A stretch of 54,492 nucleotides of DNA from a bacterium. GTDB taxonomy: Bacteria > Patescibacteriota > Dojkabacteria > JAKAPS01 > JAJZLI01. The number at the start of each line of letters is the position of its first letter. Positions within the stretch are counted from its first letter, which is position 1. The notes under the pieces are model-generated. The model made no database searches. It was not told where the DNA came from and saw nothing but the letters and a program-made list of their open reading frames with translations. This document shows, one piece after another, positions 1-54,492 of the stretch. A program made the translations under genes and the position numbers. The stretch spans positions 1-54,492 of the forward strand of contig JAJZIL010000006.1 in the NCBI GenBank assembly GCA_021810605.1, read 5' to 3'.

Positions 1-885
1 AAATCAAGAACTAAGAGTATATTTTCAGAATTTAGTCTACAAAAAGAACTTAATCGATTAAAATTAGATATATTTTGGACTCATATATGGGGGAGTATTT
101 ATTTTATGAAGACCCCATATATAATATCTCTTCATGATATTATAGGAGTAAAGAACCCTCAATATATAAGTTTAAAATATAGGATATATAATACTCTACA
201 TCTTAAATGGACACTTAATAAATCATTAAAAATATTTGTTCCCACAAAAGCTGTTAAAGAAGATATTATAAATTATATAAAAATAAAAAATATAAAAAAA
301 ATAAAAATCACGGGAGAAGGTGTAACAATACCTAAAACTTATTATGAAGGAGAGGATATACTTAATAAGTATAAAATTACAGAAAAATTCTATATTTATA
401 TTGGGAATAGTAGACCACATAAAAATATAAATACACTTATTGATGCTTTTCTAGAATATAAAAAGAAATATAATAAAAAAATCAATCTCGTTTTATTAGG
501 TGTAACAAAAGAAGATATAAAAAAATCTGATAAAGATATTATAATACTTGAAAATATAGATAACGTAGAAAAATTTGAGATTTTAAAAAAAGCACTTTGT
601 TTTATAACTCTAACTTTTGATGAGGGATTTTCTCTTCCTTGTATAGAGTCTGCAAATAATAATACACCTATAATATGCTCAGATATCCCAGTATTAAGAG
701 AAGTCGTTGGTGATGAAGGAGCATTATTTGTAGATAATGAAAATATAGATGAAATTATAGAAGCAATGAATCTTATTTATAATAATGAGGATTTAAGAAA
801 AAGACTTACAGAAAATGCTCTAATACATACTGAAAAATATAGCTGGAAAAAAACTGCAAAAAAAGTATTAAAATATATTAAATAA
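1..885 (+). CDS. Glycosyltransferase family 1/4 (GT-B), 5'-truncated by window edge
   Basis: The reading frame is open from base 1 with no stop, so the gene begins outside the window; the first ATG at 106 is internal, because the residues just before it (around LDIFWTHIWG) fit the usual acceptor-domain strand that precedes 'TPYIISLHDIIG'. The C-terminal Rossmann domain shows GNSRPHKNINTLIDAF and the retaining GT-B EX7E signature EGFSLPCIE followed by a 'PIICSDIPVLREVVGDEG' loop that binds the nucleotide-sugar donor. This family transfers a hexose from a nucleotide sugar onto envelope polysaccharide or glycolipid; the actual donor and acceptor cannot be read here. It ends 3 nt before the first histidine kinase and is probably co-transcribed with it. 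Confidence 0.88.
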   Translation, partial: KSRTKSIFSEFSLQKELNRLKLDIFWTHIWGSIYFMKTPYIISLHDIIGVKNPQYISLKYRIYNTLHLKWTLNKSLKIFVPTKAVKEDIINYIKIKNIKKIKITGEGVTIPKTYYEGEDILNKYKITEKFYIYIGNSRPHKNINTLIDAFLEYKKKYNKKINLVLLGVTKEDIKKSDKDIIILENIDNVEKFEILKKALCFITLTFDEGFSLPCIESANNNTPIICSDIPVLREVVGDEGALFVDNENIDEIIEAMNLIYNNEDLRKRLTENALIHTEKYSWKKTAKKVLKYIK

Positions 886-888
886 TTT

Positions 889-2085
889 ATGAATAATAAA
901 ATTCCTTTTAAAATTTTATTCTTTCAAGCTATAAGATTTATATATATATTAGCTATAATCTATTTAATATTTATTTTAAATAAAAGCTCTTTCGTTATCC
1001 TTTCTCCTGCATTATTGATACTAGAAATAGTAAAAATCATATATCTTTATGACAATTATTTAAAAAATAAAATCATTAAAAATTTCAATTTATTAATACC
1101 TCCACTAGATTCAATATTTATAATTTTTATAATGTTAATCTCTAATAATCCAATACTTTTGATATCACTTATTTTGATATCACTTATTCTAAATTTTCTA
1201 ATTTATGGAATAGAGAGTGTTACATTAGAAATACTTTTATCTGGAGTTTTTATGCTCATACTAAGTTTAGTTTATAAATCTTTAATAATATTCCCTGTTT
1301 TAGCTTTAGTACTTATTCTTTTTGGTCTTATATTAGTATTTCTAAATACAGATTCTGATTCTATTAATAAGAATGAGAATAAATCTGGAAATAATCAAAA
1401 TATAGATAATCAGATAATTGATGTTAAAGATGAGTTCACAATAATAGTATCTCATAATCTTAGAACTCCAATAGCAGCACTGAGAGGATATTTACAATTA
1501 ATTGAATACTCAAATGATGAAGATTTAAAAAAGAATTACTTTAATTTACTAAAATCTAATATAAATAAATTATATGAATTAATTGAAGAAGTGCTAGGAG
1601 CTATAAGTCTAAATAAAAAATCACAAAATGAGAATGTTAATATTAATCTTATTGTTGGAGAAATTATAGAGAGATTCAATGATGATATAAAATCTAAAAG
1701 AATTGAAGTTGTTGTTAAATCATCATCTCAGATAATAGAAGCTAATATCGATGAGAATAGGCTAAAAATAATTTTTAGTAACATATTAGATAATGCTATA
1801 AAATACTCTCATTTGAACTCTAAAATAGATATAACTATTAATGTTGTAAATGAGAATAGTGTCTCTATAAGAATTCAAGACTATGGTATTGGTATAAATA
1901 AAGATAAGATAGGAGATATTTTTAACAAATATCATAAATCAAGTGATGTTTTAATTTCTAATTTTCAAGGATTAGGATTAGGATTATATATAGTAAAAAG
2001 TCTAATTGAGATTGAAAAAGGAACTATATCTTTAAAGTCAGAACAGAACAAAGGAACTGATGTTGAAATAGTCTTTCCTTTATAA
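889..2085 (+). CDS. Membrane sensor histidine kinase (intact catalytic motifs)
   Basis: A 398-residue protein. Residues 1-150 are strongly hydrophobic and make about six or seven membrane segments without a large outside loop, so it probably senses something in or near the membrane. A short Asn/Lys linker leads to the HisKA dimerisation/phosphoacceptor helix with SHNLRTPIAALRGY (phosphorylated His at about residue 189). The ATPase domain is complete: N box NILDNAIKYS, G1 box DYGIGI and G2 box GLGLGLYIVKSLIE. It should autophosphorylate and pass phosphate to a response regulator, most simply the receiver protein at 3346. It lies 3 nt after a glycosyltransferase and 12 nt before a second, degenerate kinase. 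The signal sensed is unknown. Confidence 0.93.
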   Translation: MNNKIPFKILFFQAIRFIYILAIIYLIFILNKSSFVILSPALLILEIVKIIYLYDNYLKNKIIKNFNLLIPPLDSIFIIFIMLISNNPILLISLILISLILNFLIYGIESVTLEILLSGVFMLILSLVYKSLIIFPVLALVLILFGLILVFLNTDSDSINKNENKSGNNQNIDNQIIDVKDEFTIIVSHNLRTPIAALRGYLQLIEYSNDEDLKKNYFNLLKSNINKLYELIEEVLGAISLNKKSQNENVNINLIVGEIIERFNDDIKSKRIEVVVKSSSQIIEANIDENRLKIIFSNILDNAIKYSHLNSKIDITINVVNENSVSIRIQDYGIGINKDKIGDIFNKYHKSSDVLISNFQGLGLGLYIVKSLIEIEKGTISLKSEQNKGTDVEIVFPL

Positions 2086-2097
2086 TAATATAGTATC

Positions 2098-3342
2098 ATG
2101 TATAAAAAATTAACAAAATTTACAGAAGATGCTAGATTATCTACTCCTGTAGCTTCAGTTATTTTTCTTAGAATTTTTATAAAAGTACTTCTGTTCCTTT
2201 CAGCTGTATATTTCAATTTATCATATGCGTCTCTTTTTATAATAATCTTTATATTTCTTATATCAGAAGTATATAGAAATATTGGAACAATTCTATCTGC
2301 TTCAAAAAAGTTTCCAGATGAAGCTATTGGAGCTATAGTCTCAGCTGTAGATGGAGCAATTATTATACTTCTTCTATTTTATACCAACCTTTTGGGGACA
2401 TATCTTTTTCTTTTTATAATACTCTCTATTGCTTTTGATACTATTGAATATGGTATATCTGGAGCTCTAGCAGAAAGTCTTGTAGCTTCAATATCATATG
2501 CTTTTATAGAATCCTTTACTAGTAATAATTATGGGGCAATACTCACAACTGCATTTATTATAATTTTTATAGGAGTAATTACAGGATGGCTATCTGAAAA
2601 ATTAAAAAATAGTGAAAAACTCTTAAATAATACATTGATGAAAAGTAAAGAAAACCACAAACTGGATTTAATGAAAAATGAATTTATTGGAATAAGTTCA
2701 CATAAAGTTAAAACCCCTATATCTGTAATTGAAGGATATATAGAATTAATGCTTAATGAAAGAGTAGGTCAATTAAACCAAGAACAAAAAAATTATCTTA
2801 CAAAGATAGATATTAATACTAGAAAATTAGATACTCTACTTACTGATCTTCTCAGTATTCTTACCCTTCAAAATAATAAGATAATGATAACCCCCTCTGA
2901 GAATTATATTTATAGTTTTCTAGAAGATATAAAAAATGACTTTAAAGCTGAAGAAAAAATTACAAAATTAAAATATGAAGAAGATGTAAATGTAGGGGAT
3001 AAGAAATTAGCTATATTTGATAGTGATAAACTTAAAACTGCACTCTCAAATATACTAATGTATTCTTTTGACAAAGCACGTACTTCTGTTGTAATGAATT
3101 CATATATTGATAATCATACTTGGGTTATTGACATAAAAGATGATAGTATGGGAATTAGTAAGAATGAGGTAAGAAGAATTCTTTCTAATAAAAATGATGT
3201 ATTTAATACTATTAGAGATTTAGGAGATAAAGGATTAAACTTATATATATCTCACCTCATTATCGAATCACATAAAGGTGTATTCGAAATAATTTCAATA
3301 GAGGGTGTAGGAACAACATTTAAGATTAAGATTCCTATATAA
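2098..3342 (+). CDS. Membrane histidine kinase-like protein with degenerate ATPase domain
   Basis: A 414-residue paralogue of the preceding kinase: about six membrane segments in residues 20-180, then a HisKA helix with SSHKVKTPISVIEGY (His at about residue 202) and a C-terminal HATPase-like region. The ATP-binding motifs are eroded: the N box reads NILMYSFDKA and lacks the second Asn, the G1 box reads DDSMGI instead of DxGxGI, and the G2 box reads GDKGLNLYI instead of GLGLGL. It may therefore be unable to bind ATP and act as a phosphoacceptor or regulatory partner in a heterodimer with the intact kinase; that role is an inference. It is followed after 3 nt by a receiver-domain protein. Confidence 0.88.
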   Translation: MYKKLTKFTEDARLSTPVASVIFLRIFIKVLLFLSAVYFNLSYASLFIIIFIFLISEVYRNIGTILSASKKFPDEAIGAIVSAVDGAIIILLLFYTNLLGTYLFLFIILSIAFDTIEYGISGALAESLVASISYAFIESFTSNNYGAILTTAFIIIFIGVITGWLSEKLKNSEKLLNNTLMKSKENHKLDLMKNEFIGISSHKVKTPISVIEGYIELMLNERVGQLNQEQKNYLTKIDINTRKLDTLLTDLLSILTLQNNKIMITPSENYIYSFLEDIKNDFKAEEKITKLKYEEDVNVGDKKLAIFDSDKLKTALSNILMYSFDKARTSVVMNSYIDNHTWVIDIKDDSMGISKNEVRRILSNKNDVFNTIRDLGDKGLNLYISHLIIESHKGVFEIISIEGVGTTFKIKIPI

Positions 3343-3345
3343 GAT

Positions 3346-3702
3346 ATGAGTAAAATTTTATTAGTAGAAGATGATAAAGATTTATTAAATATATATCGAG
3401 AAGAATTAAAATATTCTGGTATTGAATTTGATATTGCTGAAACTGGAAAGGATGCTATAGATAAAGATGCTTCTTTTGAATATGATGTTATACTACTAGA
3501 TATAATGCTTCCAGATATACAGGGATTAGAAGTTCTCAGAAAAATAAAGAATCGAAATAAAGATAAAAAAGTTATTATTATATCTAATTTAGAAGTCCCC
3601 GCAATGATAAATGAAGCTTACAGCCTCGGAGTAAGTGCATATCTTATAAAAGCAGAATTACTCCCTTCTCAAATTGTAGAAGAAGTAAAGAGAATACTAT
3701 AA
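3346..3702 (+). CDS. Single-domain response regulator (CheY-like receiver)
   Basis: A 118-residue stand-alone receiver domain with no output domain. The acidic pair D9-D10, the phosphoacceptor D52 (in VILLDIMLPD) and the conserved Lys at about residue 102 (YLIKAE) are all present; the usual Ser/Thr switch position follows 'VIIIS'. Phosphorylation by the two upstream kinases is the simplest reading. Because it lacks a DNA-binding domain it must act by protein contact or as a phosphate sink. Its TAA stop overlaps by one base the ATG of the Kef-type antiporter, so the two are translationally coupled, and the antiporter is a candidate target. Confidence 0.93.
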   Translation: MSKILLVEDDKDLLNIYREELKYSGIEFDIAETGKDAIDKDASFEYDVILLDIMLPDIQGLEVLRKIKNRNKDKKVIIISNLEVPAMINEAYSLGVSAYLIKAELLPSQIVEEVKRIL

Positions 3703-5384
3703 TGAATTCACTTATAATATATACAACTATAATATTAACCCTTGCTCTAATAGGAGGATTTTTATCAGTAAAATTAAAACAATATACTATTGTAGGATAT
3801 ATTCTTATTGGTGTAATTATAGGAACTATACTATCATTGAATAAATCTTCAGAAGGATATATTCAAAATCTATCATATATAGGAGTAGCTCTTCTTATCT
3901 TTTATACAGGAACTGAATTTTCATTAGACAAAGTACTTAGTTATAAAAGTATAATAATAAAAGGAATATTGATTCAATTTATACTAAATACCATTATAGT
4001 ATCATTCCTTCTTATTGTACTCAAAATAGGGTTATTACAAAGTTTCATAATATCAGCAGCTCTATCTTTTAGCTCTACTATAATTGTGAGTAAAATTTTA
4101 AAAGATTTAGAGAGAAATTATTCTAATGAAGGAGAGATCACTATAGCTTGGTTAATGTTACAAGATCTTATATCCATTCCACTTATAATATTTATAGAAG
4201 ACTTCTCTAGAAAATTTGCAGGTAATATGATTATTATCTCTGTCATTTCTTTAATACTTAAAAGTATATTACTTCTTATTATAATCTATTATCTAGGCTC
4301 AATAATAATTCCATATGTTCTTAAAGCTATTGCTAAAACAGAAGTCAGAGAACTTTTAATTATTGCAGTCATATCAGTATTATTTATTATGATAACAATA
4401 TCTTATTTTATTGGGATATCTCCTGCAATTGGAGCTTTCATTGCAGGACTCATAATATCTAAAGGAATGATGAACCATGAAATATCATCAGAGATAAGAC
4501 CATTAAAAGATATATTTTCAGTCTTCTTTTTTGTTTTGATAGGAACTCTTACTCCATTATCATTTATATTTCAAAATTTCTTTACTATACTTGCAATAGT
4601 AATATTTTTAATCTTTATAAAAATCCTATTTACTTTTATAATTCTTAAAAATTATAAATTTCATTCTCTAGAATCTTTTACTGTAGCAATTAATATGTTC
4701 CAAGCTGGAGAATTCTCTTTTATTATTGCAGCTACAGCTTTTTCATATAAATTATTATCATTTCAAGATTATCATCTTCTCCTTTCAGTAACAATTATAA
4801 CAATGCTATTCTCACCAATTGTAATAAAAAATGATATCAAGATATATGATTATATACGTAATAAATTTTATAAAATAATTGGAAAGAAAAAAATAGAAAA
4901 ACATACTAATACATTAGCTCCAAGCATCTCTTCAAGTAGTGATATAATAATTGCAGGATTTGGTAGGGTAGGAAGAACAATTGCTGAAATAGTAGCAAAA
5001 AATGGAGTAAGAGTAAAAGTAATTGATTTTAATAAATCTATTATTGATGCGAAAAAAAATAAAAATATTGATTTCATTTATGGAAATGCAGAATCAGTCG
5101 ATATACTTAAAATAGCAGGAATTGAAGATGCAAAAATCATTATAATAACTACACCTGATATTGAAATAAATTATAAAATAACTATTATATCTAAAAAGTT
5201 AAACAATAGAATAAAAGTTATAGCTCGATCACATTTACCAAAACATAAAGAAATATTAAATGAATCAGGTGTTGAATATGTAATAGAACCTGAGAAAGAA
5301 GCTGCAAAAACTATAATAGAAATACTACTTCGATCCCTAGGAAGAAAAGAAAAAGAAATATCTTTCATATTAGATAATAATTGA
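3702..5384 (+). CDS. Kef-type CPA2 cation/proton antiporter with RCK domain
   Basis: A 560-residue integral membrane protein. Residues 1-390 contain about twelve or thirteen membrane segments with the CPA2 pattern (GYILIGVIIG near the start, FYTGTEFS, and SPAIGAFIAGLIIS). A Rossmann-type TrkA-N/RCK domain follows from about residue 410, with the nucleotide-binding turn IIAGFGRVGRTIAE and an acidic residue after the second strand (KVIDFN), typical of NAD(H)-regulated Kef/KefB-like transporters. The family exchanges K+ or Na+ for H+ and controls cytoplasmic pH and turgor. The gene overlaps the stop of the response regulator by one base, linking it to the two-component cluster. It ends in TGA, so UGA is a stop here. 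Confidence 0.92.
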   Translation: MNSLIIYTTIILTLALIGGFLSVKLKQYTIVGYILIGVIIGTILSLNKSSEGYIQNLSYIGVALLIFYTGTEFSLDKVLSYKSIIIKGILIQFILNTIIVSFLLIVLKIGLLQSFIISAALSFSSTIIVSKILKDLERNYSNEGEITIAWLMLQDLISIPLIIFIEDFSRKFAGNMIIISVISLILKSILLLIIIYYLGSIIIPYVLKAIAKTEVRELLIIAVISVLFIMITISYFIGISPAIGAFIAGLIISKGMMNHEISSEIRPLKDIFSVFFFVLIGTLTPLSFIFQNFFTILAIVIFLIFIKILFTFIILKNYKFHSLESFTVAINMFQAGEFSFIIAATAFSYKLLSFQDYHLLLSVTIITMLFSPIVIKNDIKIYDYIRNKFYKIIGKKKIEKHTNTLAPSISSSSDIIIAGFGRVGRTIAEIVAKNGVRVKVIDFNKSIIDAKKNKNIDFIYGNAESVDILKIAGIEDAKIIIITTPDIEINYKITIISKKLNNRIKVIARSHLPKHKEILNESGVEYVIEPEKEAAKTIIEILLRSLGRKEKEISFILDNN

Positions 5385-5387
5385 AAT

Positions 5388-5416
5388 TTGCAAAATAGTG
5401 ATTTTTCGTTTAAAAT
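5388..5416 (+). promoter_or_regulatory. Promoter of the PspC-domain gene
   Basis: TTGCAA (5388-5393), 17 bp spacer, TAAAAT (5411-5416). The ATG at 5426 starts nine bases after the -10 box, so the predicted transcript has almost no leader and no room for a Shine-Dalgarno sequence. Confidence 0.6.
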
Positions 5417-5425
5417 CTAAATATT

Positions 5426-6010
5426 ATGTTAAAAAGAGATTTAGATCATAAAGTTTTGTTAGGGGTATGTTCTGGATTATCAGAATATTATAGTATTGAT
5501 GCAAATGTTATAAGATTTATATTTATAATTTTTACAATATTTTTTGGAATAGGAATAATAATATATTTAGTATTAGGATTTGTTATGTCTATAAATGAAG
5601 GTAACAGTATTAAATCAAAATCTAATAAACTTATAGATAGTAAGATTAATACAAAAAATATAAAAATAGCAAATAGTAAAAATCCAAAAATTGTAGAAGA
5701 AAATGTAAAAGTTATAAATAGTGATATGAGAGACACAAATAACAAAAATCTTGCTTACATATTTCTTACAATAGGTATATTAATATTACTATCTTATTAT
5801 ACTTCTATATTTTCAATAATTGCATCTGGAGTATTCTGGGGATTTCTACTTATCCTTATAGGGATAAAACTCATCACTGGCAATAGAAAAGTAACAATCC
5901 CCTCCTTTATACTTATTATTATTTTATGTATTATTCTTACAGCTTTGTTTAAAGAGTTAGGGATATATCTATCATCAACATTACCATATCCTTATAATAA
6001 TTATTTTTAA
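5426..6010 (+). CDS. PspC-domain membrane protein
   Basis: A 194-residue protein whose first 60 residues are a PspC domain: a charged start (LKRDLDHKVLLGVCSGLSEY), the 'DANVIRFIF' segment and a membrane helix (IFFGIGIIIYLVLGFVM). A charged Lys/Asn-rich linker (about 62-105) is followed by three short membrane segments resembling the LiaF/DUF5668 membrane part. PspC proteins sit in the inner membrane and take part in envelope-stress signalling. It has its own promoter 10 nt upstream of the ATG. Its position after the kinase/antiporter genes fits an envelope or ion-stress theme, but a direct link is not shown. Confidence 0.85.
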   Translation: MLKRDLDHKVLLGVCSGLSEYYSIDANVIRFIFIIFTIFFGIGIIIYLVLGFVMSINEGNSIKSKSNKLIDSKINTKNIKIANSKNPKIVEENVKVINSDMRDTNNKNLAYIFLTIGILILLSYYTSIFSIIASGVFWGFLLILIGIKLITGNRKVTIPSFILIIILCIILTALFKELGIYLSSTLPYPYNNYF

Positions 6011-6019
6011 TAATAATTA

Positions 6020-6301
6020 ATGAATATTTTAAACTTTTTTCAATTGGTATCTATTATATCAACAGATTATCCAATAGCTTTAATACTTTCAATAATATCA
6101 GGTTTTTTTCTTATTAAAAGATTTTCAAAAAATTTCTTAGAGAGTTTTTTACTTTCAGTACTTATATTTAGTATATTGGTAATAATACTATTTCCAATAT
6201 TAAATAATATTGGATTTTACAAATATATCATTTATAGTTTAAATTCATACATAACTGGATTATTCAATCTAATTGCAACAAAGATAATACTACACAAATA
6301 A
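6020..6301 (+). CDS. Small membrane protein, family not recognised
   Basis: A 93-residue hydrophobic protein with two or three predicted membrane helices (around residues 18-32, 40-62 and 65-88) and few charged residues. It begins 9 nt after the PspC gene on the same strand and ends 9 nt before the convergent hpf gene. Codon use is like its neighbours. No conserved motif is visible; a role beside the PspC protein is only suggested by adjacency. Confidence 0.6.
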   Translation: MNILNFFQLVSIISTDYPIALILSIISGFFLIKRFSKNFLESFLLSVLIFSILVIILFPILNNIGFYKYIIYSLNSYITGLFNLIATKIILHK

Positions 6302-6310
6302 ATTGATTGA

Positions 6311-6853
6311 TTATAGAGGTTCTACTAAACCAAAACTAACTCCATCATCTCTTCTATATACCATACTGTATTTACCATTTTCAATATTCTTAAATAGAAA
6401 AGACTTATGATCTAAAAGAATCATTCGCTCAATAGCTTCTTGAGGATGTATTGGTGTATTATCAGAATATTTTTTAACTTTAACAATTGGTCTATACTCA
6501 GTATCAACTGAATCAAGATGACTATCTTGAGAAGAAAAATTTTCCCAATCCTCATCTCCTGTAAAATATTTTCTACTTTTTTCTTTATACCTTACGATTC
6601 GCTCTTTCAAAGAATTAATAGTACTCTCAACACAATCATAGAATTTTGAACTTGACTTAGAAACCCTTATTATAACGTCATTAATTGGTAAAGATATTTC
6701 AATTTTATATAGTTTATATTTCTCTTCTTTTATTTTAACAGAAATAACAGAATCTTTACTTATTATATGAGATAGTTTAGAAAGTTTATCTTCCAAAAAA
6801 TCCTTCTCAGCATTAGTTAATTTATAATCTAAAATTGTATATTTAATATCCAT
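6311..6853 (-). CDS. hpf: Ribosome hibernation promoting factor, long form
   Basis: A 180-residue protein with the two domains of long HPF. Residues 1-95 form the beta-alpha-beta-beta-beta-alpha domain that binds the 30S decoding region (DCVESTINSLKERIVRYKEK near the end). A charged linker is followed by the C-terminal dimerisation domain from about residue 120 (IVKVKKY, PEEAIERM-like PQEAIERMILLDHKSFLFKN, and SMVYRRDDGVSFGLVEP). Long HPF joins two 70S ribosomes into inactive 100S particles in slow growth. It lies 12 nt downstream of serS on the same strand and probably shares its mRNA. Confidence 0.95.
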   Translation of the reverse strand: MDIKYTILDYKLTNAEKDFLEDKLSKLSHIISKDSVISVKIKEEKYKLYKIEISLPINDVIIRVSKSSSKFYDCVESTINSLKERIVRYKEKSRKYFTGDEDWENFSSQDSHLDSVDTEYRPIVKVKKYSDNTPIHPQEAIERMILLDHKSFLFKNIENGKYSMVYRRDDGVSFGLVEPL

Positions 6854-6865
6854 ATAATTATATTA

Positions 6866-8230
6866 TCAAGATTTTTTTATAATATCAAAACCTGTATATT
6901 CTTGTAGCACTTTAGGGATAAGAATAGAGCCATCTTCTTGTTGATAGTTATCAATTATAGCAATTATAGCTCTTCCTAAAGCAACACCTGTATCATTTAG
7001 AGTATGTACAAAATTCAAAGATCCATCAGTATTATCTTTATATTTAATATTCAGTCTTCGAGATTGGTAATCTGTAGCATTAGTAGCTGTCCCAACTTCC
7101 ATAAAACTATTCTGAGAAGGTATCCAAGCCTCTACATCTGCTTGAATAGAACTTGCAAGGTATCCTGAATCTGCTTTACATTTTAATATCACATGAAATG
7201 GAATTTCTAGTGATTCCCAGAACCATTTATTTATATCAATAAGTTTATAAAAATATTCACTAGATTTCTCTGGAGTAGAGATTATTGCAAGTTCAACTTT
7301 ATCAAATTGGTGAACTCTTTTAATCCCCCTAACATCCTTTCCCCAAGAACCAACTTCTGTTCTAAAACAAACTGTATTTGCAAAAAACATTTGGGGAAGA
7401 TCTTCCTCATTTATGATCTTATCCATAAAGTAAGAAAAATTACTAGGTTCAGAAGAACCTACTAGATATAATTGATTATTATCCTCTACCTTGGCACTAT
7501 CAACAGAATATACCTGATCCTTTTCTTGAGGAAAATGACTTGTACCAAATAGAGATCTTTCTTTTACTAGTAAAGGAGGATTTATTGGATAAAATCCATC
7601 TTTGATAAGTTTTCTAGATATATAATCTACTAAAGCCCATTGAAGAATCACTGCTTCTTTCTTAAGATATGAAAATCTAGAACCTGATACTTTTGCACTT
7701 TGCTTAATATCTATAATATCATGTATCTCTCCTAATTCTACATGGTCTTTAAGTTTGAAAGAATGATTTTTACTATGTGGAGAATATTTAGGCATTAGCT
7801 CTTGAGATTTGTTATTTACTCCTAAACTATTTTTAGGAAGTACTTTATCATCTGGAGTCCAAGCATAAATTTCTACATTATCATCCTCTCCATTACCTTC
7901 TGGAACAGAGTCATCAAAAACATTTGGTAACCAATATAGCAATTCTTTATATTTTTCTTCTATAGGAGCAAGTTCTTTTTCTAACGCATCCTTTTGAATT
8001 TTTAAATCTCTACCTTTTTCTATTAATTTATCATTTCTATCTTTCTCAGATTTCAATTTATCAGCTAACTCATTTCTACTCTTATTTATACTTGCAATTT
8101 TATCTAATAAATCTACTCTTTTTTTATCAAAAATTAGAAATTCTTCCAATAAATTACTATCCAATTTTCTATTTTTAATAGAATCTTGGATTTTTTCTTT
8201 ATTTTTCCTTATAAAATCTATACTCAACAT
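6866..8230 (-). CDS. serS: Serine--tRNA ligase
   Basis: A 454-residue class II aminoacyl-tRNA synthetase. Residues 1-110 are the charged antiparallel coiled-coil arm that recognises the long variable arm of tRNA-Ser. The catalytic core carries GTSHFPQEKDQVYSV, motif 2 around CFRTEVGSWGKDVRGIKRVHQFDKVEL and the motif 3 region ending in LNDTGVALGRAIIAIIDNYQ. It attaches serine to tRNA-Ser and, where present, tRNA-Sec. It is slightly longer than the usual 420-430 residues owing to small insertions. It is followed on the minus strand by hpf after 12 nt. Confidence 0.97.
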   Translation of the reverse strand: MLSIDFIRKNKEKIQDSIKNRKLDSNLLEEFLIFDKKRVDLLDKIASINKSRNELADKLKSEKDRNDKLIEKGRDLKIQKDALEKELAPIEEKYKELLYWLPNVFDDSVPEGNGEDDNVEIYAWTPDDKVLPKNSLGVNNKSQELMPKYSPHSKNHSFKLKDHVELGEIHDIIDIKQSAKVSGSRFSYLKKEAVILQWALVDYISRKLIKDGFYPINPPLLVKERSLFGTSHFPQEKDQVYSVDSAKVEDNNQLYLVGSSEPSNFSYFMDKIINEEDLPQMFFANTVCFRTEVGSWGKDVRGIKRVHQFDKVELAIISTPEKSSEYFYKLIDINKWFWESLEIPFHVILKCKADSGYLASSIQADVEAWIPSQNSFMEVGTATNATDYQSRRLNIKYKDNTDGSLNFVHTLNDTGVALGRAIIAIIDNYQQEDGSILIPKVLQEYTGFDIIKKS

Positions 8231-8276
8231 AATATGTATATATTAACATAAAATAAGCCAAAATTTAAGTATATAT

Positions 8277-8729
8277 TTAGAAATTTTTAACATAATAAGC
8301 TATTATTCCAAAAGCAACAGAAACATTCAAAGAATTTTTTTTACCATACATTGGAATCTCTACTATTTTCTCTGATAAATCTAGAATTTCTTTCTCTATT
8401 CCAGATATTTCATTTCCCATAGCAATACATAATCTATCAGGATAGCTAATTGTATTATATATGTAAGATTTATTAGTTTGTTCAACTGAATATATAGGAA
8501 TATTTTCTTTTTTAAGTTTATCTAATATAAAAAAAATATCCCTATTATATTCCCAATCAACATAATCTAGTGCTCCTAGTGCCGTCTTATCTAGTTTTAT
8601 ATTTGGTGGATATGGAGTAAATCCAGATAAAAAAATTTTCTTTACGCCAATAGCATCAGAAGTCCTAAATATAGAGCCTACATTGAATGCACTCCTTACA
8701 TTATTAAGCAAAATATAAATCTCTTTCAT
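8277..8729 (-). CDS. SpoU/TrmH-family RNA 2'-O-methyltransferase
   Basis: A 150-residue protein made only of the SPOUT catalytic fold, without the N-terminal substrate domain seen in longer TrmH/RlmB proteins. The three family motifs are visible: NVRSAFNVGSIFRTSDAIG (motif 1, Asn and Arg), IAMGNEISGIEKEIL (motif 2, with GNE and G) and IPMYGKKNSLNVSVAFGI (motif 3, SLNVS). These form the trefoil-knot SAM site. The target RNA (tRNA wobble or rRNA ribose) cannot be chosen from sequence. A purine-rich GAAGGG stands about 9 nt upstream of the ATG. Confidence 0.9.
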   Translation of the reverse strand: MKEIYILLNNVRSAFNVGSIFRTSDAIGVKKIFLSGFTPYPPNIKLDKTALGALDYVDWEYNRDIFFILDKLKKENIPIYSVEQTNKSYIYNTISYPDRLCIAMGNEISGIEKEILDLSEKIVEIPMYGKKNSLNVSVAFGIIAYYVKNF

Positions 8730-8871
8730 ATTAATTACCCTTCAAACCTATAGAATATAATAGGGGACAGTTATTACTTTTATATAGATAAAAATACATT
8801 TTTTTATTTACTAATTTATCTTAAATAAAAATGCAACGAAACTGAGTATAATAACTTGGTGTAGGGGAGTG

Positions 8872-11526
8872 TTACTTCCCTTTACCATGGCAATTCTTAT
8901 ACTTTTTACCAGATCCACAGAAACAAGGATCATTTCTTCCTATTTTTTTTATCTCTTCATCTAGATTTTTTTCAATTTGAGGAGAATTATCAATTGTAAT
9001 TGGATTCTCTATCTCAACTTTTTGTACATAAAATACTCTTCTTACAAATTGAAAATCAACAGTTTTAATAAATCTGTCAAACATATTAAATGCCTCTTGT
9101 TTATATGCCACTAATGGATCTATTTGAGCATAACCTTGTAATCTTATACTTTGCTGTAAATAATTCATTGCATCTATATGATCAGTCCATAAAAATGAAA
9201 GTACTTGCAAATATACATCATTTACAATTTGTCTAAATACTTTATCTGTAAATACTTCTTTTTGCATATTAAATGCTTCTTCTATAATAAGAAGTATTTG
9301 AGTTTTTAAAACTTCTAGGTTTATACTCTTACCATCTTTTATAATTAATTTTTTCCAGTCTTCTAAATTTGATTCATTTCTTATAAGTATAGTTTCTAAA
9401 AGTTCTTTGGGAATAATAGCAAACAAATCATTTAAAATTTTATCTAGATTATCCTTACTATTATCATCCTCATACATTACTATTATATTTTCTACCTCAA
9501 TTCTAACTTTTTCTAGTACAAAGTCCTTATAGTTAAATTTTTTATCAGCCATATTTTCTAAGAATTTTCTTCTTCTAGTAAAAATAACCTCTCTATGCTT
9601 ATTCATAACATCATCATAGTCTACAAGAGATTTTCTTATATCAAAATTATATGCCTCAACCTTTTTCTGAGCTGATTCAATTTGTCTTGTAATAATAGAG
9701 GATTCAATAGGTAGATCATCTGATATACCTAATCCTCCTAGTATTCTTGCAACAGAATCTCCTCCAAAAATCCTCATTAAATCATCATCCATAGAAACAT
9801 AAAATCTAGAAAAACCAGGATCTCCCTGTCTACCAGATCTACCTCTCAATTGGTTATCTATTCTACGAGATTCATGTCTTTGTGTACCAATTATATGTAA
9901 TCCACCTAACTCTATAACTCCTTCACCTAAAGCTATATCCGTTCCTCTTCCTGCCATATTGGTAGCAATTGTAACCTGTCCTTTTTCTCCCGCATGTGAT
10001 ATTATCTCTGCTTCTCTTTCATAGTATTTAGCATTTAAAACATTATGTGCTATACCATTTTTATTAAGAAGATTTGATAAATATTCGGATGTATCAACTG
10101 ATGTAGTTCCTACTAATACTGGAGCACCTTTTTTATTTAACTCCCTTATCTCTTCTAAAACTGCATTGAATTTTGCATCTTTATTTCTATATACCCTATC
10201 AGGATTATCAATCCTTATATTTGGCATATTAGTAGGAATTACTACAGTATCAAGTTTATATATTTTATAGAATTCTTCAGCTTCAGTTATAGCAGTTCCG
10301 GTCATTCCAGCAAGATATTTATAAATTCTAAAGAAATTTTGAAATGTTATAGTAGCAAGATTCCTACTTTCTTGTAATATCTCAACTCCCTCCTTTGCCT
10401 CAATTGCCTGGTGTAAACCTTCTGAAAATCTTCTGTCCGGCATAAGTCTTCCAGTAAATTCATCTACTATAACTACTTTACCATCTTTTACTAAGTACTC
10501 ATCATCCTTTATAAAAAATGTTTTAGCTTTAAGCGCATTTTCTAAATGATAAGTTGTTGAATAATTACTCCAGATATCATCAAGGTTTAATAATTTTTCA
10601 ATTTTGTCTATCCCCTTCTCTGTTAGAGTAATTGACTGAGTTTTTTCATCTGCAATATAATCCTCCTCTATATTCATAGATTTTGCAAGATTTGCAAATT
10701 TACTATATTCCAAAGATTCACTTTCTACAGGATCTGATATTATAAGAGGTGTTCTAGCTTCATCTATTAAAACAGAATCAGCTTCATCTACAATACAATA
10801 AAATAACTCTCTTTGTACTGTATCAGAAATATTAAAAACTAGATTATCTCTTAGGTAATCAAATCCAAAATCATTATTAGTTCCATATGTTATATCACAT
10901 CCGTATGCTTCCTTTTTATCACACTCTACAAGATATAACCCATGCATTCCGTTAAGTTTCTTCTCATAATTCTTTGTTTCATTTATGTCTTTTCCAAAAA
11001 GTTCAAATTCATCTTCCTTTATAAATTTATATGAAGCATTTGAAGTTATGATACCTACACTTAATCCCAAAAAAGAATATATAAATCCAGCCCATTCTCC
11101 ATCTCTTTTTGCAAGATAATCATTTACTGTAACAAGATGAGATCCTCTTGATAGGAGTGCATATAACGATAGTGCAAGTGTTGCTACTAAAGTTTTTCCT
11201 TCTCCCGTTGAAAGTTCAATTAACTTCCCCCTAGCGAGAGAAGCTCCTCCTAAGATTTGAACATCAAAATGTCTATGATTTAAAGCTCTTTTGGAAGCTT
11301 CTCTGGTTAATGCAAAAACTTCATAAATATACTCATCAATGAATTTATCTATATCTTCATCTATTGTTTTTGCCCCGATCTTCTTTATCGTAGATATTCT
11401 TGATCTAATATCATCATCAGAAAGTTTACTTACACTATCCTCTAAGGCATTAACCTTTTCAGTATACAATGATAATTTAGATATTTGTTTTTGATTAGAA
11501 TCAAATAATTTAGAAAAAAAAGCCAT
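8872..11526 (-). CDS. secA: Protein translocase subunit SecA
   Basis: An 884-residue preprotein translocase ATPase. The DEAD motor shows the Walker A-type GEGKTLVATL, the DEAD equivalent IVDEADSVLIDEARTPLI and the second nucleotide domain VTIATNMAGRGTDI with QLRGRSGRQGDPG. The preprotein cross-linking and scaffold regions fill the middle. The extreme C-terminus is a zinc SEC-C motif (IGRNDPCFCGSGKKYKNCHG) with the CxC...CH ligands used to contact SecB or ribosomes. Together with SecD and SecF, also in this window, it drives export through SecYEG. greA lies 7 nt upstream on the same strand. Confidence 0.98.
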   Translation of the reverse strand: MAFFSKLFDSNQKQISKLSLYTEKVNALEDSVSKLSDDDIRSRISTIKKIGAKTIDEDIDKFIDEYIYEVFALTREASKRALNHRHFDVQILGGASLARGKLIELSTGEGKTLVATLALSLYALLSRGSHLVTVNDYLAKRDGEWAGFIYSFLGLSVGIITSNASYKFIKEDEFELFGKDINETKNYEKKLNGMHGLYLVECDKKEAYGCDITYGTNNDFGFDYLRDNLVFNISDTVQRELFYCIVDEADSVLIDEARTPLIISDPVESESLEYSKFANLAKSMNIEEDYIADEKTQSITLTEKGIDKIEKLLNLDDIWSNYSTTYHLENALKAKTFFIKDDEYLVKDGKVVIVDEFTGRLMPDRRFSEGLHQAIEAKEGVEILQESRNLATITFQNFFRIYKYLAGMTGTAITEAEEFYKIYKLDTVVIPTNMPNIRIDNPDRVYRNKDAKFNAVLEEIRELNKKGAPVLVGTTSVDTSEYLSNLLNKNGIAHNVLNAKYYEREAEIISHAGEKGQVTIATNMAGRGTDIALGEGVIELGGLHIIGTQRHESRRIDNQLRGRSGRQGDPGFSRFYVSMDDDLMRIFGGDSVARILGGLGISDDLPIESSIITRQIESAQKKVEAYNFDIRKSLVDYDDVMNKHREVIFTRRRKFLENMADKKFNYKDFVLEKVRIEVENIIVMYEDDNSKDNLDKILNDLFAIIPKELLETILIRNESNLEDWKKLIIKDGKSINLEVLKTQILLIIEEAFNMQKEVFTDKVFRQIVNDVYLQVLSFLWTDHIDAMNYLQQSIRLQGYAQIDPLVAYKQEAFNMFDRFIKTVDFQFVRRVFYVQKVEIENPITIDNSPQIEKNLDEEIKKIGRNDPCFCGSGKKYKNCHGKGK

Positions 11527-11533
11527 AATGATA

Positions 11534-12004
11534 TCAGTTAACTACTTTTATGATATCATATTTTACTAAAGAATCATCTATATTTAGATTTATACTATCT
11601 GAGACTTTTTTACCTAAAAGAGCACTTCCTAATGGAGAATCTCCAGATATTTTACCCTCAATTGGATCAGATTCATTAACTCCAACTATTTTGTATACTT
11701 TTTCAATACCATTTACTTTTACAGTAACAGTTGATCCAACTTGTATAATATCATTTTGCTTCGTCTCTACTATAATATAATTTTCTAAAATAGATTCAAT
11801 CTCTGAAATTCTTGACTCATTTAAATCACGAGCAAGCAATCCTGCATGATATGCTTCATTTTCTGATAAATCCCCTTCAGCTCTTGCAAGATTAATTTCA
11901 TTACTGATTCTTTCTCTTTCAGAAAGCTTTTCTTTATATTCTTTCTGCAAAGACTCAAATCCTTGTTTTGTGAGTATGCTACTACTAGCTTTGTTATTTG
12001 CCAT
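11534..12004 (-). CDS. greA: Transcription elongation factor GreA
   Basis: A 156-residue GreA. Residues 10-75 form the antiparallel coiled coil inserted into the RNA polymerase secondary channel, with the acidic tip pattern ARAEGDLSENEAYHAG (Asp and Glu that position the second metal). The C-terminal FKBP-like domain contains PIEGKISGDSPLGSALLGKK. It stimulates cleavage of backtracked RNA. It lies directly upstream of secA. Several short AT-rich inverted repeats occur in the 100 bp upstream of the start. Confidence 0.96.
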   Translation of the reverse strand: MANNKASSSILTKQGFESLQKEYKEKLSERERISNEINLARAEGDLSENEAYHAGLLARDLNESRISEIESILENYIIVETKQNDIIQVGSTVTVKVNGIEKVYKIVGVNESDPIEGKISGDSPLGSALLGKKVSDSINLNIDDSLVKYDIIKVVN

Positions 12005-12108
12005 AATAATAAATTAAAAATAAACTCAGGAAATTATTGAAACTTCTAATTTCAACAACTATACAATTGGTATAAATGATATCATAAAACAAATGAAAAT
12101 GATATATT

Positions 12109-13023
12109 TCAATAATGATATGCTAATCCTGCTACAGTTACAGCATTATCCCCACATAACGATATATCAGGATAATAAATCTTAAATTTATCTGAATGTT
12201 TTAACAGTTCTTGTCTCAATCTAGAATTTGCTGCAACACCTCCAGCAAGAGTAATTGTTGATATAGATAAATCATTAGCGGCTTTTATTGTTTTTTCAAT
12301 TAAGATATCACAAGCGGCATATTGAAAACTTGCCAATACATCTTCTCTTTTAAAATTTCTTTCACTATCAATATATCTTTTTACAGCAGTTTTAAGACCT
12401 GAAAAGGAAAAATTAAAATCTTTTGATTTTCTCATTGGACGAGGAAAATCTATAGCATTTTCATCTCCATCTAAAGCAAGTTTAGAAACTATTGGCCCTC
12501 CAGGATAACCTAAATTAAACATCCTAGCTACTTTATCAAAAGCTTCTCCACAAGCATCATCCAAAGTTGTTCCAATAACTGACATCTTTGTAGGAGATTC
12601 AACCTTAATTATCTGTGTATGACCACCTGATACAAGTAAAGATATATGAGGAAATTCTATATCTTTATGCTCTAAAATATTAGCATATACATGTGAATAT
12701 AGATGATTTATATCTACTACCTCTAGATCTTTTGATAGTGCATACCCGTATGTAAATGAGATTCCTACTAGAAGTGATGGAATAAGCCCTGGATTAGTTG
12801 TCACAGCTAATTTATCAATTTTAATATCTTTGAATTGAGTTAACAAATCATTTACTAGAATAGGAAGAATTTCAATATGCATTCTAGAAGCTTTTTCAGG
12901 AATAACTCCTCCTGTTATAGAATGTAGCTGTGAAGAAATAGATGCACCTATAACTTCATATCCATCTTTTACTAAAGCTACTGCACTATCATCGCAAGAT
13001 GTTTCAACTCCTAATACTATCAT
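12109..13023 (-). CDS. tsaD: tRNA N6-adenosine threonylcarbamoyltransferase TsaD
   Basis: A 304-residue ASKHA-fold protein, somewhat shorter than the usual 330-345 residues, with the ends trimmed. Seen motifs are VLGVETSCDDSAVALV at the N-terminus, the metal-binding HLYSH pair, LLVSGGHTQII, DDACGEAFDKVARM and LAGGVAANSRLR. TsaD transfers the threonylcarbamoyl group from TC-AMP to A37 of ANN-decoding tRNAs (t6A). The start overlaps the tsaB stop by 4 nt, and together with tsaE the three genes form a single operon. Confidence 0.97.
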   Translation of the reverse strand: MIVLGVETSCDDSAVALVKDGYEVIGASISSQLHSITGGVIPEKASRMHIEILPILVNDLLTQFKDIKIDKLAVTTNPGLIPSLLVGISFTYGYALSKDLEVVDINHLYSHVYANILEHKDIEFPHISLLVSGGHTQIIKVESPTKMSVIGTTLDDACGEAFDKVARMFNLGYPGGPIVSKLALDGDENAIDFPRPMRKSKDFNFSFSGLKTAVKRYIDSERNFKREDVLASFQYAACDILIEKTIKAANDLSISTITLAGGVAANSRLRQELLKHSDKFKIYYPDISLCGDNAVTVAGLAYHY

Positions 13024-13496
13024 ATTTCTGAAATATACAAAGGTAAAACTTTTAAAGGATCATCAAACTCTTTTTTTGATATTCTATCAATAACAATACT
13101 TACAAAAATATCATAATCTAAAATATCTGAAGAACTTCCCTCTAATACAGAATAAGTCCCATTATTTTTAACATATTTCTTTCCTCTGCCTGCATTAATT
13201 TCCAATTTTAGACCTTTCTTCTCTAATACATCAAATCCTGATATAGCAATTAATGGAATTTTAGATCCATAACAAAAACCTTTTACATAAGCTAAAGATA
13301 CTTTTGTCCTAGTAAAAGATCCTGGGCCTTTATTAATTCCAATATATTCAAAATTATCTATATCTTTAAAAATATTATTAAAAGTTGGAAATAAATCAAC
13401 CCCTTCATAAAAAAATTCATTCATTTTTTTATGACCATTATAAAGAAAAGTTTTTAATCTATTATGCTCTGTAGCATCAATTATAAGTATCTTCAT
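13020..13496 (-). CDS. tsaB: t6A biosynthesis protein TsaB
   Basis: A 158-residue ASKHA-like protein with the TsaB pattern NKGPGSFTRTKVSLAYVKGF, the family signature that follows the first strand, and a short C-terminal half (full-length TsaB is usually 210-230 residues, so this is reduced). TsaB is the non-catalytic partner that bridges TsaD and TsaE. It overlaps tsaE upstream and tsaD downstream by 4 nt each (ATGA-type), implying tight translational coupling and balanced amounts of the three subunits. Confidence 0.9.
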   Translation of the reverse strand: MKILIIDATEHNRLKTFLYNGHKKMNEFFYEGVDLFPTFNNIFKDIDNFEYIGINKGPGSFTRTKVSLAYVKGFCYGSKIPLIAISGFDVLEKKGLKLEINAGRGKKYVKNNGTYSVLEGSSSDILDYDIFVSIVIDRISKKEFDDPLKVLPLYISEI

Positions 13497-13909
13497 TCTA
13501 TTATTTTTATATATCTAGAATCATCTTTGAAATAAAAAAATATCTTTATTTTATCATAATTATCTAGAGCTTTCTCAAACTTATCTGCCCACTCTATTAT
13601 TACAATACCATTTTTTAATACATCAAAAAAATCAATTCCATATAAATCATCATACATATCCATCCTATACCAATCAAAATGATAAATATTAGATAGATTG
13701 GACATATAATCTGTTCTAAGAGTAAATGTTGGAGATAACACTTCTCTATCTACTCCTAAAGATTTAAGTAAAAATTTAGTAAAAGTAGTTTTTCCAGAAC
13801 CTAAATCTCCATACAAACAAATTATCTCATCTCCTTTAAGCTCTGCTCCTAAGAACTTTGCAACCTCTTCTGTATCTTTTATATTATCAATATTTTTAAT
13901 CATAAACAA
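13493..13909 (-). CDS. tsaE: t6A biosynthesis ATPase TsaE
   Basis: A 138-residue P-loop ATPase with Walker A YGDLGSGKTTFTKFLL, switch region SPTFTLRTDY, YHFDWYRMD and the conserved VIIEWADKFE. TsaE resets the TsaB-TsaD complex in t6A synthesis by ATP hydrolysis. It is the first gene of the tsaE-tsaB-tsaD operon on the minus strand and is divergent from the TPR protein gene at 13996. Confidence 0.96.
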   Translation of the reverse strand: MFMIKNIDNIKDTEEVAKFLGAELKGDEIICLYGDLGSGKTTFTKFLLKSLGVDREVLSPTFTLRTDYMSNLSNIYHFDWYRMDMYDDLYGIDFFDVLKNGIVIIEWADKFEKALDNYDKIKIFFYFKDDSRYIKIIE

Positions 13910-13995
13910 AGAAATATTTTATCATACATACTGAAATTTCTCTAGAAAATACACTATACGTGATATAATAATTATATGATATAATAAACTATACA

Positions 13996-14712
13996 ATGGC
14001 ACCAGAAATATCTCAAAAAGATTCAGTGACAGTGTATAATAGTCCCCCTGAAACTAAAAGACCTGATATCAATTTAAAAATACAAGTAGACAATATTAAA
14101 GCAGAGCTTTCAAAAGAAATAAATATAGCTCTTTCAATGAATGATATATCTATAAAAGAACAGAGTACTCTTATAAAGAAAAGTAGACTTGATTCATATT
14201 GTAAATTAACAATTCTTTACTCTCAACATAATAAGTATGATAAAGCATTACCATATGCAGCAGCTCTATATCAAATGGATATGAACAATGAAGTTTTTAA
14301 ATATAATCTGGCAAATATTCTTAATAAGCTCAACTCTGGAAAAATTGCAATAGTTTTAGGACTAAATCTAATAAGGAGTCACCCTGATAATCCACAATAT
14401 CATAGTCTTTTAGCTACATCTTACTCTATAGAAAATAAGCATTCAGAAGCACTGAAATATATGCTTATAGCCTCTTCAATTTCACCTAATGAATTTGAAT
14501 ATCTTGCAAGTATAGGTTTACTCTACAAAAAATTAGGAAACATCCATTCTGCAATAGAATATTATAGAAAATCATTAGAAATAAATCCAAATAATGTAAG
14601 TGTAAATATGGAAATTTCAGAACTATATTACATGCAAAGAAATAATACTCTATCAAAAAAATTTTTGATGATAGCAAAATCTCTTTCTCCTGATAATAAA
14701 TTGATTCAATAA
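13996..14712 (+). CDS. Tetratricopeptide-repeat protein
   Basis: A 238-residue soluble protein. After a Pro/Ser/Lys-rich N-terminus (1-35) it is alpha helical with four to five TPR units; the clearest is the stretch IGLLYKKLGNIHSAIEYY followed by RKSLEINPNN (about residues 175-203). Others start near LTILYSQHNKYDKALPYAA and LLATSYSIENKHSEALKYM. TPRs are protein-protein contact modules and the partner is not evident. No signal peptide is present. A TATAAT hexamer at 13980-13985 stands 10 nt before the ATG, which suggests a very short leader. Confidence 0.8.
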   Translation: MAPEISQKDSVTVYNSPPETKRPDINLKIQVDNIKAELSKEINIALSMNDISIKEQSTLIKKSRLDSYCKLTILYSQHNKYDKALPYAAALYQMDMNNEVFKYNLANILNKLNSGKIAIVLGLNLIRSHPDNPQYHSLLATSYSIENKHSEALKYMLIASSISPNEFEYLASIGLLYKKLGNIHSAIEYYRKSLEINPNNVSVNMEISELYYMQRNNTLSKKFLMIAKSLSPDNKLIQ

Positions 14713-14804
14713 AAAATCAGTAAAATCGTACCTAAATATTGAATATATATAATGTATATAATAAATTAATAAATTATAAAACATATATTTATATACTTAT
14801 TATA

Positions 14805-16052
14805 TTAAAATATATAATGACTATATGAGGTTGGAACTGTAATATTAAAAGGTTTATTAATGTTAGAAAAGACTACATTAAAGTTTATGTTTTCTCCCTT
14901 AATACTTGTAGAAAAAGCTAATTTATATAGATAATAATTTGTCGTGTTTATCCATAAATATAAATTAACTGATTTATTAAGATTAACTAAATATGTTTTT
15001 AATATACCTGATAAAGAAGATTTAATCAAATTTCTATCTAATAATACAGAATATTCTGTAACAGGGATATTATTTATCGTAGTATTTTTTATTTCTTTTA
15101 TTTTTATATTTTTTAAATTTGGAAGTTTATAATCCAAAGTATTATTAACTTGATTCCTTTGAACATTTATTTCTTCCCAAGAATTAAGATGTAATTTTAA
15201 TAGTGAAGCATATAATTGAGGTTGGAATTTAGTAAATTCAAAATATTCTTTATTCTTATAATATTCACTTATAATAGATAAATCAATATTAAAATTTGCC
15301 CCTAAATAAGGAGATTTAATACTACCTAATACTGAATTTATACCATCATATTTTACAATACCTGATGATCCATTTTGTATATTAAGACTACCTTGTAAAT
15401 TAAATATAGTAGAATAACTACTATTAGAATATTTATAATTACCATCGACATTTAAATTATACTTAATATGAGACTCTTTTAATGATGATTCCTTCTGAAG
15501 CATTTGAAGTATAATATACTGAGGAGATTTAGCAAAAAGAGTATTTAGCAAAAAGAGCGAAAATACTATAATCACTAAAATCACAACACCACCTATGATT
15601 AAAATTTTATTTTTTTTACTTAACTTCTTTTTATCTACTGAAATCTCTTCAGATTTAGGTAATTTTCCATCACTAGATTGACTAATATTATTAGTATCAT
15701 TTAAAGAATGAGTATTACTATCTTCCATTTTAAATACTTCACTTGAAGGAGTAGATATATTAATTGGAGGAAGAGTATTCTCAGAAATATTAGCTTGATT
15801 CTCTAAATTTGGTTTAGTATTATCTATATTAGGATCTAAACTATTATTCTCATCTATATTTTTAATCTCTTCTGTTAGAGTAGAATCAATTGAAGTTGAA
15901 GAAAAAGAATCTGAAGATGCTATATTCCCAATATCTGAATTTGATGATATAAATGGATTTTTATAATTTTCATTTCTAATTGAGCAATTGGGACAATACT
16001 CTAAACTATCATCTATATTGGTACCACAACTACTACAAACCATATACTCCAT
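14805..16052 (-). CDS. Zinc-ribbon membrane-anchored protein with extracellular domain
   Basis: A 415-residue protein in four parts. A zinc ribbon at residues 4-22 (CSSCGTN...YCPNC, two CxxC pairs) is followed by a long low-complexity Ser/Asn/Thr-rich cytoplasmic stretch to about residue 145. Next come a basic patch and one membrane helix (IIGGVVILVIIVFSLFLL), and then an outside domain of about 240 residues rich in Asn, Ser, Tyr and beta-strand pattern. The outside part loosely recalls LppX/LolA-like lipid-binding folds, but I cannot support that. A 15-nt direct repeat (15527-15541 and 15543-15557) lies at the end of the membrane helix. Function unknown. Confidence 0.7.
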   Translation of the reverse strand: MEYMVCSSCGTNIDDSLEYCPNCSIRNENYKNPFISSNSDIGNIASSDSFSSTSIDSTLTEEIKNIDENNSLDPNIDNTKPNLENQANISENTLPPINISTPSSEVFKMEDSNTHSLNDTNNISQSSDGKLPKSEEISVDKKKLSKKNKILIIGGVVILVIIVFSLFLLNTLFAKSPQYIILQMLQKESSLKESHIKYNLNVDGNYKYSNSSYSTIFNLQGSLNIQNGSSGIVKYDGINSVLGSIKSPYLGANFNIDLSIISEYYKNKEYFEFTKFQPQLYASLLKLHLNSWEEINVQRNQVNNTLDYKLPNLKNIKIKEIKNTTINNIPVTEYSVLLDRNLIKSSLSGILKTYLVNLNKSVNLYLWINTTNYYLYKLAFSTSIKGENINFNVVFSNINKPFNITVPTSYSHYIF

Positions 16053-16115
16053 ATTTAATTATTAAATTGACTTCATTCTATAAAAACAACTAAGTAATGT
16101 CAATATATGTTTTAA

Positions 16116-16546
16116 TTTGAAAATATATACCCACTTATATTAGCTCGAATATTTCATAAACAAATGATAATAATTCATCCAGTTATAGACGGGAATAGAA
16201 GAACTACAAGGCTTACTACAAAAGTACTGCTTGCTGCTATGGGACTTAAGACATTTAATTTATTTAGTTTTGAAAATTATTATAATAAAAATATAATAAA
16301 ATACTTCCATAAAGTTGATGAATTATTAAGAGTACAAAAACTATTTCCAGAAACTATATTAAATCCTGAAAATGAATTGCAACCATATCATTTGAAAATT
16401 CTTTATACACAAAAAAGGTTTTCTAGTAGAGCAACACGTGCACTTGATAAAAAAAATTAATACAAATTGGACTGATTGAAAGACATAGGAAAGGAAGATC
16501 AACCTACTATGTATTAAGAAGAAATAAATCAACTTACATAATATAA
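16116..16546 (+). pseudogene. Remnant of a Fic/DOC-family protein, frameshifted
   Basis: From the frame upstream of the ATG at 16164 the translation reads as the second half of a Fic domain: PLILARIFHKQMIIIHPVID and GNRRTTRLTTKVLLAAMGL, matching the HPFxDGNGRTxR catalytic loop. It is damaged (HPF to HPV, GNGR to GNRR), and the whole N-terminal half is missing. Coding continues to a stop at 16458. After a run of eight A (16449-16456) the homology resumes in another frame as a winged-helix tail (LIQIGLIERHRKGRSTYYVL) to the stop at 16544. The parent family transfers AMP or similar groups to proteins, often as toxins. This copy is unlikely to be active. Confidence 0.75.
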
Positions 16547-16598
16547 TAAAATATATATCATTATCTAACAAAAAACGTACTACCCATAACATATACTA

Positions 16599-16675
16599 TG
16601 GTGACCTTGGCGGGATTCGAACCCGCGATTTTCAGGATGAGAACCTGGTGTCCTAGGCCACTAGACGACAAGGCC
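16599..16675 (-). tRNA. tRNA-Glu (CTC)
   Basis: The minus strand folds as a cloverleaf. The acceptor GGCCTTG (16669-16675) pairs with CAAGGTC (16603-16609, one G-T pair). The D arm resembles bacterial tRNA-Glu (TCGTCTAGTGGCCTAGGACA), the anticodon loop TTCTCAT gives CTC, and the T arm is GCGGG-TTCGAAT-CCCGC. Discriminator A and CCA are encoded. The outermost anticodon-stem pair is a C-A mismatch. It would read GAG codons, which are rare in such an AT-rich genome. Confidence 0.95.
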
Positions 16676-16708
16676 AATATTTGATTATTTATTATATCAT
16701 AAAATAAA

Positions 16709-16737
16709 TTTACATTTGGACTTTTTTTTAGTAACAT
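16709..16737 (+). promoter_or_regulatory. Promoter of the CAP-domain gene cassette
   Basis: TTTACA (16709-16714), 17 bp spacer, TAACAT (16732-16737); the ATG at 16744 begins seven bases after the -10 box, where transcription would be expected to start, predicting a leaderless mRNA. Confidence 0.5.
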
Positions 16738-16743
16738 AAATTC

Positions 16744-17508
16744 ATGTACAAGACTTTCAAAGATCTTATTTTTCCAACAAAGAAAAATAACTTTAAATCA
16801 CCACTTTTATCTAATAAGTCATTAGCTGTTTACCTTATATTCCTTTTATTTATAAACCTTCTTTTACCTTATTTCATAACTGGAGGAGATGTTACTACTC
16901 TAAATGTATATAACAAAGTTAATAAATATAGAATCAATAATAATTTTTCTAACCTAAATTATTCACAATCACTATCTACATCTGCAAATCAAATACTCAA
17001 TGATATTAGTAGATATCAATATTTATCAGAAGTAAACCCTGTTAATGGAAATACTTTTTTTGATTTTGTAAATATGAAAAGATTTTCAAATGTTAATGAA
17101 ATAATACTTACAAACTATATATCATCACAATCAGAAATCAATACTATTCAATCTGAATACAAAAATATCATACTTAATAAAAATATTAATAATATTGGTA
17201 TTGCCATAAAACAGATTAATTTATTTGGAAATCAGCAGAATGTAACTATAATACTTACAGCAAATGGAAGTACAACAGGATCAAGTATAGTAACTAATCA
17301 GACCACTGGAGGATTTATTGATTATAATATAATTACTTATACAGACTTATTTATTATAATATTTATTGTAATATTAATGCTAACAGATATATTATTTAGT
17401 TATTATTACAATACATTTGAGGATAGAAGTATTCCTCATACAAATCTTGTATTATCTATAATAACCATAATAATAACTTTAATTCTTATAATAGGAATAG
17501 CAAAATGA
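16744..17508 (+). CDS. Membrane-anchored CAP/SCP-domain protein
   Basis: A 254-residue protein. One membrane helix at about 28-46 leads to a CAP-like domain (about 50-180) with the typical opening VYNKVNKYRINNNFSNLNYS, where short helices precede LSTSANQILNDI, and later INNIGIAIKQ and NVTIILTANG, the strand pattern of CAP proteins. The canonical metal-binding His residues are not evident. Two further membrane helices follow (about 198-216 and 230-250). CAP proteins are extracellular with varied roles. The stop overlaps the next gene by 4 nt, forming a three-gene cassette with a polytopic protein and a DUF192 protein. Confidence 0.72.
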   Translation: MYKTFKDLIFPTKKNNFKSPLLSNKSLAVYLIFLLFINLLLPYFITGGDVTTLNVYNKVNKYRINNNFSNLNYSQSLSTSANQILNDISRYQYLSEVNPVNGNTFFDFVNMKRFSNVNEIILTNYISSQSEINTIQSEYKNIILNKNINNIGIAIKQINLFGNQQNVTIILTANGSTTGSSIVTNQTTGGFIDYNIITYTDLFIIIFIVILMLTDILFSYYYNTFEDRSIPHTNLVLSIITIIITLILIIGIAK

Positions 17509-18320
17509 AAAAATTTTTAAAATATGACATAGAAATATTAGGATTTTTATTCTTCATATTCATGCAAATTTTTATAGTACTTCTTTTAATAGGATCAATT
17601 GATGTTATTTTAGTCTATATACTTATTACAAATTTTATAATAATAGTATCTATAATAGACAGTACTCAAAGATTTAAAAATGAAATTAGAGAAGATAACA
17701 TTACTGATGAAGATAAACATATATATTTTTATAATCAAACAATACTTCCTTTAACATTATATTTCTCTACAGAAGCATTTTTAATAATTAATAAATTCAA
17801 CTTTACAGTATCTGAAATAGTATTCTTAGTATCTCTTTCATTATTTTTAACATCACTAAATTATTTTGAAGCTTATTATGAGGTATTTGAGTTTAGTAAA
17901 AAAGCTCATTATACAATTAATGCTGTTAAACTTTTTATTTTTTTTCTTACTACATATACTCTTTTCCAAATATCAGAAATTATAAAAATATCTAATTATA
18001 CATCTAGCATATTTGTATTTTTGTTATCATTCTCTTTACTTTTAATGATAATGCAAAGACACAAATTATATAAATTTGTAAATGTTATTTACTCTACCCT
18101 TATCTCAATATTTATTGCATTGATAGCATTCTTAGGATTATTATTTATTAATAATGCACTATTAACAGCATTTAGTATATCTTTAATTTTCTATTTTTTT
18201 GAAAATACAATACAGCATAAAATTGAAGGAACTTTAACAAAAGAGATAATGACTGAATATATACTAATAATTCTTATTATGATACTCCTTGTTAAGGGAA
18301 TAGCAGCTATATACTTCTAA
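17505..18320 (+). CDS. Polytopic membrane protein, family not recognised
   Basis: A 271-residue protein with about nine hydrophobic helices spread over its length and only one sizeable polar loop (about 55-75, NEIREDNITDEDKH). No transporter or enzyme motif is visible. It overlaps the CAP-domain gene by 4 nt and is followed after 4 nt by a DUF192 gene, so the three are one transcription and translation unit. Function unknown. Confidence 0.75.
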   Translation: MKKFLKYDIEILGFLFFIFMQIFIVLLLIGSIDVILVYILITNFIIIVSIIDSTQRFKNEIREDNITDEDKHIYFYNQTILPLTLYFSTEAFLIINKFNFTVSEIVFLVSLSLFLTSLNYFEAYYEVFEFSKKAHYTINAVKLFIFFLTTYTLFQISEIIKISNYTSSIFVFLLSFSLLLMIMQRHKLYKFVNVIYSTLISIFIALIAFLGLLFINNALLTAFSISLIFYFFENTIQHKIEGTLTKEIMTEYILIILIMILLVKGIAAIYF

Positions 18321-18324
18321 GAGA

Positions 18325-18627
18325 ATGAGTACAATATCTATAAAAGCAATTAAATTAATCTCTCTTAAAGATAAGTCATTAGGAAAACTTAAATATCATG
18401 ATGAGAATATATTTTTTAAAACTAGATTTGGAATACATACATTTGGAATGAAGAAAACAATAGATGTTATTGTACTTGATAATAAATTTAAAGTAATAAG
18501 TATAAAAAAGGTTCCTCCAAATAGATTCTATTTTTGGAACATAAAATACAATAATATATTAGAAACAGAGGAGAATAAATATAAAGATAATTTTTTATCT
18601 ATTGGAGATAATATAATATTAAATTAA
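18325..18627 (+). CDS. DUF192-family protein
   Basis: A 100-residue protein matching the DUF192 fold: a first strand pair, then KTRFGIHTFGMKKTIDVIVL (the family's hallmark 'R-GL/I...F-M....D..FLD' segment) and VISIKKVPPNRFYFWN, followed by the 'vLE' strand (NILETEEN). Unlike many DUF192 members it has no signal peptide. The family's biochemical role is not established. It is the last gene of the CAP/polytopic/DUF192 cassette and converges on the peptidase gene with a 3-nt gap. Confidence 0.8.
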   Translation: MSTISIKAIKLISLKDKSLGKLKYHDENIFFKTRFGIHTFGMKKTIDVIVLDNKFKVISIKKVPPNRFYFWNIKYNNILETEENKYKDNFLSIGDNIILN

Positions 18628-18630
18628 ATA

Positions 18631-19881
18631 TTAATAATATATTATTTGGTGAATTTCACTTGTATAAAAATAATCCCCATTTAATGTTTCATCTGGACCA
18701 CTTCCAGATGGATTATTAATGAGGTAGTTCCCATTTCCTAAAGGTTTAATTAAAATAATATAATGTGATCCCCCACTTACTGGCCACATTCCAGCTATAA
18801 CAGGAGTGCCTGAATTTAAAATTGCATCTACTTGAGATGAATTAAAATTATAACTATAACCCAAAAAACTTCCGTATACAGTAGGTTGTTCCCCATTAAG
18901 ATTTGGATATCCAGTAAGATACCCTTGTGAATCCATTAAATCTATAGGATTTATAAAATAATTATTATAATATTGAGATAACATAGAAAGATCAGTTGCT
19001 AAACAACCATACCAATAAACCATGTAATTTCCACTACATAATTGATTTGAATACCATGAGCTATCTGGCTTTCCTCCAAAATTTCCACAATCAGGAGGAA
19101 CATATCCCCCATTGCTAGTAATATATTCAATATAGGCCATTTCCGATTGGAGTTGTTGAGCCTGTGATTCTAAAGAACTATTTGAAGATTGTAAAGAATT
19201 ATTTGTAGCTTGAATTGAATTTTGTTCATTTTGCAAATTATTCTGATCAGCTATTAATGAATTTTCAGTTGAAACTTCTTGATTTAGTAAACTTTGCGCA
19301 TCTTGTTGTTTTAGCTGTACTGAAGCTTTATTAGAATTAAGTGCTGAAATAAGCTTATCCATTTGTATAACTAAATTATTCTCATGTGTAATTGTAGCTT
19401 TAAAATATACAACTGAGGCAATATCACTATTAATATTAGAATTACCCATAAATATTGTTACTGGAGGAATATATGTTTCTTCATAACCTGATTTGGCATT
19501 TTGATCTATTTTTCCTTTTATTACAGAAATCTGATTCTGTTCAGATAAAATTTGTGAATTTAATGTAGCTATCTGTGAATTTAGTTGAGCTACTTGAGTT
19601 TTTTCATTATTAACTAAAACTTGTTTCTGAAAAATCAATTGTTGATATGAATTTATCTGAGATTGAAGATTCTGAATATTTCCATTATTTTGATTAATTT
19701 TTGCTTGATTCTGAGCTATTAAATTCTGTAAATCATTATACTGTTGTTGTAGTACACTTATAGAAGAGGTTGCATCTACTTTAACATGATTAGACATCAT
19801 AAAAGGGTACACTACTATAGCAAGAGATAATATAGAAAAAAGAAATACTCTGAATTTTTTATTGGAAAGCTTTTTTTCCAT
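18631..19881 (-). CDS. Secreted coiled-coil protein with C39-like peptidase domain (PcsB-like role)
   Basis: A 416-residue exported protein. A signal/anchor helix is at about residues 10-30. A long Gln/Asn-rich coiled coil follows (about 38-250) in two segments broken by an ETYIPPVTIFMGNSN-type region, the layout of PcsB/EnvC/RipC-type activators. The C-terminal domain (about 265-416) resembles peptidase family C39-like proteins: WYGCLATDLSML with the candidate nucleophile Cys at about 293, GGSHYIILIKPLGNG with His at about 373, then LINNPSG. PcsB uses a CHAP domain at this place. The gene is last in a prfB-ftsE-ftsX operon, which supports control of the enzyme by FtsEX during division. Substrate (peptidoglycan peptide or protein) unknown. 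Confidence 0.8.
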   Translation of the reverse strand: MEKKLSNKKFRVFLFSILSLAIVVYPFMMSNHVKVDATSSISVLQQQYNDLQNLIAQNQAKINQNNGNIQNLQSQINSYQQLIFQKQVLVNNEKTQVAQLNSQIATLNSQILSEQNQISVIKGKIDQNAKSGYEETYIPPVTIFMGNSNINSDIASVVYFKATITHENNLVIQMDKLISALNSNKASVQLKQQDAQSLLNQEVSTENSLIADQNNLQNEQNSIQATNNSLQSSNSSLESQAQQLQSEMAYIEYITSNGGYVPPDCGNFGGKPDSSWYSNQLCSGNYMVYWYGCLATDLSMLSQYYNNYFINPIDLMDSQGYLTGYPNLNGEQPTVYGSFLGYSYNFNSSQVDAILNSGTPVIAGMWPVSGGSHYIILIKPLGNGNYLINNPSGSGPDETLNGDYFYTSEIHQIIYY

Positions 19882-19929
19882 AATAGTTTACATACCAATA
19901 TATCATAAAATCTGAACCAATTTCAATAA

Positions 19930-20856
19930 CTATTTTTTAAGATATCTTGATATTGCAATAAATGATGATATTGCACCAATTACTATTCCAATAAATATCT
20001 CTATTCCAATAATTTCTAATAGAAGTAATATAGAGTATTGAGGAATCGGGATTCCTTGAAAGAAACTTAAAATAGGAAGTAGAACGCTTTTTCTATATGA
20101 AGTACTTATTACTAAATATATTAGGTATAAAATTATAGATGATATAAATACCCCTATTATTCCATAAAAAGCTCCTTCTATTATAAAAGGTCCTGATACA
20201 TAAGTATCAGTAGCACCTACAAGTTTCATAATTTCTATATCTTCTGAATGAGAATTTATAGTTATTGCTATTGTTATTATAATAATAACAAATGAAATTA
20301 TGCTTAAAAATATTATAAGTCCTATACCTATACTTGTAATTATAGATACAGCTTTTTTCAAAAATTGAACAACACTCTTAAAATAGAGTATATTATTAAT
20401 TTCCCCCTTACTTTGAGCTTTAACTTTATAAAGTATATTTGCAATATCTTCTAAATTAGAAAGACTTGTTGTACTAATCTCATATGATGGAGGAAGGGCA
20501 TTTAGATCTACTGCGTTTGCAAGTTGAGGATTCTGAGTTTTTAAGACTTTTTCAAAATTTGTAAATGCCTGTTGTTTAGATACATATTTAATATTACTAG
20601 CTTTTCCTGTATCTATTATGTCCTTTTTAACGGATTGAATATATGATATAGGAGCATTTGGATTAAAAAATACTATTATTTGAGATTTTGACTCATAGTA
20701 ATGTAGTATTACATTTACTGAGTAAACAGTAAAAGAAAAAATTGATATAACAAAAAAAGTAAGCGTCATAATTGCAATTGATGCAAATGAAAGCCATCCG
20801 TTTCTTACTATATGTTGATATGTATATTTGAGTATCCTCTCAGCTTTAAGCATCAT
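19930..20856 (-). CDS. ftsX: Cell division protein FtsX
   Basis: A 308-residue permease-like protein with the FtsX layout: a cytoplasmic N-terminus, a first helix (SIAIMTLTFFVISIFSFTVY), an outside domain of about 120 residues, then three helices in the C-terminal half. The last part has the SHSEDIEIMKLVGATDTYVS loop typical of FtsX/MacB permeases. It partners with FtsE to activate extracellular hydrolases. The start codon overlaps the ftsE stop by 4 nt, and a strong AAGGAGGT (20865-20872) inside the end of ftsE supports the ATG at 20856. Confidence 0.95.
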   Translation of the reverse strand: MMLKAERILKYTYQHIVRNGWLSFASIAIMTLTFFVISIFSFTVYSVNVILHYYESKSQIIVFFNPNAPISYIQSVKKDIIDTGKASNIKYVSKQQAFTNFEKVLKTQNPQLANAVDLNALPPSYEISTTSLSNLEDIANILYKVKAQSKGEINNILYFKSVVQFLKKAVSIITSIGIGLIIFLSIISFVIIIITIAITINSHSEDIEIMKLVGATDTYVSGPFIIEGAFYGIIGVFISSIILYLIYLVISTSYRKSVLLPILSFFQGIPIPQYSILLLLEIIGIEIFIGIVIGAISSFIAISRYLKK

Positions 20857-21527
20857 TCGTTATAACCTCCTTCAGAGTCTCTTATAATTTTTCCTTCATC
20901 TAATGCAATAACTCTTTTTTGCATAGAATTTACTACATCTGAGGCATGAGTTGCCATCAGTATAGTTGTTCCCCAGCTATTAATTTTATTTAAAAGCTGA
21001 ATTATATCCCAACTTACAGAAGGATCTAGATTTCCTGTAGGCTCATCAGCAATAAGTATATGAGGATTATTAACAAGAGCTCTAGCAATTGCAACTCTTT
21101 GTCTTTCTCCTCCAGATAACTGGTTAGGAAAAAATTTAGATTTAGAGCTTAGTCCTACCATATCAAGAATATAATCAACACCTTTTTTTATTTCTCTATT
21201 GGTGTGATCAGATAGCTCTAGTGCAAATGCAACATTTTCAAAAGCTGTTTTTCTATCAAGCAGTTTAAAATCTTGAAAAACTACACCTATTTCTCTTCTT
21301 AAAAATGGTAAAGCTTTTTTATTTAGCTTTTCAATATCATATCCTGCAAAATGAATACTCCCAGAAGTTAAGTTTTCTTCTTTTATAATAAGTCTTATTA
21401 TAGTACTTTTTCCGGCACCAGAATGTCCTACTAAAAAAACAAATTCACCCTCATCTATATTGAAGTTTATATTATCTAAAACTGCTCTATTTTTGTAATT
21501 TTTTGAAACATTCTTGAAAGTAAGCAT
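20853..21527 (-). CDS. ftsE: Cell division ATP-binding protein FtsE
   Basis: A 224-residue ABC ATPase. Walker A is GHSGAGKSTIIRLI, the Q loop is VFQDFKLLDRKTAFENVAFA, the signature is LSGGERQRVAIARA and Walker B is LIADEPTGNLDP. All agree with FtsE. It energises FtsX to switch on envelope hydrolases at the septum. It lies between prfB (36 nt upstream) and ftsX (4 nt overlap). Confidence 0.96.
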   Translation of the reverse strand: MLTFKNVSKNYKNRAVLDNINFNIDEGEFVFLVGHSGAGKSTIIRLIIKEENLTSGSIHFAGYDIEKLNKKALPFLRREIGVVFQDFKLLDRKTAFENVAFALELSDHTNREIKKGVDYILDMVGLSSKSKFFPNQLSGGERQRVAIARALVNNPHILIADEPTGNLDPSVSWDIIQLLNKINSWGTTILMATHASDVVNSMQKRVIALDEGKIIRDSEGGYNE

Positions 21528-21563
21528 AACTACCTAATAGCATATAATAAAAGAAGTATTTTT

Positions 21564-22649
21564 TCAATTAAGTCTTATTTCTGCATAAACAAAAATATCT
21601 AAATCACCATTAAGAACAGATTCCGTGTCTGAAGTTTCTACATCTGTCCTTAAATCTTTAACTAACTTATATGGATTTAATACGTAATTCCTTATCTGGT
21701 TTCCCCACATTGCTATTTTATGTTCTCCTTTAAGATTAGATATTTCTTTTGCTTGCTTCTCTTCTTCTAATTTATATATTTGTGATCTTAATTTTTTCAT
21801 AGCATATTCTCTATTCTGTACCTGAGATCTTTCTGCTCCTGCAACAACCACCAATCCTGTTGGAATATGTTTCAAAGTAACCTTAGTTGATACTTTATTT
21901 ACATTTTGTCCTCCTGGACCACCTCCTCTAGTTGCAGAAAATTCTATATCTTCATCTCTAATTTCTATTTCATTATTATCTTCAATAAGAGGAGTAACTT
22001 CTACTAAAGCAAAAGAAGTTTGTCTTAAACCTTGAGCATTAAAAGGAGAGACTCTAACAAGTCTATGAGTTCCACTCTCACGCTTAAGATATCCATATAT
22101 ATAATCTCCTTCAACAACCATACTGATACTACTTATACCTGCTTCATTACCATATACACTATCAATAATTTCATATTTCCATCCCTTATTTTGAAAATAT
22201 CTTGTATACATTCTATAAAGCATTTCACTCCAATCCATAGCTTCAGTACCACCCTGTCCTGCATGAATTGAAAATATTGCTCCATTCCTATCAAATTTAC
22301 CAGATAGATAAGTCTTATACTCTATTTTTTCAAAATCAGAATCTATTGATATAAACTCATTTTCTACTTCATCCTTTAGACTTTCTATATCCTCTGTTGA
22401 AAGCGAAGTCAGCTCTTTTAAATATGAAATTCTAGAATCTAGGGAATTTATTGTATCTATATCAGACTTATAATCATTTAGCTCCTTCATCTTTGCTGTA
22501 GCATTAGAAGAATCTAACCAAAAATCTTCTTTAACAGAATCTAGTTCTAATTCACTTATTTTCCTTTCAATAGCTGCAAAATCAATATTTTTTTTAATAT
22601 CAAATAATCTTTTCTCTAGAACAGAAATTTTTTCTTTTATAATATCCAT
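21564..22649 (-). CDS. prfB: Peptide chain release factor 2
   Basis: A 361-residue class I release factor. The stop-codon reading motif is SPF (VRVSPFNAQGLRQ), diagnostic of RF2, which reads UAA and UGA, and the catalytic GGQ is in RGGGPGGQNVNKVSTK. The gene is continuous from ATG to stop with no in-frame TGA, so the autoregulatory +1 frameshift of many prfB genes is absent. Its presence shows UGA is a stop codon in this organism, which excludes the recoded lineages in which UGA is Gly or Trp. The upstream neighbour is a response regulator (11 nt) and the downstream one is ftsE. Confidence 0.97.
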   Translation of the reverse strand: MDIIKEKISVLEKRLFDIKKNIDFAAIERKISELELDSVKEDFWLDSSNATAKMKELNDYKSDIDTINSLDSRISYLKELTSLSTEDIESLKDEVENEFISIDSDFEKIEYKTYLSGKFDRNGAIFSIHAGQGGTEAMDWSEMLYRMYTRYFQNKGWKYEIIDSVYGNEAGISSISMVVEGDYIYGYLKRESGTHRLVRVSPFNAQGLRQTSFALVEVTPLIEDNNEIEIRDEDIEFSATRGGGPGGQNVNKVSTKVTLKHIPTGLVVVAGAERSQVQNREYAMKKLRSQIYKLEEEKQAKEISNLKGEHKIAMWGNQIRNYVLNPYKLVKDLRTDVETSDTESVLNGDLDIFVYAEIRLN

Positions 22650-22660
22650 ATTTTATTTTT

Positions 22661-23050
22661 TTAAGGAAGTTTTAGAATAGTTTTAACCTCTTCTATAATT
22701 TGTTTTGTAGAGTGAAATGATTTTATTACATATCCAGCAGCTTCTCTAGCAAAACCTTCTTTTATAGTAGTATCATCAGAGAGATTTGTAAGAAGGATTA
22801 CAGGAATATTCATAGTAGACGGGGAAGATTTTAATTCCTTTAATACATCTAATCCATTTATACCAGGAAGCATTATATCTAGAAGTATAAAATCTGGCTT
22901 TTCATTTTTAGCCATTATAAGACCTTCTTCTCCGGTATAGGCATTTAGAATAGAAAAATTATCCTGTTCAAAAGCTCTAGCATAAAGAAAGGCTATATTA
23001 ACTTCATCCTCAACAAATAGAACTTTCATTTTTTTACTACTACCTTCCAT
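22661..23050 (-). CDS. Single-domain response regulator
   Basis: A 129-residue receiver domain without an output domain: acidic pocket E14-D15-E16, phosphoacceptor D58 (ILLDIMLPG), Thr after VILLT and Lys at about 110 (GYVIKS). It is the first gene of the prfB-ftsE-ftsX-peptidase operon. The promoter spacing favours the ATG at 23050 over the internal Met at residue 8. No kinase lies next to it; a distant kinase, perhaps the one at 889, would have to phosphorylate it. Stand-alone receivers act through protein contacts. Confidence 0.92.
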   Translation of the reverse strand: MEGSSKKMKVLFVEDEVNIAFLYARAFEQDNFSILNAYTGEEGLIMAKNEKPDFILLDIMLPGINGLDVLKELKSSPSTMNIPVILLTNLSDDTTIKEGFAREAAGYVIKSFHSTKQIIEEVKTILKLP

Positions 23051-23058
23051 TTATATAA

Positions 23059-23087
23059 ATTATATGCATATATGTAACAAAAGTAAA
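23059..23087 (-). promoter_or_regulatory. Promoter of the response regulator-prfB-ftsEX operon
   Basis: Read on the minus strand: TTTACT (23082-23087), 17 bp spacer, TATAAT (23059-23064), then eight bases to the ATG at 23050. It stands back to back with the slipin promoter, whose -35 region starts at 23088. Confidence 0.55.
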
Positions 23088-23116
23088 TAGAATTTTTTAT
23101 TTAAATGATATATAAT
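23088..23116 (+). promoter_or_regulatory. Promoter of the slipin gene
   Basis: A consensus TATAAT (23111-23116), with a weak -35 (TAGAAT, 23088-23093) 17 bp upstream. The ATG at 23123 begins at the expected transcription start, so the in-frame ATG at 23105, which precedes the -10 box, is unlikely to be used. Confidence 0.5.
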
Positions 23117-23122
23117 ATTATT

Positions 23123-24058
23123 ATGAATTCAACATCTACATCACCTAGATCAAGTCCTATATCGATACTATTGTTTTTTGTTGTTTTTATTTTTGGTCTT
23201 ATTGTATCCGCTCCACTTATAATTGCTAATATCTACGTGGGTATTGTTTGGATAGTACTAGTACTTATTATAGCAAGAATAGTTTCTCTAGCTGTTAGAG
23301 CTGCTTCTGAGTGGGAGCGAGTAGTTATATTAAGATTAGGAAAATATAGTAGAACAAAAGGACCTGGTATATTTTTCTTAATACCTATAGTTGAAACCAT
23401 TGCATATTGGATAGATTTAAGAACTGTATCAACTCCAATAAGGGCAGAACAAACACTTACAAAAGATAATGTCCCTGTATCTGTAGAGGCTATTCTTTTT
23501 TGGAAAGTTAATAATCCTAGAGATGCAGCTTTACAAGTAGCAAATTATAAAGATTCTGCAGACCTAGCTGCTCAAACTGCACTAAGAGATATGATAGGTA
23601 AATCTGAACTTGCAACAATACTTTCTGATAGAGAGACAATAGATTTAAGTCTGCAAGATATAATTTCAAAAAGAGTTACCCCTTGGGGTATTACTGTAAT
23701 ATCAGTAGAGCTTAGGGATGTCATTATTCCTGAAAATCTACAAAATGCTATGAGTCAAAAAGCTCAAGCAGAAAGAGAGAGAGATGCAAGAGTAATTTTA
23801 GGAGATTCAGAAAAGATTATCGCAGATAGCTTTATGGAAGCAGGTAAAAAATATGCAGACAATCCAACTGCAATGCATCTTAGAGCTATGAATATGTTAT
23901 TTGAAGGATTAAAAGAAAAGGGAGCACTTATTATTGTTCCTTCCTCTGCTGCAGATACAATGAACTTAGGTGGAATTGTTGGATTACAAGAATATCAAAA
24001 ACAAGAAGAAAAAAAATCTAATATAAATAATACTCCCCCTAATAAAAATTCATCATGA
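23123..24058 (+). CDS. Slipin / stomatin-like SPFH-domain protein
   Basis: A 311-residue protein. Two adjacent hydrophobic segments at the N-terminus (about 10-60) form the membrane hairpin. The SPFH/band 7 domain follows: SEWERVVILRLGKYSRTKGP, DLRTVSTPIRAEQTLTKDNV, VSVEAILFWKV and LRDVIIPENLQNAMS. A short helical oligomerisation region and a C-terminal segment with LRAMNMLFEGLKE complete it. Slipins organise membrane microdomains and are usually paired with an NfeD protease partner, which is not seen here. Its last four bases overlap the miaA start. I chose the ATG at 23123 because the -10 box overlaps the upstream one. Confidence 0.92.
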   Translation: MNSTSTSPRSSPISILLFFVVFIFGLIVSAPLIIANIYVGIVWIVLVLIIARIVSLAVRAASEWERVVILRLGKYSRTKGPGIFFLIPIVETIAYWIDLRTVSTPIRAEQTLTKDNVPVSVEAILFWKVNNPRDAALQVANYKDSADLAAQTALRDMIGKSELATILSDRETIDLSLQDIISKRVTPWGITVISVELRDVIIPENLQNAMSQKAQAERERDARVILGDSEKIIADSFMEAGKKYADNPTAMHLRAMNMLFEGLKEKGALIIVPSSAADTMNLGGIVGLQEYQKQEEKKSNINNTPPNKNSS

Positions 24059-24909
24059 GAATAGTACTACTTGGTCCAACTGGATCTGGAAAAAGTATTT
24101 TAGCTTATCAAATTGCAAAAAAAATTAATGGAGAGATTGTGAGTGCAGACTCTAGACAAGTATATAGATATCTTAATATAGGAACTAATAAAGAAATATT
24201 CAGTGATATAAGAACTCATCTTATAGATATGATAACACCTAAGGAAGTATATAGTGTATATGATTTCAAGAAGGATGCAAATAAAGCTATAAAAAAAATT
24301 GAATCAGAAGGAAAAGTTGCTATTATTACAGGAGGCACTAATTTTTATATAAAAAGTTTAATTTATAATATAGACTATTCTCATTCAACTATAAATCCTT
24401 TGCTTGAAAATAAAAGTAAAGAGGAATTATGGGAACTACTTAAAGATAAAAATCTAACATTTTTTAATAATTTAAATAATAGTGATAAAAATAATATTAG
24501 AAGATTAAAAAGGTATCTTAGCCTTGATTTACTTGATAATCAGAAACCACCACTAATACTAGATCCTAAATATAGAACCTATAGTATAGATATCGATTTA
24601 GAGAAAATAAAAGAAAATATAGAATATAGGACTCATGAGATGATAAAGAAGGGTTTAATAGAGGAGACTGTAGATATTCTTGACATGGGTTTTTCTGAAA
24701 AGGATCCTGGATTTAAGATTACTGGATACTCAGAAGTTATAGATTATAAGAATAATATAATTACTAATGAGAAGGATCTAGAAGAAAGAATTAATAGATC
24801 TACTTATAGACTAGCAAAAAAACAGAGAACTTTTGAAAAAGGAATTAAAGACAGAATTGTAATGGAAAGTGAAGAGATTATAAAACACATAGAAAAATCC
24901 CACTTCTAA
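24055..24909 (+). CDS. miaA: tRNA dimethylallyltransferase
   Basis: A 284-residue P-loop transferase: GPTGSGKSILAYQIA (Walker A-like), VSADSRQVYRYLNIGTNK (the conserved DSxQxY motif that contacts A37), then the dimethylallyl-site segment and a C-terminal part with TGYSEVIDY and the TYRLAKKQRTFEK stretch. It adds dimethylallyl to N6 of A37 in tRNAs reading UNN codons. The start overlaps the slipin stop by 4 nt. The stop codon lies in the loop of a terminator-like hairpin. Confidence 0.95.
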   Translation: MRIVLLGPTGSGKSILAYQIAKKINGEIVSADSRQVYRYLNIGTNKEIFSDIRTHLIDMITPKEVYSVYDFKKDANKAIKKIESEGKVAIITGGTNFYIKSLIYNIDYSHSTINPLLENKSKEELWELLKDKNLTFFNNLNNSDKNNIRRLKRYLSLDLLDNQKPPLILDPKYRTYSIDIDLEKIKENIEYRTHEMIKKGLIEETVDILDMGFSEKDPGFKITGYSEVIDYKNNIITNEKDLEERINRSTYRLAKKQRTFEKGIKDRIVMESEEIIKHIEKSHF

Positions 24910-24921
24910 GTGAGATTTTTT
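24893..24921. terminator. Bidirectional hairpin terminator between miaA and HU gene
   Basis: AAAAATC-C-CACT, loop TTCTAA region, AGTG-A-GATTTTT followed by T-rich sequence. The structure is symmetrical with A-rich and T-rich flanks, so it can terminate both convergent genes. It contains the miaA TAA. Confidence 0.65.
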
Positions 24922-24949
24922 CTTTTCTTAATTTTTTAAGAATTCAAGC

Positions 24950-25222
24950 TTATTTAACAGCTGCTTTAAGAGCTTTTCCAGCTCTAAATGCAGGAGTTTT
25001 AGTTGCAGGAATACTAATTTTAGCTCCTGTTTGAGGATTTCTACCTTCTCTTTGAGATCTTACTCTTACTTCGAATTTACCGAAACCTGTAATAAGTACA
25101 TCATCTCCTTTTTTCAAAGCTGAAGTTACAGTATCTACAAATGCATCAACTGCATCGTTAGCTGCTTTCTTTGTAAGACCTGTCATAGAAGCTACTTGGT
25201 TTACTAAATCTACTTTTAACAT
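24950..25222 (-). CDS. hup: HU family DNA-binding protein
   Basis: A 90-residue HU: helix-turn-helix dimer core (LVNQVASMTGLTKKAANDAV), then GDDVLITGFGKFEVR and the DNA-clasping arm RNPQTGAKISIPATKTPAF, ending GKALKAAVK. The start is taken at the ATG at 25222, not the in-frame GTG at 25231, because that GTG lies inside a perfect Shine-Dalgarno AAGGAGGTGAT (25227-25237). This is one of few strong ribosome sites in the window and fits a highly expressed nucleoid protein. It binds and bends DNA. Confidence 0.96.
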   Translation of the reverse strand: MLKVDLVNQVASMTGLTKKAANDAVDAFVDTVTSALKKGDDVLITGFGKFEVRVRSQREGRNPQTGAKISIPATKTPAFRAGKALKAAVK

Positions 25223-25383
25223 TATTATCACCTCCTTAGTAAATAATATGCTTTTAAACCAGAGATTTTTTTATGTCGACTATAAAAAAACCCTGTATTA
25301 AAAACATTATTTAAGAGTATATAGCTTTAATACTGTAAATGCAACATATTTAGGATAGATAGAGAATAAATACTTTAATAGAG

Positions 25384-25896
25384 CTATTTTATAGAATCTT
25401 TTTCTTTATAAATTTTTTCTAAATCATCATTACTTACTAGTTTATAAGGCTTTTTCATCAAGTCTAAAAACATTATTCCATTCATGTGATCTATTTCATG
25501 AAGAATCAGGTGGGAGTAAAATCCTTCAAATTGATAGGTCCTCCTTTTATTATTCTCATTTACATATTCAACTATTAACTTATTTGGTCTTTTTACTCTT
25601 CCAAATAAATTTCCATCCTCAAGAGACATACAACCTTCCCATTCAGAGGAGAGTTTAGTATCTTCAAAAAGAATTTTTGGATTAATCATAACTTCCCATT
25701 CATCTTCTACATATATAACACTCATTCTCAAGAGTACTCCAACCTGAACTGCAGCAATTCCGACACAATTATCTACAGACTTACCATACTCAATCATATC
25801 CTGAGCCAAATTCCTTAATTTTTTATCAAAAATCTTAACAGGAAGCGATTTTTTCTTTAAAATTTTATTACCCTCTAATATTATTTTTACACTCAT
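25384..25896 (-). CDS. def: Peptide deformylase
   Basis: A 170-residue metalloenzyme with the three deformylase motifs: VGIAAVQVG (GxGxAAxQ with the first Gly pair altered), EGCMSLE (metal Cys in EGCxS) and LILHEIDHMNGIMF (HExDH; two metal His and the catalytic Glu). It removes the formyl group from nascent Met. This fits the fmt gene at 47939. It overlaps the relA/spoT-type gene by 4 nt, at the end of the recA-recJ-rel-def operon. Confidence 0.95.
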   Translation of the reverse strand: MSVKIILEGNKILKKKSLPVKIFDKKLRNLAQDMIEYGKSVDNCVGIAAVQVGVLLRMSVIYVEDEWEVMINPKILFEDTKLSSEWEGCMSLEDGNLFGRVKRPNKLIVEYVNENNKRRTYQFEGFYSHLILHEIDHMNGIMFLDLMKKPYKLVSNDDLEKIYKEKDSIK

Positions 25897-27584
25897 AATT
25901 TATTATTCCAATAAAAATCAAAAGTACTGTTTTGAGATTTTAAAAGTTTCGAACAGTTTTTTTTATGAACCTTTATAACCCCTTCACTTCCAACTCTACC
26001 TACTATCTCATCAGTTACAGTTGGATTACAACATTTTGATAATTTTACAGCAATATTATTAAAATTAAAAATATTATCAATATTGCTAGATTTATTGAGT
26101 TTCAATAACGGTTTTCTTTTATCAAATATTTCGCTATTTTTCTTTATAGAATTTTCATCTTCAATATCATACTCTTTTAAAAATTTTCTTATAGACCTCT
26201 TAGTACTAGTTTGTTTTGCTATATTAATCCAGTCCTTTTTAGGAATCTTAGTATTTTTATCTATAATAATCTCAACTATATCTCCAGAATGAAGAGTATA
26301 ATCCAAAGATACCATTTTTCCATTAACTTTAGCACCCTTCATAGAATTTCCTACATGAGTATGGATTGTATAAGCAAAATCAATTGGATTACTTCCTTTT
26401 CTAAGCTCTTTGATCATATATTGAGGAGTAAAAACAAAAATTTTATCATTAAATAGAGTTATAGTATTAAAATTTTTACCTTTAGAAAAAGAGACATCTC
26501 TCATCCAGGATAAACTTTTATCTTTTTTCCCTATTTTACCCTGCTTATATAATATATGAGATGCAGGACCAAATTCGTTATAATCATGCATTTGATAAGT
26601 CTTTATCTGTATCTCTACTAATATATCATCGAGAGCATATACTGTAGTCTGTAATGTCCTAAATCCATTTTTTTTTGGTCTTACAATATAATCATCAAAT
26701 TCCTCTGATATATATGGAAAAAGTGAATGTACTATTCCTAGTGTTTTATAACAAAGTTCTATACTATCTACAAGAATAGTGAATGCTAATAGATCGTTTA
26801 ATACTAAGACATATTCTGGATCAAAGTATCCTTTTATTTTAATTATTTTCTTATATATACTATATACAGTTTTTCTTCTTCCAAAAACTTTTGATTTTAT
26901 TCCAAGCTCTGAAAGTTTTCTATATAGATATTTCTCTAATTTTTTTGAATATATTTCTATAGAATCATTATCTTTAAAAAGTATATCTGCAATAGCATTA
27001 TACTCATTAGGAGATATTATATGAAAAGAGAGATCATCTATTTCTGCCTTCATTGAATTCAATCCTAGATATTCACATATAGGAGAATATATATCTAATG
27101 AACTCTTAGCATATGAATATATAAATTCTTTACTAAATTTATCTTTATTTCTAAGAGTTAATAATCTTTGAGCAATCCTAATTACAAGTACTCTAATATC
27201 TAAACAAGATGATATTAGATATTTTCTTAGACTTTCTAAATTTTGTTTATTTACATTTTCAGATTTTTCTAAAATAGTATCTAGATTATCCATACCTTTT
27301 TTTATGTTTAGAAAATTCTCGGGGAAGTTTGTTGAAATAAAATTTTCATCACACTGAGAAAAATCTATTAGTGAAGATATTAATAAATCTGAATCAGAAT
27401 TATACTCTATGAGTATTAGAAAGACTTCTAGATATTCTTTTATTTGATCTTCAGATTTAGTTTTTTCTAAAAATCTATATGCTTTCCTTAATAGGACCAG
27501 ATCTACTTTTATCCTATATAATTTAATACACTCAAGTACATATGAAAAATTTATATTTTTATCTTTTTTATACATAATAACCAT
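25893..27584 (-). CDS. RelA/SpoT-family (p)ppGpp synthetase with degenerate hydrolase domain
   Basis: A 563-residue long-RSH protein. The N-terminal region keeps the helix order of the HD domain (LRKYLISSCLDIRVLVIRIA) but the HD metal motifs are lost: no HDxxED, and the ADRLHN segment reads AQRLLT. The synthetase domain is recognisable (GRRKTVYSIYKKI, LNDLLAFTILVD, DDYIVRPKKNGFRTLQ, EIQIKTYQMHDYNEFG). A TGS domain (ITLFNDKIFVFTPQ) follows, then a short C-terminal zinc/ACT-like end with KLSKCCNP and HKKNC. It is therefore probably a synthetase-only alarmone enzyme. It lies in a recA-recJ-rel-def operon. Confidence 0.9.
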   Translation of the reverse strand: MVIMYKKDKNINFSYVLECIKLYRIKVDLVLLRKAYRFLEKTKSEDQIKEYLEVFLILIEYNSDSDLLISSLIDFSQCDENFISTNFPENFLNIKKGMDNLDTILEKSENVNKQNLESLRKYLISSCLDIRVLVIRIAQRLLTLRNKDKFSKEFIYSYAKSSLDIYSPICEYLGLNSMKAEIDDLSFHIISPNEYNAIADILFKDNDSIEIYSKKLEKYLYRKLSELGIKSKVFGRRKTVYSIYKKIIKIKGYFDPEYVLVLNDLLAFTILVDSIELCYKTLGIVHSLFPYISEEFDDYIVRPKKNGFRTLQTTVYALDDILVEIQIKTYQMHDYNEFGPASHILYKQGKIGKKDKSLSWMRDVSFSKGKNFNTITLFNDKIFVFTPQYMIKELRKGSNPIDFAYTIHTHVGNSMKGAKVNGKMVSLDYTLHSGDIVEIIIDKNTKIPKKDWINIAKQTSTKRSIRKFLKEYDIEDENSIKKNSEIFDKRKPLLKLNKSSNIDNIFNFNNIAVKLSKCCNPTVTDEIVGRVGSEGVIKVHKKNCSKLLKSQNSTFDFYWNNKL

Positions 27585-27590
27585 ACCAGA

Positions 27591-29249
27591 TTATACTGCA
27601 TGAGGCCTTAAATCTACAATTTTAAGTTGTAACTCTCTTTGGTTATTCCAAATATTCTCATTAATATTAAAGAGTATATCTACATAAGAAAATTTTACTA
27701 AATCTTTTGGAGTATAGATAGAGTTAAACCAAATAGCATTTATAAACATTTCTTTATCTTTATCTTTAAGTCTTATTTTAACAAATTTTTCTGAGTTACC
27801 CACATTTACTGCAGACATGACCATAACAGAATATATCACAAATACTGGTTGTGGATTACCTACTCCAAAAGGTTTGAGGGAATTAATTTTATAGAAAAGC
27901 GGAAAATCTACTTCATTAAGATTAATTTCATAATCAATTTTAATTATTTTACCCATTGTTTTACCTTTAAATATATTTTTAGCATATTCATTTGAATATT
28001 TTCTCAGTTTTTCTATATTTTCTTTTTTTATTTGTAATCCTGCTGCAGCTTCATGTCCTCCATATTTTATAAGTAAACTCTTACCTTCATCTAACATATT
28101 GACTATATTAAATTGTTCTATACTTCTAGCAGAGCCAACATAGATTCCTTCATTATTAAGAGTTAGAGCAATTGTAGGTTTTCCTGTATCTTCTGTAATT
28201 CTACCTGCTATAAGTCCTACAATTCCTTCACTCCAACTATCAGATTGAACAATATTAAAAGAATTATTATCATCTAATTGTAATTTAGCCTCTTCTACTG
28301 CACTTTTAGTCATCATCTGTCTCTCAAGATTAAATGAATCTAATTTATGAGCAAGATTATCAGAAGCCTTCTTATTCTTTGTTGAAAGTAATCTTAGTGA
28401 ATATATTGGATCATTCAGTCTACCTGATGCATTTATTTTAGGTCCAATAACAAAACCTATATGATAAACATCTACTGTATCAAGATTCGATATTTCAAGA
28501 AGAGAAGCAATTCCTTCTCTTTTTTTTGAATTGATAATTTCTAGTCCTTTTTTAATAAATGCTCTATTCTCTCCAATAAGTTTAGATACATCACAAACAG
28601 TTGCTAGAGCAACAAGATCAAGATATTCATCTGTATTATATTTACTTCCCTTAGAGAGTGCAGTAACAAGTTTATATGCTACAGCAGCTCCACATATCTC
28701 TGGATTATTATATCCTAGTGCTGGGTGTATATTTACAAAACTGTCAGGGATAGGGTCAGATATTATATGATGATCAGTAATTATAAGATCAATTCCTAAA
28801 TCTTTAGCAAGTTTTGCATTTTTTACATCTCTAATTCCACAATCTACTGTAATGATAAGCTTAACTCCCTCATTTGCGAATTCTTTTATTTTATTAGAAG
28901 AGAGCCCATACCCCTCAATAAATCTTGAAGGAATAAAAGGAGAGATATTGCAATGCATTTTATTATACAGAAAATCCCAAACTATTGATGTTGCAGATAT
29001 TCCATCTACATCATAATCTCCATATACAACTATTTTTTCTTTATTCTTTTCTGCCTTTTTTATTCTTAAAACAGCCTTATCCATTCCAGTAAATTTAAAA
29101 GGATCATAAAGATAATTAGGTTCAAGAAAATATGGAACTTCTAGAGGATTTATGTTTCTATTTGATAGAATCCTTAATATAACTTCATCTAAATTCAAGT
29201 CTTTATATTGAGATATATCTTTTTTAGGATATATTTTCCAGAGAGACAT
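27591..29249 (-). CDS. recJ: Single-stranded-DNA-specific exonuclease RecJ
   Basis: A 552-residue DHH-family nuclease. Motifs are VVYGDYDVDGISATSI (motif I), LIITDHHIISD (DHH, motif III), CGAAVAYKL, INASGRLNDP and, in the DHHA1 part, SEGIVGLIAGRI with YGGHEAAAGLQI. An OB-fold DNA-binding region forms the C-terminus. It degrades single strands 5'-3' in recombination and mismatch repair. The start is 3 nt after recA, which places both repair genes in one operon. Confidence 0.96.
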   Translation of the reverse strand: MSLWKIYPKKDISQYKDLNLDEVILRILSNRNINPLEVPYFLEPNYLYDPFKFTGMDKAVLRIKKAEKNKEKIVVYGDYDVDGISATSIVWDFLYNKMHCNISPFIPSRFIEGYGLSSNKIKEFANEGVKLIITVDCGIRDVKNAKLAKDLGIDLIITDHHIISDPIPDSFVNIHPALGYNNPEICGAAVAYKLVTALSKGSKYNTDEYLDLVALATVCDVSKLIGENRAFIKKGLEIINSKKREGIASLLEISNLDTVDVYHIGFVIGPKINASGRLNDPIYSLRLLSTKNKKASDNLAHKLDSFNLERQMMTKSAVEEAKLQLDDNNSFNIVQSDSWSEGIVGLIAGRITEDTGKPTIALTLNNEGIYVGSARSIEQFNIVNMLDEGKSLLIKYGGHEAAAGLQIKKENIEKLRKYSNEYAKNIFKGKTMGKIIKIDYEINLNEVDFPLFYKINSLKPFGVGNPQPVFVIYSVMVMSAVNVGNSEKFVKIRLKDKDKEMFINAIWFNSIYTPKDLVKFSYVDILFNINENIWNNQRELQLKIVDLRPHAV

Positions 29250-29252
29250 GAG

Positions 29253-30275
29253 TTAAAATTTTTCTCTAACTTTTGCTTCTATATCAGAATAAAGTGCTTT
29301 ATCCTCTTTTAATAATTCCTTCATTGAATCTTTACCTTGAGCTAATTGTTTCTCTCCCATTCTAAACCAAGCACCAGATCTTTCTAGAATTCCCATAGAT
29401 ATTGCTGTATCAATAAGGGCACTCTCCTTTGATATACCATCTGGAAATATTATATCAAAATTAGCTTCTTTAAAGGGTGGAGCCATTTTATTTTTAACTA
29501 CTTTAGTTAAAACTGTATGTCCTATTATTGTATCTCCTTTTGTAATTTTTTCTTTTCTTCTAATATCAATTCTGATTGAAGAATAAAACTTTAAAGCATT
29601 TCCTCCTGTAGTTACTTCAGGAGATCCAAACATTACTCCTATTTTTGTTCTTAACTGATTGATAAATATAACTGTACAGTTAGATCGTGCAGAAATTGAT
29701 GTAAGTTTCCTCATAGCTTTAGACATTAATCGTGCCTGTAGACCAATTGAAGAATCTGACATTTCCCCTTCAATTTCAGCTTTTGGAGTAAGAGCAGCTA
29801 CTGAGTCAACTACTACTATATCAATTGATCCTGATCTTATAAGTGTTTCTACTATTTCTAAAGCTTGTTCTCCATAATCAGGTTGAGAAAGAAACATATT
29901 ATCTACATCTACTCCTATTCTTCTTGCATATTCAGGATCTAGTGCATGTTCTGCATCAATATATACTGCCTTTCCACCCTTTTTTTGAGCTTCAGCTATT
30001 ATATGTAATGCTAGAGTAGTTTTTCCAGAACTTTCAGGACCATATATTTCTATAATTCTACCTCTTGGAATACCTCCTATACCTAAAGCATAATCGAGTG
30101 AAATTGCACCAGTAGAATATACCTCAATCTCTGTTTTAGGCTTATCTCCCATTCTCATTACAGAACCTGCTCCAAATTGTTTTTCTATTTGAGAAAGTGC
30201 TATTTTTAAAGTTTCTTCTTTATCAAAGTCCATCTTTTTTATATTGTCATTTTTACTACTATCTCTTTTAGCCAT
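29253..30275 (-). CDS. recA: Recombinase RecA
   Basis: A 340-residue RecA: Walker [16 protein letters not shown], Walker [21 protein letters not shown], the L1 loop near [17 protein letters not shown]2 near [18 protein letters not shown], and the conserved MRMGDKP N-terminal region. It is full length except for a short acidic C-terminal tail. It forms filaments on single-stranded DNA for homologous pairing and SOS control. It heads recA-recJ-rel-def. A promoter is placed at 30306-30334; no obvious LexA box was seen. Confidence 0.98.
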
Positions 30276-30305
30276 AAATTTATCTATATAATATTATCTA
30301 ACTTT

Positions 30306-30334
30306 ATTATAGCAGATTAGAAAATATATTCACA
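30306..30334 (-). promoter_or_regulatory. Promoter of recA operon
   Basis: On the minus strand: TGTGAA (30329-30334), 17 bp spacer, TATAAT (30306-30311). The leader to the recA ATG at 30275 would be about 24 nt. Confidence 0.5.
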
Positions 30335-30426
30335 TTGATATTTACAAATAATATTATGTATTCAACATTATATCTAAGATTCTAATCAACTAGATTAAAT
30401 TAATATGTATATAACTCATACACCTA

Positions 30427-30455
30427 TTGACATAAATATATATAAATAATAGAAT
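30427..30455 (+). promoter_or_regulatory. Strong sigma70-type promoter for the repeat-bearing membrane protein
   Basis: TTGACA (30427-30432), exact 17 bp spacer, TAGAAT (30450-30455), giving a leader of about 27 nt before the ATG at 30489. This is the best match to the consensus -35 in the window. The remainder of the 213-bp recA-divergent gap shows only AT-rich sequence. Confidence 0.65.
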
Positions 30456-30488
30456 TATTTCACTTGTATATATTATATAAAACAATGC

Positions 30489-31454
30489 ATGAATGACTCA
30501 AACCTATTTAATAGTTCAGATCATACAGTAGCTCCAAATACTCAAGATAATACAGTTAATAATAATATGACCACGGATGCTTCTACATTAGATACAACAG
30601 CTACACCTGATTCTAATAATCCAACTTTACAAGAAGAATCTCAAGTTACAGATAATAATACTCAAGAAAATATAGGAAATAATGGATTAGATCCTGAAAA
30701 AGACTTAGGAATTAATAGTAGTACTAATAATACTCAAGAAAATATAGGAAATAATGGATTAGACCCTGAAAAAGACTTAGGAATTAATAGTAGTACTAAT
30801 AATACTCAAGAAAATATAGGAAATAATGGATTAGACCCTGAAAAAGATTTAGGAATTAATAATAATCAAGGAAACATGGAAGAATCAAACAATCCAAAAC
30901 CTCTTGATACATCAAATATCTCTTTTTCAACTAATACAATAGACTCTAACTCTTACAGTACTACAGAAAATTCAATACAAACATCTGTTTCAGATAGTAC
31001 TTCTAATACCTTTGTAGATAATAATGTTTCTAGTACTACAAATACAGAAACAATAAAAACTCACTGGAATTGGGCAGGATTTATGTTTAATTGGTTATAT
31101 ATTGCTATTTTTAATGGGAAATCTGGGTTATTCTATTTTCTTATGACCTTTATTGTATTAATGACAGGAGAAATAGTCGTAAATATATTGAAACTAATTC
31201 TAATTTCTACTTCATACTCTTATATTATCACTATTATAATTACTATAATATCAACAATTATAATACCTGTTTATCTTGGATTAAAAGGAGAATCAATTGT
31301 TTGGAAAAAAGGTAAATTTGAGGATCAAAAAGAATTCTATACAGCACAAAAATATTTATCTAAATTAGGACTTGTATTCTTTGAAATCATATTTACTATT
31401 ATGATAATTTTTTTCATAGTAATAATTCTATTTATTAACTTACTACATCTCTGA
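30489..31454 (+). CDS. Asn-rich repeat protein with C-terminal membrane domain (DUF2628-like)
   Basis: A 321-residue protein. Residues 1-190 are low complexity (Asn, Thr, Ser, Asp, Glu) and include three 24-residue tandem repeats (NNTQENIGNNGLDPEKDLGI plus SST or NNQ). The C-terminal 120 residues begin with HWNWAGFMFNWLYIAIFNGK, the tryptophan-rich entry seen in DUF2628-type membrane proteins, and continue with three membrane helices and a polar loop (KGESIVWKKGKFEDQKEF). The polar part is likely cytoplasmic or surface exposed, since there is no signal peptide. Function unknown. Confidence 0.72.
   Translation: MNDSNLFNSSDHTVAPNTQDNTVNNNMTTDASTLDTTATPDSNNPTLQEESQVTDNNTQENIGNNGLDPEKDLGINSSTNNTQENIGNNGLDPEKDLGINSSTNNTQENIGNNGLDPEKDLGINNNQGNMEESNNPKPLDTSNISFSTNTIDSNSYSTTENSIQTSVSDSTSNTFVDNNVSSTTNTETIKTHWNWAGFMFNWLYIAIFNGKSGLFYFLMTFIVLMTGEIVVNILKLILISTSYSYIITIIITIISTIIIPVYLGLKGESIVWKKGKFEDQKEFYTAQKYLSKLGLVFFEIIFTIMIIFFIVIILFINLLHL
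30654..30869 (+). repeat. Three tandem 72-bp repeats inside a coding gene
   Basis: Units 30654-30725, 30726-30797 and 30798-30869 are nearly identical at the DNA level (differences such as GAT/GAC and the last codons), each encoding 24 residues. The high identity including silent sites indicates recent duplication; the 72-bp unit preserves the frame. Confidence 0.92.
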
Positions 31455-31459
31455 TTGGG

Positions 31460-32776
31460 TTAGTGTTTTGCTAGATTTCCAAATTTAGCTTGTTCCTTTA
31501 TGAATCTTATCTCTGTTGATCCTATTGGACCATTTCTATGTTTTGATACTATAACATCAGCTATACCTTTTTTCTCTTCATTATCTGGATCATAAATTTC
31601 TTCCCTATGAAGAAAGACAACAACATCAGCATCTTGCTCAATTGCTCCAGATTCTCTTAAATCAGATAATTGAGGAATCTTTGAAGTTCTTGTTTCTACC
31701 GCTCTAGAAAGCTGTGATGCTGCTATAACAGGAACTTTTAACTCCCTGGCTATATTTTTTAAAAATCTAGATATTTCTGAAACTTCTTGTACCCTATTCT
31801 CTTTATTACTTCCTGATATGAGTTGAAGATAATCCACAATTATAAGATCAATTTTATTTTCTAGATCTAATCTTCGTGCTTTTGTACTCATCTCCATAAT
31901 ATTTTGTCCTGGCGTATCATCAATATACAAATTTGCTTCTGATAATCTACCCATAACATCTGCAAGATTTTCAAGTTTTGAAGAATCAAAATGTCCCATT
32001 CTATAATCCCAAAGATTCATTCCTACTTGAGAAGATATTAGTCTGTCTGTAATTTCAGAATTAGACATTTCTAAAGAAAACATAGCTACATTTTTTCCAG
32101 CTTTTAAAGAAGCATTTCTAGCAATATCTAAAAGAAATGATGTCTTTCCAACAGAAGGCCTTGCTGCTACTATTACAAGATTAGATTCTTGAAAACCTCC
32201 TAGTATATTATCCAAATCTATAAATCCACTAAGAATACCACGAAGTTTATCTTTACTTTTCTCTATCTCTTCTGCTCTTTTATAACTCTCTGATAATAGT
32301 TCTTTTAAATGTACAAAATCTGATTTTATATTTGAACTAGAAACTCCAAAAAGTTTTTTTTCTGACTCATTGATTACATCACTAATTTTTACATTTTCAT
32401 CAAAACTAAGATCTACAATATCCCCTCCTGCAGAAATCAATTCTCTCCTTATATATAACTCTTTTACAATATTTCCATAGTATACTCCTGATAAAGATCC
32501 AATACTATTTTCTACCAACTCAGCTAAATACTCCTCTCCTCCTACTTTTGTTAGTAATTTTCTTTTAGAAAGATTAGTTTTTATACTCATAATATCAATA
32601 GGGGAACCCTCTTGAAAAAGTATAAGGATAGAGTTAAAAATTTCTTTATTTGAATTATAATAAAAGTATTCAGGTTTTAGAATTTCAATAAGATCCAGTA
32701 AAGAATCTCTACTCATTAGAATAGCATTTAAACAGAGCTTTTCTGCATCAATATTATTTGGTAAGACTTTATTCAT
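31460..32776 (-). CDS. dnaB: Replicative DNA helicase DnaB
   Basis: A 438-residue DnaB. The N-terminal helical domain starts LPNNIDAEKLCLNAILMS, and the RecA-like ATPase has Walker A AARPSVGKTSFLLDIARN, Walker B KIDLIIVDYLQLISG, the motif AIEQDADVVVFLHRE and the arginine-finger region IVSKHRNGPIGSTEIRF. It unwinds DNA at the fork as a hexamer. No intein is present. It starts one base after the MBL-fold gene and converges on the repeat protein gene with a 5-nt gap. Confidence 0.97.
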   Translation of the reverse strand: MNKVLPNNIDAEKLCLNAILMSRDSLLDLIEILKPEYFYYNSNKEIFNSILILFQEGSPIDIMSIKTNLSKRKLLTKVGGEEYLAELVENSIGSLSGVYYGNIVKELYIRRELISAGGDIVDLSFDENVKISDVINESEKKLFGVSSSNIKSDFVHLKELLSESYKRAEEIEKSKDKLRGILSGFIDLDNILGGFQESNLVIVAARPSVGKTSFLLDIARNASLKAGKNVAMFSLEMSNSEITDRLISSQVGMNLWDYRMGHFDSSKLENLADVMGRLSEANLYIDDTPGQNIMEMSTKARRLDLENKIDLIIVDYLQLISGSNKENRVQEVSEISRFLKNIARELKVPVIAASQLSRAVETRTSKIPQLSDLRESGAIEQDADVVVFLHREEIYDPDNEEKKGIADVIVSKHRNGPIGSTEIRFIKEQAKFGNLAKH

Positions 32777-32777
32777 T

Positions 32778-33434
32778 TTAAGATTTAAAAACTACAACTT
32801 TAGTTTCAAATTCTTCTTCATTAAAATCGGATTCAGTTACTTCTAGTGTTTCTACTTCATCTTTTACTCCACCAAATTCCTCTAAAAATTTATCTACACC
32901 ATCTATAGGGAGTGAATTTGTTTTTTCAGTTTTATAATGCATTGGTATAACTATATATGGATTTATCTCTCTTACTATATCTACTGCATTTTTATAATCA
33001 ATAGTGAAAAATCCTCCTACTGGAACAAATAATATATCTACAACACCTAAAAGTTCTATTTGTTCTTTTTCAAGAGGAGCTCCCAAATCTCCTAGATGTA
33101 CAAAATTTACTCCATCAAAATTTATAGAATATACATTATTAAAACCTCTTTCTTCACCTTTCTTTTTATCATGAAATGTAGATATTCCTTGAGCAATCAC
33201 ACCTTTTACATCATACTCTCCAGGATGTGATATCTCATATGTATCATCAGTAGAGTAATCCCTATTGTTATGATCTGGATGCTCATGAGTAATAAAAAGA
33301 ATATCTGGAGAAAAATTCAATTTTGGAGGATTAAGATCTCCTAATTTTGAGTATGGATCTAGAAATATATTGCTATTCTTATCAGATAAAGTAAAAAAAG
33401 CTTGTGAAAAATATTTAATAGTAATTTTATTCAT
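32778..33434 (-). CDS. MBL-fold metal-dependent hydrolase
   Basis: A 218-residue metallo-beta-lactamase-fold protein with ITHEHPDHNNRDYS (HxHxDH-type motif with a Pro), GVIAQGISTFHD, VHLGDLG and IPMHYKTEK. It resembles UPF0173/YtkL-like hydrolases; the substrate is unknown. The start is set at the ATG at 33434, not the more upstream ATG at 33512, because family members begin at this strand (MNKITIKYFSQAFFTL) and a promoter lies just upstream within the would-be extension. It is co-transcribed with dnaB. Confidence 0.87.
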   Translation of the reverse strand: MNKITIKYFSQAFFTLSDKNSNIFLDPYSKLGDLNPPKLNFSPDILFITHEHPDHNNRDYSTDDTYEISHPGEYDVKGVIAQGISTFHDKKKGEERGFNNVYSINFDGVNFVHLGDLGAPLEKEQIELLGVVDILFVPVGGFFTIDYKNAVDIVREINPYIVIPMHYKTEKTNSLPIDGVDKFLEEFGGVKDEVETLEVTESDFNEEEFETKVVVFKS

Positions 33435-33444
33435 AGTAGGAGTA

Positions 33445-33473
33445 AGTATACCAAAAATTCGAAAGTTAAACAA
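33445..33473 (-). promoter_or_regulatory. Promoter of the MBL hydrolase-dnaB operon
   Basis: On the minus strand: TTGTTT (33468-33473), 17 bp spacer, TATACT (33445-33450), then 10 nt to the ATG at 33434, so the leader is about three bases. Confidence 0.5.
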
Positions 33474-33568
33474 TTTAACAACCATATCTTGATATAACCT
33501 ACTATACTCCATAATAAGGTGATTAATTAAATCTAATTTGATATATATCTCTTTATCTATTTGATTAT

Positions 33569-33597
33569 TTTACAGTTTCAAAAAAAATCTGTATAAT
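33569..33597 (+). promoter_or_regulatory. Promoter of rpmE-prfA-prmC
   Basis: TTTACA (33569-33574), 17 bp spacer, consensus TATAAT (33592-33597). The ATG at 33605 begins eight bases after the -10 box, predicting a leaderless mRNA; the in-frame ATG at 33596 overlaps the -10 and cannot be the start. Confidence 0.65.
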
Positions 33598-33604
33598 GTA
33601 TGTT

Positions 33605-33928
33605 ATGAAAAAGAATATACATCCAGAATACAAGAAAGTTGAAGTCGTATGTCTCTGTGGAAATAAGATGGAATTATATTCTACAGTAGATAATATACAT
33701 GTAGAATTATGTTATAAATGCCATCCTTTCTACACAGGAGAACAAAAAATTGTTGACACAGCAAATAGAGTAAAAAGATTTACAGAGCAATCAAAGAATG
33801 CTGAGAAAAAGAAGGATTATACTGAGAAGCAAAAAGAGAAAAAGAATCTAAAGAAAGGTATCGGCGCTGAGAAACAAAAAGAGAAACCAATTCTTACTCT
33901 TAGAGATATGATGGATGCTCTAAAATAG
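33605..33928 (+). CDS. rpmE: Ribosomal protein bL31 with Lys-rich tail
   Basis: A 107-residue bL31. The first 65 residues are the conserved protein (MKKNIHPEYKKVEVVCLCGN, CYKCHPFYTG) with four Cys for a zinc site. The C-terminus is extended by about 40 residues, rich in Lys, Glu and Gln, ending in TLRDMMDALK; canonical bL31 is about 70 residues. It sits on the 50S at the subunit bridge. The start codon is chosen from the MKKNIHP family start and the promoter position. It is followed by prfA after 3 nt. Confidence 0.95.
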   Translation: MKKNIHPEYKKVEVVCLCGNKMELYSTVDNIHVELCYKCHPFYTGEQKIVDTANRVKRFTEQSKNAEKKKDYTEKQKEKKNLKKGIGAEKQKEKPILTLRDMMDALK

Positions 33929-33931
33929 ATT

Positions 33932-34945
33932 ATGGATCAAATTAAATATCAGGAGTATAAAGATAAACTCCAAGATTTTAATAATAAGATCAAAGAAAAT
34001 CCTCAATTTATTGAAGAAATTGCAGAAGATTATAATTCAGCTATAAGTTATGTTAATGACTTTGAAGAAATATCTAGGCTGAAAGACCAATATAATGATA
34101 ATCAAAATATAAAAGACTCAGATCTATATCAAATAATAAAAGAAGAAAATACTACAATATTAAAAAAAATTAAAGAAATAGAAAAAAAATACATTCAATT
34201 TGATAAGGATGATTTTAAAAATGTAATACTAGAGATAAGAGCAGGAACAGGAGGAGATGAGGCAGCTTTATTTTGTGAAGAGATTTTTGAAGTCTATAAA
34301 AAATATGTAATATCAAAAGGGTGGAATCTAGATTTACTAGATATATCAGTTGGTAGTAATGGAGGTTTTAAACAGGCTATCATTGAAATTAAAGGGAATA
34401 TGGCTTATTCTAATTTAAAAGTTGAAAGCGGAGTACATAGAGTACAGAGAGTCCCTAAAACTGAAAGCTCTGGAAGAATTCATACATCTACAATATCAGT
34501 AGTTGTACTCCCTGAGATAAAAGACAAAGATTTTCAAATAAAAGATAGTGATCTACGGTTTGATTATTTTAGAGCTTCTGGTGCAGGAGGACAACATGTT
34601 AATAAAACTGATTCTGCAGTAAGAATAACTTACCTTCCAACAGGAATGATTGTTACATCTCAGAATACTAGATCTCAACTCCAAAACAAAGAAGCAGCCT
34701 TACAAATTTTAAGATCTAGACTATATAATATACAAAAAGAAGAAACTCTTCAGAAAGAATCTAAAAAAAGACAACAACAGATATCAGGATCTAAAAGAGC
34801 AGAAAAGATTAGAACATATAATTTTCTTCAAGATAGAATAACTGATCATCGACTTGGAAAATCTAAAAATTATCATATAAATGATATTTTTGAAAAAAAT
34901 CAACTTCAAGATTTAATTGATGATATAAAAAATGAAAGTAATTGA
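33932..34945 (+). CDS. prfA: Peptide chain release factor 1
   Basis: A 337-residue class I release factor. The recognition motif is PKT in RVPKTESSGRIHTS (the PxT of RF1, reading UAA and UAG), and the catalytic GGQ is in RASGAGGQHVNKTDSA. The coiled-coil domain 1 is shorter than the E. coli protein (about 360 residues). Both RF1 and RF2 are present in the window, as expected for the standard code. It overlaps prmC by 14 nt, so factor and its methyltransferase are made together. Confidence 0.97.
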   Translation: MDQIKYQEYKDKLQDFNNKIKENPQFIEEIAEDYNSAISYVNDFEEISRLKDQYNDNQNIKDSDLYQIIKEENTTILKKIKEIEKKYIQFDKDDFKNVILEIRAGTGGDEAALFCEEIFEVYKKYVISKGWNLDLLDISVGSNGGFKQAIIEIKGNMAYSNLKVESGVHRVQRVPKTESSGRIHTSTISVVVLPEIKDKDFQIKDSDLRFDYFRASGAGGQHVNKTDSAVRITYLPTGMIVTSQNTRSQLQNKEAALQILRSRLYNIQKEETLQKESKKRQQQISGSKRAEKIRTYNFLQDRITDHRLGKSKNYHINDIFEKNQLQDLIDDIKNESN

Positions 34946-35678
34946 TATCTTAAGAAAGAATGATTCTAATATTAATGAAATTTTAAAATATATTCTAGAT
35001 ATAGATATTTTTAAAAATTTTGATTATACACTTAATAATAAAGAAAAAAATAAGTTTTTATATCTTAAAAAGAAATATGATAATTCTATTCCAATTGAGT
35101 ATATAGTAAAAAAAGCATATTTTGATAAATACACATTTTTTGTAAATAAGAATGTTCTTATACCCAGAATAGAAACATCAGATATACTTGCCTATCTCTC
35201 TTCAGAAAAATATAAAAATATTCTAGATTTAGCTACTGGATCAGGTGCAGTAGGTATCTCAATAAAAAAAATTAATCCTAAAATAAAGGTTACTTTATCA
35301 GATATATCTTTAAAAGCTCTACATGTAGCAGATATAAATAGAAATGATCTTGATATAGATATAATACATTCAGATTTAATAGCAAATATAGAGAATATAC
35401 TCTCTTTTGATTGTATATTTGCAAATCTACCATACATAAAAGATATGGATTCTCTTCCATCTTCTGTAAAAGATTATGAACCTAAAATTGCACTTTTTGG
35501 AGGAATAAATGGAGTTGAGATAATATTAAGATTAATAAATGAATTAGAAAAAATAAAATGGAGAGGAGATTTATATCTAGAATTAGACCCTGCTGAAATT
35601 AAATACATAAAGAAAGAAAAAGAAATAATAAAAGACAGATTCAATAAGAATAGATTTATAAAAATAAAATTTAATTAG
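34932..35678 (+). CDS. prmC: Release factor glutamine methyltransferase PrmC
   Basis: A 248-residue class I SAM methyltransferase: IPRIETSDILAYL, the SAM site ILDLATGSGAVGISIKK, acidic residue after strand 2 (TLSDISLKAL) and FANLPYIKD at the catalytic loop. The usual NPPY catalytic tetrapeptide is NLPY. It methylates the Gln of GGQ in RF1 and RF2. It overlaps prfA by 14 nt and converges on the S41 protease gene with an 8-nt overlap. Confidence 0.93.
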   Translation: MKVIDILRKNDSNINEILKYILDIDIFKNFDYTLNNKEKNKFLYLKKKYDNSIPIEYIVKKAYFDKYTFFVNKNVLIPRIETSDILAYLSSEKYKNILDLATGSGAVGISIKKINPKIKVTLSDISLKALHVADINRNDLDIDIIHSDLIANIENILSFDCIFANLPYIKDMDSLPSSVKDYEPKIALFGGINGVEIILRLINELEKIKWRGDLYLELDPAEIKYIKKEKEIIKDRFNKNRFIKIKFN

Positions 35679-36876
35679 CATTTTCAGCTGCTAAAAGCTG
35701 ATTATCTATACCTTGAGCAAAATCTTTTGATGAAAAATTCACTTTAATATTAGGGATAATAGGATCTTTTGGTGTGATCCACCTTCCAGATGGAAGTAAC
35801 CAATGCTTAGTTGTAAGAACGAGAAGAGCTCCATCTGAGAATGTAAATGTATTTTGAGCAGTACCCTTACCATATGTATCCTGTCCTACTATTATAGCCC
35901 TATGATAGTATTGCATTGCACCTGAGAATATTTCTGCTGCAGAAGCTGTTCCTCCATTAACTAGTATTACTAAAGGTATATTTTGTAAATTTCCTTGATA
36001 TGTTGTTCTAAAAGAATTATAACTTCCTCCTCTATTTTCCTGTTTTGCTACGAGAGTATTTAATGGTAAAAATTCACCAGCAGCATATATAGCAGCATCA
36101 AAATAGCCTCCTGGATTACCTCTTAAATCTAAAATTATCTTTTTAGGATGTAATGCTTCAACAGTTGACATTGTATTTGAATATGAATTCTCCCATTGAG
36201 AGAGAGATGAATCAGAAAATCTTAAAATCTGTACATCAATAATACCATTACCCAGATTTTTTATCTGTTCACTAGAAACATGTACCTGTTCCCTTTTAAT
36301 ATTAAAAATTTTTATACTACCATTCTGCTCTTGTACTTTCAGACTAACACTACTTCCTGCATTTCCTCTTACCTCATTTACTACATTATTAATATTAGAA
36401 GAATTATTACCATTAACTGAAAGAATTATATCTCCATCTATAAGTCCTGTATTTGATGCTGGAGTATTAGGAAGAACCTGTTCAATTATTATATGCCCTG
36501 AAGTATTATAACCTAGAGAAACTCCAATACCAGCAAAATTATTTCCAGATATTGCTTTATAATATGAACTAGCCTGAGAAGGTGTAAAAAATAAAGTATG
36601 AGGATCTCCTAAAGAATTTACCATACCATTAATTGCTCCATAATAGAGATTTTTATTACTTACATTCTGATAAAAATAATTTGTATGTATTATATTCCAA
36701 ACATGAGAGAATAGATTTTGATCAATAGAACTACTTGATGAAATAGAATTTGAAACGCTACTACTAATAGTATTTTGAGTATAAGGAAAGTTTGAACCTG
36801 CCCAATATCCTAAAGCTAAAGAAAGTAGTACTAACAATATTATTGTCAAATATTTATTAAAAAAGATGTTATTCAT
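35671..36876 (-). CDS. S41-family C-terminal processing peptidase (CtpA-like)
   Basis: A 401-residue exported serine protease. A membrane anchor/signal is at about residues 8-27 (YLTIILLVLLSLALGYWAG). An N-terminal helical cap is followed by a PDZ domain (GIGVSLGYNTSGHIIIEQVL, GLIDGDIILSVNGNN) and then the S41 core with DLRGNPGG, VNGGTASAAEIFSGAM (catalytic Ser) and VGQDTYGKGTAQ (catalytic Lys). It cleaves C-termini of envelope proteins. It is the last gene of the rpsR-to-S41 minus-strand run, 7 nt after an unknown barrel protein. Confidence 0.95.
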   Translation of the reverse strand: MNNIFFNKYLTIILLVLLSLALGYWAGSNFPYTQNTISSSVSNSISSSSSIDQNLFSHVWNIIHTNYFYQNVSNKNLYYGAINGMVNSLGDPHTLFFTPSQASSYYKAISGNNFAGIGVSLGYNTSGHIIIEQVLPNTPASNTGLIDGDIILSVNGNNSSNINNVVNEVRGNAGSSVSLKVQEQNGSIKIFNIKREQVHVSSEQIKNLGNGIIDVQILRFSDSSLSQWENSYSNTMSTVEALHPKKIILDLRGNPGGYFDAAIYAAGEFLPLNTLVAKQENRGGSYNSFRTTYQGNLQNIPLVILVNGGTASAAEIFSGAMQYYHRAIIVGQDTYGKGTAQNTFTFSDGALLVLTTKHWLLPSGRWITPKDPIIPNIKVNFSSKDFAQGIDNQLLAAENAN

Positions 36877-36883
36877 AGGACAT

Positions 36884-37885
36884 TTAAATTATACCAACAA
36901 TCTCATCTATTTGCACATTTACTTCTCCTCCAAAATCAAGTAATACTTGCACTGATTTATTTTTATTATTAATTGATTTAACAACACCTGAAAATCCCCA
37001 ATAAGGAAATGAAAATATTTGTACCAAATCATTTAAAGCTATCTGCTTAATTTCAAATGTTTTACCTTCTTTAAAATTTTTATCTGAAGGAATAATCAAA
37101 GCTTGACTACTCTGATCTATTAATAAGGATTCTGAATCATATTGAGGAAGAATATTATAAAAATAAGAATTTTCAATAACACCAAATCCATCAATAACTC
37201 CTACTGTTAATGGAATAGAATTTACAAAATCTTCTATACTCTCATTATTCCTAATCTCTATTCCATTTCCAATTACTCCTACTACACCTACAGCAAGAGA
37301 TTTTTTAATAATCTCCATTGTAATAAAGTTTCCAACATATATTATATTTCCTACTACAGATGTATTGATTTTATCCAAACTTAAAAACCCTCTATCATCA
37401 GCAAGATATTTAAATTTAGATTCTTGACTTTCTCCAAATATATATTTTAAATCAATTTTTAATACTGAGGTATCAATTGTAATTTTATCTTTATCATCAG
37501 AAATATCAGAGATTACTCCATTTACATTAGATTTATTTACTATCTCTTCAGGATATGATTTAACCAATATAAAACCCGAAGACAGATGTGATAAATCAAC
37601 TATTCCATCTACTGGAGAAAAAATTGCTTTTTTTCTTTTTCTTACTATTGCATCTCCCTTATGTATAATCTCTCCATGTAAAACTGATACATATTTTAAA
37701 TAATTTGAAGAAAAATCAGAAACTTTAATCCTATATGACATTTTACTTATACTTCCTTTTGAAATAATACTATCTTTAGATACACTCTCCCCCACTGATA
37801 AAAAGAGATTAGTATCTGGATCAATTTTTCTTATGTATTTATATACCTTAAGATATGCTATTTTTTTTATATAAACTATTTCCAT
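36884..37885 (-). CDS. Unknown barrel-sandwich/KOW-like protein
   Basis: A 333-residue protein, taking the ATG at 37885 rather than the GTG at 37924 inside the previous gene. A biotinyl/RnfC-like barrel with VLHGEIIHKGDAIVRKRKKA and IFSPVDGIVDLSHLSSGFIL lies at about 70-125. The middle contains an alpha/beta part (SLAVGVVGVIGNGIEIRN, SIPLTVGVIDGFGVI). The C-terminal 60 residues resemble a KOW/SH3-like barrel (SGVVKSINNKNKSVQVLLDF). No signal peptide. It follows the 373-residue gene after 5 nt, and the two look like an obligate pair. From memory similar pairs occur in Chloroflexi, unverified. Function unknown. Confidence 0.7.
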   Translation of the reverse strand: MEIVYIKKIAYLKVYKYIRKIDPDTNLFLSVGESVSKDSIISKGSISKMSYRIKVSDFSSNYLKYVSVLHGEIIHKGDAIVRKRKKAIFSPVDGIVDLSHLSSGFILVKSYPEEIVNKSNVNGVISDISDDKDKITIDTSVLKIDLKYIFGESQESKFKYLADDRGFLSLDKINTSVVGNIIYVGNFITMEIIKKSLAVGVVGVIGNGIEIRNNESIEDFVNSIPLTVGVIDGFGVIENSYFYNILPQYDSESLLIDQSSQALIIPSDKNFKEGKTFEIKQIALNDLVQIFSFPYWGFSGVVKSINNKNKSVQVLLDFGGEVNVQIDEIVGII

Positions 37886-37890
37886 AAATC

Positions 37891-39012
37891 TTAAAAAACT
37901 AAATCTTGAGAATTCTCGATCCACCTGGATACATCATATACAGATAATTTATCTCTATCTCTAGTATCTATAACTATATTACTTTGAGATATCATTTCAA
38001 TATCACCTCTCTTCTCTCCTACAAAAGCTTCTTTAGGAAGATGCACTGTAATATGAGCTTTCCCTTTTATAGGAATACTCACAAAATCATTTCTTTCAAC
38101 TATTATCTCTTTCACACTTTCACTATCAACTATTTTTATAGGTATAGTTAAACCAGAAGATGAATTTTCATCAAAATTAATATTAAAAACATCTGATAAA
38201 TGATTTATATATGAAAAAGCGTAACTATCATTTATAGATAATAGTAGTTGTAATATATTAGAGTTGTCAGAATATATGCTGACTACTCCCTTCAAAGATA
38301 ATCCATATAAAAGTGAGAATACTGAATATTGAGTATCTGATAAGAATTGATACATATCTCCGGTAAGGATAAATATTGGAATCTGACCATCTTCTTCAAA
38401 TTTAAATGAAGAAAGTAGGGTTTTGCACATTGTTGATATTATAGGAAGAAATAGTTCATGCCTAAATGAGAGTGAAAATCTTGAAATTGTATTATAAAGA
38501 TTATACTTCTTAATTTTACCATTAAGAATAGAGAATTGTGAAAAATCTTTAATTCTGAATATTTGATCATATAGATAATCATATGAAGTTAATTTTGATG
38601 AGAATGGTAAAGATCCCGAAATAAAAATACTATCTCTAGATATATTAACTATAAAACAGGGAATATTATCAAATTTATCAGAAAAATATTTAGATATAGA
38701 ATTCATATATTTTTGATTTATTATGAATAATTTATCTGTAATTTTAAGGAAATCTTTTTTAAAAAAATCTAGAGATGTATATATCTCTATACTTGCATCT
38801 GATAAATTAATACTTTGAAGATTTTTTACAATTTTTATAAAATCAATAATAAACAAGGATCTTTCAAACGTAGGGATAAAAAATTCTTGAGGAATTGGGA
38901 TCTTTTTAGATGATACAACCTGATCATCATAATATACAAAACCTTTGATATAGAAATTATCTATAGATACTAGAACCTTATAGTTACTACTATTTTTTTC
39001 TAAATCTTTCAT
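37891..39012 (-). CDS. Unknown protein, possible ASKHA/MutL(GlmL)-like fold
   Basis: A 373-residue soluble protein without membrane segments. It begins with a strand pair resembling the start of actin-like ATPases (YKVLVSIDNFYIKGFVYYD). A second region opens IPCFIVNISRDSIFISG, and the C-terminal third has ALPLxG-like NDFVSIPIKGKAHITVHLP and NIVIDTRDRDKLSVYDVSRW. This order recalls the C-terminal half of MutL/GlmL-family proteins, but I cannot confirm it. It lies between rpsR (20 nt upstream) and the barrel protein (5 nt downstream). Function unknown. Confidence 0.62.
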   Translation of the reverse strand: MKDLEKNSSNYKVLVSIDNFYIKGFVYYDDQVVSSKKIPIPQEFFIPTFERSLFIIDFIKIVKNLQSINLSDASIEIYTSLDFFKKDFLKITDKLFIINQKYMNSISKYFSDKFDNIPCFIVNISRDSIFISGSLPFSSKLTSYDYLYDQIFRIKDFSQFSILNGKIKKYNLYNTISRFSLSFRHELFLPIISTMCKTLLSSFKFEEDGQIPIFILTGDMYQFLSDTQYSVFSLLYGLSLKGVVSIYSDNSNILQLLLSINDSYAFSYINHLSDVFNINFDENSSSGLTIPIKIVDSESVKEIIVERNDFVSIPIKGKAHITVHLPKEAFVGEKRGDIEMISQSNIVIDTRDRDKLSVYDVSRWIENSQDLVF

Positions 39013-39032
39013 TGTTAGGGCAGAAAATATAT

Positions 39033-39281
39033 TTAATCATTCAAAGAAAAAGGCAATAAAGATAGGATTCTAGCTCTTTTTATTGAATTAGTTACTTTTC
39101 TTTGATGCTTACTACAATTTCCAGTTCTAAATCTTGAAATTATTTTTCCTTTTCTAGAAATAAATTTTTTCAATCTATATACATCTAAGTAAGAAACCTC
39201 TTCAACACCAGCAGCACATAAAGTACATGTAGTATTCCTAATATTCTTTACTTTTCTTTTATTTTTCTTATTTTGTGCCAT
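39033..39281 (-). CDS. rpsR: Ribosomal protein bS18
   Basis: An 82-residue bS18 with the conserved core LDVYRLKKFISRKGKIISRF, RTGNCSKHQRKVTNSIKRAR and the ending ILSLLPFS. Extra Cys residues (TCTLCAAG and NCSKH) form a possible zinc site seen in C+ type S18. It binds S6 on the 30S platform. Order rpsF-ssb-rpsR is the classical bacterial arrangement, but the usual next gene rplI (bL9) is missing. Confidence 0.96.
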   Translation of the reverse strand: MAQNKKNKRKVKNIRNTTCTLCAAGVEEVSYLDVYRLKKFISRKGKIISRFRTGNCSKHQRKVTNSIKRARILSLLPFSLND

Positions 39282-39284
39282 ATA

Positions 39285-39752
39285 TTAAAAAGGTAAATCA
39301 TCTAATGAATCTAACTCTTCTATTTCTACATCTTTTACTTTTTTACTAGCAGATTTAGAATTTTTATCACTAATATCTTCATTACTATCAAAGTCAGTAT
39401 CAACAGATACGTTTTTAGATAAAGGTGTTAATACCATCATATTATCAGCTCTAATTTCTGTTCTATTATAATTAACGCCCTCTTTCTCCCATTTTCTATT
39501 TCTAATTTCTCCCTCTATATATACTTTCATACCAGTTTTCAAAATTTGAGAACATATCTCTGCAAGCTTATTCCAAGCAATAATATTATGAAATTCTGCA
39601 ATCTCTTGTACATTACCTTCTGCATCCTTCCATGAACTATTTGTTGCTATTGAAAAACTACATACAGGATTTCCTTTTGGAGTATATCTTAATTCAGGAT
39701 CTCTAGTAAGATTTCCAATTAAAAGAGCTTTGTTTAATGATCTTGATGCCAT
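39285..39752 (-). CDS. ssb: Single-stranded DNA-binding protein
   Basis: A 155-residue SSB. The OB fold occupies about 1-110 (SLNKALLIGNLTRDPELRYT, FHNIIAWNKLAEICSQIL, GMKVYIEGEIRNRKWEKEG). A charged linker follows, and the acidic C-terminal tip DSLDDLPF binds repair partners. It lies between rpsF and rpsR, with 3-nt and 18-nt gaps. Confidence 0.96.
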   Translation of the reverse strand: MASRSLNKALLIGNLTRDPELRYTPKGNPVCSFSIATNSSWKDAEGNVQEIAEFHNIIAWNKLAEICSQILKTGMKVYIEGEIRNRKWEKEGVNYNRTEIRADNMMVLTPLSKNVSVDTDFDSNEDISDKNSKSASKKVKDVEIEELDSLDDLPF

Positions 39753-39770
39753 AATATTAAATAAAATAAA

Positions 39771-40109
39771 TTAAATATTTTTTTGTACTTTTACATTACT
39801 AAAATTTTCTACAGAAAATACACTGAATCTTATAATTTCAGACATTATTCCTAATGCTTTATTTATTTTCTCTATATTTTCAGTAACAAATTCAGAATTT
39901 GATTCTAGATTATATATAATATAGTACCCTTCTGTATGTTTCTTTATTGGATATGATAGATATCTTTTACCCCAATTATCCTGATGAGCTAAAGAAAGCC
40001 CTCCACTAGAAATTATATCATCTATTTTACTAAGGATGCTTACTCTTACGTTCTCAGGTAAAGAAGGTTTAAGGATTAACATCAACTCATACTTGTACTT
40101 ACTTTCCAT
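39771..40109 (-). CDS. rpsF: Ribosomal protein bS6
   Basis: A 112-residue bS6: KYELMLILKPSLPENVRVSI, DNWGKRYLSYPIKKHTEGYY and the final helix/strand IMSEIIRFSVF. The start is the ATG at 40109; an in-frame TTG at 40118 is less likely. S6 pairs with S18 on the 30S platform and is encoded in the same operon. It has its own promoter 25 bp upstream. Confidence 0.95.
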   Translation of the reverse strand: MESKYKYELMLILKPSLPENVRVSILSKIDDIISSGGLSLAHQDNWGKRYLSYPIKKHTEGYYIIYNLESNSEFVTENIEKINKALGIMSEIIRFSVFSVENFSNVKVQKNI

Positions 40110-40133
40110 AATTATCAATTATTATCTAGTTAA

Positions 40134-40162
40134 AATATATCATAATAATTAATAATTATCAA
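40134..40162 (-). promoter_or_regulatory. Promoter of rpsF-ssb-rpsR
   Basis: On the minus strand: TTGATA (40157-40162), 17 bp spacer, TATATT (40134-40139). It would give a leader of about 18 nt and separates the ribosomal operon from the cytochrome genes. Confidence 0.45.
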
Positions 40163-40168
40163 TCTTTA

Positions 40169-40537
40169 CTATAATAATTTCTCTAATTCTTTCTTTAAAT
40201 CTTCTGGGATATTTAAATTCTTAATACTTTTTTTCTTTTTAACAATATTATTTGCATTATTAAAAGATTTTTCTTTATCCATATTAAGATGCTCTCTATA
40301 AAAAAATGCTATTCTATCTCGTAATGATACTAAATCTTTGATATATTTTAGTTGATAAAATGTTTTTGCAAAAAAAGTTGCTAGAACAATAAGTATTATA
40401 AGAAAGATAAGTGATGAAAAAAGTTGTAATGAAGTTATACTTTCATATGCTAAATAAGTAAAATATATTCCTAGAATAAAAAAAATAAACATCTCTAAAG
40501 ATTTTATTTTAAAGAAACTACCTATTTCCTTCTTCAT
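40169..40537 (-). CDS. Small membrane protein at end of cytochrome b-like operon
   Basis: A 122-residue protein with two membrane helices (about 14-32 and 38-58) and a positively charged C-terminal half (KKKKSIKNLNIPEDLKKEL). There are no Cys residues and no heme-binding motif. It overlaps the subunit IV-like gene by 20 nt, so it is made with the cytochrome complex and is a candidate accessory or assembly subunit. The family is not recognised. Confidence 0.65.
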   Translation of the reverse strand: MKKEIGSFFKIKSLEMFIFFILGIYFTYLAYESITSLQLFSSLIFLIILIVLATFFAKTFYQLKYIKDLVSLRDRIAFFYREHLNMDKEKSFNNANNIVKKKKSIKNLNIPEDLKKELEKLL

Positions 40538-41468
40538 AATATCTTTTCCATATAAGCTTATACACTGGAATATAGTAAGGGATTCTATTTATTATAGGAA
40601 GAATTGGAACTAAGGCAAGTAGGAATATTAGAAAACTAAATATAGAGAATGCAATTAAATCTGCATTTGAAGAGTTACCTATTGCTGGAATTTGATAGAG
40701 ACTAGTATAGATACCTAGCCACCAAGGTCCAGGATAAGCTCCAGTCTCTTTTAAAATTCCCCATTGATCTCCTGACATTTGATATTTATTTGCAAGATTC
40801 TGTAGAGGAGCTCCTTGTAAAAATAATAGTTTATTCTGATAATTATAAGTATATGTACTATTATTCCCAGCAAGATTAATATCCAAAAGTTGTGCAAAAA
40901 TTCCAGATTTTGCCATATTAAGAGTAGTACTAACAAGTGTATATACTGGATAATATTTATGAGAAAGATAATTACTACTATAATGAACTTTATTCTGAGA
41001 TAAATAATTATAGTAAGAAGTTTCTATTAAATTTAGACTTTTACTATCATACTTTTGAAGATATAAAAAATATTCAAAAGGTTTTTTAAGACTATGATCA
41101 ACAGAAGCTTCCATTGAAAGAGGTTTTAGAAAAAACACATTTATAGGATTTATTGGAACTGTAATCTTTTCTATATCCTCTGGAGAAAAAATATATACTT
41201 GCTGAGATTCACCATTATTATTATATGGATATCCATAAGTCTCAATTTGACTCTGTCCTAATATATTTCTCATCTCTACTTGTCTAAATCCTACAGGATG
41301 ATTATTAGCATATGATTTTATGGATAAAGGTTGCATTTTAGGAGATTGAAAAACTAGTGCAAGAACTACAACTAATACTAGTACTGCTAAAAATGTAATT
41401 AAAAATTCTTTAATAAGATCTGACTCTTTTGTTTTATATTTTTTCTCGTTTTCCATTTTTACTATCAT
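40518..41468 (-). CDS. Cytochrome b C-terminal/subunit IV-like protein with large insertion
   Basis: A 316-residue membrane protein. An N-terminal helix (EFLITFLAVLVLVVVLALVF) is followed by the segment QSPKMQPLSIKSYANNHPVG. About 190 residues of Asn/Tyr/Ser-rich sequence lie outside the membrane, then a second membrane part begins PGPWWLGIYTSLYQIPAIGN (compare the PEWYFxPxYQxLRxxP loop of b6f subunit IV and cytochrome b) and ends in one long helix (LIAFSIFSFLIFLLALVPIL). There is no Cys. The insertion is unusual. It overlaps the cytochrome b-like gene by 35 nt (23 nt if the internal ATG at 41456 is used). It likely forms the Qo-side half of a split cytochrome b. Confidence 0.7.
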   Translation of the reverse strand: MIVKMENEKKYKTKESDLIKEFLITFLAVLVLVVVLALVFQSPKMQPLSIKSYANNHPVGFRQVEMRNILGQSQIETYGYPYNNNGESQQVYIFSPEDIEKITVPINPINVFFLKPLSMEASVDHSLKKPFEYFLYLQKYDSKSLNLIETSYYNYLSQNKVHYSSNYLSHKYYPVYTLVSTTLNMAKSGIFAQLLDINLAGNNSTYTYNYQNKLLFLQGAPLQNLANKYQMSGDQWGILKETGAYPGPWWLGIYTSLYQIPAIGNSSNADLIAFSIFSFLIFLLALVPILPIINRIPYYIPVYKLIWKRYYEEGNR

Positions 41469-42051
41469 ATTCTATTGGAGGAACTACACCTCTACGCCTT
41501 ACAAAAAATAAATGTAATCCCAATAAGCCTACTATTAACAAAGGAAGTATTACTACATGCAATCCATATAACTGAGAATTATCTAAAATATTAATGAAAC
41601 CTGTCACTCCAATTGCATTCATTGCATCTTTAGCCTGTACCTGATTCCATTGAGCAAAAAACCCTCCTCCTAAAAGGTATCCAATAAAAGCTTCGAACAT
41701 TGATAAACCAAATAGCATAACACCTAAAATCCAAGTTAAAAACCTACCTTCTCTCCAACCTGCCATGAAGAATATCGATATCATATGTACAATCATAAAA
41801 AAGAAAAATACTTGTGCTCCCCAAAAATGGATAGATCTAAAAAACAAACCCCACTCTGAATATTGATACCATAATGGTCCTTCTAAAACCATAATTACTC
41901 CTGATATTATAAGTATAACAAGACTTGCCATAGTCAGAACCCCAAACATATAGACAAATGAGGATACATATGTAGGCAACTCTTCTGGAAGCATTACATC
42001 CAAATCTAAATCTTTTCTTACAAATTGTTTGATTTTCCTACTTAGATTCAT
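41434..42051 (-). CDS. Cytochrome b6-like N-terminal four-helix protein
   Basis: A 205-residue protein with four membrane helices. Two heme-ligand pairs are spaced as in cytochrome b6: H75-x13-H89 (in RSIHFWGAQVFFFFMIVHM) and H165-x14-H180 (YGLHVVILPLL to LHLFFVRR). The cytochrome bc1 second pair is normally x13, so x14 points to the b6 type. No Cys equivalent to the covalent heme c-type site is present. It should carry two b hemes and shuttle electrons across the membrane. The ATG at 42051 is preferred to the TTG at 42075; it overlaps by 14 nt the end of a 39-residue upstream gene. Confidence 0.87.
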   Translation of the reverse strand: MNLSRKIKQFVRKDLDLDVMLPEELPTYVSSFVYMFGVLTMASLVILIISGVIMVLEGPLWYQYSEWGLFFRSIHFWGAQVFFFFMIVHMISIFFMAGWREGRFLTWILGVMLFGLSMFEAFIGYLLGGGFFAQWNQVQAKDAMNAIGVTGFINILDNSQLYGLHVVILPLLIVGLLGLHLFFVRRRGVVPPIEYDSKNGKREKI

Positions 42052-42157
42052 CTTTTTTATTTTTTTTACTTCCAAATGATGGATATGGTAAGAACAAAGC
42101 TACTATAAAAACTATAATAATTAATATATATATAATGATATCAGTATATAAAGACAT
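42038..42157 (-). CDS. 39-residue single-helix membrane peptide upstream of cytochrome b
   Basis: Minus-strand frame ATG (42157) to TAG (42038): an N-terminus MSLYTD, one hydrophobic helix (IIIYILIIIVFIVALFLPYP) and a charged tail SFGSKKNKKDESK. The stop overlaps by 14 nt the ATG of the cytochrome b6-like gene, a coupling arrangement that supports real translation. Its topology recalls the tiny single-helix subunits (PetG, PetL, PetN) of b6f complexes or other cytochrome accessory peptides, but there is no sequence identity that proves this. Confidence 0.55.
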   Translation of the reverse strand: MSLYTDIIIYILIIIVFIVALFLPYPSFGSKKNKKDESK

Positions 42158-42203
42158 AAATATTTGATATAATAAATTTTATTATATTACTTTTTATTCA
42201 GAA

Positions 42204-42782
42204 ATGTATAGTATAAATATATATATATTCCATTTAATAAATAACCTTGCCACAAATAAGTATATAAATTTCTTTTTTTCTTTTTGTGCACAATATTTGA
42301 TATTTATATTTTTAATACTTGTAATTATAATCTGGTTTTATAAAAAACCATTATCAGAAAATATTGATAATAAAAGGATATTTATGTTATCTGTATTCTC
42401 ATCAGTTATATCATGGTTAATAATAGATAAACTTTTGGGAGCTATATATTATGAAAATAGACCTTTTGTAATACTCAAACATGTAAATTTACTATTCCAC
42501 TATACTGCTAATAATTCCTTTCCCTCTGATCACTCTGCAGTAACAATGGCTCTTGCTTCAATGATATTTATATATAATAAAAAACTTGGTTGGGGATTCA
42601 TATTTTTATCTATATTAATTGGATTTTCTAGAGTATTCTCTGGAGTACATTATCCCGATGATATAATAGTTGGATTTTTATCTGGAATATTATCAACATA
42701 TATAATATATTTACTGAGACATAAACTTGAGAGTATAATGAAAATTGGAATTAATATTGCAGAAAAAATACATTTAGGATAA
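42204..42782 (+). CDS. PAP2-family phosphatase (undecaprenyl-diphosphatase-like)
   Basis: A 192-residue polytopic phosphatase with the three PAP2 motifs: KLLGAIYYENRP (KxxxxxxRP), PSDHS (PSGH-type, catalytic His) and SRVFSGVHYPDD (SRxxxxxHxxxD). About five membrane helices. BcrC-like members recycle undecaprenyl diphosphate for wall synthesis. It lies divergent from the cytochrome operon with a 46-bp gap, and its last six bases overlap the 3' end of RNase P RNA on the other strand. Confidence 0.9.
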   Translation: MYSINIYIFHLINNLATNKYINFFFSFCAQYLIFIFLILVIIIWFYKKPLSENIDNKRIFMLSVFSSVISWLIIDKLLGAIYYENRPFVILKHVNLLFHYTANNSFPSDHSAVTMALASMIFIYNKKLGWGFIFLSILIGFSRVFSGVHYPDDIIVGFLSGILSTYIIYLLRHKLESIMKIGINIAEKIHLG

Positions 42783-43098
42783 GCAGTATATAAGCCGAAT
42801 TCTGTTTTCTGTGTTTATCTATCTTGTATAAATATTTCTATTTATATCTTTGCGTTTTAAACTTGCTGGAGGTGGAGGTTACAATGCCATAGTAAATCAC
42901 TTTCCATGCGGTAGTCTCTTACACTACCTTTTCACCCTTACCTAAAAAATAGGCGGTACACTTTCTGTTGCCCTTATTCTAAAGATTTCTCCTTACTATC
43001 TGTTAGATAGCACCCACTTCACTAAAAGTGCCAGTTCGGACTTTCCTCACATTTCTTAAATAAATAAGAAAAAGCGTAAACACATGTACTACTTATCC
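42777..43098 (-). ncRNA. rnpB: RNase P RNA (M1, class A-like)
   Basis: The minus strand carries the signature GAGGAAAGTCCG (43037-43048) near the 5' end and AGAATTCGGCTTA (42791-42803) near the 3' end. P1 is closed by 12 bp: GGATAAGTAGTA (43087-43098) pairs with TACTGCTTATCC (42777-42788, one G-T pair). Length is about 322 nt, near the short end of the bacterial range. It is the ribozyme that trims tRNA 5' ends. Its 3' end overlaps the last six bases of the convergent PAP2 gene. Confidence 0.93.
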
Positions 43099-43107
43099 TG
43101 TACTATA

Positions 43108-43113
43108 ATTATA
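43108..43113 (-). promoter_or_regulatory. -10 element of rnpB promoter
   Basis: TATAAT on the minus strand, about 10 nt upstream of the proposed RNA 5' end at 43098; it overlaps the stop codon of the small membrane protein gene at 43109. The -35 is weak (TTTTCA, 17 bp upstream). Confidence 0.5.
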
Positions 43114-43342
43114 GCAAAATTTGGTGTATATGAAAAATTGCACGTAGTGAATAGTCAAAAGGAAAATCAGAAAGATATACAGAAGATATAAATATTATAA
43201 TAACAGCAATAATAATATATATTATACTCCAAATCAAAGCTTTCTTAACATACAGATACTCTACTCCTTCAATAGAATTTTCTTGAGTAGAATGTGACTT
43301 CAATATCTCTAATTCATACCTTAAACTCTTCTTTGTTGACAT
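43109..43342 (-). CDS. Small membrane protein upstream of rnpB
   Basis: A 77-residue protein with a charged N-terminal half (STKKSLRYELEILKSHS) and one strong membrane helix (LIWSIIYIIIAVIIIFISSV) followed by a short outside tail. It has a plausible promoter: TTGATT (43389-43394), 18 bp, TATAAT (43365-43370), with a 22-nt leader. Its stop overlaps the rnpB -10 box. The family is not recognised; existence rests on promoter, length and codon style. Confidence 0.55.
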   Translation of the reverse strand: MSTKKSLRYELEILKSHSTQENSIEGVEYLYVKKALIWSIIYIIIAVIIIFISSVYLSDFPFDYSLRAIFHIHQILL

Positions 43343-43364
43343 ATTGTTAACTTTTAATAAATAT

Positions 43365-43394
43365 ATTATACTAGATCATGTGTATTTTAATCAA
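43365..43394 (-). promoter_or_regulatory. Promoter of the 77-residue membrane protein
   Basis: Minus strand TTGATT (43389-43394), 18 bp spacer, TATAAT (43365-43370). Confidence 0.45.
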
Positions 43395-43414
43395 TTGATC
43401 TGCCTTAATATAAA

Positions 43415-44668
43415 ATGCAAGAAATAAACTTTGATTCACAAGATATAATAAAATCAGAAATAGATGCTCCTAAAAAAAAGAGATTTTCTAAATTTAGGTC
43501 TTGGTATAATAATCTTTCCCATAATCAAAAATATGTCTTTTGGATTAGTTCAATTATCGTAGTAGTTTTTATTCTTGGAGTTATATCAATACTAATAATT
43601 TTATTCAGACCAAATTCATCCCCAGTTCAAGCAAATAATAAGATTCCTAAAGTTTCTTTATATCAGAAAGAGAAACTTCCTCCAGCACCTAAAAAGGTAG
43701 TTGATCCTCTTGATGGAGTATATGTATCTCCTTCTGTTTTAAATAGACCTCCTCTAGCAGTAATGATTGAGAACTCTTTATCTGCTAGACCTCAATCTGG
43801 ACTTAATGAAGCTGACCTAGTATATGAGGCTCAGGTGGAAGGTGATATAACAAGATTTATGGCAGTTTTTCTTCAAAATACTCCTAATCTCATAGGGCCA
43901 ATAAGAAGTGCAAGACTTTATTACATATCTTGGGCACAAGGACTAGGTGCAATATATACTCATTGGGGAGGGAATATTTATGCATTACAGGATTTACAAA
44001 ATAATAATATTCCTAATATAAATGCTCTTACCATGGGATCTAGTGGAACATCCTGTTCTGCTGCAACTTTTGTATTCTGTAGACTTGATACAAGATATGC
44101 TCCGCATAATGGATATGGAAATACCCAAAATATCTGGGCTCTTGCTCAATCTCAAGGTTTATATTCATCTCTGACATTAGGAAAAAATGAAACTCCATAC
44201 ACATTTGCAAATACTCCAAAACAATCACAACTTGGCCCTAATAATTCATCAATAAGTATATATTTTGATAATGGGGTAACTCCATATGCTGTAAATTGGG
44301 TATATAATCAAGCAAATAATGATTATGAAAGATATAATGGAGGATCTCTACAAACAGATGCTTTAACTCAACAACCATTAGTTACAAAAAATGTTGTTGT
44401 AATGTATGTAACTGGATATACAGAAAGTTATCCAGGAGAAGGAACTACTGAAGCTGCTGCTCCAATATGGGTTCTCAATACAGTATCATCAGGAAATGCA
44501 TATATATTTAATAACGGACAAGAAACAAAAGCTACTTGGAGCAAAACTTCAAATAACTCAAGAATGACTTTTACAGATTCAAATGGAAATCCAATTAAAT
44601 TTCAAAGAGGTCAAATTTGGTTTGAAGTAATAGAACCTCAAACAGGATCCTTTACATATACAAAATAA
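43415..44668 (+). CDS. DUF3048-domain membrane-anchored protein (YerB-like)
   Basis: A 417-residue protein. A basic N-terminus and membrane anchor (about 42-62, WISSIIVVVFILGVISILII) precede the outside DUF3048 domain: RPPLAVMIENSLSARPQSGL, EADLVYEAQVEGDITRFMAV and GPIRSARLYYISWAQGLGA, then HWGG, with C-terminal strands to residue 417. YerB-like proteins are secreted or lipid anchored, and their biochemical role is not settled. It precedes by 3 nt a HTH protein gene. Confidence 0.9.
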   Translation: MQEINFDSQDIIKSEIDAPKKKRFSKFRSWYNNLSHNQKYVFWISSIIVVVFILGVISILIILFRPNSSPVQANNKIPKVSLYQKEKLPPAPKKVVDPLDGVYVSPSVLNRPPLAVMIENSLSARPQSGLNEADLVYEAQVEGDITRFMAVFLQNTPNLIGPIRSARLYYISWAQGLGAIYTHWGGNIYALQDLQNNNIPNINALTMGSSGTSCSAATFVFCRLDTRYAPHNGYGNTQNIWALAQSQGLYSSLTLGKNETPYTFANTPKQSQLGPNNSSISIYFDNGVTPYAVNWVYNQANNDYERYNGGSLQTDALTQQPLVTKNVVVMYVTGYTESYPGEGTTEAAAPIWVLNTVSSGNAYIFNNGQETKATWSKTSNNSRMTFTDSNGNPIKFQRGQIWFEVIEPQTGSFTYTK

Positions 44669-44671
44669 TTT

Positions 44672-45247
44672 ATGTTAGATAAATTTTTTATATCAAAGGT
44701 TAGAGTAAAAATATTAAAATTATTTCTTTTGAATGTAAATAGTAATTTTCATGTAAGAGAAATTGTAAGACAAGTTGGAGAAGAAATTAATGCTGTAAGA
44801 AGAATATTAAATGAGTTAGAAAATACTCATTTTCTAATTTCAGAGAGAAATGGAAATCGATTATATTATAGACTAAATAAAGATTTTGAATTTTTCACAG
44901 AATTTATATCCCTTTTTAACAAAGAATTTGGTCTTGGAGAAAGAATTATAAAGCATAAATCAAAACTTGGAAATATTAAACTCGCTTTTTTTACTAATAC
45001 CTATATACAATCAAAAAGAAAAAATGAAGATGACCTAGATTTAGTTATATTAGGAAATAATATAAATTTTATTTATCTTGAAAAATTAATTAAGGAGTAT
45101 GAGGATAGTACAAATAAAAATATAAATTATACATATCTTTCTCAAGGAGAATTTGATATATATAAAAAGGATCCTTATTTTCTAAATAATATAATAAATA
45201 AAGAAAAAATTATACTAATAGGAGAGGAATCTTTTGTACATAATTGA
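44672..45247 (+). CDS. Winged-helix protein with nucleotidyltransferase-like C-terminal domain
   Basis: A 191-residue protein. Residues 1-75 are a winged helix (VRVKILKLFLLNVNSNFHVR, then EINAVRRILNELENTHFLIS, ending NRLYYRLNKDF). The C-terminal domain recalls minimal nucleotidyltransferases: a strand LGNIKLAFFTNTYI, then DDLDLVILG, the equivalent of the DxD acidic pair. The GS motif is not preserved, so catalysis is doubtful. Similar fused proteins act as transcription factors. It lies 3 nt after the DUF3048 gene. Confidence 0.78.
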   Translation: MLDKFFISKVRVKILKLFLLNVNSNFHVREIVRQVGEEINAVRRILNELENTHFLISERNGNRLYYRLNKDFEFFTEFISLFNKEFGLGERIIKHKSKLGNIKLAFFTNTYIQSKRKNEDDLDLVILGNNINFIYLEKLIKEYEDSTNKNINYTYLSQGEFDIYKKDPYFLNNIINKEKIILIGEESFVHN

Positions 45248-45256
45248 GCAAGATAA

Positions 45257-45285
45257 TTGCATAAATCTAAAACTTATTCTAAAAT
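45257..45285 (+). promoter_or_regulatory. Promoter of secD-secF
   Basis: TTGCAT (45257-45262), 17 bp spacer, TAAAAT (45280-45285); the ATG at 45295 is nine bases further, so the leader is about two or three bases. Confidence 0.55.
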
Positions 45286-45294
45286 AACTCTCTA

Positions 45295-46638
45295 ATGCGG
45301 AAAACAAAAAAATTTTTAATTTTAATAATACTACTCTTTGTAATATCTATAGCAATAGATTTACCTAGAATAAAGCTAGATTTGAAACCTATTGGAATAA
45401 ATTTTGATAATTATATAAATCATATTTACATAAATCTAAATCCAATAGGAATAAATTATACTAATAGTTTAAATCCATCATTAGGATTAGATCTAAAAGG
45501 TGGATCCGAATTAGTTCTTCTCGCAGATACATCTAAAATTCCAGTATCTCAAGTATCAAATGCTCTAAGTGCAGCAAGAAATATTATTAATCAAAGAGTA
45601 AATCTATATGGAGTTTCTAATGCACAAGTCTATACAGAAAAGTATGGAAATCAAAATAGAATTGTAGTAGATCTTGCTGGAGTAAAGAATCTTAATCAAG
45701 CAAAAAAATTAGTTGGAGAAACTGCTAAGTTAGAATTTTTACATCTTAATCCTAAATATAATCTACAAGCTATTACCACATCCACTATTCCTTTAAAATA
45801 TTTTGATCCTTCTACTAATCTTACTGGGGCAGATCTTCAAAGTGCCTCTATTGTATATCCTCAAGGAAGTACATCCCCAAACATACAGCTTAATTTTAAA
45901 TCAGAAGGACTTGCAAAATTTTCTCAACTTGCTAAACAAAATGTAGGAAAACCTATTGGAATAATACTAGATGGGAAAGTTGTAGAAAATCCTGTTATAA
46001 ATTCTAACCTTGCTAATGGAGTAACATCCTCTCCTGTTATTACAGGGAATTTTTCTCTTACTCAGGCTCAAACATTAGTAGATCAACTTAATGCAGGAGC
46101 ATTACCTATACCTGTTAAACTTATAGAAGAGAATACTATTGGAGCAACACTAGGATCTCAATCAATAAATGCAAGTATCATAGCAGGAGCAATAGGAATA
46201 TTAATAATACTGTTATTTATGATTTGGAATTATAGAGTACTTGGAATAATTGCAGATATTGCACTTATATTATATGCACTCATGACTTTTGCTATATTTA
46301 AGATTATCCCAATAACCCTAACACTAGAAGGTATAGCAGGATTTATTCTATCAATAGGTATGGCTGTTGATGCAAATATTTTAATATTTGAAAGGATGAA
46401 AGAAGAAAGTATTGAAGGTAGATCTCGAAAATCAATATTAGAACTAGGTTTTGCTAGAGCTTGGAATTCAATCAGAGACTCAAATGTATCTACACTTATA
46501 ACAACCTTAGTTTTATATATTTTAGGAACTTCACAAATTAGGGGATTTGCAATAACACTTGCAATTGGAGTACTAGTAAGTCTTTTCACAGCAGTAACTG
46601 TTACAAGAAACTTATTGGAGATATTTTATGTAAAATAG
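45295..46638 (+). CDS. secD: Protein translocase subunit SecD
   Basis: A 447-residue SecD. A first helix (LILIILLFVISIAIDLP) leads to the outside P1 domain with LGLDLKGGSELVL, SAARNIINQRVNLYGVSNAQ and NRIVVDLAG, then five membrane helices with GAIGILIILLFMIWNYR, EGIAGFILSIGMAVDANILI and FERMKEE. The outside region near the first helix contains two similar 18-residue segments (LKPIGINFDNYINH and LNPIGINYTNSLNP). SecDF use the proton gradient to pull preproteins from SecYEG. The secF start is 9 nt downstream. Confidence 0.97.
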   Translation: MRKTKKFLILIILLFVISIAIDLPRIKLDLKPIGINFDNYINHIYINLNPIGINYTNSLNPSLGLDLKGGSELVLLADTSKIPVSQVSNALSAARNIINQRVNLYGVSNAQVYTEKYGNQNRIVVDLAGVKNLNQAKKLVGETAKLEFLHLNPKYNLQAITTSTIPLKYFDPSTNLTGADLQSASIVYPQGSTSPNIQLNFKSEGLAKFSQLAKQNVGKPIGIILDGKVVENPVINSNLANGVTSSPVITGNFSLTQAQTLVDQLNAGALPIPVKLIEENTIGATLGSQSINASIIAGAIGILIILLFMIWNYRVLGIIADIALILYALMTFAIFKIIPITLTLEGIAGFILSIGMAVDANILIFERMKEESIEGRSRKSILELGFARAWNSIRDSNVSTLITTLVLYILGTSQIRGFAITLAIGVLVSLFTAVTVTRNLLEIFYVK

Positions 46639-46647
46639 ATAAAAATT

Positions 46648-47547
46648 ATGAATTTAAATATAGTTAAATATAAATATGTATATATAATCTTTTCATTAAC
46701 CTTAATGTTTCTTGGAATTATATTTATATTTATATGGGGATTAAAGTTTGGAATTGATTTTACAGGTGGAACCGATCTTATATATAAAATAAATCCAACA
46801 AAAGTATCTGCACTTGAGAGTTATGTAACTGGAAAAGTTCCTCTAGCTAGTTTTGAAGAACTCACAAAAAATGATTATCAGATTCAAACACCACCTATAT
46901 CTCAGAAAAAACTACAGCTATTTGAAAATGAAGTTCAAAAACAATTTAATTTACAAAAGCCTCAAAGTATAACTACAATAGGACCAACTATAGGGGTAGA
47001 ATTACAACAAGATGCAATATACTCAATTATTACAGTTATGATTGGAATAATCTTATATATAGGTTGGGCTTTTAAATCTGTCCCAAAACCTGCAAATTCA
47101 TGGGTATTTGGATCTGCAGCTGTTCTAGCTATGATTCATGATGTAGTTATAGTGTTTGGAGCATTTGCTATATTAGGACATTTCTTTGGAGCACCTGTTG
47201 ACTCACTATTTGTAACAGCAATACTAACTGTTATAGGATTTTCTGTACATGATACTATAGTTGTATTTGATAGAATTAGAGAAAATCTAAATAAAAAGAA
47301 ATCTACTAAATTCTCAGATATAGTTAATAACTCTCTAATGCAAACTTTAAATCGATCTCTAAATACATCATTTACGGTACTACTTGCATTAACAGCAATG
47401 TTTCTGTTAGGTGGAATTACAATACGTTGGTTTGCAGTAGCACTTCTCATAGGAATATTTTCAGGAACATACTCAAGTATATTTGTAGCAAGTCAACTCC
47501 TGACAATTTATGATCAGTACAAAGAAAAACAACATGGAGAAGGTTAA
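46648..47547 (+). CDS. secF: Protein translocase subunit SecF
   Basis: A 299-residue SecF with the first helix, WGLKFGIDFTGGTDLIYKI, and the membrane core (AVLAMIHDVVIVFGAFAI, LTVIGFSVHDTIVVFDRIRE, NRSLNTSFTVLLALTAMF). These match the conserved D4/D5 regions. SecD and SecF form one complex. The 3' end overlaps the Nudix gene. Confidence 0.97.
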   Translation: MNLNIVKYKYVYIIFSLTLMFLGIIFIFIWGLKFGIDFTGGTDLIYKINPTKVSALESYVTGKVPLASFEELTKNDYQIQTPPISQKKLQLFENEVQKQFNLQKPQSITTIGPTIGVELQQDAIYSIITVMIGIILYIGWAFKSVPKPANSWVFGSAAVLAMIHDVVIVFGAFAILGHFFGAPVDSLFVTAILTVIGFSVHDTIVVFDRIRENLNKKKSTKFSDIVNNSLMQTLNRSLNTSFTVLLALTAMFLLGGITIRWFAVALLIGIFSGTYSSIFVASQLLTIYDQYKEKQHGEG

Positions 47548-47968
47548 GACTCATTATACAGCAGGAGGAATACTTTATAATTTGGATAATAAAATTTATT
47601 TAATATTTAATAAGCAAAATAGAACATATCAACTTCCTAAAGGACATATAGAAAAAGGTGAAAATAGTAGAGATGCGGCATTACGAGAAGTTAGGGAAGA
47701 AACAGGTTATCGAAATATAAAAATAATATCTCACAAAACTTTTAAACTTTATTATACATTTAATGATAAGTATTCTAATGGAGCAGAAAGTGAAAAACAT
47801 ACAATATATTATGTGATGAAAATACTCAATGAAGAAAGAATTCATACAAAAGAACAAGATGATGAAAAACTTGATGGAAGTTGGTTTTATCTCGATGATG
47901 CTATAGGCAGAGTATCTTTTGATAATATAAAAAAGATACTAATCGAATTTAAGAATAGCACTATTTGA
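47534..47968 (+). CDS. Nudix hydrolase
   Basis: A 144-residue Nudix protein, the box GHIEKGENSRDAALREVREETGYRN matching GX5EX7REUXEEXGU (given in two parts here: GHIEKGE and REVREETG). The start is taken at ATG 47534 (MEKVKTHYTAGGILYN, the family-like beginning), overlapping secF by 14 nt; an upstream in-frame ATG at 47510 would overlap by 38 nt. It cleaves nucleoside diphosphate-linked substrates such as Ap4A or oxidised nucleotides; the specificity is not readable. It converges on fmt with a 30-nt overlap. Confidence 0.92.
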   Translation: MEKVKTHYTAGGILYNLDNKIYLIFNKQNRTYQLPKGHIEKGENSRDAALREVREETGYRNIKIISHKTFKLYYTFNDKYSNGAESEKHTIYYVMKILNEERIHTKEQDDEKLDGSWFYLDDAIGRVSFDNIKKILIEFKNSTI

Positions 47969-48814
47969 TAATCCATTTTTAAATTCTCTTCCAGTAATAT
48001 ATCTACCACCTTCCTTTTGAATTTCTTCTATTTTTACAAAAAAATCTTTACTAGATATAAGTAAATCTTTATTTAAACTATCAATATACCCTACTTTATC
48101 TGATTTTCTATTTGTTAAAGATACACTTTTTATATTTACAATACTCTCTCCAAAGTAACACCATGCAGGATATGCTGATCTCACCAGTCTATCTATATAA
48201 TCTGAATTACTATTCCAATTGATCTTAATTTTTTCTCTTGCAAAATCACTAATATAACAATATGTAGCTTTAGAAGAATCTTGCTTTACAGGAATTATAC
48301 TCTCAAAATTATTTATTGAATAGGTTAAAGGTTTTATAGAAGAATTTGCAAGCTTCTCTTCTAACTCAAGATAATTAATATTATCTCCCATATCAATACT
48401 GATCTGAGAAAGGATATCCCCTTCATCCATCTTTTCATTCATCTTAATTATACTAACACCTGTTTTTTTTGATCCTGATATTATTGCACTTTGTATTGGA
48501 GTTGCACCTCTAAACTTTGGAAGTAATGATGGATGCACATTTAAAAATTTATTTGAATTTAGAAAGTTTCTTCCAATAATAGCTCCAAAAGATGCTACAA
48601 TACAAAAATCAACTTCTTTTATATTTTCTGGATCTAAAGTATCAAAAAGAATAGTTCTCAAGGATAATTTATTTGATACTGTAGAAATATCAGATTTTAT
48701 ATTTTTTATAACAACAAATTGAATATTAAACTCTTCTGATAAACTTTCCAAAATAATGGAAGAGAAATGAGAAGAGCCAAAAAAAGCTATTTTTTTCTCA
48801 GACTTAGATTTCAT
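47939..48814 (-). CDS. fmt: Methionyl-tRNA formyltransferase
   Basis: A 291-residue formyltransferase: IAFFGSSHFSSIILESL at the N-terminus, and the catalytic region NVHPSLLPKFRGATPIQSAI (Asn, His and SLLPxxRG), GVSIIKMNEKMDEGDIL. The C-terminal OB domain is short. It formylates Met-tRNAfMet and completes the def/fmt cycle with the deformylase at 25384. It converges on the Nudix gene and overlaps its 3' end by 30 nt. Confidence 0.96.
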   Translation of the reverse strand: MKSKSEKKIAFFGSSHFSSIILESLSEEFNIQFVVIKNIKSDISTVSNKLSLRTILFDTLDPENIKEVDFCIVASFGAIIGRNFLNSNKFLNVHPSLLPKFRGATPIQSAIISGSKKTGVSIIKMNEKMDEGDILSQISIDMGDNINYLELEEKLANSSIKPLTYSINNFESIIPVKQDSSKATYCYISDFAREKIKINWNSNSDYIDRLVRSAYPAWCYFGESIVNIKSVSLTNRKSDKVGYIDSLNKDLLISSKDFFVKIEEIQKEGGRYITGREFKNGLSNSAILKFD

Positions 48815-48867
48815 ACAAAATATATGATATCATAGTTGTATGGTTTATTTTAATAAAACAAAAACAT

Positions 48868-50388
48868 ATGATACAAAATATATTAATAGCAGTATTAATA
48901 GTACTTATTGTTGGTACTATTGTATACTTTCAACAAAAGCTCAACAAGAAAGCATTAGAATTTGAGAAAAAAGTAAAAGAAATAGAAAAAAATTCTGAAA
49001 AAAGAGAGTTAGAATTTGCTTCTTCTCAAGCAAAGGAAATAATTTTAGATGCAAAAAATAAAGCTCTAGAAATAGAGCGTACTGCAGAAAAAAAAGATTT
49101 TGAAATACAAAAACTTATTGTAGAAAATGAGCAGAAATTGTCTCAAAAACAAGAAATTATAAATCAAAAACTTACAGATATTGAATCTCATGAAAAAAGA
49201 GCAAAAGAGATCAAAGAAGAGGTTGAAAGAATAAGGATAGAGTTATCTCAAAAACTTGAAGATGTATCATCTCTTAGTAAAGAAGATGCAAAAAAGCTCT
49301 TACTTGATCAAATAGATAAAGATTTAGTAAATGATAAAGCAAAAAGAATAAAGGATTTTGAAGATGAAATAAAACTTAAATCTGATGATATCTCAAAAGA
49401 AATCCTTATTGATACAATGGAAAAGACTGTTAGTGAATATATTGGATCAGCAACTACATCAATAATTGAACTTCCAAATGATGATATTAAAGGTAAAATC
49501 ATAGGAAAAGAAGGTAGAAATATAAGAGCTTTTGAAAAAGCTACAGGAGTTGATCTTATAGTGGATGATATACCTGGATCTATTACAATATCTTGTTTTG
49601 ATCCTTTAAGACGAGAGGTCGGTATCATTGCAATGAAAAAATTGATAGAGGATAAAAGAATACATCCTGGAAAAATTGAAGAGATGGTAAAAAAAGCTAG
49701 AGAAGATGTATCTAAAGAGATTAGAAAATTTGGAGAAAAAGTCGCATATGATGCTGGAATTAATGGTCTAAGACCGGAATTAATATCACTCTTAGGTAGA
49801 ATGAAATATAGATATAGTTATGGACAAAATGTAGCAACTCACTCACTTGAGATGGTACAAATTGCAGCAAATTTAGCTGAGAGTATGAATGCTAATATTT
49901 ATCTTGCAAAAAAATGTGCCTTATTCCATGATATAGGTAAAGTTATGACAGCAGAACAGGAGGGATCTCATGTTGAGATTGGAGCTGAAATTGCAAGAAA
50001 ATATGGACTAGAGGATGAAGTTATAAATGCTATATTTGCACATCATGATATGGCTGAACCCTCTTGTATAGAAAGTGCTATTACAAAAATAGCTGATAAA
50101 ATATCTGCTAGTAGACCTGGAGCTAGAAATAACTCTGCAGAAATGTATTCAACTAGAATAAAAAAACTCGAAGATACCGTAAGAGAATTTTCAGAAGTTG
50201 AAGAAGCTTATGCTATATATGCTGGACGAGAAGTTAGAGTTATAGTAAAATCTGATTTAGTTGATGATGCAAGAATGAAGCTTCTATCATACGAAATTGC
50301 TAAAAAGGTAGAAAAAGAAAATACCTACCCAGGTACAGTACAGATTACTCTTATAAGAGAAACTAGATCAACTGTAAAAGCTAAATAA
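48868..50388 (+). CDS. rny: Ribonuclease Y
   Basis: A 506-residue RNase Y. An N-terminal membrane anchor (ILIAVLIVLIVGTIVYF) is followed by a long coiled coil (about 25-190). The KH domain carries KGKIIGKEGRNIRAFEKATG and the HD domain has ATHSLEMVQIAANLAES and CALFHDIGKVMTAEQEG with HHDMAEP. It is a membrane-bound endonuclease that starts mRNA decay. aspS begins 4 nt after its stop. Confidence 0.97.
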   Translation: MIQNILIAVLIVLIVGTIVYFQQKLNKKALEFEKKVKEIEKNSEKRELEFASSQAKEIILDAKNKALEIERTAEKKDFEIQKLIVENEQKLSQKQEIINQKLTDIESHEKRAKEIKEEVERIRIELSQKLEDVSSLSKEDAKKLLLDQIDKDLVNDKAKRIKDFEDEIKLKSDDISKEILIDTMEKTVSEYIGSATTSIIELPNDDIKGKIIGKEGRNIRAFEKATGVDLIVDDIPGSITISCFDPLRREVGIIAMKKLIEDKRIHPGKIEEMVKKAREDVSKEIRKFGEKVAYDAGINGLRPELISLLGRMKYRYSYGQNVATHSLEMVQIAANLAESMNANIYLAKKCALFHDIGKVMTAEQEGSHVEIGAEIARKYGLEDEVINAIFAHHDMAEPSCIESAITKIADKISASRPGARNNSAEMYSTRIKKLEDTVREFSEVEEAYAIYAGREVRVIVKSDLVDDARMKLLSYEIAKKVEKENTYPGTVQITLIRETRSTVKAK

Positions 50389-50392
50389 AGTT

Positions 50393-51694
50393 ATGAATAG
50401 AATATTATCTAAAGATTTAAAAAATCATAGTGGGGAAGATGTCCTAATAAAAGGACATCTATTCCAAAAAAGAATAATGGGTAAAATTAACTTTCTTATT
50501 ATCAGAGATAAAGAAGGATTAATACAAGTTGTTCTTAAAGATAAAAATGAAATAGATAAAATAGAAAGTATAATGGATGAATCTGTCCTTTATATAACAG
50601 GAAAATGTATCTATGATAAAAGAGCAATTAATGAAGCTGAGATTCATGATCCTAAAATTGAGGTAGTTTCAAAAGTCAAGGAACCACTTAAAATTGAAAT
50701 AAATAAACCAGAAATTCATGCTAACCTAGATACATTATTTAATAATAGGGCTGTTGTTTTACGAGCACCTCAAAAGAGAGCTATTTTTAAAATTCAATCA
50801 ATAATGGTACAAGCATTTAGAGATTATGCAATAGAGAATGGATCTACTGAAATTTTTCCACCTACTATTGTAGGAACTGCTACAGAGGGTGGAGCTGAAT
50901 TATTTGAGATAAAATATTATGATAAAAAAGCATATCTTGCTCAATCAGCTCAACTATATAAACAAATTATGGTGGGTGTATTTGAGAAAGTATTTGGAAC
51001 AGCACACTCATATAGAGCTGAGAAATTTGGAACTTCTAGACATATGTCTGAGTTTATACAATATGAATGGGAAATGGGATTTATAGAAAGCTATATGGAT
51101 ATAGTAAATTCAGCAATTGATATTATAAAATATATGAAAAAAAACATTGAAGAAAAATGCTCTGATGAGATAAAACTACTAAATATAGAACTTCCTACTC
51201 TACCAAAAAAAATTCCTGTAATTAAATTTAGAGAAGCACAAAAACTTATAAAGGATAAAAAAGGAATAGATAATACATCTGAGATTGACCTTTCTCCAAT
51301 GGATGAAAAAATGATATCTGAAATAACAAAAGAAGAGTATCAATCTGACCTTATTGTAATAACACATTTTCCTAGAGTAAAAACTGCTTTTTATAGCATG
51401 CCTGATCCAGAAGATGAAGAATACACTCTAAGTTTTGATTTCATACTTAGAGGAGAAGAAATTCTTTCTGGATCTCAAAGAATCAATGATTATGAAAACT
51501 TAATTGAATCTATAAAAAGAAAATCATTAAACCCAAATGATTTTGAATCCTATACAGAAATTTTTAAATTCGGAATGCCCCCAGAAGGAGGGTTTGGAAT
51601 GGGAGTTGAGAGACTCACTCAACAATTTTTATCAATTGAAAATGTTAAGGAAGCTTCTCTATTCCCAAGAGATGTAAAAAGAATAACTCCTTAA
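50393..51694 (+). CDS. aspS: Aspartate--tRNA ligase, archaeal-type (no GAD insertion)
   Basis: A 433-residue class IIb synthetase. An OB-fold anticodon-binding domain (1-110, GHLFQKRIMGKINFLIIRDK) precedes the core. The core has GGAELFEIKYYDKKAYLAQS, motif 2 YRAEKFGTSRHMSEF, FDFILRGEEILSGSQRINDY and the end FGMGVERLTQQFL...FPRDVKRITP. The ending RDxKRxTP and the FDxxxRGxE segment are those of AspRS rather than AsnRS. Bacterial AspRS is about 590 residues with a GAD domain, so this is the shorter archaeal/eukaryal type, often non-discriminating (also charging tRNA-Asn). It converges on the secreted protein with 4-nt overlap. Confidence 0.9.
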   Translation: MNRILSKDLKNHSGEDVLIKGHLFQKRIMGKINFLIIRDKEGLIQVVLKDKNEIDKIESIMDESVLYITGKCIYDKRAINEAEIHDPKIEVVSKVKEPLKIEINKPEIHANLDTLFNNRAVVLRAPQKRAIFKIQSIMVQAFRDYAIENGSTEIFPPTIVGTATEGGAELFEIKYYDKKAYLAQSAQLYKQIMVGVFEKVFGTAHSYRAEKFGTSRHMSEFIQYEWEMGFIESYMDIVNSAIDIIKYMKKNIEEKCSDEIKLLNIELPTLPKKIPVIKFREAQKLIKDKKGIDNTSEIDLSPMDEKMISEITKEEYQSDLIVITHFPRVKTAFYSMPDPEDEEYTLSFDFILRGEEILSGSQRINDYENLIESIKRKSLNPNDFESYTEIFKFGMPPEGGFGMGVERLTQQFLSIENVKEASLFPRDVKRITP

Positions 51695-52842
51695 TATTCT
51701 AAAGCATTCACATAATAGAAAAAATTTAAAGTCTGGCCATTAGTAAGATACATCTCTCCTGATAATACATATATAGGAACAAGATATTTTGTATATATAT
51801 TGGTCTCGTAGTAACCTAGAGTTATATTATTAACATATATTTTTGATATTGAATAGTTTGCATTATAATTAACACTATATGGATTTCCATTAAGATTTTG
51901 ATATGCAGATACCAGAGCACCTCCTCCTGCTTCTAGTCTTAAAAAAGATTGATATGGAGATATAATAGAGTATGTAGAACTTTGACCTATTGTATAATTT
52001 GTAAATTGTCCTGAAAGTATTCCATTTAGACCTGAGACAGAAGTATTATCAATTAGAAAATTAATAGAAGTTTTATTAGGATTCGTACCATAAACCTTAT
52101 AACCATTAACATGTTTTCGATAAAATACATAATATGCATTAGGAAGAGTTCCTGTAGAATTTGATAGTTCTATATTATTATTATTTATAGTAACTGGTAC
52201 AGAAGAGAAATAATTACTATTCATATTCATTAAATTAACTGTATTTCCAGAAGCATTCTGATAAGATAGACTTGAAAGAAAATTATATACAGCATTTGAT
52301 GCATCAGATACTTGAGTAAAATTAAAAACAGATCCATTATTATTATTCTCTTGATAATTCATATATGAAGAAAGATTATCTAATAGTGATACATTAAAAG
52401 ATAAATTATTAATATTGAATATAACTTCATGATGCGGAGTAGTCCAACTATATGTATATGGATTAATTGTATATTGATTTGCACCACTAATACCCATATT
52501 TGATATCAGAGATTGTACTGTACTCAAAGAATTTAGAGTCAATTGAGGCTTATTAAGTGTATATACATTCATCAATTTAGGATAATTATTAAGATTCACA
52601 GTATTATCAAGTATAAATTGTGGCCTAGTACTTTGAGATATACTAATTTTACTAAACGTAGCTTTTGGAATAAACCCAAATCCATTTTGTGCTTGTACTA
52701 CTCTAGTACTTTTAAGATAATTAGAAATACTTACAGAAATAATATATATTACGAAAGACAGTATTAAAAAAGCCACAAAAAATATCACTGCATATACTGC
52801 AGATCTTTTAGTTAAACTTATTGCTCTTGTAAGTGCTGACAT
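51691..52842 (-). CDS. Secreted/anchored Asn-rich protein of unknown family
   Basis: A 383-residue protein. A single membrane anchor near the N-terminus (AVIFFVAFLILSFVIYIISV, about 17-37) leads to an outside part of about 340 residues very rich in Asn, Ser, Tyr and Thr, with a beta-strand pattern and no Cys. No repeats of exact period are seen. It has its own promoter TTGAAA (52875-52880), 17 bp, TATTAT (52852-52857), nine bases before the ATG. Convergent with aspS by 4 nt and divergent from gltX. I cannot name the fold. Confidence 0.65.
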   Translation of the reverse strand: MSALTRAISLTKRSAVYAVIFFVAFLILSFVIYIISVSISNYLKSTRVVQAQNGFGFIPKATFSKISISQSTRPQFILDNTVNLNNYPKLMNVYTLNKPQLTLNSLSTVQSLISNMGISGANQYTINPYTYSWTTPHHEVIFNINNLSFNVSLLDNLSSYMNYQENNNNGSVFNFTQVSDASNAVYNFLSSLSYQNASGNTVNLMNMNSNYFSSVPVTINNNNIELSNSTGTLPNAYYVFYRKHVNGYKVYGTNPNKTSINFLIDNTSVSGLNGILSGQFTNYTIGQSSTYSIISPYQSFLRLEAGGGALVSAYQNLNGNPYSVNYNANYSISKIYVNNITLGYYETNIYTKYLVPIYVLSGEMYLTNGQTLNFFYYVNALEY

Positions 52843-52851
52843 ATCTAATAT

Positions 52852-52880
52852 ATAATAGTATTTTATAAGTATAATTTCAA
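52852..52880 (-). promoter_or_regulatory. Promoter of the Asn-rich secreted protein
   Basis: Minus strand TTGAAA (52875-52880), 17 bp spacer, TATTAT (52852-52857), ATG at 52842 nine bases downstream. A separate TATAAT (52870-52875, plus strand) probably serves gltX, so the promoters overlap. Confidence 0.5.
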
Positions 52881-52887
52881 TTTATAT

Positions 52888-54303
52888 ATGAAAGTAAGAA
52901 CAAGAATAGCTCCATCACCAACTGGAGATCCTCATATAGGGACACTTTATCAATCAATATTTGATTATGCTTTTTCTAAACAGAATAATGGAGATTTTAT
53001 TTTAAGAATTGAAGATACTGACAGAGAAAGATTAAAAGAAGGATCAGAGATTAATATTATTCAATCTTTAAAATGGGCAGGAATAAAGCCTGATGAGGAT
53101 CCTATTATAGGTGGAGAATTTGGTCCATATAGGCAGTCAGAACGTCTTGAAATATATCATAAGTATATACAGGAATTAATAGATAATAAATACGCTTATT
53201 ATTGTTTCTGTAGTAAAGAAAGATTGGATGAATTAAGACAAAATCAGATTAAACAAAAAATACAAGCTAAATATGATAAATTCTGTCTGAATCTTAAAAA
53301 AGATGAAATTGATAAAAATTTAAAAGAAGGTATTCCTCATGTTGTAAGGTTAAATGTAAAACCTGGAGAAGATATTATCTTTGAAGATCTTATAAGAGGA
53401 GAGATAAAGTTTAAATCTGATATTGTTGATGATCAAGTTCTTTTAAAATCAGATGGATACCCTACTTATCATGCTGCAGTAGTTATCGATGACTATTTAA
53501 TGAAAATTACTCATATAATAAGAGGAGAGGAATGGATATCTTCAACCCCAAAACATATTTTATTATATAAAGCTTTTGGTTGGGATATTCCATACTTTGC
53601 ACACCTATCTCTACTTAGAAATAGAGATAAATCAAAAGTTGCTAAAAGGAATAATAATACTTCTATAAATTGGTATAAAGAAAAAGGTTTTCTTCCAGAA
53701 GCTTTAATAAATTATCTAATACTTCTAGGGTGGTCACATCCTGATGGAAAAGAAATATTTCCATTATCTGAATTTATATCAAAATTTTCATTTGATAGAG
53801 TTAACAAAGGAGGTCCAATATTTGATATTGATAAATTAAGATGGATTAATGGTCTATATATAAGATCAAAAAGTATTAATGAGATAAAAAAATATGTTAA
53901 ACCTTTTCTTAATTATGAAATAGATAATCAAAAATTAGAAGAAATTATAAAATTAGTACAAGATAGATTAAAAGTATTTTCCGAAATTAATGAATATATT
54001 AATTTTTTCATAGAAAAACCTAATATTGATATGAAGATGATAACTGAAAATTATCCTATAAATGAAGTTAAAGTTATTTTAAAACATACAATTGATACAC
54101 TTATAAAGAATGGGATAACTCATGAGAGCGAAACTCTACTAAGGGAATATGCTAATAAAAATAACTATAATATAGGTAATTTTTTCATGATTATAAGAAT
54201 TGCTATTACAGGGAAAACTGCTACCCCACCTCTAATAGAGACTATGCAAATTTTAGGAATTGATGAAGTAAAAGAAAGAATATGCAATATTATAGATAAA
54301 TAG
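52888..54303 (+). CDS. gltX: Glutamate--tRNA ligase
   Basis: A 471-residue class I synthetase: RIAPSPTGDPHIGTLYQSIF (HIGH region), LRIEDTDRERLKEGS, GRxPSYxL-like YPTYHAAVVIDDYLMKITHI and IRGEEWISSTPKHILLYKAF, and the KMSKS-type loop SKVAKR. The C-terminal helical anticodon-binding domain is complete. GluRS activates Glu with tRNA present. Whether it also charges tRNA-Gln is not readable, but the gene is immediately followed by tRNA-Gln. A TATAAT at 52870-52875 stands 12 nt before the ATG. Confidence 0.96.
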   Translation: MKVRTRIAPSPTGDPHIGTLYQSIFDYAFSKQNNGDFILRIEDTDRERLKEGSEINIIQSLKWAGIKPDEDPIIGGEFGPYRQSERLEIYHKYIQELIDNKYAYYCFCSKERLDELRQNQIKQKIQAKYDKFCLNLKKDEIDKNLKEGIPHVVRLNVKPGEDIIFEDLIRGEIKFKSDIVDDQVLLKSDGYPTYHAAVVIDDYLMKITHIIRGEEWISSTPKHILLYKAFGWDIPYFAHLSLLRNRDKSKVAKRNNNTSINWYKEKGFLPEALINYLILLGWSHPDGKEIFPLSEFISKFSFDRVNKGGPIFDIDKLRWINGLYIRSKSINEIKKYVKPFLNYEIDNQKLEEIIKLVQDRLKVFSEINEYINFFIEKPNIDMKMITENYPINEVKVILKHTIDTLIKNGITHESETLLREYANKNNYNIGNFFMIIRIAITGKTATPPLIETMQILGIDEVKERICNIIDK

Positions 54304-54324
54304 GATAAAATATCTAATATGTAA

Positions 54325-54399
54325 TGGGAGATAGTTTAATGGCAAAACCTTACGCTCTGAACGTAAAGACTCTAGGTTCGACTCCTAGTCTCCCAGCCA
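54325..54399 (+). tRNA. tRNA-Gln (CTG)
   Basis: Cloverleaf with acceptor TGGGAGA (54325-54331) paired to TCTCCCA (54389-54395), discriminator G and encoded CCA (54397-54399). The anticodon stem is TTACG/CGTAA with loop CTCTGAA, anticodon CTG, reading CAG. The T arm is CTAGG-TTCGACT-CCTAG. It starts 22 nt after gltX and may be co-transcribed with it. Confidence 0.95.
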
Positions 54400-54492
54400 A
54401 GTGAGACGAACAGGTTCTGAAATCATATAATCCCTTTTAGAGAGAGTCTTTTCTGTGGGTTCTAACATTTCAAAGTTTTTATTTATTTTTGT

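Follow-up and report, generated by a model that had tools for sequence, protein, structure and literature searches.

A split cytochrome b6-like cassette, candidate for a Rieske-independent electron-transfer complex, in Patescibacteria and Bacillota

We find that one contig of 54,492 bases (C17; the window, by which we mean the whole stretch of DNA that was analysed), from a genome of 745,818 bases on 19 contigs (96% complete, GC 24%), carries three overlapping minus-strand genes, B, D and E (42051-40169; overlaps of 23 and 20 bp), encoding a cytochrome b6-like diheme subunit, a subunit-IV-like partner and a small protein with two predicted helices. B-D-E is not a canonical b6f or bc1 complex. 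We tentatively favour a Rieske-independent, quinone-linked cytochrome b complex that would deliver electrons to an acceptor on the outer face of the membrane, a reading that is plausible though short of probable. The initial annotation of this DNA had described a cytochrome b6/subunit-IV-like module split over two genes, with an extra domain outside the membrane and with neither a membrane Rieske protein nor a cytochrome c in the window; the description is supported, and the absence holds genome-wide. Of the three results named in that annotation as counting against it, none was seen.

The diheme core and its partners

B (41434..42051, minus strand; 205 aa), read from the ATG at 42051, has four predicted transmembrane helices, and its only His residues, at positions 75, 89, 165 and 180, form the predicted heme-ligand pairs H75/H89 (x13) and H165/H180 (x14), just as first proposed. 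All four are invariant in the homologues collected (37/37). B scores above the cut-off for PF13631 and PF00033 (Cytochrom_B_N_2, 1.7e-18; Cytochrome_B, 6e-14), all of its PDB sequence matches are cytochrome b or b6, and a structure modelled with 11 homologues (pLDDT 71) retrieves only cytochrome b in Foldseek among the matches listed. By sequence and predicted fold, B is a four-helix cytochrome b with two predicted bis-His b hemes, and the b bundle anticipated in the initial annotation is thus predicted for the first subunit only. The x14 spacing of the second pair, first read as typical of b6 rather than bc1, is not specific to b6, since the QcrB sequences that we found in Bacillota share it. 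A profile of the B family gives canonical QcrB 84-90 bits vs 147-344 bits for members, and the best NCBIfam model for B is ExtP (NF040969), at 70.3 bits, under its cut-off of 290. An in-frame TTG upstream at 42075 would yield a 213-aa product; the end coordinate of 42157 assigned earlier falls upstream of the start codon.

D (40518..41456, minus strand; 312 aa, with a possible in-frame upstream start at 41468) has one helix near each end, at residues 18-36 and 267-285. Application of the positive-inside rule to the sequence places its charged ends in the cytoplasm, with the two helices flanking a region of about 205 residues outside the membrane. A large outside region had been noted before, at about 190 residues, and its enrichment in Asn and Tyr is confirmed (9.8% N and 10.3% Y vs 7.6% and 4.9% in the proteome). 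The segment PGPWWLGIYTSLYQIP, which starts at residue 242 and marks the end of the outside region, contains PGPWW in place of the Qo motif PEWY/PDWY, with loss of the acidic residue; a review relates the residue at this position to quinone type and to the potentials of the cofactors (PMC9162462). P-G-x-x-W-L is conserved among D homologues, and in a distant second Bacillota cassette (L132:6428-8324, with E, D and B homologues) GPWYL replaces PGPWW. The third C-terminal helix is missing, such that D has two where the canonical protein has E-G. The outside domain is conserved at many Pro and Gly positions, but the alignment contains no conserved Cys, His or Met, and thus there is no sign there of a bound metal or second redox center. 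AlphaFold modelling of D with 11 homologues reached a pLDDT of 51, and no fold search was based on it. Neither B nor D contains Cys, as had been pointed out, and nor does E.

D is probably a diverged subunit IV, an assignment based on gene order, natural fusions and a weak profile match. In other Patescibacteria B and D are fused, with D directly after B, in one protein of about 430-590 aa, the G166 version having 462 aa. An hhalign comparison with four Bacillota subunit IV sequences sets the PGPWW-helix of D in register against their PDWY-helix F (P 0.0019, probability 14%), against 0.4 for a reversed-profile control. D has no meaningful match in Pfam, NCBIfam or the PDB (the last searched with a single sequence and a profile), to an unrelated family or otherwise, and PF00032, the C-terminal half, has no match anywhere in the window's genome; we therefore regard homology to subunit IV, as first suggested, as likely but short of proven, with gene order, fusions and topology in its favour and the profile evidence weak.

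E (40169..40537, minus strand; 122 aa) is a member of the cassette that adds to the two genes originally recognized. It has no family match, and a short two-helix gene lies 3' of D in the split cassettes of relatives and several Bacillota as well; beyond E, no conserved neighbour gene adjoins the cassette. About 50 bp past the end of E come rpsF and ssb (39285..40118, minus strand; outside the module) and then rpsR, all named from ORF translations. A PAP2-family phosphatase gene (42204-42782) is divergent from the cassette, with a similar gene in the same place in G001 and G002, and an ORF at 30489-31454 encodes tandem copies of NTQENIGNNGLDPEKDLGINSS followed by a hydrophobic C-terminal part. 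The GC contents of B, D and E are 32, 28 and 20%, highest in B, relative to a coding mean of 27% in the window. We considered a contaminated contig and think it unlikely, given that these values lie around the coding mean and that the cassette recurs in 7/8 genomes of the GTDB family.

Distribution and history

B is present in 9/97 near genomes, and within the window's GTDB family every cassette is of the split form. A search with a D profile is positive in 14 of 380 genomes drawn from across the phylum and, within the class to which one Bacillota bearer belongs, in 13 of 300, three of the latter at E near 0.001 and doubtful; a single protein search of a plasmid collection with a Bacillota D gave no match. 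The split architecture characterizes the window's GTDB family and Bacillota, while fused forms are scattered among Patescibacteria. A third form, in two Patescibacteria (L089:8877-10658 and L088:7257-9026), has an extra N-terminal helix fused ahead of B and D, and a small gene resembling that helix lies upstream of a Bacillota paralogue (L129, 9183-9425). Presence of the cassette is patchy, and its flanking genes vary among relatives.

A single Patescibacteria clade is rejected on the tree of B (AU p 7e-5). Split Patescibacteria sequences cluster with orthologues and paralogues from Bacillota. Two Patescibacteria sequences with N-terminal extensions group with the Bacillota paralogues, and the remaining fused ones form a deep branch. 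This non-monophyly, on a tree with long branches, points to transfer between Patescibacteria and Bacillota, probably more than once. We found no description of a B-D-E family in the open PMC literature. From sample codes, our guess is that several close relatives come from acid mine drainage.

Redox partners in the genomes that carry the cassette

For COX1, cytochrome bd, Rieske, PF00032 and ApbE, the absences reported here come from HMM searches; all others come from motifs. The window's genome contains no membrane Rieske protein; its lone Rieske domain is a 104-aa soluble protein with no predicted helix, encoded inside a SUF-like cluster, and across the window's order Rieske proteins are short, soluble-size forms only. 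Outside the window's class, nine bearers that are 91-100% complete gave no Rieske match in a search that was positive in 10/14 control genomes. The window's genome also has no COX1 and, by motif, no cytochrome c-like CxxCH protein, multiheme c-type cytochrome or cupredoxin signature. It is nonetheless not respiration-free: contrary to the lack of a respiratory chain implied at the outset, it encodes NDH-2 (PF07992 and NDH2_C) and cytochrome bd subunits I and II. A UbiA-family protein is encoded as well, and no heme synthesis motifs were found.

At another locus (G000:C18:45762-46896; L061:5762-6893), a 151-aa protein that has four helices, two His pairs and a weak DUF4405 match adjoins an FAD/NAD oxidoreductase and is possibly a second transmembrane flavocytochrome of the ferric-reductase type. 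A CDGSH iron-sulfur protein is encoded beside an FAD/NAD-binding reductase (G000:C9:43940-44826; L050:3940-4823).

Among 18 Patescibacteria bearers, COX1 occurs in seven, cytochrome bd in the window's genome only, and neither in ten. NDH-2 is found throughout the window's GTDB family (8/8 genomes), in two of them just below the cut-off; three of these relatives (G001, G002 and G006; 92-95% complete) carry the module and neither COX1 nor bd, and the one genome of the family that lacks the module, G005, has cytochrome bd. A full reading of G006 by motif turned up no candidate of the c-type, cupredoxin, AOX-like or membrane-Rieske kind. With the window's NDH-2 as query, six other bearers yield proteins of 24-29% identity, at which level their identity as NDH-2 is uncertain, and G008, G009, G200, G326 and G399 yield no match. 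Since G008, G200, G326 and G399 carry the module with no NDH-2 match, COX1 or bd, an NADH-quinone-cytochrome chain is not general among bearers.

ApbE is present in 10/10 fused-type bearers and, in G008, G009 and G360, lies on the same contig as the module, about 3-16 kb away. It is adjoined in G008 by an FMN-binding protein together with a weak ferric-reductase-like fragment, and in G360 by a ferric-reductase-like gene, an FAD/NAD reductase and an FMN-binding protein recognized by eye only. This association with the fused module is suggestive only. ApbE is absent from the window's genome and several relatives, and we rejected an ApbE/FMN link as a general mechanism since it would not serve the window's genome. 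In an eLife study, extracytosolic flavinylation was underrepresented in the candidate phyla radiation, although partial NQR/RNF-like flavinylation clusters were reported there (PMC8238504).

A candidate electron path and its alternatives

The closest counterparts are QcrABC, the menaquinol:cytochrome c reductase of Bacillota, and b6f (PetB/PetD), in which a split b6-like gene is likewise followed by a subunit IV gene and the cytochrome b, to which B is homologous, carries the four heme His at the same x13 and x14 spacings. By ligands and predicted fold, B-D-E shares with bc1, b6f and QcrABC a diheme four-helix cytochrome b; unlike them, it has no Rieske partner, no cytochrome c1/f/c domain, no PF00032 match and no PDWY/PEWY acid, and it has two C-terminal helices rather than three, the outside region of about 205 residues and an extra small subunit. 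Canonical QcrABC forms a separate operon in some Bacillota genomes that also bear the cassette. ExtP, a b-type cytochrome of the selenite/tellurite (ext) operon, is the top NCBIfam model for B but at a score far under its cut-off, in a genome with no multiheme c-type cytochromes by motif. The PetAB (cytochrome b-Rieske) of 'Candidatus Parcunitrobacter nitroensis' is another bc-type complex in a Patescibacterium with NDH-2, yet it is reported with a Rieske protein and a neighbouring tetraheme cytochrome c (PMC5220378), neither of which is found here.

In our preferred reading, B, D and E would together make a membrane complex that takes the cytochrome b half of b6f/bc1 as its base and does without the Rieske protein. 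The two b hemes of B, held by the four invariant His, would span the membrane, and D, to judge from fusion, gene order and motif, would complete the wall of a quinone site. Its loop of about 205 residues may occupy, on the outer face, the place where the Rieske head docks in a canonical complex. NDH-2 would reduce the quinol pool, from which electrons would travel by way of the hemes to an acceptor located in the envelope or beyond the cell; Fe(III), a flavin or a host-side carrier are candidates for this acceptor. We infer quinone use from the habit of the family and from NDH-2 in several relatives with no oxidase of the types searched, and outward electron exit from the enlarged D domain on that side. 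With the high-potential Rieske branch missing, a bifurcated Q cycle of the bc1 kind is unlikely. Uptake of quinone and heme from outside may be needed, as the genome shows no heme synthesis by motif and no demonstrable quinone synthesis. Acidophilic Alicyclobacillus relatives, a group to which the Bacillota bearers may or may not belong, reduce Fe(III) (PMC8790237).

The same hemes could run the other way, with B-D-E feeding quinone from an outside donor such as superoxide, Fe(II) or a host carrier, a direction like that of E. coli cytochrome b561 CybB in principle. The lack of any conserved partner protein beyond E, and the occurrence of the module where no NADH dehydrogenase matched, fit this direction, but B belongs to the b6/bc1 rather than the b561 family, and relatives with NDH-2 but neither COX1 nor bd need an exit for electrons, not an entry; we judge it unlikely. 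The four bearers that lack NDH-2 matches, COX1 and bd alike, together with the conserved Pro/Gly positions of D, would also suit a non-respiratory envelope task, such as that of a redox sensor or of an enzyme with its active site in the outside domain. D has no Cys here, and its outside domain offers no conserved His/Cys/Met site at which catalysis or metal binding could take place, which makes such a task about as unlikely, or slightly more so.

A normal quinol-oxidising bc-type complex, with its Rieske and cytochrome partners supplied in trans or too diverged for detection, strikes us as more improbable still. Some Bacillota bearers do encode a Tat-type Rieske protein and the separate QcrABC operon, but the nine near-complete Patescibacteria yield no Rieske match in a search that succeeds in most controls, the helix-less Rieske protein of the window's genome sits in its SUF-like cluster, and both the altered Qo motif and the enlarged D loop depart from the type. 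That B-D-E is a decaying, functionless remnant of a horizontally acquired complex is very improbable: patchy presence and differing flanking genes might be expected of one, but the frames are open, the starts overlap and the four His are invariant across long branches.

Returning to the Rieske-independent complex, one may extend it to a separate class of cytochrome b, with an expanded subunit-IV loop at the Rieske dock, that acts as a quinol:extracellular-acceptor oxidoreductase, serves some Patescibacteria as their sole quinol exit and has been exchanged with Bacillota; taken whole, this is possible, on the doubtful side. Cytochrome bc and b6f complexes are textbook machines defined by their Rieske partner, and a conserved family that keeps the diheme core and does without that partner would reveal the capacities of the cytochrome b half on its own. 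Some of the smallest known bacteria would gain from B-D-E an electron route unseen in their annotation, and the same cassette in Bacillota makes its function testable in larger, possibly cultivable organisms.
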